This document shows, piece after piece, positions 1 through 40,312 of a stretch of 40,312 nt of DNA (positions are counted from its first letter, which is position 1; each line of letters begins with the position of its first letter). Location: positions 1 to 40,312 of the forward strand of contig JAUWZW010000002.1 in the NCBI GenBank assembly GCA_030615165.1. The letters run 5' to 3'. Below the pieces are notes generated by a model that was not told where the DNA came from, ran no database searches, and saw only the letters and a program-made list of their open reading frames with translations. The position numbers and the translations under genes were made by a program. This stretch comes from Candidatus Aenigmatarchaeota archaeon (GTDB taxonomy: Archaea > Aenigmatarchaeota > Aenigmatarchaeia > QMZP01).

Positions 1-500
1 AATACGGAAGAAAATCCTTTTATATTTTCAGCAAAATAGCAAGAATGCTCAGGATGAGGGGCAGGATTTTTAAATTCTTTAAAAAACACATAAAAGAACT
101 CTATGCCTCAGTGGAAGAATTGAGACAGAAACTGGTTCCCACCTTTATAACATCGGTGGTGCTCTGGATTATTGTATTCATCTCGAACCTTATGTTTTTG
201 TTTGCGTTTAATATACATATAAACTTCGTACAAACAATCTTCCTCGTATCAATCATATCACTTCTTCCTTTGGTTCCCATCTACGCTTTTGGAGGCTTCG
301 GGACATTTGAAATAACCATGTCAGCAATCCTAATATTGTTTGGTGTGGCAAAGGAGACCGCCATTATCTCCAGCTTTGGGATTCATATAACCGGCCTGAT
401 TTTCGTTGGAGTATTGGGTGCTGTATGTGCTGTCCTAAACAGATCATCAGTCAACACAGAATCCAATGGAGCAATTAGAACTATACAGGAAGCAAGGTAA
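1..500 (+). CDS. Lysylphosphatidylglycerol synthase TM-region / UPF0104 flippase-like membrane protein, C-terminal part (runs off left edge)
   Basis: Frame is open to the window edge upstream of the listed ATG; multi-TM, 'LLPLVPIYAFGGFGTFEITMSAILILFGV' resembles the conserved GGxGxxE-type C-terminal region of this family. Confidence 0.65.
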   Translation, partial: YGRKSFYIFSKIARMLRMRGRIFKFFKKHIKELYASVEELRQKLVPTFITSVVLWIIVFISNLMFLFAFNIHINFVQTIFLVSIISLLPLVPIYAFGGFGTFEITMSAILILFGVAKETAIISSFGIHITGLIFVGVLGAVCAVLNRSSVNTESNGAIRTIQEAR

Positions 501-536
501 CCAATAAAAACATTGACCTAAAAAATAAAGATAACC

Positions 537-1979
537 ATGAAAGACAAAACCATACTTTGTGTTCTCATCCTGATTTACGTATCCTTGTTTATAACCTTTT
601 ATCCACCTTTCTATACAACTCGGGATGAGAGCAACTTCATAAGATTGGCTTTCTTTTTCAGGGAGGGTAAAATCTTTGTAACAGATTCCCAATACCAGTT
701 GAGTTTTGGTAGATTTGAAGGCGCTTATTACCCATACTTCATAGGCCAATCCATAATGTTGCTGCCTTTTACCTTTTTAGGATGGAACGCGGCCTTCCTT
801 TTGGGAATGGTTCTCCACATAATAGCTTCGATTATTTTTTACAGAATAGTAGTCGAGAAACAGAAAAAAAGCATATTCTATATCGCCCTTTTCCTGTTCT
901 TTCCATATTTTATTTATTACAGTACCACCCTTTTCTCAGATTTCTCTGCCGGTGTTTTGGCTCTATTGGCATTCTATTTTTATCTGAGTAAGGATAGAAA
1001 ACAGAACATCCTTTCAGGAGCCCTTTTCGGGTTTGTATGTGTAGTAAAATACACAAACATCCTTATTTTCATACCGTTTTTTGTTTACACCCTTCTCAAA
1101 AACAGGAAGAAATTGCTGTATCTCCTGGCAGGGTTACTTCCATTTGCAGCATTCATACTTGTTTATAACACCCTGATTTTCGGGGGACTCTTTGAAAGCC
1201 CACATGCTGGTATCGAGGTTTTAGGAACTGGTGAATCAAGTGTTACAGCCTTTTCCCCTGCCAACTACTTGGTATATCTCCCATTTATCATCTTCAGATT
1301 ACTCATTATTTATCCCCTGATGTTCTTTGCCCCATTTTTCTACAGGAAGGAGGGCAGATGGGAAATACTGGGCGCATATCTGCTGTTCCTCCTCTTTTTC
1401 GGTGCCAGATTCCAATCAGGCTATGGGTTTGGATTGGGCCCGGCCACCTTAACCAGGTATATTTTGCCTGTTATGCCACTCATTCTACTAACATACAGCG
1501 ATTTTGTAGGCAGGATTATTGAGAAAGCAAAACCGATTAAAAAAATATTTAAGCCAGCAGCTGTATTAGTTTCTATTGTTTTGATTGCTGGAAGCCTTGT
1601 GATATTGAGTGGTCAACATCAGTACCTTTCCCAACAATACGATGTGAGTGCTAAAATACATAGCAGCACCTTAAACAACTCCCTGATAATAGGAGAGAGG
1701 GATATCGCCAGATATTTAATGGAACCCTTTGGTATGAGGAGATATCTAGAAACCTACACATACATAGATTTCTCTGAATTTATTGATAATAATACATTTA
1801 TTGTGCACAAAAAATTCCCGGAGGGTGTTGCTACAGGATTTCTGCTGAATTTCTCTAAAACAACAGAAAATCTTATTGCCCAGATGAACGTGACACTGGT
1901 AGAAGAGGAGGATTACCAACCTATAGAAGGTCTAATAAAAAGCAGACCCTTCAAATTGCAAATTTTCAAAGTGGACTAA
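537..1979 (+). CDS. Polytopic membrane glycosyltransferase (GT-C / dolichyl-phosphate-mannose mannosyltransferase-like)
   Basis: 480 aa, many TM segments, early 'TTRDESNFIRLAFFFREGK' loop typical of GT-C enzymes; located in a glycan locus. Confidence 0.6.
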   Translation: MKDKTILCVLILIYVSLFITFYPPFYTTRDESNFIRLAFFFREGKIFVTDSQYQLSFGRFEGAYYPYFIGQSIMLLPFTFLGWNAAFLLGMVLHIIASIIFYRIVVEKQKKSIFYIALFLFFPYFIYYSTTLFSDFSAGVLALLAFYFYLSKDRKQNILSGALFGFVCVVKYTNILIFIPFFVYTLLKNRKKLLYLLAGLLPFAAFILVYNTLIFGGLFESPHAGIEVLGTGESSVTAFSPANYLVYLPFIIFRLLIIYPLMFFAPFFYRKEGRWEILGAYLLFLLFFGARFQSGYGFGLGPATLTRYILPVMPLILLTYSDFVGRIIEKAKPIKKIFKPAAVLVSIVLIAGSLVILSGQHQYLSQQYDVSAKIHSSTLNNSLIIGERDIARYLMEPFGMRRYLETYTYIDFSEFIDNNTFIVHKKFPEGVATGFLLNFSKTTENLIAQMNVTLVEEEDYQPIEGLIKSRPFKLQIFKVD

Positions 1980-1993
1980 AATATCCCAAACCA

Positions 1994-2653
1994 TTAAGGC
2001 AGTTTTTTGGCAATGCAAATAATATTCCTTCCCAACCTTTCAGGAAGGGGATACCAAAGAAGCTGCAATAAATACCCTCTTAGTTTATTAAATACGGGTC
2101 TGGGATGCACACACCACATTTTGATGATTTCGAATTTGTATCTTTTAAGAAATGTATTTAAAGTTTCAGCACAGTACCAATGAGTGTGGTCATGTAGAGA
2201 AACTCCAGAAATTTTATTTAATAACATCCTCTGAAGAAAGAAGACATGCGACTGCGCATTTGGTGTCGTGATTATTAATAAACCACCATTCTTTAAGTGC
2301 TTTCTTATATTCTCGAAACAAACCCCTGGATTATTCAGATGCTCAAGCACTTCATTTACCAAAACAACATCAAATTTTTCTTTTAAATCAAACGGCTTCT
2401 CTACGTTTTGATACTTTACACCAAATCCGAGTTTTTTAAGTTTTTCAATACCTTTTTTATTCAAATCAAGACCAACTATTTTTTTTGCTATTTTACTCGC
2501 TTTTCCATGAATCCAATTAACTCCGCCGTATTCATCAGTTTCCCCCATCCCAACACAACCCAACTCTAAAACCTTTTTATTTTCAAGAACTCCCATTTCG
2601 ATTATGGGGTCTATACGGCTTAAAACGAATTTTAACATAATGATACTTATCAA
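1994..2653 (-). CDS. SAM-dependent class I methyltransferase
   Basis: 'KKVLELGCVGMGET', 'FDVVLVNEVLEHLNNPGVCFENIRKHLKNGGLLIITTPN' Methyltransf_11/23-type motifs. Confidence 0.85.
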   Translation of the reverse strand: MISIIMLKFVLSRIDPIIEMGVLENKKVLELGCVGMGETDEYGGVNWIHGKASKIAKKIVGLDLNKKGIEKLKKLGFGVKYQNVEKPFDLKEKFDVVLVNEVLEHLNNPGVCFENIRKHLKNGGLLIITTPNAQSHVFFLQRMLLNKISGVSLHDHTHWYCAETLNTFLKRYKFEIIKMWCVHPRPVFNKLRGYLLQLLWYPLPERLGRNIICIAKKLP

Positions 2654-2709
2654 TACTGTATTTAAATTTTACTTATGCGTCGATCATGTTCCAATCTTCA
2701 TCGGCTTCT

Positions 2710-2790
2710 TATCCCAAACCCTGAAATGCCTGTAATATAGTCACTTATTAGATTTTCATGAATAATTTTTAACTTAGACCTAAATATCTT
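2710..2790 (-). pseudogene. Deletion remnant of a UPF0104-like gene (paralog of 9723-10676)
   Basis: 2710-2750 matches 9767-9806 (cctgtaatatagtca-ttattag) and directly adjoining 2748-2790 matches 10667-10709 (agattttcatgaataa-ttttaactt...taaatat-ctta); ~860 bp between them is missing. Confidence 0.75.
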
Positions 2791-3137
2791 ATGTATACCT
2801 TTTCCAATTATTAGAGTATGATAATGAAAAAATTAAAGGAAACAGCAACAGATGCATTAAATAAAACATATAAGGTTCATAATAAATTGGCTGCTTCTTC
2901 TTGTTCTTCCCCCATTCATCTTCATAATTATTTTCTTTTCCTTTTGCATATGCAGAGTTAAGAACAAAAAAATGGATTTTTTTATTTTATGTTTGGCAAT
3001 GAAAACTGGAATAGAGAATTTTATGATAAATTTAAAATCATTAATAAACACTTCCCCCATTTTTACGAAAGATTTTTTTGTTATATCTTGTTTTCCTCTG
3101 AAATTATTTTTAATTTACAAGTTATCAAGAAATAATT

Positions 3138-4433
3138 TTATTCAATTTCTCTTAAGACATCATGTAATGCATCACAAACTTTTTGTTGTTTCTCATAACT
3201 TAATTCAGGATACATTGGCAAAGAAAAAACGTTTTTGCAAGATGCTTCTGTATGAGGCAAATCCCCTTCCTTGTATCCTAAATATTTGTAACCATCCATT
3301 ATATGAATAGGCCACTCATAACTAATATTTAATAAAATCCCCCTTTCCTTTAATTTAGCTATAATTTCATCTCTTTTTGGATGATGACAAACATAAACAT
3401 AATATACTTGAGTGTTATTTTCAGCTGTTTTTGGCAAAATAAGAGAGGTATCTGTCAGCAACTTTCCATACCTTCTTGCAATCTCTTGCCTTTTTCTTAT
3501 ATATTCGTCTAAATGAGCAAATTTTTTCAAGAGAATTGCAGCATGAAGCTCGTCAAGTCTTGAATTATAACCAGATTCTATGGAAAAATATTTTCTTCTC
3601 ATGCCATACATTCGCAATCCTTTTATTCTTTCATAAAGAGTTTCATTGTTTGTCACAACCATCCCACCATCCCCAAAAGTTCCTAAAACTTTTGAAGGAT
3701 AAAATGAAAATGTTGCAACATCAGACATAGAACCAGCTTTTCTGCCTTTGTAAGTAGCCCCGTGAGCCTGAGCACAATCCTCAACAATCTTTAGTCCAAA
3801 TTCATCAGCCATTTCTTTAACTTTATCCATATCAACACACTGCCCGTATAAATGAACAGGCAAAATACATTTTGTTTTTTCTGTAATAGCATCTTTTAAT
3901 TTGAAAATATTCATCAAGCAAGTTTCTGGATTAATATCAACAAATTTAGTAGTTGCCCCAGTAGCTGTAATTGCTGCAACAGTTGGAACAGCAGTATTTG
4001 CAACACAAATTACTTCATCCCCGGGCCCAATATCTAAGGCTTTTAAACTTAAGAAAAGAGCATCTGTACCATTTTTGACTCCAATACCATACTTACAACC
4101 ACAATAATTTGAAAACTTATCTTCAAATCTTTTTACGTGGTCACCAAGTATTAAAACCCCAGATTCCAAAACATTTTTAATTGCAGAATGAATTTCATCT
4201 TTTTCTTTTTCATACTCTTCTAAATAACTCCACACCTTTATATCCATTTTTTTTAATATATTAGAATCCCACCCCCGAGGATGATCTGTTTTTTCCCTTT
4301 CTGATTCTATTAATGCTTCATCTGAATTCTTTTGTTGAAGTTGTTCAACTTCCTCTTTGCTTTGCCCAGCCTCAACCAATCCTACTTTATTAACCATATT
4401 TTTCTCATCAATTTTTTCTTTAACTTCTTCCAT
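3138..4433 (-). CDS. DegT/DnrJ/EryC1 family PLP-dependent sugar aminotransferase, likely NDP-4-keto-6-deoxyhexose 3-aminotransferase-like
   Basis: 'VGVKNGTDALFLSLKALDIGPGDEVI', 'VHLYGQCVDMDKVKE', 'IVEDCAQAHGATYKGRKAGSMSDVATFSFYPSKVLGTFGDGGMVVT' (PLP Lys motif). ~60 aa acidic/polar N-terminal extension. Confidence 0.9.
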   Translation of the reverse strand: MEEVKEKIDEKNMVNKVGLVEAGQSKEEVEQLQQKNSDEALIESEREKTDHPRGWDSNILKKMDIKVWSYLEEYEKEKDEIHSAIKNVLESGVLILGDHVKRFEDKFSNYCGCKYGIGVKNGTDALFLSLKALDIGPGDEVICVANTAVPTVAAITATGATTKFVDINPETCLMNIFKLKDAITEKTKCILPVHLYGQCVDMDKVKEMADEFGLKIVEDCAQAHGATYKGRKAGSMSDVATFSFYPSKVLGTFGDGGMVVTNNETLYERIKGLRMYGMRRKYFSIESGYNSRLDELHAAILLKKFAHLDEYIRKRQEIARRYGKLLTDTSLILPKTAENNTQVYYVYVCHHPKRDEIIAKLKERGILLNISYEWPIHIMDGYKYLGYKEGDLPHTEASCKNVFSLPMYPELSYEKQQKVCDALHDVLREIE

Positions 4434-4434
4434 T

Positions 4435-5931
4435 TTAAATCAAACCCAGACAAGATATTAATCCTCTTGCATCAATATTTAAATAACTGTGTTTCAAAAG
4501 TTCCATTATTTGGCCAAGACTTACCCACATATAATTTTCAGGAATATCTAATGAAGCTGAAGAATCTAATTCTAATATCATATGTTTGTTCTGCGAATGG
4601 AAAAATCTTCCTCCTTCATCAGACTGAATAGTAGAATATCTTATCTGGATTGGAGAAGCATTGATAAATAATTCTAAAAAGGGAGGCCTGTCCTGTTGTT
4701 GCACTCTATACCGTGCATTATTACATGCCACTGTTGGATTAATTTCCACGATATTAAAACTTCCAGGCTCCAGCCTTGCCTGAATCAAAAAATGAATCAC
4801 CCTGTTAATCTTCTTAGTAAGAAAACCAACCAATCCATAAGAAGGTTGTTTAAGTAAAGGTTGTGTCCAGCTTGTAATTTCACGATTGCCTGCCTGAACA
4901 GCTACAGCAATCACTGAAAAAAATTGTTTAGTCTTGTGTTTTATCTCTCTCTCGGTGCGCATCCAATCAGAAACATCTTTTAATGGAATCTCCTCAATTT
5001 TCAATTCATATTTTGACTTCATTTCAGTTAACCAATTAAGTATTTCAGCTAATGGCTTATGCACGTTTTTTTTATCAATTAATGAAATAAGCAAGTCTCT
5101 TTTGAATCCTTCAGAAATATTCTTAAAAAGCTCACTTTGAAGAAAGTTCTCTAGTGACAGAGATTCATACTGTTTCTCTAATTCTTGGCTTATAAAAGGG
5201 ACACATGATAAAACAGATCTAGCATCCATATTCACAAAATTATCTATAAGTAAGAGTTTTTTAATCTGTCCTAGTGTTAGCCAGCAAAAATCATCATATA
5301 TAGAAACATCTTCTTCTACCTCTACAATCATATTCCTATTTCTTTTTTTCAAAAATATTCCTCCATATTCTGTCTGAAGCTGATCAACTAAAATTTTTGA
5401 CCTCATCTTATCAATAAAAAACTCCAAATAAAGAGGCCTTTTTCCTTTATGAACCTGAGTATAATTACTCTTTGTTGCCTGTACTGTAGGAGATAATTGA
5501 ATTATATTTGGATTGCCTGGTTCCATTTTTGCTTGCATAAGAAAATACCTAACTCCATCAAATTTTTTTGTTATGATCCCAAGAATTCCAATCTCTGGCT
5601 GATCAATAATTGGCTGATCCCATTTATCTATTGCCCCAAAATTTGTAGACACTCTTATTCCTTTAATCTTAAAGAATTTTCCAGATTCATGGATAAGATT
5701 TTGTGTTTCATTCTCAAAATACCACTTATCTAATTTATCAAAAGGAATTTGCTTTACTATAAATCGATTTGCTTTTTTTCTGGATTCAAACCACAACATA
5801 AATTTTTCTAATGTTTGAAACTGGTTTTTTTCTGTAAGTGCAGACCTAAGAAAACCGTTCTCTTTAGACTCTTCAGAATAATCCTTTAAAAATTCCTGCC
5901 TTCCTTTTATTTTCCCTTTTTGAAAGTTCAT
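4435..5931 (-). CDS. NDP-hexose 2,3-dehydratase (EvaA/TylX3-like, tandem-repeat family)
   Basis: 498 aa with two internal repeats, e.g. 'HFLIQARLEPGSFNIVEINPTVACNNARYRVQQQDRPPFLELF' and 'YFLMQAKMEPGNPNIIQLSPTVQATKSNYTQVHKGKRPLYLEFF'. Confidence 0.9.
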   Translation of the reverse strand: MNFQKGKIKGRQEFLKDYSEESKENGFLRSALTEKNQFQTLEKFMLWFESRKKANRFIVKQIPFDKLDKWYFENETQNLIHESGKFFKIKGIRVSTNFGAIDKWDQPIIDQPEIGILGIITKKFDGVRYFLMQAKMEPGNPNIIQLSPTVQATKSNYTQVHKGKRPLYLEFFIDKMRSKILVDQLQTEYGGIFLKKRNRNMIVEVEEDVSIYDDFCWLTLGQIKKLLLIDNFVNMDARSVLSCVPFISQELEKQYESLSLENFLQSELFKNISEGFKRDLLISLIDKKNVHKPLAEILNWLTEMKSKYELKIEEIPLKDVSDWMRTEREIKHKTKQFFSVIAVAVQAGNREITSWTQPLLKQPSYGLVGFLTKKINRVIHFLIQARLEPGSFNIVEINPTVACNNARYRVQQQDRPPFLELFINASPIQIRYSTIQSDEGGRFFHSQNKHMILELDSSASLDIPENYMWVSLGQIMELLKHSYLNIDARGLISCLGLI

Positions 5932-5970
5932 CTATTTAAACTCCAAATATTTTATTAATAAATATTTATA

Positions 5971-7752
5971 TTGTTTAATAACAATAAACTATTTAAAAGA
6001 ATTTTAAGATCCTTTCTTATGAACAGTTTTAGAATAGAAAAAGAAAAAAAAAGGTGCAAAGTTTGTAGAGCTAATGCTCTAATAGAATTTATTTCTTTTG
6101 GCCAGATGCCTGTAACAGGTGCTTATTTGAAAAAAGAAGACTTAGACAAGCCAGAATACACTTATAACATGACTGTTGGATTTTGTGAAAATTGTAAGAT
6201 GGTGCAGCTTATTGAAGTAGTTCCTTATGAAAAATATATTATTTCAGATGGGAAAGGTAAAACTAATTATGCATTCTACTCATCGACCTCTGAATTTATG
6301 CAGCAGCATTTTGCTGAACTTGCAAAAGAAGTTGAAGAAAGATTTTTGGATTCTATTAATCCAAGAGTTGTAGAAATAGGAAGTAATGATGGGATTATGC
6401 TTAAAGTATTTAAAGAGAGAAGCAATGTAATAGGTATTGAACCCTCTACAAATGTTGCGGAGGTTGCACAAAAACAAGGAATAAAAACAATAACTGAATT
6501 TTTTACTGAAGCACTCGCAAGAAAGCTTGTTGATGAGAAAGAAAAGTTTAGGGTCGTTCTTTCTACAAATGTCACATTAAACATAATTGATATTAATGAT
6601 TTTATGAGGGGAGTGAAAACACTTCTCGACGATAAAGGAGTATTTATTACAGAAGACCCACATATATTAGGCATCTTAGAAAAAAACTCTTATGACCAGA
6701 TATATGAGGAACATATATGGTATTTCTCTCTTACTTCTTTATCAAATTTATACGAAATGCATAGCATGGAAATATTCGATGCAGAAAAACAATGGGTTCA
6801 TGGCGGCTCTATGAGAGTTTATGCTTGTAAAAAAGGGGCTTATGAAAAAACAGATAGATTAAAGAGGTACCTTAAGATTGAAGAAGAAATGAAAATAGGT
6901 TCTTTAGAGATTTATTCTCAGTTTGCTAACAATGTGGAAGAAAACAAACAAAAGCTCATATCTCTTTTGAAAGATTTGAAAGCTCAAGGAAAAAAGATTG
7001 TCGGCTATGCTGCTTCTTGCAAGAGTAGTACTGTTATGAATTATTGCGGCATTGGAACAAAAATCCTAGACTATATTTCTGATTCTACTCCATTCAAACA
7101 AGGATTATATACTCCTGGAAAACATATACCAATACTCTCACCAGATGTTTTTCACAATGATAAGGATATAGATTATGCATTTTTATTTATTTGGAATCAT
7201 GCTAAAGAAGTTATAGAAAAAGAACAGGAATTTTTAAGGAGAGGTGGAAAATTCATAACCCACTTACCTACAGCAAGAATCATAAGTCCAGAAGAATTTA
7301 TTTCTGATGAAGAAAAAAAAATTGAAATTAAAAATCTAAAAGTTTTCCATGAGGGAGCAGAAGGGCATTTATTTGAAACCTTAAGAAGCGACGATGGGAT
7401 ATTCGACGGAGTCTTTGGGCAAAATTTTGTTTCATTTGTAAATCCAGGAATAATAAAAGGTTTTCACAGACATAAAAGTCTCACCGAATATACCACCTGC
7501 ATAAAAGGAAATATTCTTTATGTTTTAGTAAAAGAAGTAATTGGGGGGCAGCCAATTATAAAAAAGATAAAAATGGGAGAAGATAATATGATTATGATTA
7601 AAACCCCTCCTGGATTTTGGCACGGATATGTTCCTTTAGGAAACCAGGAAGCAGTTGTTTTATACACAATGGACAAACCATATGATCCAAATAATATCGA
7701 CCAAGAAGACAAAGACCCACACGCATTTGGTGATATTTGGAAACTCGATTAA
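5971..7752 (+). CDS. Fusion: zinc-binding NDP-sugar C-methyltransferase (TylC3/EvaC-like) + C-terminal dTDP-4-dehydrorhamnose 3,5-epimerase-like cupin
   Basis: N-term 'CKVC...CENC', SAM motif 'VVEIGSNDGIML', 'EDPHILGILEKNSYDQIYEEHIWYFSL', 'WVHGGSMRVY', 'IVGYAASCKSSTVMNYCGIGTKILDYISD'; C-term 'NPGIIKGFHRHKSLTEYTTCIKGNILYVLV...PPGFWHGYVPLGNQEAVVLYTMDKPYDP' RmlC-like. Start may be the internal ATG at 6019 (MNSFRIEK). Confidence 0.9.
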   Translation: MFNNNKLFKRILRSFLMNSFRIEKEKKRCKVCRANALIEFISFGQMPVTGAYLKKEDLDKPEYTYNMTVGFCENCKMVQLIEVVPYEKYIISDGKGKTNYAFYSSTSEFMQQHFAELAKEVEERFLDSINPRVVEIGSNDGIMLKVFKERSNVIGIEPSTNVAEVAQKQGIKTITEFFTEALARKLVDEKEKFRVVLSTNVTLNIIDINDFMRGVKTLLDDKGVFITEDPHILGILEKNSYDQIYEEHIWYFSLTSLSNLYEMHSMEIFDAEKQWVHGGSMRVYACKKGAYEKTDRLKRYLKIEEEMKIGSLEIYSQFANNVEENKQKLISLLKDLKAQGKKIVGYAASCKSSTVMNYCGIGTKILDYISDSTPFKQGLYTPGKHIPILSPDVFHNDKDIDYAFLFIWNHAKEVIEKEQEFLRRGGKFITHLPTARIISPEEFISDEEKKIEIKNLKVFHEGAEGHLFETLRSDDGIFDGVFGQNFVSFVNPGIIKGFHRHKSLTEYTTCIKGNILYVLVKEVIGGQPIIKKIKMGEDNMIMIKTPPGFWHGYVPLGNQEAVVLYTMDKPYDPNNIDQEDKDPHAFGDIWKLD

Positions 7753-7760
7753 TATTTCGA

Positions 7761-8331
7761 TTAAATAATCTTCTTATAAAACTCAACAGTTTTTTCAATC
7801 ATTTCTGGAGTTGGAATTTTCTCAATCTCAAATCCCAATCTATCTTTAACAACTCTCTGAAGCTTTTCCAACACTTCCTTAAAACTTCTGCCTTCACCAG
7901 AACCAATAACATAATACTCTCCTTTTTTTTCAGATAAAGCAGCATATACACATGTCTTGTTAATACACTCAATTGACAAAAGTAAAGGTATATTTAATTT
8001 TCTTTTAATTAAATGCCCTATTACCCTTGGCAAGACACCATTTTGGGCATGAATCAAATCAATTTTATTCTTTTTTACCAACCCAATTGCTTTTCTGTAA
8101 AATAGGAGATACTCAAATTTATGTAATCCATGATGTCCAAAAACAGGCGTCCTAAAAATTTTAATATTAAATTCCTTCTCTTCTTTAAACCTTTGGCGAG
8201 TGGGGGGTAAAGACAAAAATATTATGTCCCTGCTTATTCAATTCTTTTAATAAACCAGAACAATAAATTTCTCTACCACCACCCCCTTTCACATTCAGGG
8301 AAAAAGTATGTGTGATGTAAAAAATATTCAT
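7761..8331 (-). pseudogene. Frameshifted, chimeric remnant: glycosyltransferase family 4 N-terminal domain joined to the tail of an NAD-dependent sugar epimerase
   Basis: Frame from ATG 8331 'MNIFYITHTFSLNVKGGGGREIYCSGLLKELNKQGHNIFVFTPH' stops at 8185-8187; one-base shift at the G6 run (8202-8207) joins it to ORF 7761-8216 ('...NKIDLIHAQNGVLPRVIGHLIKRKLNIPLLLSIE'). The end 'YYVIGSGEGRSFKEVLEKLQRVVKD...MIEKTVEFYKKII' resembles the tail of the 8374-9381 epimerase. Confidence 0.75.
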
Positions 8332-8373
8332 CTTTAATCACCACTTAATTATATTAAAAGTTTTTTATAATCA

Positions 8374-9381
8374 TTATGTGTACTCCTTTAATTTTTCTGC
8401 ATAGAAGCTAACAGTCCTTTCCAAACCCTCTTCAAAACTCACCTTGGGATACCATCCTATATCCTTATTAAATCTGGAAAAATCTACCACAACATCTCCT
8501 ATGTCCAGTTTCTTTTTATCCTCTGGGAACGGAACATGTTTTATGGTTGTTGAGCGGTTCATAATCCTTTTAACAGTTTCATTGACAGCAACAACCATAT
8601 CTTTAAATGAAATACCTCTGCCTGTACCTATTAAATAATATTTGCCTCTGGCCTTGCTGGATGACTGGAAGGCCAGGAGAAAAGCATCAACAACGTTTTG
8701 CACATAATTATAATCTCTGAGAAATTTCCCATCATCGTAAACTGTGATGGGCTCACCAAATATAGCCTTTTTTATCGTATTGTTAAGCACGCCTCTGTGG
8801 GGGTTAATTAATTCTTGTCTTTCTCCGAATATATTTGCGAGCCTTAAAGTAACTGTTTTTAAACCGTAAACGTTATGATAAATCTGCAAATATTTTTCAC
8901 ATGCCAGTTTGTTGGCATCATATATTGATAGAGGATTCGTGGCCAGATTCTCATTTACAGGTAATTTAGCTATTTTTCCTATCTCCGCAACTGTTCCAGA
9001 GAATATAATACAGGTGCTGTCATTATATTTCCTCGAGGCCTCAAGTATGTTCAATGTTCCATTGCAATTTATATCCAGGTCCAACTGCGGATTTTCCATA
9101 GAAACAAAATTACTGGTTTGAGCACCTAAATGAAAAATTACGTCTTTTTCTGGAACCACTTTTTCTATTTTTCCTTCCTCCCTGATATCACCCTTTACAA
9201 ATTTGACCTTGTTTCTAATCCCCTTAATATTTCTGGCTTTTTTTAAAGACCTGCCATATAAAGTTACATCTGCCCCTAATTTCACACATCTGTGGGCCAG
9301 ATTGCTGCCTATGAAACCCAGACCACCGGTGATTAAGACCTTCTTGTCTTCCAGGCCCTTTATTTTAAAACCCTTTTTCAT
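8374..9381 (-). CDS. NAD-dependent nucleotide-sugar epimerase/dehydratase (extended SDR)
   Basis: 'KKVLITGGLGFIGSNLAHRC' Rossmann, 'SIYDANK' YxxxK motif, 'GEPITVYDDGKFLRDYNYVQNVVDAFLLAF'. Confidence 0.92.
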   Translation of the reverse strand: MKKGFKIKGLEDKKVLITGGLGFIGSNLAHRCVKLGADVTLYGRSLKKARNIKGIRNKVKFVKGDIREEGKIEKVVPEKDVIFHLGAQTSNFVSMENPQLDLDINCNGTLNILEASRKYNDSTCIIFSGTVAEIGKIAKLPVNENLATNPLSIYDANKLACEKYLQIYHNVYGLKTVTLRLANIFGERQELINPHRGVLNNTIKKAIFGEPITVYDDGKFLRDYNYVQNVVDAFLLAFQSSSKARGKYYLIGTGRGISFKDMVVAVNETVKRIMNRSTTIKHVPFPEDKKKLDIGDVVVDFSRFNKDIGWYPKVSFEEGLERTVSFYAEKLKEYT

Positions 9382-9433
9382 ATGATAGACTATACGATAT
9401 TGTTTTATAAATCTGCTGTTTAGTTATATATTA

Positions 9434-9721
9434 GTGCAAAATCACTTGAGGAAATTTATATGGACACTTCAAAAGATAGAAGAAATTTGGAGCCAAATAG
9501 GAAATGATTTAATAGAATATATTACAGACAATACACCAAAAAAACAGGGACTTTTTACATCAGGTATGCACATACCAGTAGTGCCTCCCAAAAAATTTAA
9601 ACAGGATAAACCAGACCATGTTTTGCTCCTAGCGTGGAATCACGAAGCTGAAATTTTGGAAAAGGAATACAGAGGAGGAGGCAAGTTTATAATACCTGTA
9701 TCAAATGTAAAAATAATTTAG
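9434..9721 (+). pseudogene. C-terminal remnant of a sugar C-methyltransferase (Methyltransf_14-like)
   Basis: 'LIEYITDNTPKKQGLFTSGMHIPVVPPKKFKQDKPDHVLLLAWNHEAEILEKE...GGGKFIIPVSNVKII' aligns with 'ILDYISDSTPFKQGLYTPGKHIPILSPDVFHNDKDIDYAFLFIWNHAKEVIEKEQEFLRRGGKFITHLPTARII' of 5971-7752; N-terminal SAM domain absent. Confidence 0.85.
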
Positions 9722-9722
9722 C

Positions 9723-10676
9723 CTATAAGGTACGGCTATTGATTTTTATAGGATTTCTGTACCACAGCCCAAAACCCGGAATACCTGTAATATAGTCAGT
9801 TATTAGCATAAGAAGCGAGAGGGCAATAGCTGATTCAGGTGCTATCCCTGCATAAGCCAGGAAAAATACCATCGTGACATCCCTTGTCCCGAGACCAGAA
9901 AAAGAGATCGGCAGTATGAATAAAAGATTAACAATGGGAATTACAGTAAATAAAAGCCCATAAGGTACATTTAAACCTAATGCAAGAGCGAAAATCCAGA
10001 CATAAAAAATAGTCAGGGCCCAGGAAAACAAGGTTAATACTAGATTAACGAACATTAACATCTTTCGCTCGAGCAGCAGCTCTAACCCAGAATAAAAATC
10101 ATTGTAAACACCCTTAATTTTGGTCTTATGCTGCTCTGGAATAAGCCTTCTATAAAAAGGTCCCATGATAAACGAAACTGCCTCTTTTCTGGAAAACAAA
10201 AATATAATACCCAGAAAAACCGCAAACAAAATAACAGTCAAAAGCAGTAATGATGTATCTTTAACATAAAATGCAGCAAACGTTCCCAACCCAATTATAC
10301 ATAGCGTAAACAGGACGAAAATATCTACTATCCTGTCCACTATAACCGTTGTAAGGGATTTTCCGATTCTTTCTTTCAGATAGTATGATCTTGCAAGGTC
10401 TCCCAGCTTACCAGGAGTTATAAGACCTAAAGAAAACCCGACCAGCCATGCCTTCATTGCCTCAGCAAACGGGCAGGCCAGTTTATAAGAGCTTATAAGC
10501 ACCTTCCATTTTGCAGTTTTTATTAGAATTACAAAAACTGTAAAAATTAAACCACAAATATAGAAATAAAAATTAAGACCGGCTAAAGTTTTCCATATCT
10601 CCAAAAGGTTTAGATTTAGAATTAGATACAGGAATATAAAAATACCTATCAGGGGGAGGAATTTTGAGATTTTCAT
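9723..10676 (-). CDS. UPF0104 / lysylphosphatidylglycerol synthase TM-region flippase-like protein
   Basis: 317 aa polytopic; 'GLITPGKLGDLARSYYLKERIGKSLTTVIVDRIVDIFVL' and 'PISFSGLGTRDVTMVFFLAYAGI' hallmarks. Confidence 0.85.
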   Translation of the reverse strand: MKISKFLPLIGIFIFLYLILNLNLLEIWKTLAGLNFYFYICGLIFTVFVILIKTAKWKVLISSYKLACPFAEAMKAWLVGFSLGLITPGKLGDLARSYYLKERIGKSLTTVIVDRIVDIFVLFTLCIIGLGTFAAFYVKDTSLLLLTVILFAVFLGIIFLFSRKEAVSFIMGPFYRRLIPEQHKTKIKGVYNDFYSGLELLLERKMLMFVNLVLTLFSWALTIFYVWIFALALGLNVPYGLLFTVIPIVNLLFILPISFSGLGTRDVTMVFFLAYAGIAPESAIALSLLMLITDYITGIPGFGLWYRNPIKINSRTL

Positions 10677-10765
10677 GAATAAGTTTTAACTTGAGTATAA
10701 ATATTCTTATATCTATTCTTTGGTATCCGAAGAAAACATTTAAAGGATTACTTAAACTGTATAAC

Positions 10766-11728
10766 ATGAAAACAATTTTGGTAACGGGCTGCGCAGGTTT
10801 TATAGGTTCTCATATAGCAGAACGGCTACTTAATGAGGGCCATATGGTTGTGGGTGTGGATAATTTTCATCCTTATTACCAAAGAGCATTGAAAGAGAGG
10901 AACATGGATGGATTCAAAAAACACAAAAACTTTAAATTTTTCGAGGGATCCATACTTGATGACAAGTTGCTGAATATTCTAGCAAAGGAGGACATAGATA
11001 TTATAAACCATCAGGCAGCAATAGCAGGTGTCAGGAATTCCATAAAATCTCCCTTAGAGTATTTGAGTATAAACACCCTAGGAACATTGAAACTTCTTGA
11101 CAGGTTCAGGGATGCGGAGAAATTCATATTTGCATCCTCATCTTCTGTATATGGCGATGTCGCGGATAATGAGTTGCCGATTAAGGAAGACAGGAAACCC
11201 AAACCCATATCACCATATGCTCTCTCCAAGTTGCAGGCAGAAGAGTGGTGTAAGCTCTTCTCTAATTTGTACGGCATCAGGTCAATTATTTTAAGATATT
11301 TCACAGTATATGGACCCCGTCAAAGACCGGACGAAGCAGTGGAAAAATTCATGAGAAAAATACTCTCCGGAGAACCCATAGAAATCTATGGCGATGGAGA
11401 GCAAACAAGAGATTTTACTTATGTGGGTGATGTTGTGAATGCCAATATACTCACTCTTTCTAAAGGAAGCGGTGTATTTAATATAGCCAGCGGGAAGAGG
11501 ATAAGCGTCAATAAGTTGGTAGAGCTTTTGAAAAAAGCAACAAAGAAGGAAGTAAAGGTAAACATGATAGAGAGACAGATAGGCGATGTTTCCCACACAT
11601 GGGCCAACATAGATAAATCAAAAAACGAGCTCGGATTCAGACCAGCCACTGATATAGAGACTGGACTAAGAAACCAATTCGAGCATGTTCAATCACTGGC
11701 AAAATCTCTTCCCACCCTTTCTGATTAA
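10766..11728 (+). CDS. NAD-dependent epimerase (UDP-glucuronate/UDP-glucose 4-epimerase-like)
   Basis: 'MKTILVTGCAGFIGSHIAERLLNEGHMVVGVDNFHPYY', 'FASSSSVYGD', 'SPYALSKLQAE', 'VYGPRQRPDEAVEKF'. Start moved to ATG 10766 (in frame with ORF 10691). Confidence 0.9.
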   Translation: MKTILVTGCAGFIGSHIAERLLNEGHMVVGVDNFHPYYQRALKERNMDGFKKHKNFKFFEGSILDDKLLNILAKEDIDIINHQAAIAGVRNSIKSPLEYLSINTLGTLKLLDRFRDAEKFIFASSSSVYGDVADNELPIKEDRKPKPISPYALSKLQAEEWCKLFSNLYGIRSIILRYFTVYGPRQRPDEAVEKFMRKILSGEPIEIYGDGEQTRDFTYVGDVVNANILTLSKGSGVFNIASGKRISVNKLVELLKKATKKEVKVNMIERQIGDVSHTWANIDKSKNELGFRPATDIETGLRNQFEHVQSLAKSLPTLSD

Positions 11729-11769
11729 TAGGGATTGCTGCTGAAATTTTAAAAACTTAGAGCAACGTG

Positions 11770-11890
11770 TTATTTATCTTCAAGCCTTCCTTTCTTATAA
11801 GCTTCAAACTCCTTCCAGAAATCCACATTTGGCTCGTAGCCGAACTTTCTCTAGCCTTTGTGATGTCTCCACACCACCTCTCCGTTTCCG
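11770..11890 (-). pseudogene. Degenerate 3' tail of an SDR sugar epimerase
   Basis: Minus-strand frame reads 'HGNGEVVWRHHKG*RKFGYEPNVDFWKEFEAYKKGRLEDK*'; in-frame stop, N-terminal body missing. Confidence 0.65.
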
Positions 11891-11930
11891 TGCTAGTAAT
11901 AGTTTAAATTCTGTATAGAGCCAAATGGGT

Positions 11931-12872
11931 TTATCGTGTTTTGAAATATTGTATGGTTTCCTTCAGCCCTTCTTCCAACCCGATTTTGGGTTCCCAGTTC
12001 AAAATCCTCTTTGCCTTGCTTATGTCAGGCCTTCTTCTGACAGGGTCATCACTTGGCAAGGGCTTGAAAACAATCTCTGAATTCGATTTCGTCAAATCCT
12101 TGACTATTTTAGCAAGATGCAAAATAGATGTTTCATTGGGGTCCCCTATGTTAAAGACCCCGCCGCTTAAACCATCTGTGAACATTAATTTTTCCAAGGC
12201 ATCTACCATATCAGAAATGTAACAGAAGCTCCTCGTTTGTTTTCCGTCACCGTAAACTGTTATTGGTTCACTCCTCAAGACCTGCATGATGAAATTCGGT
12301 ACCACTCTCCCGTCGTTTTTTCTCATTTTGGGGCCGAAGCAATTAAAAATCCTCGCTATCCTCACATCCATTTTATGGATTCTGCAGAAGGACATCGTTA
12401 AGGCCTCGGCGAATCTTTTTGATTCATCATAGCAGCTGCGCAGACCTATGGGATTAACATGACCAAAGTAAATTTCTTTCTGCGGATGTTGTTCAGGATT
12501 TCCATAAACTTCGGAGGTGGATGCCAACAAAAATCTTGCATTCTTTTCCCTAACCAGATTGAGCATGTGATAAGTTCCGAAAGAATTGGCGAGCATGGTT
12601 TTTATGGGGAGCTTCTGATAATCCACAGGAGATGCAGGGGAGGCCAGATGGAATATGTGGTCTATCTTGCCGGTTTTTTCTGCGCCCAGCGCTTTCGAGA
12701 CATCATGTTCGATTAAAGAAAAATTTTCATTTTTAATAAGACCCGCTACGTTATCCTTTGTCCCTGTGATGAAATTATCAACACAGACCACCCTGTAACC
12801 CCTTTCCAGCAAATCTTCACATAACCAGGAACCAATAAAACCAGCTCCTCCTGTCACAAGGCAAGTTTGCAT
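11931..12872 (-). CDS. UDP-glucuronate decarboxylase (UXS)-like extended SDR
   Basis: 'CLVTGGAGFIGSWLCEDLLERGYRVVCVDNFITGTKDNV', 'HLASPASPVDYQKLPIKTMLANSFGTYHML', 'ASTSEVYGNPEQHPQKE', 'RSCYDESKRFAEAL', 'ARIFNCFGPKM'. Start set at MQTC (12872). Confidence 0.9.
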   Translation of the reverse strand: MQTCLVTGGAGFIGSWLCEDLLERGYRVVCVDNFITGTKDNVAGLIKNENFSLIEHDVSKALGAEKTGKIDHIFHLASPASPVDYQKLPIKTMLANSFGTYHMLNLVREKNARFLLASTSEVYGNPEQHPQKEIYFGHVNPIGLRSCYDESKRFAEALTMSFCRIHKMDVRIARIFNCFGPKMRKNDGRVVPNFIMQVLRSEPITVYGDGKQTRSFCYISDMVDALEKLMFTDGLSGGVFNIGDPNETSILHLAKIVKDLTKSNSEIVFKPLPSDDPVRRRPDISKAKRILNWEPKIGLEEGLKETIQYFKTR

Positions 12873-12873
12873 T

Positions 12874-13629
12874 TCAATCCCTCCTGTTGAGCAACTCTTT
12901 CTCTGTAGCCAAAAGAGCCTCATGCGTTCCTACATCCCTGTATATGCCCCTGTGCACAACAGCATAGCACGGCAGACCTTGTTTGAGCATTAATATTATG
13001 GAATCTGTTATCTGGTATTCACCCTTTGCCCCCTTGGGTGTTTTTTCTATAAATCCGAATATCTCCGGCTCGAAAACATAAACCCCGTTTATACCCAGCC
13101 ATTCTCCATTAGTTTTGAGCCTTTCCAGCTCTTCATCTGTCTGCGGCTTTTCCATCATATCAAGAATTTTTCCGTTTTTGTCTATCTTAACTATGCCATA
13201 TCTTTTCGGGTCTGTTATAGCTGAAAGCCCCAGGGTACACTTAGAACCTGTTTTCTTATGTAATTCAACCAAATCCCTGACCAATTTATCCTTGGGTTCT
13301 ATTATCTCATCACCCAATGTAGCAACAAAGGTTTCGTTGTTTACCAGGGGTTTTGCTATATAGATGGCCTTTGCAACACCCAGCAATTCTGTCTGAAATC
13401 TGTAGGAGACATCAACACCTGTCCATTTACCGTCCCTAAGATAGTCAAGAATAGCCCCTTTGTTGTTACCTACTATGACTATTATGTTTTTTACGCCACC
13501 CGCCTTGAAAAGGTCTACAGCATGCTGTAAAAGCGGCTTGCCGCACACATGTACCATTTCCTTGGGTATGGAATATGTTAACGGTTCCAATCTTTCTCCC
13601 TTCCCAGCAGCTAGTATAACACCTTTCAT
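12874..13629 (-). CDS. Sugar-1-phosphate nucleotidyltransferase (UTP/dTTP-glucose-1-phosphate type)
   Basis: 'MKGVILAAGKGERLEPLTYSIPKEMVHVCGKPLLQHAVD', 'ATLGDEIIEP', 'YGIVKIDKNGKILDMMEKP'. Confidence 0.92.
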   Translation of the reverse strand: MKGVILAAGKGERLEPLTYSIPKEMVHVCGKPLLQHAVDLFKAGGVKNIIVIVGNNKGAILDYLRDGKWTGVDVSYRFQTELLGVAKAIYIAKPLVNNETFVATLGDEIIEPKDKLVRDLVELHKKTGSKCTLGLSAITDPKRYGIVKIDKNGKILDMMEKPQTDEELERLKTNGEWLGINGVYVFEPEIFGFIEKTPKGAKGEYQITDSIILMLKQGLPCYAVVHRGIYRDVGTHEALLATEKELLNRRD

Positions 13630-13671
13630 ATACCTCGCCTTCCTATCGGTGACGGGGATTGCCTTCGGCAA

Positions 13672-15030
13672 TCAATCGACACCTCGCCTTGGATCTTTGT
13701 GATACTCAGTCTTCGACTGAGCCAATCTGCCTGGCCAGCAGATGCCCTCAAAATTCTTTACACTTGAAGGATTTAAAACCTTTCTACCCTCAATAATTAC
13801 CTTGTTTTTCATCACATCAAAGTCCTTGTCGGAGAGGTTCTTAAATTCTTTCCAGTTTGTCAAAATCAAGCAACCGTCCGCATCCTTCAGACACTCTCTG
13901 GAATTGCTGCAGTACTCTATATCCCCATGCATTTTCCTCATGTTATCCATTGCCTGAGGGTCATATGCTGAAACTTTTGCACCCCTTTCCTTAAGCATTG
14001 AAATAACATCAATGGCGGGTGCTTCCCTTACATCATCGGAATCGGGCTTGAATGCGAGACCAAGAGCCGCGATTTTCTTGTTCTGTAACCCGTCAGTCCT
14101 GTTTTCCAGCATATCCACCAAAATCCTTCTCTGCTTCTTGTTCACATTCAGGACAGTGTTTAGAATCTGTGTATCATAACCCAAAGCCTTTCCCTTTGCT
14201 ACGATGGCAGCAATATCTTTGGGAAAACATGAACCCCCAAAACCTGCCCCAGCCCGCAGGAATTTGGGTGATATTCTGCTATCCATACCAACACCCTTCA
14301 TCACATTATATACATCAATCCCTAATCTCTTGCATATATTCCCAATCTCATTCGAGAGTGAAATCTTTGTTGCAAGCATTGCATTTGCAGCATACTTTAT
14401 CATCTCCGCTGTTTTCAGGTTTGTTCTCAAAACAGGGGCATTGAAATTGAAGTAAATCTTCTCTAAAACATCCCCGGACCTTTTATCATACTGCCCGATA
14501 ACAATTCTGTCCGGGTTTAGAAAATCCTCCAATGCATTACCTTCCCTGAGGAACTCCGGATTCACGCACACCCCTATATCATCACCAACCCCCTTCCCGG
14601 ATTTTTCTTCCAGATGCGGGATAACATTGATTTCTGTGGTACCCGGCACAACAGTGGATTTGACTACAATAACATGATAGCCTTCCTTGTTTTTTAGGGC
14701 AGTTCCTATGTCCTTTGATACCTGTTCAATATACCTTAAATCCATGGAACCATCCTGATTGGAGGGTGTTCCAACACAAATCATGGTCAGGTCGGAATTT
14801 GTAATCGCCCGGGTAAGGTCTGTTGTTGCCCTGAAAACACCCTTTGCTGTAACATTTTCCAGGTATTTTTTCAACTGTTTTTCATAAATTGGCGGCTCGG
14901 CTTTGTTTATCTGTTTTATCTTTTTTTCATCAACATCCATGCAAATAACATTGTTCCCCATCTTCGCGAATCCTACGCCTGTGCACAGCCCAACATAACC
15001 CGTGCCGATAATGCTTATATTCATGCTCAT
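13672..15030 (-). CDS. UDP-glucose 6-dehydrogenase family
   Basis: 'MNISIIGTGYVGLCTGVGFAKMGNNVICMDVDEKKI', 'EFLREGNALEDFLNPDRIVIG', 'AGAGFGGSCFPKDIAAI', 'ALGLAFKPDSDDVREAPAID'. C-terminal ~18 aa encoded in a hairpin-rich region. Confidence 0.95.
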   Translation of the reverse strand: MSMNISIIGTGYVGLCTGVGFAKMGNNVICMDVDEKKIKQINKAEPPIYEKQLKKYLENVTAKGVFRATTDLTRAITNSDLTMICVGTPSNQDGSMDLRYIEQVSKDIGTALKNKEGYHVIVVKSTVVPGTTEINVIPHLEEKSGKGVGDDIGVCVNPEFLREGNALEDFLNPDRIVIGQYDKRSGDVLEKIYFNFNAPVLRTNLKTAEMIKYAANAMLATKISLSNEIGNICKRLGIDVYNVMKGVGMDSRISPKFLRAGAGFGGSCFPKDIAAIVAKGKALGYDTQILNTVLNVNKKQRRILVDMLENRTDGLQNKKIAALGLAFKPDSDDVREAPAIDVISMLKERGAKVSAYDPQAMDNMRKMHGDIEYCSNSRECLKDADGCLILTNWKEFKNLSDKDFDVMKNKVIIEGRKVLNPSSVKNFEGICWPGRLAQSKTEYHKDPRRGVD

Positions 15031-15082
15031 ATTTACTCAGTAAGGTATTAATATTTATATTTCTGATTTTAAACTGATATTT

Positions 15083-15799
15083 ATGAAAAAGATTGAAACA
15101 GCAGTGCTGCTTTGCGGAGGAAAAGGAACAAGGCTGAGACCTGTAACGTATGAGATACCAAAGTCCCTTGTACCGATACAGGGTAAAACCCTCTTGGAAC
15201 ACCTGCTCGATCTCCTGAAGAAGTATGGAATAAAAAATGTAATATTATCCGTTGGCTACCTAAAGGACAACATAAAGCAGCATTTTGGGGATGGTTCGAG
15301 ATTCGGTATAAATATAACTTATGTTGAGGAGGATACACCGTTGGGAACAGCCGGACCTTTGGGGTTACTCAAAACCCTCAACATGTTACCGAACAGGGCA
15401 TTCATAACCTCAAACGGAGACGAACTCAAGGATATAAATATAACAGAGATGTACAAACTACACAAAGCGAAGAATGCACTGGCAACCATAGCCCTGACAA
15501 GGGTAGAAGACCCAAGCCAGTATGGTGTTGCAAGACTGGAGGGAAACAGGATTCTGGAGTTTGTGGAAAAGCCAAAAAAGGGGGAAGCACCATCCAATTT
15601 AATCAATTCAGGGTTCTATATACTGGAGCCATCAATTGTAGATATAGTCCACAATGGTTTTGCGATGCTCGAAAAAGATGTTTTCCCGCTCCTTGCAAGA
15701 CAGGGCAAACTTTTCGGTTTTTCATTCAAAGGGCAATGGTTTGATATCGGAAACCCCGAGAGACTTGAAAAAGCAAGAAGGGAATGGAAGGGGATTTAA
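15083..15799 (+). CDS. Sugar-1-phosphate nucleotidyltransferase (NDP-sugar pyrophosphorylase)
   Basis: 'AVLLCGGKGTRLRPVTYEIPKSLVPIQGKTLLEHLLDLL', 'TSNGDELKDINI', 'RILEFVEKPKKGE'. Confidence 0.92.
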   Translation: MKKIETAVLLCGGKGTRLRPVTYEIPKSLVPIQGKTLLEHLLDLLKKYGIKNVILSVGYLKDNIKQHFGDGSRFGINITYVEEDTPLGTAGPLGLLKTLNMLPNRAFITSNGDELKDINITEMYKLHKAKNALATIALTRVEDPSQYGVARLEGNRILEFVEKPKKGEAPSNLINSGFYILEPSIVDIVHNGFAMLEKDVFPLLARQGKLFGFSFKGQWFDIGNPERLEKARREWKGI

Positions 15800-15829
15800 C
15801 CTTTATAATTCCACTGCTTAATATTAATC

Positions 15830-16567
15830 ATGAGAAAGGCGTTTTCCTTGATTTCAGGGGTTTTGTTTCTGGCAATCACCATAACAGCGGTTGTTGTTGT
15901 ATATCAAGCCGGGATGCCCATCGTCAAGAGGATGCAGGTATCTGCAGCAATAGAGCAGATGAAAACAACATTTGTAGAGCTGGACGAGCTGATAAGACAG
16001 ATAGCAGCTGAGGGGGCTGGTTCCAAGAGAGCGGTTCAGCTGAGGGTGGACCCGGGCAAGCTCATAGTTAATGAAATCCAGGACTCTATTTACTGGGAAC
16101 TGGAGACATATGCAATGATTATCTCACCGAGAACCAAACAGCAGTTTGGCAACATTGCTGTGGGTTCAAATCTGAATACAAGGGTATATGAGGCAAACTA
16201 TACAAGGGTATCACCGGAGATTAAATGTTATGTGATGGAGAATGAACATCTGAAGGTTTATGTGAGAAAGGTAGGTGTCAACACATCTCAAGACGGCTGG
16301 GAGAATTTCAACACAAGCTCACTTGTCATTGCAATCTACAACAAGGATATGAATGAATGGCTTGAGAATGAGGGGTTTCTGGAGATAACAGTTGATGATA
16401 ATACAAATTCAAAAACAGGAAATGGCTATACAATACCACTCGAGACAGGGTACAATCTGCCGTATGGAGCGGTAACAGCACATATGAACTCCAGCTATCT
16501 CGCATACAGCATAAACTTCACCCTTGGGTCAGGTGCTGACTTTTTGGATATTGAGGCAAGCACCTAA
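15830..16567 (+). CDS. Pilin-like / class III signal-peptide secreted protein (paralog of 28303-28986)
   Basis: Single N-terminal TM 'KAFSLISGVLFLAITITAVVVVYQAGMPIVKRMQ' then soluble domain. Confidence 0.65.
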   Translation: MRKAFSLISGVLFLAITITAVVVVYQAGMPIVKRMQVSAAIEQMKTTFVELDELIRQIAAEGAGSKRAVQLRVDPGKLIVNEIQDSIYWELETYAMIISPRTKQQFGNIAVGSNLNTRVYEANYTRVSPEIKCYVMENEHLKVYVRKVGVNTSQDGWENFNTSSLVIAIYNKDMNEWLENEGFLEITVDDNTNSKTGNGYTIPLETGYNLPYGAVTAHMNSSYLAYSINFTLGSGADFLDIEAST

Positions 16568-16568
16568 T

Positions 16569-16692
16569 CCCTTTCTTTCGGGAAAGAAAGGTCTAAGGTA
16601 CAAAGGTCAAACATAGTAACGGTTTGAACCGTTAACCGATGAACATACGAACAGATGAATGTTTGAGCCTTTGTATTACCCCAAAGAAAGGG
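16569..16692 (+). ncRNA. Structured element A (hairpin + long stem-loop, possible alternative closing stem); strand inferred
   Basis: Hairpin 16570-16591; stem ACAAAGG-TCAAACAT (16600-16614) / ATGTTTGA-g-CCTTTGT (16659-16674); inner TAACGGTT-tg-AACCGTTA (16617-16634); AAAGAAAGGG (16683-16692) complements CCCTTTCTTT (16569-16578). Confidence 0.55.
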
Positions 16693-16751
16693 AGATTGTA
16701 AAGCAATGGGTCAATATATTAACAGGGCTCATAGCTCAGCCCTGAGCCTTT

Positions 16752-16827
16752 CACAAAGGTTAAGCAAATAACAGTTCAAACTGTTAATTGATGAACAGAT
16801 GAACTTATGATCGCTTAAGCCTTTGTG
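16752..16827 (+). ncRNA. Structured element B, paralog of element A with compensatory stem changes; strand inferred
   Basis: CACAAAGG-TTAAGC (16752-16765) / GCTTAA-g-CCTTTGTG (16813-16827); inner TAACAGTT-ca-AACTGTTA (16769-16786); shared 'GATGAACA' loop sequence. Confidence 0.55.
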
Positions 16828-16856
16828 GCTTACCCAAAAAATATGAGGAAGATATT

Positions 16857-17336
16857 ATGAAAAGAATGAAGGCAATATCACCGCTGATTTCTGCAGTCAT
16901 GGTAATCCTAATTGCATTTGCTTTATCCGCTCTCATAGCTCCCTGGGCGTTTGAGATAGCAAGGCAGCAGACAAACCAGACAGGCGGCTATGCAGAGCAG
17001 CAGATGATATGCCAGAACACAGCATATGACTTTGATACAAACTACGGGACAAACGGCGTTAATTGGACCTCTACAGGAACAAACGATAATTTAACTGTAA
17101 AGATAGTGAATACGGGATATCAAAATCTCTACAATTTCTCATTTGAACTTGTGATAAATGACACAGTTATATTGCGTCCTGATGTAACAGATGCGACCCA
17201 GAAGACAAGTATAAATCCTCTGGAACCTAGTCAGAGTACTTTCCTCAATACAACAGCCAATATCAGCGGAACATTGAGTGAAGTCAAGATACTAAACATA
17301 GTTTGCCCGAGTGTTTATGCAAGGCAGGAATTGTAA
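16857..17336 (+). CDS. Archaeal type IV pilin-like protein
   Basis: 'MKRMKAISPLISAVMVILIAFALSALIAPWAFEIARQQ' class III signal/pilin N-terminus. Confidence 0.8.
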   Translation: MKRMKAISPLISAVMVILIAFALSALIAPWAFEIARQQTNQTGGYAEQQMICQNTAYDFDTNYGTNGVNWTSTGTNDNLTVKIVNTGYQNLYNFSFELVINDTVILRPDVTDATQKTSINPLEPSQSTFLNTTANISGTLSEVKILNIVCPSVYARQEL

Positions 17337-17419
17337 TAGCACAGCCGCTATTCTAACTATTTATATCAAGAAGTGGTTAAATTATATTATAGAAAGTTAA
17401 GCAAATAACGGGTAATGAT

Positions 17420-17962
17420 ATGCCTAATGATGAAGATATTTCTAAAACCCCCGGCCAGATTGAGACAAAGGAAAAAAAGAAGATAATCCCAGAGATGATT
17501 GCCCATATAAACAGGGTTGAAGAGAAAATAAACACGCTCAAAGAGGGCATGAGAGAGATAAAGGATTTGCAGACAGTGAACAAGCTCGATATCATAAACC
17601 TGAAGAATGAGATAGAGCAGATAAAGCTTTCCATACCAACCCTTTCTCCGGAGAATATAGAGAAAGTCAAGGCAATGGAGAAGCTGGCAGAAAAGGCTGA
17701 AAAAGCAGAGAAGATAAAGGATGATGTTGATAAACTCAAGTCAGATATGAAGAAACTGGATATGCTTCAGAAGAAACTGGCGGAGATTGAGAAAATACAC
17801 GCCAATAGGAGGGTTACAAAAGATGTTAAAACAAAGCCAAGGCGTATGCTTCACATACCAGGTCGATTAAAAAGAACAAAGATTAAAAAATGCAAAAAGT
17901 GCGGGGCTGTGCTGATCCCCAAGGCAAAGTTTTGCGGAAGGTGCGGGGCAAAAGGGAGGTAA
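17420..17962 (+). CDS. Coiled-coil protein with C-terminal zinc ribbon
   Basis: Heptad-rich K/E/L body; C-term 'KKCKKCGAVLIPKAKFCGRCGAKGR'. Confidence 0.75.
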   Translation: MPNDEDISKTPGQIETKEKKKIIPEMIAHINRVEEKINTLKEGMREIKDLQTVNKLDIINLKNEIEQIKLSIPTLSPENIEKVKAMEKLAEKAEKAEKIKDDVDKLKSDMKKLDMLQKKLAEIEKIHANRRVTKDVKTKPRRMLHIPGRLKRTKIKKCKKCGAVLIPKAKFCGRCGAKGR

Positions 17963-17963
17963 C

Positions 17964-19700
17964 ATGAAATCATGTCCGAAATGCAAGAGATCCTATCCTG
18001 ATACGGAAAACTACTGCATACATTGCGGCACAAGGCTTGCTGCGAAGAAGCCGAGAGAATGGATAAAGCCTGTAAAACCACCAAGGGATATCACTGTTCT
18101 GAAGAGGAAGATGGATAAACTTGAAAGGGATGCTTCCCCCAGGCAGTTTGCAAAGCTGAGTAAAAAGATAGACGCCCTGGAACAGAGAATGAATGCCACG
18201 ATACTGCTGGCAAGAAAGACAAGCAGGATTAAATTCCCCCCTGAGGAAAGGATGATTTCCTTATCGGCTAAGGTCAAAAAGCTTGAACAGAAGCTGGACT
18301 CTGTCAATGGAACTGTTTATGGGCTGGAGAAGATAAAACTCGAGCCAGAGATACATAAAGCACTGAGGGCGAAGATAAATGGACTGGAGAGGGAGCTCAA
18401 GAGGGTCGAGAAGAATACAAGAAGGATGGTTGAGATTAAGTCCCTTCCAAAGAAAGAAGCAATGTCCATTGTGGACGAGATTGGCAAACTGGAGAGAAAG
18501 GCGGATGCAATGGGTGAGGCAGCTGACTATGGAAGGAGCATAGAGAAATTGAAAAAGATGGTTGAGACAGCGGATTCAAAGATAATGGGACTGACGGATT
18601 TTATAAAGGATAATGAAGGGAGCCTTGGTGGGATTGAAAAAGGCCTCAAGGGTGTTGTCAGAAGGGTTGACCTGAAGGATTTTCAGGAAAAGGTCATCGG
18701 CGATATGGATTCCCTGAATGAAGAGGTCAGGAGAAAAATCAGCTCAGACAGCGCAATGATAAAAAAGATAAGCAGAAAACTTAAAGAGCAGGATAAATTT
18801 ATTACTGATTTTACAAAGACATGGGAGTCGCTGGGCAAATTCAAGGAGAGGATGTTGCTTCTGATAGGCCTTACCCTGCAGGAGAAGAAAAAGTCAAGGA
18901 GGATAAAGAACAGGTTAAGGATAATGGTTGAGAAGAGAATGGCTGAAATCAGGGAGCAGAACGATTTACTGACCAAAGCGATGGAGGCAAGGTTTGATGA
19001 AGCCAAGGCAGATGTTTCCAAGGATGTGAGGGATTTGGGGTTAAGGTTTGATGAAGAACTGCAATCGGTAAATGAGACCCTTGCCAATAAGGAGAAGAGA
19101 ATTTCTGCAAAACTCTCTTCCATTAGTAAGGATGCTATTTCAAAAAAAGAATTGGAGGATTTCAGGAGGGAGTTCGGTGTAGAGAAGGCAAGGGTTTTTG
19201 ACGTCGTGGACCAGTTGGTTGACCAGGGCAAGATTATTGAGGAGCTTGAGAATGTAAAGGAGAACCTGATATCAGAGCAAAGGCTGAAGATAAGCGGATT
19301 CGGAGCAGGGCTCAGGCAAGAGCTTGACAAGATGAAAGCAGAACATGGGGAAGCCGTATCTTCCCTGAAGGAATCAGAAAGCAAATTCAAAACATCCATG
19401 AAAAAATTGAGGAAGGAGATGTGGGAAGAGACGAGGACTAATGAGAAATTGAGGGAGGACATGAGCGCAATGCTTGGGGAATTCAGGACAATAGGAAGCG
19501 ATTCACAGGAAAAACTTGGCATGGTCAAGGGTGTCATAGACAACCTTGAGAAGAGGTTCAGGGTTGAGATAGAATCCCTAGAGGAAAAGCTGGAAAAGAT
19601 GAGAAAGATTATAAAGATTCAGGAGAAACAAGAATCAGATAGGATAAGCCCGCTGAATCTGGGGAAGGAAACAAGGATAGTAAAGAAGCCGGGAAAATAG
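17964..19700 (+). CDS. Long coiled-coil protein with N-terminal zinc ribbon
   Basis: 'MKSCPKCKRSYPDTENYCIHCGTRL' then ~550 aa coiled coil; starts 1 nt after preceding stop. Confidence 0.75.
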   Translation: MKSCPKCKRSYPDTENYCIHCGTRLAAKKPREWIKPVKPPRDITVLKRKMDKLERDASPRQFAKLSKKIDALEQRMNATILLARKTSRIKFPPEERMISLSAKVKKLEQKLDSVNGTVYGLEKIKLEPEIHKALRAKINGLERELKRVEKNTRRMVEIKSLPKKEAMSIVDEIGKLERKADAMGEAADYGRSIEKLKKMVETADSKIMGLTDFIKDNEGSLGGIEKGLKGVVRRVDLKDFQEKVIGDMDSLNEEVRRKISSDSAMIKKISRKLKEQDKFITDFTKTWESLGKFKERMLLLIGLTLQEKKKSRRIKNRLRIMVEKRMAEIREQNDLLTKAMEARFDEAKADVSKDVRDLGLRFDEELQSVNETLANKEKRISAKLSSISKDAISKKELEDFRREFGVEKARVFDVVDQLVDQGKIIEELENVKENLISEQRLKISGFGAGLRQELDKMKAEHGEAVSSLKESESKFKTSMKKLRKEMWEETRTNEKLREDMSAMLGEFRTIGSDSQEKLGMVKGVIDNLEKRFRVEIESLEEKLEKMRKIIKIQEKQESDRISPLNLGKETRIVKKPGK

Positions 19701-19782
19701 TTAAGCCCGCAAGGCGGAGGAGGGTTGAACGCCAGCAAGTTCATATAAAGCGTTCTCCGTCATAGTTCGCAAGGCGGTATAC

Positions 19783-20418
19783 ATGGCAAAAATAAAGGGT
19801 CTTGAAGGCACAGAGAAGGATTTTGAAGTCCTAGAGAAAGGCATAAAGAAACTGCTCGAGGACACGCAGGAGGATAGGTTCGAGGAGATGACCGAGATAA
19901 TGGGAGAAAGGATAGATGAAGGAATGTCCTCCCTCAAGGATGAACTGGAGAGAAGGATTGATGATATGAAAAAAGAAAAGATTGATATTGCGAGTTTCCT
20001 TGCTGAGATAAAGAAGAACAGGGGAAGGATTACCAAGATGGAAGAGAGGCTCGATTCCTTTAAAAAGGATGATTCAACAGGCAGGAAGAACATGGAGGAT
20101 GATATTCATAGGGAGTTTGAGAAGGTAAAGAACGGGGTAAAGCAGGGCATAACAGAAAATGCAGGGACAATCAAAAATATGGAGGCAGAGATGGCAAATT
20201 TCAGGGAAAGGATAGAGGAAGTCAAGCTCCTTGGAGATGCCCTGAAGGGGCTTGATGTGAGGAGCGTAGCAAGGGATATTGAGGTTTTGAAGCAAAAGAC
20301 ACACTGGCTTGGAGAGAACATAGAAAAGTTCAATATCCAGCCTTTATTCAAAAGGATAAGGGAAATAGAGGAAGAGGTAAAGGTAACAAGGGACAGATCA
20401 CCATTGGTTATAGAGTAG
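19783..20418 (+). CDS. Coiled-coil protein
   Basis: 211 aa K/E/I/L-rich heptads; colinear with neighbouring coiled-coil genes. Confidence 0.6.
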   Translation: MAKIKGLEGTEKDFEVLEKGIKKLLEDTQEDRFEEMTEIMGERIDEGMSSLKDELERRIDDMKKEKIDIASFLAEIKKNRGRITKMEERLDSFKKDDSTGRKNMEDDIHREFEKVKNGVKQGITENAGTIKNMEAEMANFRERIEEVKLLGDALKGLDVRSVARDIEVLKQKTHWLGENIEKFNIQPLFKRIREIEEEVKVTRDRSPLVIE

Positions 20419-20463
20419 CGGGCAGTCAAAAGTTATAAATACATTGGAGGGTAATAGAAGTAT

Positions 20464-20556
20464 ATGAGAGGAGAAATCGTTATTTTCATAATAGGGGTAA
20501 TAGTTGGAATCCTGCTGGTGAAATACATTCTTCCGATGATCGGCATATCAATATAA
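20464..20556 (+). CDS. 30-aa single-TM microprotein (not in ORF track)
   Basis: ATG..TAA reads 'MRGEIVIFIIGVIVGILLVKYILPMIGISI'; upstream TATA-like 'gttataaat' and 'ggaggg'. Confidence 0.5.
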   Translation: MRGEIVIFIIGVIVGILLVKYILPMIGISI

Positions 20557-20616
20557 TTGTGCTGCTTTCTACAGGGCGCAAGTGCCTATTTTTAAACCAA
20601 TCGCTTAAATTAAACT

Positions 20617-21912
20617 ATGGGTTTTTTGAATATTTTCAGAAAGAGGAAAGAAAAACCAGAGCCGCAGGAGATTGAGCAGAGGACAGAAGAGTCAGTCCTT
20701 GCTACAGATGAGATTCTGGAATGGATAGATAAGGAATTCAGGGAGAAACTGGATAGAGCCCACTCTAAGGCAAGTGAGATTCAAAACAGTGTAATGGATG
20801 GCTTCTCAAGGTTAAGGGATTCTGTAAGTATTTTGGAGAAGGCAAGTTTTGAAAAACAGGACAGGAGCTATGCAGCAGTAAACATGGTTAAGGACTCCTT
20901 TGTGAAGAGAACATATTCCCTCATAAACAATGTGAGAAAGATACAGGGCGACCTGAATTATACAGGACTCAAGGATTTCCACTCAGCTACGTCGAGGGTT
21001 GTAAATAAATTGAAGAATCTCTCACCAAAGCAGATGGTCATGCTTTCAAACTACTTCAAGAAGGAATGCAATAACGTTATCAGTAAAATGAGACGGGTTG
21101 AGGATGATGTAAAGTCTTTGGGCGGATTTCTTGAATCTGACGCAAGGGTGATGAGAATGATTCAGGATGTAAACATGAGTGTGCTCAAGCAGGGTGAACT
21201 TTTAAGGGAATTGAATTCCATTGGGAAGAGAGGGGATGAGATCCGGAATAAACTGGATGACCTGAAAGGGGTTAAGAAGGAGAAGGAATCAGGGCTTCAA
21301 AAGCTGCTGAAGAGCAGGGAATGGAGAGAGCTGGAGAGCATCAAGGAAAAGACTGAAAGGATAAGGCAGGAGATGTCAGACATCGAGAACATAGTGAATG
21401 AAAAGATATCATCTGTGAAGAGGCCATTCAAGAAACTGAAGCATGTCTTGGATGCAGAAACCACAACAAAGGAGTCTTTCCCGGATAACCCGTTCAGGGA
21501 AGTTATAATGAGGGACAGGGAGAACTGGTTAAAGAACACACTGGATTCAATCAGAGATTTCTCTGAAAGCGGAAGGATTGCATTAAAACCAAGTGAGAAG
21601 AAGAGGGTTCTTGATTTGATTAAGATACTGGAATCAGAGATACCAAGGGAGAAGGAAAAACACAGGAAATTGGCAAATGACATGAATGAGAAGGAAAGAG
21701 GGCTAAAAACCGATGTTATAAGAAAGATAAACTCCCTTAAGGGTGCAATAAAAAACAGCGCTGAGAGGATGCTGTCCTTGGAGAAGGAGGCAAATGTAAT
21801 CTGGGATGACAAGGAAAGGATAAAGGGTGATTTGATTGAGGAGAAGAAAAAAACAGAAAGGCTCATTCTTGAAAGCAGTGGAAGGAAAGTCAGAATTAAG
21901 ATCTCTGGCTGA
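20617..21912 (+). CDS. Coiled-coil protein, 431 aa
   Basis: 'MGFLNIFRKRKEKPEPQE...' extended heptads. Confidence 0.7.
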   Translation: MGFLNIFRKRKEKPEPQEIEQRTEESVLATDEILEWIDKEFREKLDRAHSKASEIQNSVMDGFSRLRDSVSILEKASFEKQDRSYAAVNMVKDSFVKRTYSLINNVRKIQGDLNYTGLKDFHSATSRVVNKLKNLSPKQMVMLSNYFKKECNNVISKMRRVEDDVKSLGGFLESDARVMRMIQDVNMSVLKQGELLRELNSIGKRGDEIRNKLDDLKGVKKEKESGLQKLLKSREWRELESIKEKTERIRQEMSDIENIVNEKISSVKRPFKKLKHVLDAETTTKESFPDNPFREVIMRDRENWLKNTLDSIRDFSESGRIALKPSEKKRVLDLIKILESEIPREKEKHRKLANDMNEKERGLKTDVIRKINSLKGAIKNSAERMLSLEKEANVIWDDKERIKGDLIEEKKKTERLILESSGRKVRIKISG

Positions 21913-23020
21913 GCGCTTGCTGGAAAAGCAGCTGTGTGATAACTGCCTCGGAAGGCAGATGGCAATGGTATCCACAGGGATGACAAACAGGGAGCGGGGC
22001 AGGGTTTTGAGAAGGCTTTTCAAGGCAGGAAAAGAGCCAGGAAAATGTTCCGTGTGCAGGGGGCTCTTTAAGAATCTGAACAGGCTCGCCCTGAGGGCTG
22101 TCAAGAAACTGGGAAGGATAGAATTCAACACGTTTGTTGTCGGCTCAAAGATAAACCAAGGGTTTATATCCAGGGAGGAGTCTTTGTGGAGGTTGGTTGG
22201 TATCAAGTACTGCGAATCCCTGAAGGCAGAGCTCAACAGGGAACTGGGCAAGCTCATATGGAAGAAAACAGGGAAGCGTGCCGATGAAAAAAACCCTGAT
22301 GTAACGGTTATAATTAACACAGAAAGAGATGAGATAGAGCTGAGGATAAACCCTTTATTTGTTTACGGGAAATATAAAAAGCTTGTGAGGGGAATCCCTC
22401 AGACAAAATGGGATATGTATCCGGAGACTATCGAGGATATAATAGCCAAACCATTCATGAAATTCACAAAGGGCAGCAGGCATGCATTTCATGGCGCAGG
22501 AAGGGAGGATGTTGATGCACGCTGCCTGGACTGGAGACCGTTTGTCTTCGAGGTTTTCGAGCCTTTAAAGAGAAACCTGGATTTAAAAAGAATAAAGAAG
22601 GAGATTAACAAGACAGGCAAGGTCAGGGTTAGTAATTTAAGGAATTCAGAGAAAAAGGAGGTAGTAAAGATAAAATCCATAAGGCCTGATAAAACATACA
22701 GGATATTGATTGGATTTGAAAAGCCTGTCAAGGCAGGGGAACTGAAGAAGCTGAGAACCCTTACAGGGATTATTGAACAGAAAACACCAAACAGGGTGTT
22801 GCACAGGAGGGCTGACCTCCTGAGGAAGAGAAGGGTTAAAAGCATAAAATGGAAAAGGATAAGTAATAAAAAAATCGAAATAGAAATCAGGAGCGAGGCA
22901 GGGCTTTACGTAAAGGAAATGGTAACAGGCGACAGGGGAAGGACAAAACCAAATGTGGCAGCTCTCCTAAAAAACCCCACAAAGATACTGGAGCTGGATG
23001 TTGTAAAAATATGGTTGTAA
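21836..23020 (+). CDS. pus10: tRNA pseudouridine(54/55) synthase Pus10
   Basis: 'LAERLLEKQLCDNCLGRQMAMVSTGMTNRERGRVLRRLF', 'CSVCRGLF', 'FHGAGREDVDARCLDWRPFVFEVFEP', C-term 'AGLYVKEMVTGDRGRTKPNVAALL'. Exact start uncertain (overlaps upstream gene by 77 nt). Confidence 0.88.
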   Translation: MRRRKKQKGSFLKAVEGKSELRSLAERLLEKQLCDNCLGRQMAMVSTGMTNRERGRVLRRLFKAGKEPGKCSVCRGLFKNLNRLALRAVKKLGRIEFNTFVVGSKINQGFISREESLWRLVGIKYCESLKAELNRELGKLIWKKTGKRADEKNPDVTVIINTERDEIELRINPLFVYGKYKKLVRGIPQTKWDMYPETIEDIIAKPFMKFTKGSRHAFHGAGREDVDARCLDWRPFVFEVFEPLKRNLDLKRIKKEINKTGKVRVSNLRNSEKKEVVKIKSIRPDKTYRILIGFEKPVKAGELKKLRTLTGIIEQKTPNRVLHRRADLLRKRRVKSIKWKRISNKKIEIEIRSEAGLYVKEMVTGDRGRTKPNVAALLKNPTKILELDVVKIWL

Positions 23021-23065
23021 GAATCAATTAATAAAAGCAGTTCGTAAAGTTTGACATAGACGGAG

Positions 23066-23224
23066 TCGTGTCTCGTAGACACGAGATTGAGTGAGCTTTG
23101 CTCACGAAAGATGTGCTCACAACTCTTGTGCTGAGGCACAAGATCGCGCCTCGCTGGCGCGAGACGTCTCTGCGTCAGAGACGCAGACATATCTTCATCC
23201 AATGCAGAGGAGAGATGAAGATAT
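23066..23224 (+). repeat. Run of six consecutive short perfect hairpins upstream of rpl21e
   Basis: 23066-23084, 23091-23105, 23124-23143, 23144-23162, 23165-23183, 23189-23224; stems 6-11 bp with no mismatches. Confidence 0.85.
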
Positions 23225-23256
23225 ATGTTCCCGTCAGAGTTCATAAGGCGAGGTTT

Positions 23257-23568
23257 ATGACCAAACCAAGCAAGGGCATGAGGCATAGAACAAGAAGGAA
23301 GCTGAAGAAGGGCTTCAGGGAAAGGTTTAAGCCAGAGAGGTTCATACAAGAATTTAAACCAGAAGACAAAGTAATAATCAAGCAGAATGCATCCTCGCAC
23401 AAAATGCCCCATCCAATATTCAAGGGAAGAATAGGCAGGGTAAGGGAAAAGAGAGGAAGGGCTTACATAGTCGAAATCAGGATCGGAAACAAGATAAAAG
23501 AGCTGATGGTAAGACCGGAGCACCTCCTAAAGCTTCCTCAAAGAAAACCTTGGAAAAGAAATAGGTGA
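23257..23568 (+). CDS. rpl21e: Ribosomal protein L21e
   Basis: 'MTKPSKGMRHRTRRKLKKGFRERF...FKPEDKVIIKQNASSHKMPHPIFKGRIGRVREKRGRAYIVEIRIGNK'. Start at ATG 23257 (or 23215) rather than 23098. Confidence 0.92.
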   Translation: MTKPSKGMRHRTRRKLKKGFRERFKPERFIQEFKPEDKVIIKQNASSHKMPHPIFKGRIGRVREKRGRAYIVEIRIGNKIKELMVRPEHLLKLPQRKPWKRNR

Positions 23569-23573
23569 TAATT

Positions 23574-23891
23574 ATGGAAATCACGAATGAGAAAAACGTA
23601 ACCTGGGCTGAAGCCAAGAAGTTGATGGAGAAGAAGAAGGCTCTGGGCTATGAGCAGAAGAATGCATTAGAGCATCTGAAAAAGTTCAGCAAATTCTCTG
23701 AAAAGAAGACCCAGGAGTTCATGAAAATGCTGGGCAAGATAGAGAGGCTGAAGGACAGGCATAAAATAAGCATAATCAACATGCTGCCTAGGGATATGGA
23801 TGACATCAGGATTCTTTTTGCAAATGAGATAATAACAATATCTGAGGATGAAAAGAAGGAGATACTGAAGATAGTAAAGAAATTCACCTAA
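23574..23891 (+). CDS. rpoF: DNA-directed RNA polymerase subunit F (Rpb4-like)
   Basis: 'VTWAEAKKLMEKK...YEQKNALEHLKKFSKFS...INMLPRDMDDIRILFANE'; conserved position after L21e. Confidence 0.88.
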   Translation: MEITNEKNVTWAEAKKLMEKKKALGYEQKNALEHLKKFSKFSEKKTQEFMKMLGKIERLKDRHKISIINMLPRDMDDIRILFANEIITISEDEKKEILKIVKKFT

Positions 23892-23941
23892 CAAGTTTGG
23901 AATGCTTTTTAAACAAAAATCTAATTTTAAGGTGTGATGAT

Positions 23942-24529
23942 ATGAACGACAAAATAATAAAAAAGGATGACTGGGCAATCGTGCTGGATTTCCTTTCCCA
24001 TGGGCGTAGTGGAATGGACAGGGCTCAGCCCATGGCTCAGGTTATTGGAGAGAAATATTTCTCTCTGTTAGATGTGATAGTGAGGGATAATGTTAATCTT
24101 AAGATGGGAGACAGGGTCTACATTGGTGATGCGAAGAGGGAAAAGGTCAAGTACATAAGGGAAAGGATCGAGCCGAAGGACCTGACCGTTGCTGCAAAGG
24201 AAGAGCTTTCTGATATCATTGAGAAGATAATAGACAAAAATACGAAGAGATTCCTTGACTTCTTCAACAAAGCAGGACCGGTAACAACAAGGTTGCACCA
24301 GATAGAGCTGTTGCCTGGTATCGGTAAAAGGCATCTGTGGGCAATACTCAATGAGAGAAAGTCAAAGCCCTTTGAATCCTTTCAGAATTTGAAGAAGAGG
24401 GTTCCCCTTTTGCCAGAGCCAAAGAAGATGGTCATAAAAAGAATATTAGACGAACTGGAGAATAAAGATAAATATAGGATATTTGTCCCAAGAATGGAGA
24501 GACGTAAGGGCTTGGATAGGTATCGCTAA
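23942..24529 (+). CDS. DUF655 family protein
   Basis: 'DDWAIVLDFLSHGRSGMDRAQPMAQVIGEKYFSLLDVIV...QIELLPGIGKRHLWAILNERKSKPFESF'; L21e-RpoF-DUF655 synteny. Confidence 0.85.
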   Translation: MNDKIIKKDDWAIVLDFLSHGRSGMDRAQPMAQVIGEKYFSLLDVIVRDNVNLKMGDRVYIGDAKREKVKYIRERIEPKDLTVAAKEELSDIIEKIIDKNTKRFLDFFNKAGPVTTRLHQIELLPGIGKRHLWAILNERKSKPFESFQNLKKRVPLLPEPKKMVIKRILDELENKDKYRIFVPRMERRKGLDRYR

Positions 24530-24548
24530 AGTTAAGGGGGTATAAAAA

Positions 24549-24977
24549 ATGCTCGTGAAGGAAATAATGAACACTGATGTGAAGACGGTAAGCCCGGATT
24601 CAATTATCCAGAAGGCAGCAAAGAAAATGAGCAAGCATCATGTGGGGTGCCTGATTGTTGTTAAGGACAGCAGGCTTGTTGGCATTGTGACAGAGAGGGA
24701 CATAATGAGGAATGTCGTTGCAAAGGCACTTGATGCTAAAAAAACAAAGGTAAAGAATGTGATGACAAAAAAGGTCATAATGGTAGACCCGGAAAGGGAC
24801 GTTGAGGATGCGGCAGAGATAATGACTGAGAAGAAGATAAAGAAGCTGCCTGTTATCCTTCATGACAAGGTTATAGGGATTGTTACAGCAATGGATATTG
24901 TGACTGCACACCCAAAGACCATAGAGCAGATAGGCAAGTTACTGCTTCTCCCAAAGAAAAAGGCTGTGGCCGGCTAG
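24549..24977 (+). CDS. Tandem CBS-domain protein
   Basis: Two CBS repeats: 'IQKAAKKMSKHHVGCLIVVKDSRLVGIVTERDIM' and 'EDAAEIMTEKKIKKLPVILHDKVIGIVTAMDIV'. Confidence 0.93.
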   Translation: MLVKEIMNTDVKTVSPDSIIQKAAKKMSKHHVGCLIVVKDSRLVGIVTERDIMRNVVAKALDAKKTKVKNVMTKKVIMVDPERDVEDAAEIMTEKKIKKLPVILHDKVIGIVTAMDIVTAHPKTIEQIGKLLLLPKKKAVAG

Positions 24978-25012
24978 TTTTTTAAATGTATCCAATCTAT
25001 AAAATATTCACA

Positions 25013-25233
25013 GGGCTCGTAGCTCAGTTGGTTAGAGCACCAACAAAATGGTATCTGGGTGTTCCCTGGATACTGCGGTGCATGTCTTATAATGGCTGTC
25101 CGCAACCAAGCCGTAGAAGCTGGCGGTCGAGGGTTCAAATCCCAACCCTTTCTTTCAAAAGGAAAGGTCTAGGCTTACCCCAAAGAAACACTTTACAAAA
25201 GAAACTGGGGAAATGAGAATCCCTCCGAGCCCA
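25013..25233 (+). tRNA. tRNA-Ile(UAU) with three introns (25043-25083, ~25092-25117, ~25140-25219)
   Basis: Removing the three segments gives GGGCTCGTAGCTCAGTTGGTTAGAGCACCAGTCTTATAAGCTGGCGGTCGAGGGTTCAAATCCCTCCGAGCCCA, 74 nt, all stems paired (one T31-G39 wobble), invariant T8, A14, G18G19, T33, TTC present. BHB-like foldings at the junctions. Confidence 0.85.
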
Positions 25234-25342
25234 TTCATTGATTTATCGTCAAAAACAAACCCATACAACGTCGATTGACCGAAAAGCTTTTAAATGCAAT
25301 CTGTAATATTATAGGATAGATTAACTTTATAGGTGAGTTGAT

Positions 25343-26992
25343 ATGGCAAACGGAGTAGCTCAGCTTGGCGGACAACCAATTTTGATACTTCCAGAAGGAG
25401 CCCTGAGAAGCAGGGGGAAGGACGCACAGAAGAGCAACATTGCAGCGGCAAGGGTTGTTGCCGATGCTGTCAGGACAACCCTGGGGCCAAAGGGCATGGA
25501 CAAGATGCTTGTTGATCCTCTGGGTGATGTTGTTATAACGAATGATGGCGCTACAATCCTTGATGAGATGCAGATTGAACATCCTGCAGCAAAGATGATG
25601 GCTGAGATTGCAAAGACCCAGGACAAAAGTGTTGGTGACGGAACCACAACAGCGGTTGTTATTGCAGGGGAATTGTTAAAGAAGGCTGAGGAGTTACTGG
25701 ACCAGGAAATTCATCCAACTGTCATAACAAGGGGATTCAGGCTTGCGAAGTTCAGGGTGCTGGATTTGTTAGACAGGATAGCAGACAACATTGACATAAA
25801 AAATGAAAAGGCTATGGAACAGGTTGCAACCACTGCAATGACAGGGAAATCAGCAGAGAAGGCATCAAAGGAACTTTCCGAGCTATCGGTCAGGGCAATC
25901 AAAAAAGTGGCTGAAACCAGGGCAGGAGGTGAAGTGGAAATAGACACGGACAACATAAAGATTGAGAAAAAGGAGGGAGGTTCAATCAATGATACAAAAC
26001 TTATAGAAGGGGTTCTTCTGGACAAAGAGGTTGTTCACTCAGCAATGCCGAGAAGGATTAAAAATGCAAGGATAGCCCTGCTTGACTGCGCCTTGGAGGT
26101 TAAGGAACTGGAATCAGATGCAAAGATAAACATAGATTCCCCTGAGAAGATGCAGGCATTCCTTGAAGAGGAAGAGAAGATGCTTAAAGGCATGGTCAGC
26201 AAGATTTCCCAGACAAAGGCCAATGCAGTTTTTTGCCAGAAGGGTATTGATGACACAGCCCAGCACTATCTTGCAAAGCTGGGAATCTTGGCAGCAAGGA
26301 GGGTGAAGAAGTCTGACATAGAGGCTTTGTCAAAGGCAACAGGGGCAAATATAATCTCGAAGGTAAATGATTTGTCAAAGGATGACTTGGGTTTTGCAGG
26401 TCTGGTTGAAGAAAGGAAGATTGCAGGGGATGAGATGATTTTTGTCGAGGAGTGCAAACAACCCAAGGCTGTTACAATACTGCTCAGGGGAGGAACAGAG
26501 CATGTTGTTGATGAGGTTGAGAGGGCAATGGAGGATGCAATAAAGGGAATTGCATCAGCCTTGGAACTGGGAAAGATAGTTCCTGGCGGGGGTGCTTCTG
26601 AGATAGAGATTGCAAGGGACTTGAGGAAGTATGCAGAGAGCTTCAAGGGCAGGGAGCAGCTGGCAATAAATGCATTCGCTGATGCGATTGAAGTGATTCC
26701 AAGGAGCCTTGCAGAGAACGCTGGCTTGGACCCTATAGACAAGCTTGCAAATCTGAGGGCACAGCATGATAAGGGCATGGCTTCGGCGGGTCTGGATGTT
26801 TTTACAAGTCAGATTCAGGACATGACAAAGCTTGGCGTTATAGAACCCCTGAAAATCAAATTGCAGGCAGTCCAGTCAGCGGCAGAGGCTGCGGAGATGA
26901 TACTGAGGATAGATGATGTAATCTCTGCAGGAACGAGCGAGAAGGGCGGTGCTCCGGGCATGCCGCCTGGCGGAATGCCACCGGGATACTGA
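25343..26992 (+). CDS. Thermosome / group II chaperonin subunit
   Basis: '[62 protein letters not shown]', 'GGPMPPGY'-type GGM-rich tail. Confidence 0.98.
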
Positions 26993-27048
26993 CAAGACAA
27001 AACTTTTTTTAACAAAGTCATGTCTCACAGAGTCAATACAATGGTGAG

Positions 27049-27540
27049 ATGAAGATATTTATATGGGATAAAGACAATACTTTATATATGAATGATGAGT
27101 ACGAGGTAATACCAACATCACCCATAAGAAGGCTTGAAAAGCGCCTTGCAAAGATTGAGACAACCAGTTCTTCCTCAGAGATTCAAAGATTGATTGAACA
27201 GATAATAGAGCTGATAAAATCAAACCAGAGGATTATAGATGATGTGATAAAGGCTGATGCTGAACTGAGGAATGAGATATCCAAGGTTCCTGGAAAGATT
27301 GATGAATTGCTTGACAACATGGGCGAATTTATAGATTTACTGAAGGCATCTGCCACAGAGGAAACAGTCTCTGAGGTCTCAAAGGATGTGATGAAGCCCC
27401 TTGTTGAAAAGATGACAGAGATGGTTGATCAGAACAAGAAGATTCTGGAAGCAGACCAGGCTTCCCTTGTAAGCCTTGGCGTGATTGACAAAAGGTTGAA
27501 GAGATTATACCTGCAGTTTGCAAGCATTTATAAGAGATAA
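27049..27540 (+). CDS. Hypothetical coiled-coil protein
   Basis: 163 aa, heptad-rich helical sequence; same strand upstream of pilus genes. Confidence 0.6.
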   Translation: MKIFIWDKDNTLYMNDEYEVIPTSPIRRLEKRLAKIETTSSSSEIQRLIEQIIELIKSNQRIIDDVIKADAELRNEISKVPGKIDELLDNMGEFIDLLKASATEETVSEVSKDVMKPLVEKMTEMVDQNKKILEADQASLVSLGVIDKRLKRLYLQFASIYKR

Positions 27541-27582
27541 TTTATAAAGGAGGAGAGGCAAATATAAACCAAAGTGATATGT

Positions 27583-27783
27583 ATGGAAAAATTCTTAACG
27601 ACTCAGGTGTTCACAGTAGCGGTTGCTGTAGTATTGTTGATTACCTTCTATCTGTTGCTGGCAACAAGCCTGACAACAGGCATTGAGGTATTCACACCAC
27701 TGATACTGATAGTGCTTGCAGTGATATGCTTGGGCATATTCGCAGAGCTTACAAAGGTGGAGAAAGCACTGAGCAAAAAATAA
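27583..27783 (+). CDS. Small two-TM membrane protein
   Basis: 'EKFLTTQVFTVAVAVVLLITFYLLLATSLTTGIEVFTPLILIVLAVICLGIFAELTKVEKAL'. Confidence 0.6.
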   Translation: MEKFLTTQVFTVAVAVVLLITFYLLLATSLTTGIEVFTPLILIVLAVICLGIFAELTKVEKALSKK

Positions 27784-27811
27784 ATCTTAGATATAAAATA
27801 GGAGGGAAAAA

Positions 27812-28204
27812 ATGAGAAAGGGTATAACACCGATTATATCGATTATAGTGTTGCTGTTGATCACAGTGGCGCTTGCAGGTGCAGCATGGACATACCTTTC
27901 GGGAATCATGGGGATATACACAGAGAAGTCATTCATAATACCCACAGCCGGTGCGTATTGCAGTGCAGGTAAGATTGTAGTTAGTCTTGTCAATACAGGC
28001 ACTAGTACCATAACAACGGATAACTGGATCACTGCATCCATTGACCCAGCTATAAACTGTACTGCAGGAGATCCTGTGAAACCAACTAGTAATATCGAAC
28101 CCAAAGGAACGGGGACATTTACCGCGAGCTGTGCCACTGGTATCAGCTACACACTTCACATAGGGACAGCAGCAGGAACACAGCACCCAGTAGTGGCCTG
28201 TTAA
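27812..28204 (+). CDS. Archaeal type IV pilin-like protein
   Basis: 'MRKGITPIISIIVLLLITVALAGAAWTYLSGIMG' class III signal/pilin N-terminus, ggaggg RBS. Confidence 0.85.
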   Translation: MRKGITPIISIIVLLLITVALAGAAWTYLSGIMGIYTEKSFIIPTAGAYCSAGKIVVSLVNTGTSTITTDNWITASIDPAINCTAGDPVKPTSNIEPKGTGTFTASCATGISYTLHIGTAAGTQHPVVAC

Positions 28205-28302
28205 TTGCATTCTTTTTTGACTTTTCCCCTTTTCTTTAAATCTGGGTAGCAAGGAATGGTTCTGATTGCTGTTTTAAATATCCATAAAGCCAATTATTAT
28301 TT

Positions 28303-28986
28303 ATGAGAAGGCTTTCCGGTCAGGTGCAACCGATATCGCTTGTCATAATAAGCGGCATAGTTATCGGACTTATTGGTGTGGCCTATTTCTGGGGTATACC
28401 ATTGATAGAGAAGAGGGCAACAATAACAGAAATCACATCAGCAGAGAAGTTCGTATCAGATCTGAATAAAAGGATAAAAGACCTTGTGAAAACAGGGGCA
28501 GGCAAGGTTGAGATAGATATACCGGAAAACCTTATTAAACTGGTCCCCAACTCCTCTACCAACCCTGACAGCAATTCCATTATCATGGAATTTTTTGTTG
28601 ATCAGCCCATGATATACCCGAACGCAACTGTATACATAGATGCTGTCAGTTGCGAGGACATTGGAGAAAGTCCCACACACATGGAAAATTTCACAACATG
28701 CATAGGTATGCACGGCACGGCTTCTCCAGAGATAATATCCCTAAGAGAGACGGAAGATGAGTATACGAGAAAATACCTGATGAGGCTGAAGCTGCACTAC
28801 AGGGAATTGGACACATTAGATAAGGGTTATAAGATAGTATTGTGTCCGACAGTGCTAGGCTGTACAACAGAAGCTACAGGAAACAGCAGGATAACGTTAA
28901 CCTTTGAAAAGAATGTTATTCTTTCTGGTGCAGCAGCAAACGGAGGAGACCTTGTTGCAACATACATTAATGTAGACCTGATTTAA
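28303..28986 (+). CDS. Pilin-like secreted protein (paralog of 15830-16567)
   Basis: 'SGQVQPISLVIISGIVIGLIGVAYFWGIPLIEKRATITE' plus soluble domain with 'KTGAGKVEID' similar to 'AEGAGSKRAVQL'. Confidence 0.65.
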   Translation: MRRLSGQVQPISLVIISGIVIGLIGVAYFWGIPLIEKRATITEITSAEKFVSDLNKRIKDLVKTGAGKVEIDIPENLIKLVPNSSTNPDSNSIIMEFFVDQPMIYPNATVYIDAVSCEDIGESPTHMENFTTCIGMHGTASPEIISLRETEDEYTRKYLMRLKLHYRELDTLDKGYKIVLCPTVLGCTTEATGNSRITLTFEKNVILSGAAANGGDLVATYINVDLI

Positions 28987-29029
28987 TTACCGTTTTAAAT
29001 TAATAACTGCAGGACTCCAATATATTTGT

Positions 29030-29464
29030 ATGACAAAAAACAGAAGAATGAAGGCACAGTCCCTAGTTTTTGAACAGGTCATGCTATTTGTAATTGGTAT
29101 TAGTATACTTATTATATGTTTTGCCATTTTCGCAACATACCAGGATTATTTCTTATCCGTTAGTGTTAATGACCAGCTTGAAGAGGTCAGGAATCTGATA
29201 GTATTTAACATATTAAAGCTTTCAGAAAAGGAGGATGAGGTGGAGTCCTCTATCACTTTGCCAATATCAAAGAATGTTGGCAGCGAGGCATATAAAGTAG
29301 AGCTGTCAGAGAATGGATTGAATGTGACATCCCTTGTTTCAGGCGTATCAAAGTTTTCAAATGTCTATGGACTAAATGAATCATTTGAATTTAGCGGGAG
29401 GGCTGTGAGCACAAGTGGAAGGATTATAATTTATAAAACAGGAAAAAGAATTAGATTAATATAG
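29030..29464 (+). CDS. Pilin-like / archaellum accessory-like single-TM protein
   Basis: 'MKAQSLVFEQVMLFVIGISILIICFAIFATYQDYF'; directly upstream of the ATPase. Confidence 0.6.
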   Translation: MTKNRRMKAQSLVFEQVMLFVIGISILIICFAIFATYQDYFLSVSVNDQLEEVRNLIVFNILKLSEKEDEVESSITLPISKNVGSEAYKVELSENGLNVTSLVSGVSKFSNVYGLNESFEFSGRAVSTSGRIIIYKTGKRIRLI

Positions 29465-29479
29465 GAGGATTGATTCTAC

Positions 29480-31294
29480 ATGCCAAGGATACCTGAACTG
29501 GAGCCCAAGGCAATAAAGCCGGGAGTATTGCGACCCAAATTAAAGGTTAGCACTAAAGCCATAGTTAATACACTCAGGGCAGGGTACATTCTGAGAAAGA
29601 AGAAGAGAGAGGAAGAGAAAAGAACGTTCTTGGAGGGTCAGTTTTTTCTCCCTCCGGGTGCGCCAATGAGGATGCCACCCGGAGAGGTCAGGATAGAGGC
29701 AGAGAAAATAGAGGTTGAAAAAGCAAAAGGCATAGAAATACCGGTTAAGTTCAAACCAACTGGCGCACCGGTGAGGACTGAAGAGGAGAAGGAGTTCCTC
29801 AGGGAGCTGAATATATTTTATAATTTAATACCCAGGACCCCTAAGAGGGGGGAACTCGTTTATGCCTATGTAAACATAATATGGGACAAGAAGGCAGGGG
29901 AACTTCTGTATAAAGTGAAGGAACCAGCCATTACCCAGGCAGACAAGGAAATAATTGAAAAGGTGAAGAGGGAGCTTGAGGAGAGGCTGGATATAGATTT
30001 CACAAAACTGGGTGAGATAAGGGCTAAAGAGTTGTTAAGGGAGGAGATTACGAAATCATTTTCCCTTATACCTGATTTGGAGTTAGAGGAGAAAAAGAAA
30101 AATATACTGGCCTATTACATAGAAAGGGATGTTATTGGTTTCGGGAAGATAGAGGCCATCATGCAGGACACGAATATAGAGGACATATCCTGCGATGGCG
30201 TGGGGATTACCCTGTATATTTACCACAGAGACCCAAAGCTTGGTTCTATGAAAACCAATATAACGTTTAATGACAAGGATGAACTCAATGCATTTGTTAC
30301 GAAGCTTGCACAGAGGTGCAACAAAACAATATCCATTGCAGAGCCCCTGCTTGAGGGATCCTTGCTTGATGGTTCAAGGGTCCAGGCAACCCTAGGAACG
30401 GATATAGCAAGGCGCGGTTCAAACTTTACGGTCAGAAAATTCACAGAGAAACCGCTGACACCAACCCACATGTTAAGATACAAAACTCTGGACTCGACAC
30501 AGCTTGCATATCTATGGCTTGCGATAGAAAACGGCCAGTCCATTCTGGTGAGTGGAGGAACGGCGACGGGCAAAACATGCTTGCTCAATGCCCTTTCCCT
30601 TTTCATAAGACCAAATATGAAGATAGTTTCGATTGAGGACACCCCTGAGCTCAGGCTGCCGCATACGCACTGGATACCTGAGGTTGCAAGGACACCAATA
30701 TCCATTGAGGGGAAGGTGGGTGAGGTCAGCCTGTTCGATTTGCTGAAATCCTCCCTAAGGCAGAGGCCTGACTACATAGTACTCGGCGAGGTCAGGGGAA
30801 AGGAAGCCTTTGTGTTATTCCAGCAGATGGCTACTGGGCATCCAAGTCTGGCAACAATACACGCAGCAAGCTTTCCACAGTTGGTTGACAGACTGATAAC
30901 ACCTCCAATATCCCTGCCGCCAGCCCTTTTGGAGAACATAAACATAGTGATATTCCTTGTGCTGTCCAGAATGAAGGGAAGTTATGTGAGGAGGGCGGAC
31001 AGCATAATGGAGATTGTCGGGGTCAAAGAGAGCAGACCTGTTACAAAGAAGATTTTTGAATGGAAACCGGTGAGCGACTCTTTTGATATAGTTGAGAAAT
31101 CCGTTATTTTAAGCAGCATTACCAAAAGGCTGGGGGTAACAGAGGACAAGCTTAAAGAAGAGATGGCAAGGAGGAAGAGTGTTTTGGAATGGATGCTGGA
31201 ACAGAATATATTCGATTACAAAGATGTAGCCAGGATTATAAGCACTTATTATAGCAACCCTGAAAGGATTATGGACCTTGTTGAATCAGGCTGA
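29480..31294 (+). CDS. Type II/IV secretion ATPase (FlaI/TadA/GspE-like)
   Basis: Walker A 'SGGTATGKTCLLNAL', 'IEDTPELRLPHTHWIPEVAR', 'SSLRQRPDYIVLGEVRGKEAFVLFQQMATGHPSLATIHAASF'. Confidence 0.96.
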   Translation: MPRIPELEPKAIKPGVLRPKLKVSTKAIVNTLRAGYILRKKKREEEKRTFLEGQFFLPPGAPMRMPPGEVRIEAEKIEVEKAKGIEIPVKFKPTGAPVRTEEEKEFLRELNIFYNLIPRTPKRGELVYAYVNIIWDKKAGELLYKVKEPAITQADKEIIEKVKRELEERLDIDFTKLGEIRAKELLREEITKSFSLIPDLELEEKKKNILAYYIERDVIGFGKIEAIMQDTNIEDISCDGVGITLYIYHRDPKLGSMKTNITFNDKDELNAFVTKLAQRCNKTISIAEPLLEGSLLDGSRVQATLGTDIARRGSNFTVRKFTEKPLTPTHMLRYKTLDSTQLAYLWLAIENGQSILVSGGTATGKTCLLNALSLFIRPNMKIVSIEDTPELRLPHTHWIPEVARTPISIEGKVGEVSLFDLLKSSLRQRPDYIVLGEVRGKEAFVLFQQMATGHPSLATIHAASFPQLVDRLITPPISLPPALLENINIVIFLVLSRMKGSYVRRADSIMEIVGVKESRPVTKKIFEWKPVSDSFDIVEKSVILSSITKRLGVTEDKLKEEMARRKSVLEWMLEQNIFDYKDVARIISTYYSNPERIMDLVESG

Positions 31295-31337
31295 CCCTAT
31301 TGATGCACAAGACTAACCTTTCCGATGAGGAGGTAAT

Positions 31338-32186
31338 ATGTTCAAGAGAGTTGCTGTTAAGCTATTCGGCAGCATAGTTAAAACATATGTGGATTACTTT
31401 GATGCACTCAAAGGAAATCTCAGAAAGGCAAGGATGATGATAACAATCAATGATTACCTTTCATGTTTACTGTTTGCCTCCCTCATTACCTTTATGGTTT
31501 CTGTTATATCTGTTTCCGTTTTTGTGGCGTTCAGCATAATTGATTTTGCCTATTCCTATACACTCGGCATAATAATATCCATCGTGTTCTCAGGGATTGT
31601 ATTCTTTATAGGCTATTACTATCCATCAATAAAGGGAAAAAGCCTTCAGACACAGATAGAGAGGTCATTACCGTTTGCTGTCTCCTACATGGCCACATCA
31701 GCATCCTCTGGTATTAATCCTGTTGAAATATTCAAGATGCTGTCTTTAAAGGGAGGGATACTGGGAGAGGAGGCCAACAGGATATATACTAATGTTGTAA
31801 GCATGGGTATGAACCTGACAGCTGCTATCCAAAGGAGTGCAACCAGGAGCCCTTCACCACAGTTTTCTGACCTCTTGTGGGGAATGGCATCGATTATTAC
31901 AGCAGGAGGGAGCCTTGAGACATACCTTAGAGGAAAATCAAAAACCTTCATGTCACAGTACAGAAGAATGCTGAATGATTATGCAAGGCAGATAACACTT
32001 TACACAGAGATATACATAACCCTGATAATAGTGGGCAGTTTGTTTTTCATAATTCTGATAGCGATAATATCACCTATAACAGGTATGGGTGTGTTGCCCA
32101 TTCAAACATTCCTTGTGTTCCTCCTCATCCCTGCGGTTTCCGCAGGCTTTATAGTCCTGTTAAAGGGTATATCGCCCATGGAGTAA
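31338..32186 (+). CDS. FlaJ/TadC-like platform membrane protein (first)
   Basis: T2SSF-like 'LPFAVSYMATSASSGINPVEIFKMLS...SGGSLETYLRGKSKTFMSQYRRMLNDYARQ' pattern (here ITAGGSLETYL), TM segments flanking. Confidence 0.85.
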   Translation: MFKRVAVKLFGSIVKTYVDYFDALKGNLRKARMMITINDYLSCLLFASLITFMVSVISVSVFVAFSIIDFAYSYTLGIIISIVFSGIVFFIGYYYPSIKGKSLQTQIERSLPFAVSYMATSASSGINPVEIFKMLSLKGGILGEEANRIYTNVVSMGMNLTAAIQRSATRSPSPQFSDLLWGMASIITAGGSLETYLRGKSKTFMSQYRRMLNDYARQITLYTEIYITLIIVGSLFFIILIAIISPITGMGVLPIQTFLVFLLIPAVSAGFIVLLKGISPME

Positions 32187-32192
32187 AAGAGC

Positions 32193-33119
32193 ATGATAGA
32201 ACTCAATACAAAACAAAAGATAATCACGGTTTCATTAGCAGTCAGCATTGTATTGATAGTAACAGGTTTAATGCTGGGGGACCCTGCTGTCCTCGGAAAC
32301 CTTATCATAATGGCATCCTTTACCTTTGTCGTCCCATTCTTCCTATACAAATATTCCCGTTTCATGTGGCTGAAATCTCTGGAGTCCCAGTTTCCGAATT
32401 TTGTAAGGGATTTGGCTGATGCAAAGCGTTCCGGCATGTCATTCAGGGAGGCAATAAACATAACGGCAAAAACAAGCTACGGAAAGCTATCCGTAGAGAT
32501 TGAAGAAATGAAAAACAGGATGTCCTGGGGAACACCTTTCATAAGGGTTTTGGATATATTTGGTAAAAAGGTAAAGGATTCAAAGATAATAACAGAGGCC
32601 CTGTATATAATAAAGGAATCGCACAAATCCGGGGGGAAGGTTGCAGACACACTGAATTCTATTGCAAATGACATCATCATGCTGAAGGAGGCAGAAGCCG
32701 AAAGGGGCTCCATGGTAAAACAACATGTAGTCATAATGTATGGCATATTTTTCATGTTCCTCGGCGTATCCGTAATGATAATATCCGTAATGGTTCCAAT
32801 GATAAAGACACAGCCCACATTTGGAGAAGGAGGACCCCTGAGCCTTCAATTCTCAGACCCCTGTAAAGATTTAGGGGGCTTCCCCTGCGGATTATTTTCT
32901 GCTATATGTTCCATCTTCACTGTACCGAAGGGCATTGGCTGCTATTACATAGCACTGTTCTTCTCTGTCGTTATGATACAGGGTCTTTTTACAGGTCTCA
33001 TTGCCGGGCAGCTTGGTGAAAATAGTGTGATAGCAGGCTCAAAACACTCCCTGATAATGATTTTCTCAGCCCTCGGCTTGTTTTTGTTCCTAGCGAAGAC
33101 GGGCATTTTACCCTATTGA
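32193..33119 (+). CDS. FlaJ/TadC-like platform membrane protein (second)
   Basis: 'FPNFVRDLADAKRSGMSFREAINITAKTSYGKLSVEIEEMKNRMSWGTPFIRVLDIFGKKV...SHKSGGKVADTLNSIANDI'. Confidence 0.88.
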   Translation: MIELNTKQKIITVSLAVSIVLIVTGLMLGDPAVLGNLIIMASFTFVVPFFLYKYSRFMWLKSLESQFPNFVRDLADAKRSGMSFREAINITAKTSYGKLSVEIEEMKNRMSWGTPFIRVLDIFGKKVKDSKIITEALYIIKESHKSGGKVADTLNSIANDIIMLKEAEAERGSMVKQHVVIMYGIFFMFLGVSVMIISVMVPMIKTQPTFGEGGPLSLQFSDPCKDLGGFPCGLFSAICSIFTVPKGIGCYYIALFFSVVMIQGLFTGLIAGQLGENSVIAGSKHSLIMIFSALGLFLFLAKTGILPY

Positions 33120-33187
33120 GATTATTATCAATCAGCAACGGTCTATTTAATTTAAATGAATTATATTTTACATAGGTGGGTGTCTAT

Positions 33188-33811
33188 ATGGAAATGGAGT
33201 TTCCAAGGCAATTGGTTCATCTCTCAGGTCTCCTGTTTATCATCCTTGCCCAGTTTGTGGGTGGATTGCTGACAGCCTTTTACTTCTTCATGATAGCGCT
33301 GTCCTTCTTCATATATTCGGAATATATAAGGAGGGAGGAGAAGAGGCTCGAGGGTTTCATAAAAGTGTTTGAGTCAAGGTTCAGAAATTTCATAACAAGG
33401 CTTGAGAGAAAGAGCATGGTAAGACCGTTTACAGGTGCTATATGGTTCTATCTTTCCTGCGGTCTGGCCTTCCTTATTTTCCCGTTACCCATAGCCTCGG
33501 CAGCGGGTGCAATGCTTGCTATTGGTGATTCCCTCTCCACGATAATTGGTATGAAATTCGGCAAACACAGAATTCTCGGGAACAAAACCGTAGAAGGCTC
33601 AATAACACTCATAGTAACATCTTTCCTTGTCTCCCTGATTTTTGTCAACCCATATCCAGCATTTTTCGGCTCAATAACAGCAGCAATGGCAGAACTGATT
33701 CCAGATATAAAAAGATTAAAGAATCTTAAAGAAAGGGGATGGCTGGATGACAACCTGCTTATCCCTCTCATGGCAGGGCTGGTTATGTATATGATTGCAG
33801 GGCTTGTATAA
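33188..33811 (+). CDS. Dolichol kinase / CTP-dependent lipid kinase-like membrane protein (SEC59/DGK1/VTE5-like)
   Basis: 'RQLVHLSGLLFIILAQ', 'AAGAMLAIGDSLSTIIGMKFGKHRILGNKTVEGSITLIVTSFLVSLIF', 'AAMAELIPDIK...WLDDNLLIPLMAGLVMYMI'. Confidence 0.85.
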   Translation: MEMEFPRQLVHLSGLLFIILAQFVGGLLTAFYFFMIALSFFIYSEYIRREEKRLEGFIKVFESRFRNFITRLERKSMVRPFTGAIWFYLSCGLAFLIFPLPIASAAGAMLAIGDSLSTIIGMKFGKHRILGNKTVEGSITLIVTSFLVSLIFVNPYPAFFGSITAAMAELIPDIKRLKNLKERGWLDDNLLIPLMAGLVMYMIAGLV

Positions 33812-33925
33812 CACCTGTAGCGAAACAGAGGGTTGGCGAAGAGTTAAATCTGAGCAGCCAAAAGTTATTTCGGCTTCAAAATCGTGTAAGATTATAAAGG
33901 TCGCTCAAAATCCGATTTCATTTGG

Positions 33926-34507
33926 CTACGCCTTTTCAGATGCCTCAATCTCAATCAGACCCAGGGTGAGAAGCCTTTTGAGTCCCTCTTTAAACCCTTC
34001 CTCATTCTCTGCAAACTTGTCCTTCAAGTCCTTGAATGACGGATTTCTCTCTGCTTCTTTGAGTATGCTAGCAGTCAAATCACTGAACTTGAAGGGGACA
34101 GATTCCAGGGAGGCATAGATACCCTTTTTGTCTCCATCCTTGAAATCAACAAGGTCAGAGCCCTTAAATTTAACCACATGCCCTGGTTTTATACTACTCG
34201 TTTTGGGCTCATTCAGGACAAAGTCAAACCTTAGCACATTCGGGACAAGCCTGTAGATCTTTAACGGCCTGTCATCTATAGAAACTGTCTTCCATTTTGC
34301 AGTCACTATGTTGAATTTTCTTAGCTCCTGGAGACATCTAGAAGCAGTTGATGGGGATATGTTTACCCCCCTTGCTATCTGACTTGGGGGACTCGGACCG
34401 TTTTCCTTCAGGAAATTCACGATGTTTTTGATGGTGAGATTTGAAAGCAAATGCAGTGCCTTAATTGCATCTTCGCTCTTCTGGACTATGACCTTCACGG
34501 CAACCAC
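33926..34507 (-). CDS. Winged-helix transcriptional regulator
   Basis: 'LTIKNIVNFLKENGPSPPSQIARGVNISPSTASRCLQELRKFNIVTAKWK' wHTH. Confidence 0.82.
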   Translation of the reverse strand: MVAVKVIVQKSEDAIKALHLLSNLTIKNIVNFLKENGPSPPSQIARGVNISPSTASRCLQELRKFNIVTAKWKTVSIDDRPLKIYRLVPNVLRFDFVLNEPKTSSIKPGHVVKFKGSDLVDFKDGDKKGIYASLESVPFKFSDLTASILKEAERNPSFKDLKDKFAENEEGFKEGLKRLLTLGLIEIEASEKA

Positions 34508-34539
34508 TTAAAGAAATACATTTTTCTTATATATAAACT

Positions 34540-34645
34540 TTTCTCTTAAGAGAAACATATGTTGTGAATTAAAACACTATTTCCGTTAAATAGTATATAT
34601 TTTAATTTTCAGGAACTATTTGTTTCCGAAAAAAACATACTATTT
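34540..34645. promoter_or_regulatory. Candidate operator region: 16-bp palindrome plus three ACTATTT sites
   Basis: TTTCTCTTAAGAGAAA (34540-34555); ACTATTT-ccgtt-AAATAGT (34576-34594); ACTATTT at 34615-34621 and 34639-34645; between divergent wHTH and ATP-grasp genes. Confidence 0.6.
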
Positions 34646-34712
34646 CGAAAAACGATGGTCTTTTTAAATACCAATACCATTTTCTCCTATCTGGAGTGGT
34701 GCGGGGGTTTGA

Positions 34713-35645
34713 ATGGCGAATAACAACAACAGTTTGTGCATAATCGGGCATGAGAAGAGCGAAACAAACCTGAAGCTGTTGGAGGAAGCAAAGAAGAGGT
34801 TTGGCTCTGTCTTCTTTGTCCCAATCGATGGTATTGGTATTGGTCTGAACGAGAAATTTTCCATATCATACAGGGTTTCTGACATACTTAAATTCAAGGC
34901 TGTGTTCCCCAGAATTCCGAGGCAGTTCTGCTCCTATGCATATCAGCTTCTTTCCCTGTTCCCGGAGGACACATACATGCCCATAAAACCAATCTCCCTC
35001 CTCCTTGCCGATGAGAGATTCTTTCTTCTGACTGTTTTGAGAAAGAGGGGGATATCCACGCTAAACCTCCACCTTACAAGGTCCTCAAAGGCAGCGTACA
35101 GGATTATTGAGGAGGGCAAATACCCCCTTGTGATAAGGGCCCCTGAAAAGAAGACAGGGGTTGTTGTGAAGAATGCAACAGAGGCAAAGAGTATCATAAA
35201 TGCCTTGGGCAGCCTAGACCAGCCAATAATGATAGAGGATGTTGTAAAGGATATGATCTCTATTTATGTTGCTGAGCCAGATGTTATAGCGTCTGTGAAG
35301 AAAAAGACAAAGGAAAAGGATGTTGTGTTTGCCCATGGCAAGCTGAAGAACCAGAAGATAAACCTGGAGACGCAGCACCTTGCCCTTGATGCTGCAAAGG
35401 CAGTTGAGGCAGGTGTTGCAAGGATTGATATAAGCCTCAATGGAAACCCCAGGGTTATTAATGTGCAATTAGACCCAGACCTCATTGCACCGAGCAAGGC
35501 AACAGGCATCAACATACCCGAGAAAACCATCGCTTCCATCTATGAGAACTACAAGGCACACAGGCAGAAACCAACACTGATGAAGTTCTTCGAGGATGCA
35601 AAATCCATTATGAAGGATGTGCTGAAGACCAAACAGCTCATATAG
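34713..35645 (+). CDS. ATP-grasp (RimK-like) ligase
   Basis: 'LLLADERFFLLTVLRKRGISTLNLHLTRSSKAAYRIIEEGKYPLVIRAPEKKTGVVVKNATEAKSII...PIMIEDVV'. Confidence 0.75.
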   Translation: MANNNNSLCIIGHEKSETNLKLLEEAKKRFGSVFFVPIDGIGIGLNEKFSISYRVSDILKFKAVFPRIPRQFCSYAYQLLSLFPEDTYMPIKPISLLLADERFFLLTVLRKRGISTLNLHLTRSSKAAYRIIEEGKYPLVIRAPEKKTGVVVKNATEAKSIINALGSLDQPIMIEDVVKDMISIYVAEPDVIASVKKKTKEKDVVFAHGKLKNQKINLETQHLALDAAKAVEAGVARIDISLNGNPRVINVQLDPDLIAPSKATGINIPEKTIASIYENYKAHRQKPTLMKFFEDAKSIMKDVLKTKQLI

Positions 35646-35694
35646 CCCCTTTATAAGCTTTTATGGATTTATAATATAACAAACAGTGTTGCAT

Positions 35695-36528
35695 ATGGTA
35701 ACCATAGAAGGATTTTTTCAATCCCTTTGGACATGGATAGTCTCATTCTTCTCCAACTTCATACCAAATTACATACTGCCTAATCTGCAGCTCATAATCC
35801 AGGTTTTTATCCTCCTTGTTGTAGCCTATGTTGTCGGGAAGATAGGCAAGTTTGTTGTCACAAGGATACTCTCAGCAAGCGGTTTCAAGAGGGTCACCAC
35901 AAGAACATGGGCTGAGAGTGTTTTGAGGGTTACAGGCTACAAGGGCACGATAGTTGGGTTGATAGGTGACCTTGTCAAGTGGTTGATCTACATAGCATTC
36001 CTTGCTGTGATAATAGAAACCATAGGGTTCCCTGGTGTTGCAGACATGTTCACCCAGCTGGCAGTCTTCATGCCGAGGTTTATAGGGGCAATAATCATTG
36101 TTGTGATAGGATTCATAGTTGCGGATTTCTTCGGAAGGGTGTTTGAGGAGGCTGGCAGGAGATTCCTTAAGGAGGATATACTGGCTTCCCTTTCTGGCGG
36201 AATAGTCAAGTATTCCATAGCCATAGTTGTTGTCATAATGGCTCTTTCCTTACTAGGGATAGATTCCACATCATTATTAGTGATGTTCGCGATAATACTC
36301 ATAACCTTTATGGCAGCCATTCTCATAGGCATAAGGGATATATTCCCTTCCTATACAGCGAGCCTTTCCATAAGGCAATCCATCAAAATAGGCGACAGGA
36401 TTAAGATAGGCCAGCATTCAGGCCTTGTTGAAAAGATTGAGCCGCTTTCAATAACGCTGAAGAAGGGCAGAAAAAGGGTGATAATACCCAACTCCATTCT
36501 CATGAAGGAGCCGATTGAAAAGCTCTAG
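35695..36528 (+). CDS. MscS-family mechanosensitive channel
   Basis: 'GIRDIFPSYTASLSIRQSIKIGDRIKIGQHSGLVEKIEPLSITLKKGRKRVIIPNSILMKEPIEKL' MscS beta-domain. Confidence 0.9.
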   Translation: MVTIEGFFQSLWTWIVSFFSNFIPNYILPNLQLIIQVFILLVVAYVVGKIGKFVVTRILSASGFKRVTTRTWAESVLRVTGYKGTIVGLIGDLVKWLIYIAFLAVIIETIGFPGVADMFTQLAVFMPRFIGAIIIVVIGFIVADFFGRVFEEAGRRFLKEDILASLSGGIVKYSIAIVVVIMALSLLGIDSTSLLVMFAIILITFMAAILIGIRDIFPSYTASLSIRQSIKIGDRIKIGQHSGLVEKIEPLSITLKKGRKRVIIPNSILMKEPIEKL

Positions 36529-37450
36529 CCCTCTGGTGTTTAACATGGTTTATAATGGATGTTAAAAGTTTTTTGTATAACTTTTTATATACCCCTATAT
36601 TCTTCATATCACCAGGATAAAGACCAGGTCTCGAGTTCAATTCACATACCCATGGTTTGCCGCATTTGTCTACGAGAAAATCTATTGAATAGAACCTTGG
36701 AAGTATTTTACAGAACCTCCTGTCAACACACATAGCAACATGAATAACACTCTTAGATATCTCTTCCCTTTTGAAATATTTTTCAATACCACCCCTTGAT
36801 GTGTTGCTTATAAGTCCCCTTTTGGGTTCCCTTGTGTACTGGTCCACAATCTCACCATTCAATATTGTCAGTCTGAGGTCATGGGTCCCACTCACCAAGC
36901 CCTTTATCCCGGAAGATGTGTCTATAAATTCTTGAATTATATGATTTTTCATGGGTGCGTTAACCGAACCCCTGTTCCTTATGTAAATACCGATACCTTC
37001 AGAACCAAATCTGGGTTTAAGCACAACTTTTTCTGTTTTTATTTTCTTAAGCGCTTCTTCCAGGTCTGACTTCCTTTCTATGGAAAATGTTTTAGGGCTG
37101 TATTTCTTAAAAATCCTTGCACAAAGAAGCTTGTCATCCGCAATTCTGGTTAGGCGCCTGTCATTCAAGACCTTTATACTTGGATCTATTTTACCCACCC
37201 ATTCATAGTTTAAAGTCTTGTTTATTATGAAGTCCAAATCAATGTTTCTCTTAATTGACCATTTCCCCTCATAGTGACATGATCTTCGAAAACCTTGATG
37301 TGTCAGGTCTTTTGGTTGTCCGAAAAAAACATCCGCACCTATATCATTAGCTATTGATGAAAATATCCTGTATACCTTGTCTATTCTGCTCTTTACAAAG
37401 GGATGACCCGAGACTTTGATATTTTTGTATAAGATGCCAATTTTTATCAT
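36500..37450 (-). CDS. ATP-grasp superfamily protein
   Basis: 'ADDKLLCARIFKKYSPKTFSIERKSDLEEALKKIKTEKVVLKPRFGSEGIGI', 'IIQEFIDTS', 'FYSIDFLVDKCGKPWVCELNSRPGL'. Confidence 0.85.
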   Translation of the reverse strand: MIKIGILYKNIKVSGHPFVKSRIDKVYRIFSSIANDIGADVFFGQPKDLTHQGFRRSCHYEGKWSIKRNIDLDFIINKTLNYEWVGKIDPSIKVLNDRRLTRIADDKLLCARIFKKYSPKTFSIERKSDLEEALKKIKTEKVVLKPRFGSEGIGIYIRNRGSVNAPMKNHIIQEFIDTSSGIKGLVSGTHDLRLTILNGEIVDQYTREPKRGLISNTSRGGIEKYFKREEISKSVIHVAMCVDRRFCKILPRFYSIDFLVDKCGKPWVCELNSRPGLYPGDMKNIGVYKKLYKKLLTSIINHVKHQRARAFQSAPS

Positions 37451-37651
37451 GTTTAAAATTAAATGTAATCATACATAAAGTCCACTCATGTTTTTAATCA
37501 GTAAAACAATATCTATTTGATTTGCACGCCGGGTTCTTTAAGCTCATATATTATGCCTATGGTCAGCATGTGTTATTCTTTGTTTTGGAATGCATAAAAC
37601 TATTATTGAGCTTTTATACTTTTTGCACCAACCATATATATCGGTGAAACT

Positions 37652-38737
37652 ATGGATTTCTCAAGTCATGTGAATCTGCTTCGAAAATACGGTCTTATAA
37701 CAAAGACCAAGGACGCTGTACCCGCTTTAAAAAATGTAATAAATTCGTGCCTGGCACCTGAAAAAGAAAAAATCCTCATAGTCACAGACATGGGTGAGGG
37801 TAACTATAAGGTAGCAAGTATGCTTGGTGCAGGCTATTGTATGGCTGCCAAGGGGCTGGGCCTTGATACCAGTTTTGTTTCCCAGAGGCCCAAAACAAGC
37901 ATGGACAGGGCAGATACCAGTGTAGAGGAAAAAATGGGCAACCTTGAAGAAAGAAATATAATTATACTTTGCGTTTCTAACAAGCTTGGAGAAATGAACA
38001 GCATAGGCAAGAGCTTCAGGAAATTTTCGAAGAAAAGGAACCACAAATTCATATCTGCAACAGGCTTGGGGACAGTATCCAATGAAATGTTTGCCTATCT
38101 CCTGAACCCTGTAAACATAGAATACAAAAAACTAAGGGAAGAGCAATTAACAGTCAAAAATATGCTTGACAATGCAAAGGAAATACGTGTCACCACAAAA
38201 GCAGGAACAGATGTATGGATGAAAGTAAAGAAAGGCAAAGCTGTGTCCAATGACGGGAATTATGTGATATCTGGAACAGGGGGAAATGTGCCTGCAGGCG
38301 AGGTTTATTTGCCTCCCTTAAAATCTGGAGGTGTGATAGTTGTTGACGGGTCGAGCAGAAACGAGTTCGGAACATGGCTTGTTAAGAATCCTTTCAAGAT
38401 GATAGTTGAAAAAGGTGCTGTGGTCTCCATAGAAGGCGGAAAGGAGGCAAAGCTCCTTGAAGCCGGTCTTTTGCTTGCAGAGGAGAGGGCAAAATACCCG
38501 GAAAGGGTAAGGCGGCTGGCCGAACTTGGAATAGGCTTCAATCCAGCAGCAAGAATAATCGGCTCAATGATAATAGATGAAAAAACAAAGGGAACGTGCC
38601 ATTTTGCAATCGGGAGCAACTACTGGTTTGGTGGCGACAATAGAACCATTATCCACTTTGACCAGGTCTTGAAGAACCCGAGGATAGAGGTTGATGGGGT
38701 TTTGTTGAAAACCAACCCTAAAGCTTATTTAATATAA
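37652..38737 (+). CDS. Aminopeptidase M29-like (thermophilic aminopeptidase T family) protein
   Basis: 'KEIRVTTKAGTDVWMKVKKGKAVSNDG...NVPAGEVYLPPLKSGGVIVVDGS', 'LAELGIGFNPAARIIGSMIIDEKTKGTCHFAIGSNYWFGGDN'. Confidence 0.82.
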   Translation: MDFSSHVNLLRKYGLITKTKDAVPALKNVINSCLAPEKEKILIVTDMGEGNYKVASMLGAGYCMAAKGLGLDTSFVSQRPKTSMDRADTSVEEKMGNLEERNIIILCVSNKLGEMNSIGKSFRKFSKKRNHKFISATGLGTVSNEMFAYLLNPVNIEYKKLREEQLTVKNMLDNAKEIRVTTKAGTDVWMKVKKGKAVSNDGNYVISGTGGNVPAGEVYLPPLKSGGVIVVDGSSRNEFGTWLVKNPFKMIVEKGAVVSIEGGKEAKLLEAGLLLAEERAKYPERVRRLAELGIGFNPAARIIGSMIIDEKTKGTCHFAIGSNYWFGGDNRTIIHFDQVLKNPRIEVDGVLLKTNPKAYLI

Positions 38738-39728
38738 ATTCCGCCATTCCATCTGACTGTAAAACAGGGTCAAGAGCCTTTATCTTGGTTATGCCTTCTA
38801 CCTCTTTCCTTCCCAAATCTGTTATTGTACCCATGCCCGTTATCAGAACAGGTGTAATACCAAACCTTTCCTTCATGACGAGCTTGCCACCATACGCGCC
38901 CAGTGCATCATAACAACTTAGGATATACTTGGGTTTGTATTTCTTGACCACCTCACTTTCAAGAAGCATTGCAGTCTCTCTCTGCAGTATGCCGTCTGCT
39001 ATTTCCAGTATTACAAAATCAGGCTTTTCTGCTGCAAGGTTACTGAATATCCGCATGAAGGCTTCATCCAACTCTTTCATCGAAAGCCCGGCCGAAGAAG
39101 GATATCCTGCGTCCAATATACCGTAAACCTTTGAAGCACCCTTTTTAACATACTCACCAATATCATACACACTCCCTATACCAGTAAGCTTGCCTGCGCA
39201 TACTTTTTGACCTTTCTTCATAAGCCCACCACAAAGCTCCGCGGTTGTTGTTGTCTTGCCCGCTTCCATGTTCACGCCGACCACGATTATCAGATTCATT
39301 TTGTTTTTCACTTCCTTTATGGGAAGTGCGAAATCCATTATGTTCATCTTTTTCATGTTGCGCAGCACAAAACCCAAGAACTCAAGCTTTGTTTTAACAA
39401 AACCGGAACGTGTGGATTTTATTATCCCGGACTCGCCACCCTGCTGGAGCAGGTCTATAATATCACCCTTCTTCAGATGTTTAGGAACAGCCCCGTTCAG
39501 TAAGCGCGCGGCGTACCTGTCGCTTAAAGCAGAAAGAACAACATAACCCTTTTTCAAAAAAACCTTCTCGTTTTCAGGGGTTCTTACATATTTCAGGAAT
39601 GCATCTTCGGGCTGCTTCACTACCTTCACAAGAACAACATCCCCTTTTTTGCAGTCTGCCTCTTCCTTCAGCTCAATCTTTTCAGGGATTTCCACATTTT
39701 TTACAACAGCAGGAACTTTAAACTTCAT
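38718..39728 (-). CDS. P-loop NTPase, DUF1611-like C-terminal domain with unusual N-terminal domain
   Basis: 'NLIIVVGVNMEAGKTTTTAELCGGLMKKGQKVCAGKLTGIGSVYDIGEYVKKGASKVYGILDAGYPSSAGLS', 'PDFVILEIADGILQRET'. Confidence 0.7.
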   Translation of the reverse strand: MKFKVPAVVKNVEIPEKIELKEEADCKKGDVVLVKVVKQPEDAFLKYVRTPENEKVFLKKGYVVLSALSDRYAARLLNGAVPKHLKKGDIIDLLQQGGESGIIKSTRSGFVKTKLEFLGFVLRNMKKMNIMDFALPIKEVKNKMNLIIVVGVNMEAGKTTTTAELCGGLMKKGQKVCAGKLTGIGSVYDIGEYVKKGASKVYGILDAGYPSSAGLSMKELDEAFMRIFSNLAAEKPDFVILEIADGILQRETAMLLESEVVKKYKPKYILSCYDALGAYGGKLVMKERFGITPVLITGMGTITDLGRKEVEGITKIKALDPVLQSDGMAEFILNKL

Positions 39729-39770
39729 AAAATATCCTTAATCTATTAGGTGTGCAACAATAAAAAGAAA

Positions 39771-39883
39771 TGGGCCCGGCGCGATTCGAACACGCGACCC
39801 TCGGCTTTCTTCACAGGCTTGCGCCTCAGCTCTTCTATTAAGCTATAGAAGACCGATGCTCTATCCAACTGAGCTACGGACCC
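39771..39883 (-). tRNA. tRNA-Arg(UCU) with 37/38 intron
   Basis: Minus strand GGGTCCGTAGCTCAGTTGGATAGAGCATCGGTCTTCTA-[intron]-AGCCGAGGGTCGCGTGTTCGAATCGCGCCGGGCCCA; anticodon TCT; stem TCGGT/GCCGA. Confidence 0.93.
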
Positions 39884-39903
39884 TTATACAATAATTATAA
39901 AAA

Positions 39904-40312
39904 CTAAACCTTATTTAAAAGTTTCTTTACCCTTTCCCTTCCAATCCCCAGAATGAATGGCGCAAGCCTCGGACCCTGTTCCTTGCCCAATAAAACAAGA
40001 TAAGTAGCCTTGAAGAATTCCTCTGGCTTCAGTCTGCTCTTTTTTGCAACAGAAAAGCATAAATTCTTTACATCACTCTCTGTCTTTACCTTGGCAAGCC
40101 CCTTTGCAAATTCCCTGAGTGCGGCTTTCTGCGCAGCGGTCAGTCTTGCCCTTGTTGCAGATGACACAGAATCCTGCAGCTTTATGGCGCTTTCAGGAGA
40201 GTATTTTTTAACCCATTCGGCTGCGTATGCTATCCTCTCTTTGGCTGATTTTTCTTTAACTCCCCTGCCTTTGGGTACCTGTGAGAGCGTAACGGCCTGG
40301 CTGAATGATATG
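39904..40312 (-). CDS. lysS: Class I lysyl-tRNA synthetase, C-terminal part (runs off right edge)
   Basis: Frame stays open to the window edge: '...SFSQAVTLSQVPKGRGVKEKSAKERIAYAAEWVKKYSPESAIKLQDSV...FFKATYLVLLGKEQGPRLAPFILGIGRERVKKLL'. Confidence 0.88.
   Translation of the reverse strand, partial: ISFSQAVTLSQVPKGRGVKEKSAKERIAYAAEWVKKYSPESAIKLQDSVSSATRARLTAAQKAALREFAKGLAKVKTESDVKNLCFSVAKKSRLKPEEFFKATYLVLLGKEQGPRLAPFILGIGRERVKKLLNKV

Follow-up and report, generated by a model that had tools for sequence, protein, structure and literature searches.

Our analysis suggests that the spacer at positions 16563-16850 of the window (that is, of the entire 40,312-nt stretch of DNA analysed here, which is contig C74 of the 958-kb, 82%-complete assembly G000 of an Aenigmatarchaeota archaeon) is a nest of mobile elements between two pilin-like genes, and we assign to this reading a probability of roughly 0.7. 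An element of 50-90 nt, here named M (16563-16711), would have inserted at the stop codon of the upstream gene (15830-16567, + strand); M is mobile but non-autonomous, is found in Aenigmatarchaeota and has a conserved fold when single-stranded. One copy of a palindromic repeat, here named P (copy A, 16599-16675, + strand), would then have inserted at the base of the stem of M, with a second copy (B) located 76 bp downstream of A and followed by an M-like remnant. The two flanking genes both encode a pilin-like N-terminus and exhibit weak matches below the Pfam cut-off, the upstream one to DUF7289 and the downstream one (16857-17336, + strand) to CARDB; the region 16560-16840 between them folds beyond chance (z = -6.45 when compared with dinucleotide shuffles). 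The hairpins A and B are ordinary repeats, and the interest of the locus lies in M, the element that is interrupted.

The nesting becomes apparent from the flanks of A, CCTAATCCCTTTCTTTC..GAAAGAAAGGTCTAAGG and TTACCCCAAAGAAAGGG, which match inserts of ~85 nt in the T-loops of tRNA genes (on contigs C15, C58 and C34, and at 25134-25222 of the window) as well as a copy of M on contig C62, where it is found at the 3′ end of a tRNA-splicing-endonuclease gene (L021, 1372-1444). The 5′ half of the M copy (16563-16598, + strand), which is homologous to these T-loop inserts and has counterparts after stop codons at C62, L077 and L074, comprises (i) the 5′ strand CCT of the stem P1 (16563-16565), overlapping with the stop codon (16565-16567), (ii) the pyrimidine arm CCCTTTCTTTC (16569-16579), which is followed by a loop, (iii) purine run 1 AAAGAAAGG (16583-16591), and (iv) the 3′ strand AGG of P1 (16596-16598). 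The 3′ half (16676-16711, + strand) then continues, in the order seen for CCCCAAAGAAACGATTTACAAAAGCAATCGGGG of the tRNA copies, with the linker TTACCCC (16676-16682), purine run 2 AAAGAAAGGG (16683-16692) and the tail GATTGTAAAGCAATGGG. Hence, the segments CCCTTTCTTT, AAAGAAAGG and CCCCAAAGAAA around A are parts of M that were split by P. In the P-less copy on C62, TCTAAGG is directly followed by CTTACCCC, whereas in the window P stands between TCTAAGG and TTACCCC, and it is this comparison which places the insertion of A at the base of the M stem, that is, at the junction of P1 and linker. An earlier note on this DNA had let the element begin immediately after the stop codon of the gene at 15830-16567; this holds, with homology starting at ~16563 and the stop TAA (16565-16567) lying inside M. 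Taken alone, the M copy in the spacer scores weakly (E 0.008) since it is split by P, and no target duplication is visible around 16563-16711. It follows the stop codon of a protein gene and lies outside any tRNA or other RNA gene, so that this copy is not a tRNA intron of the bulge-helix-bulge (BHB) type.

Further remnants appear to fill the spacer. Between A and B, a 15-nt fragment, GGGCTCATAGCTCAG (16725-16739, + strand), is identical in 14 of 15 positions to the 5′ end of the tRNA at 25013, and is followed, up to position 16748, by CCCTGAGCC, with which an acceptor-like stem could be closed. It is possible, albeit tentative, that 16725-16748 is the relic of a tRNA with an insert in the D-arm; such D-arm inserts are known in relatives (L175, L187). 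B is followed by GCTTACCCAAAAAATATGAGG, which resembles the end of the M copy at locus L099 of the same genome, and the segment 16828-16850 (+ strand; GCTTACCCAAAAAATATGAGGAA, to be compared with AAGGCTTACCCCAAAAATATGAAACC of L099) may tentatively be assigned to an M-like linker with a remnant of purine run 2.

The architecture which the earlier note had ascribed to A and B (16752-16827, + strand) is fully present. The two are paralogous (76% identity over 58 nt) and share an outer stem ACAAAGG/CCTTTGT (16600-16606 and 16668-16674 in A; 16753-16759 and 16820-16826 in B), a bulged G (16667 in A; 16819 in B), a second stem that differs in sequence with the pairing kept (TCAAACAT/ATGTTTGA in A versus TTAAGC/GCTTAA in B), an inner 8-bp hairpin (TAACGGTT/AACCGTTA in A; TAACAGTT/AACTGTTA in B) and the segment GATGAACA (at 16638 and 16790). 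Folding compared with dinucleotide shuffles yielded z-scores of -4.45 for A and -4.88 for B. The covariance-model search proposed in the note was carried out with a model built from seven copies, A and B included (E 3.6e-18 for A in its own genome and 9.2e-20 for B, both being training copies). Together with a DNA search, it identifies P as a dispersed palindrome of ~76 nt with about 14 copies at unrelated loci of the own genome, a count that rests on these searches; in 60 relatives P is nearly absent, with a single weak match (G019).

In the seven-copy alignment, 6 of the 14 pairs of the outer stem are changed on both sides (variants including ACAAAGG/CCTTTGT, AATGAGG/CCTCATT and ATTGAGG/CCTCAAT) with 99% of the cells paired, and the bulged G and the TTAAGC/GCTTAA core are retained across copies. 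Covariation of the inner hairpin, to which the note had also pointed, is present in weaker form: one compensatory pair out of seven in total, 93% of the cells paired, the changes being concentrated in the outer stem, and competition with a second hairpin in several copies. Sliding of the pairing partners, which served as a control, abolishes the covariation signal. Pairing is thus kept by compensatory change, as the note had held. In a dispersed repeat, however, compensation between the arms can reflect processes at the level of either RNA or DNA, and is in itself insufficient to demonstrate a role as RNA.

Conserved pairing with compensatory changes and a bulged G, the strong folding, and the site between two pilin-like genes on the same strand are all in favor of viewing A and B as regulatory RNA structures of the pilin genes (an attenuator, a terminator or a processed non-coding RNA), with A harboring a two-state switch. 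The hairpin is found, however, at about 14 unrelated loci, close to start or stop codons and in one case to the end of a tRNA, and when the region, the window and the loci with tRNA inserts were scanned against Rfam, only ordinary tRNA came up. Along with the nature of the presumed switch segments and the occurrence of M in tRNA genes (see below), this makes a regulatory role of A and B very improbable.

The copies of P reside in spacers, that is, 1-18 nt 3′ of stop codons (C34, C67, C8), just 5′ of start codons (C42, C18 before the gene for NrdR, and copy B in the window), or beside a tRNA (C34). We rate it slightly better than an even bet that P is a MITE or a REP-like palindrome served by a transposase in trans, whose arms co-vary through end recognition or through homogenisation by hairpin-templated repair. 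P is a short, dispersed, non-coding and imperfect palindrome, intergenic and limited to one lineage, it has terminal inverted repeats of ~12-14 nt, and its nesting in M is clean when compared with the P-less sequence of C62. On the other hand, none of the P copies is flanked by a target duplication or other direct repeats, and a search with the ends of P for an autonomous parent gave 20 matches versus 15 for the control, that is, no excess in this 82%-complete assembly. Moreover, the outer stem varies (ACAAAGG, AATGAGG, ATTGAGG, AATTCAG) and the inner TTAAGC is conserved, which is the reverse of what is usual for terminal repeats. Being nearly absent from relatives, located in spacers, and seen with neither direct repeats nor a parent, P is best seen as a lineage-specific palindromic repeat. 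At L002, L038, L039 and L042, P abuts the 5′ side of a long-loop subtype of M (TTCTTTACGGGAGC...GCTTCCACAAGAAA); the junction of CCTTTGTG with TTCTT is identical in three loci of the own genome and diverged in one relative. In addition, a conserved leader, GTNACNGAYNNNRAGGCGARRTATATG, was seen to end at or near the start codons of the gene for NrdR (C18), of a gene on C52 and of the nucleotidyltransferase gene at 12874-13671 of the window; its sites are 13627-13653 (- strand, the one exact match in the window), L030 at ~1592 and L003 at ~1589 (- strand).

The fold of M bears directly on the two mutually exclusive structures which the earlier note had proposed for A. The core of M consists, in this order, of P1, a 2x2 internal loop, P2 (formed by the pyrimidine arm and purine run 1), a loop, the linker and purine run 2. 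Pairing in P1 is kept despite changes in sequence (ACAAA/TTTGT, ACCAA/TTGGT, ATCCA/TGGAT, ATAAA/TTTAT, GCAAA/TTTGC, GTAAA/TTTAC, ACAGA/TCTGT), and these variants occur in many copies at the same offset and with the same 2x2 internal loop. Where the C is shifted along the pyrimidine arm, purine run 2 is shifted with it in the same direction (UUCUUU with AAGAAA, UUUUCUUU with AAAAGAAA, CUCUUUCUUUU with AGAAAGAAAA). Among copies with asymmetric arms, leaving out those picked by the scan pattern, run 2 is an exact mirror of run 1 in 36 and an exact direct repeat in none. Owing to this mirror relation, run 2 would be oriented parallel to the pyrimidine strand and antiparallel to run 1, and its covariation with the stem is that of a third strand, which is likewise kept in the copies of M outside tRNA genes. 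We infer from these sequence patterns that the mirror runs represent the signature of a triple strand and not of a switch, with run 2 probably lying back along P2 in a triple-stranded or pseudoknot-like fold. A classical pseudoknot based on loop-tail pairing was discarded as a general feature of M; such pairing is weak overall and clear only for the class in which the loop contains CC and the tail GG. Regular antiparallel pairing between a mirrored run 2 and the pyrimidine arm is possible only if the run is symmetric. Such symmetry is found in A, where the arm reads UUUCUUU, and explains why A looked like a switch: CCCTTTCTTT (16569-16578) can indeed pair with either 16583-16591 or 16683-16692, but the regulatory switch drawn from this finds no support, since the segments belong to an element separate from the hairpin and run 2 mirrors, rather than repeats, run 1.

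A second M copy in the window (25134-25222, + strand; E 5.7e-22, training copy) is located within the T-loop of a tRNA gene (25013-25233, + strand) that carries two inserts, one in the anticodon region and one in the T-loop, and that was missed by both ARAGORN and the Rfam tRNA model at the gathering score. Removal of M restores the T-stem and acceptor ends of this gene, of those on C15, C58 and C34, and of about 30 more in relatives. In the T-loop copies, the intron nucleotides that precede a 3-nt bulge next to the T-stem form a helix with nucleotides 54-57 of the exon (TTCA or TTCG); at 25134-25222, this helix joins TTCA of the exon (25134-25137) to TGAG of the intron (25214-25217). On the 3′ side, which was the side examined, the bulge at the splice site is mostly AA/T (the slash indicating the site) and adjoins the 4-bp exon-intron helix. 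The combinations TTCA-TGRA and TTCG-CGRA covary: nucleotide 57 is A opposite T in 23 of 25 cases and G opposite C in 12 of 16, with three additional G-T pairs. The T-loop copies of M thus keep, at the level of sequence, the helix and geometry of a BHB motif at position 59/60, and are likely to be spliced from the transcript; PF01974, the tRNA splicing endonuclease, is encoded in 145 of 158 genomes, the own one included. The type of this endonuclease was rejected as a determinant of M occurrence, as copy-rich genomes carry either a ~200-residue or a ~400-residue enzyme. A hairpin resembling GGAGAGAAACCTTAGGTTTCTTCTCC recurs in several genomes, either within tRNA inserts or in their vicinity (L151 at ~640-700, L075, L178).

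Within its own genome, the M copy of the spacer has as homologues the four T-loop inserts and the copy on C62, and a covariance model of the four inserts detects strong homologues in several relatives; the named relatives with shared elements are MAGs of Aenigmatarchaeota or ‘Nanoarchaeota’. A pattern scan retrieved the M core in at least 44 of 160 genomes of the phylum, with up to 18 copies per genome, versus three matches in all for the reversed pattern. Most intact copies are tRNA inserts, and the sites include T-loops, D-loops, anticodon loops and positions 3′ of tRNA ends. Many copies are therefore found where an attenuator would be senseless. Outside tRNA genes, M occurs flush 3′ of stop codons and directly beside start codons: among the 82 copies not located in T-loops, 14 begin no more than 15 nt beyond a stop codon, where randomly chosen positions of these loci would give 1.5%, and 12 are placed in antisense orientation shortly before a start codon, for which 4.3% would be expected. 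M is thus enriched at both kinds of site, although the copies are interrelated and these counts do not represent independent events. M-like cores are also found in tandem or nested within single tRNA inserts or spacers (L102, L093, L116). Neither Rfam riboswitch nor group I/II intron nor ribozyme models matched M above the gathering score; group I introns, as far as they have been reported for archaea, are located in rRNA (PMC6125680). Among viral contigs the M pattern gave 20 matches without a clear carrier; most of them stem from a single coding sequence that related contigs have in common, and a few are hairpins. Two tRNA genes on one such contig enclose a hairpin accompanied by a mirrored purine run (CACCTTTCTTTT..AAAGAAAGGTGTGCCAAAGAAAACC; L213, 5117-5152), which could be a relative of M, a terminator or a chance occurrence.

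Nine M copies are flanked by target duplications of 12-42 bp. At L108 (G008:C9, 480-720), one gene (MKYTIVAPVGDNIGALF...) has received two nested insertions of M within its first 42 bp, and their duplications of 14 bp and 42 bp each restore the start of the gene. Duplications of 33 bp (L105), 21 bp (L151) and 16 bp (L127) are found at tRNA 3′ ends, one of 24 bp (L111) at the start of a helicase-like gene, one of ~17 bp with one mismatch (L112) at the start of the S15 gene, and two others measure 21 bp (L177) and 12 bp (L119). Exact repeats of at least 14 bp flank 6 of 126 M copies versus none of 617 mismatched upstream-downstream pairs, for which the longest repeat is 12 bp; a 16-bp repeat at L103 turned out to be internal M sequence and was excluded from the count. 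The direct repeats around several copies lead us to infer that M is mobile and inserts into DNA with long duplications of variable length. M would then move through DNA insertion, and its fold may serve as a recognition feature for a mobility or processing protein. In tRNA genes, copies of M would be tolerated thanks to their excision from the transcript by the tRNA splicing endonuclease of the host; elsewhere, they would persist solely at the edges of genes or in places where the gene has been made whole again by a long duplication.

No mobility enzyme for M was found, and the occurrence of reverse transcriptases is unrelated to that of M. The latter is relevant for the possibility that M is a SINE-like retroelement spreading by target-primed reverse transcription, as might be suggested by its structured, RNA-like core and by the variable, long (12-42 bp) target duplications. 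Reverse transcriptases are encoded in 29 of 158 genomes, but are absent from G010, from the own genome G000 and from G008, which is 95% complete and contains the most M copies and the freshest duplications. Target-primed reverse transcription is hence unsupported as a general route for M, and we regard it as improbable. Somewhat less remote, yet still doubtful, is the view that the M copies outside tRNA genes are tRNA-intron sequences which host repair copied into DNA breaks without any dedicated machinery. Most intact copies are, after all, tRNA inserts, the duplications vary in length as they do after the repair of staggered breaks, and a survey reported direct repeats of 4-30 bp near intron borders for all intron classes (PMC11782384). 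The many copies in several genomes and the two nested insertions at a single gene start (L108) suggest instead an active process, and the third strand is kept in non-tRNA copies as well.

Several known systems share features with M. In Thermoproteales, near-identical introns are present in different tRNA genes at non-canonical positions including 59/60 (Fujishima et al. 2010, reviewed in PMC4090602); these transposed introns are spliced through a BHB motif, and the mechanism of their movement is unknown (PMC4090602). The T-loop copies of M, for which splicing is likewise expected, share with them position 59/60 and BHB geometry. M differs from them in that it belongs to another phylum, has a conserved core with mirror purine runs, and is also present at the edges of coding sequences outside tRNA genes and with target duplications of 12-42 bp; in the papers searched, no mention of features of this kind came to light. 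For Caldiarchaeum subterraneum, disruption of tRNA by a mobile element was proposed, with gain of introns and scattered tRNA fragments (PMC3293823). The tRNA-like fragment between A and B is reminiscent of the latter; the Caldiarchaeum element, however, is 1.8 kb long and has a predicted recombinase, whereas M is non-coding and shorter than 100 nt. Elements of the IS200/IS605 type are not known to duplicate their target upon insertion, and differ in this from M. Their omega-RNA, a small structured RNA with a pseudoknot tied to an archaeal mobile element (PMC12558985), resembles M insofar as M is small, structured and mobile, with a predicted pseudoknot-like fold.

In the open-access literature we came across neither a report of M nor one of introns of this kind from Aenigmatarchaeota. 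The tRNA copies of M may be regarded as mobile BHB introns with added features. It is tempting to speculate, although we consider this possible rather than probable, that M is the first described member of a new class of mobile element: coding-free, 50-90 nt long, triple-stranded, present phylum-wide, accompanied by target duplications of 12-42 bp and removed as a BHB intron from tRNA genes.

M bears on the question of how archaeal tRNA introns spread, since tRNA introns, gene-edge copies and target duplications here come together in a single element family, recognisable by its fold; intron gain thereby becomes testable through comparison of close genomes and RNA-seq. Furthermore, many tRNA genes of the phylum may escape standard tools, just as the one at 25013-25233 did. 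Finally, a regulatory-looking hairpin at the end of a gene is, in some cases, an insertion.
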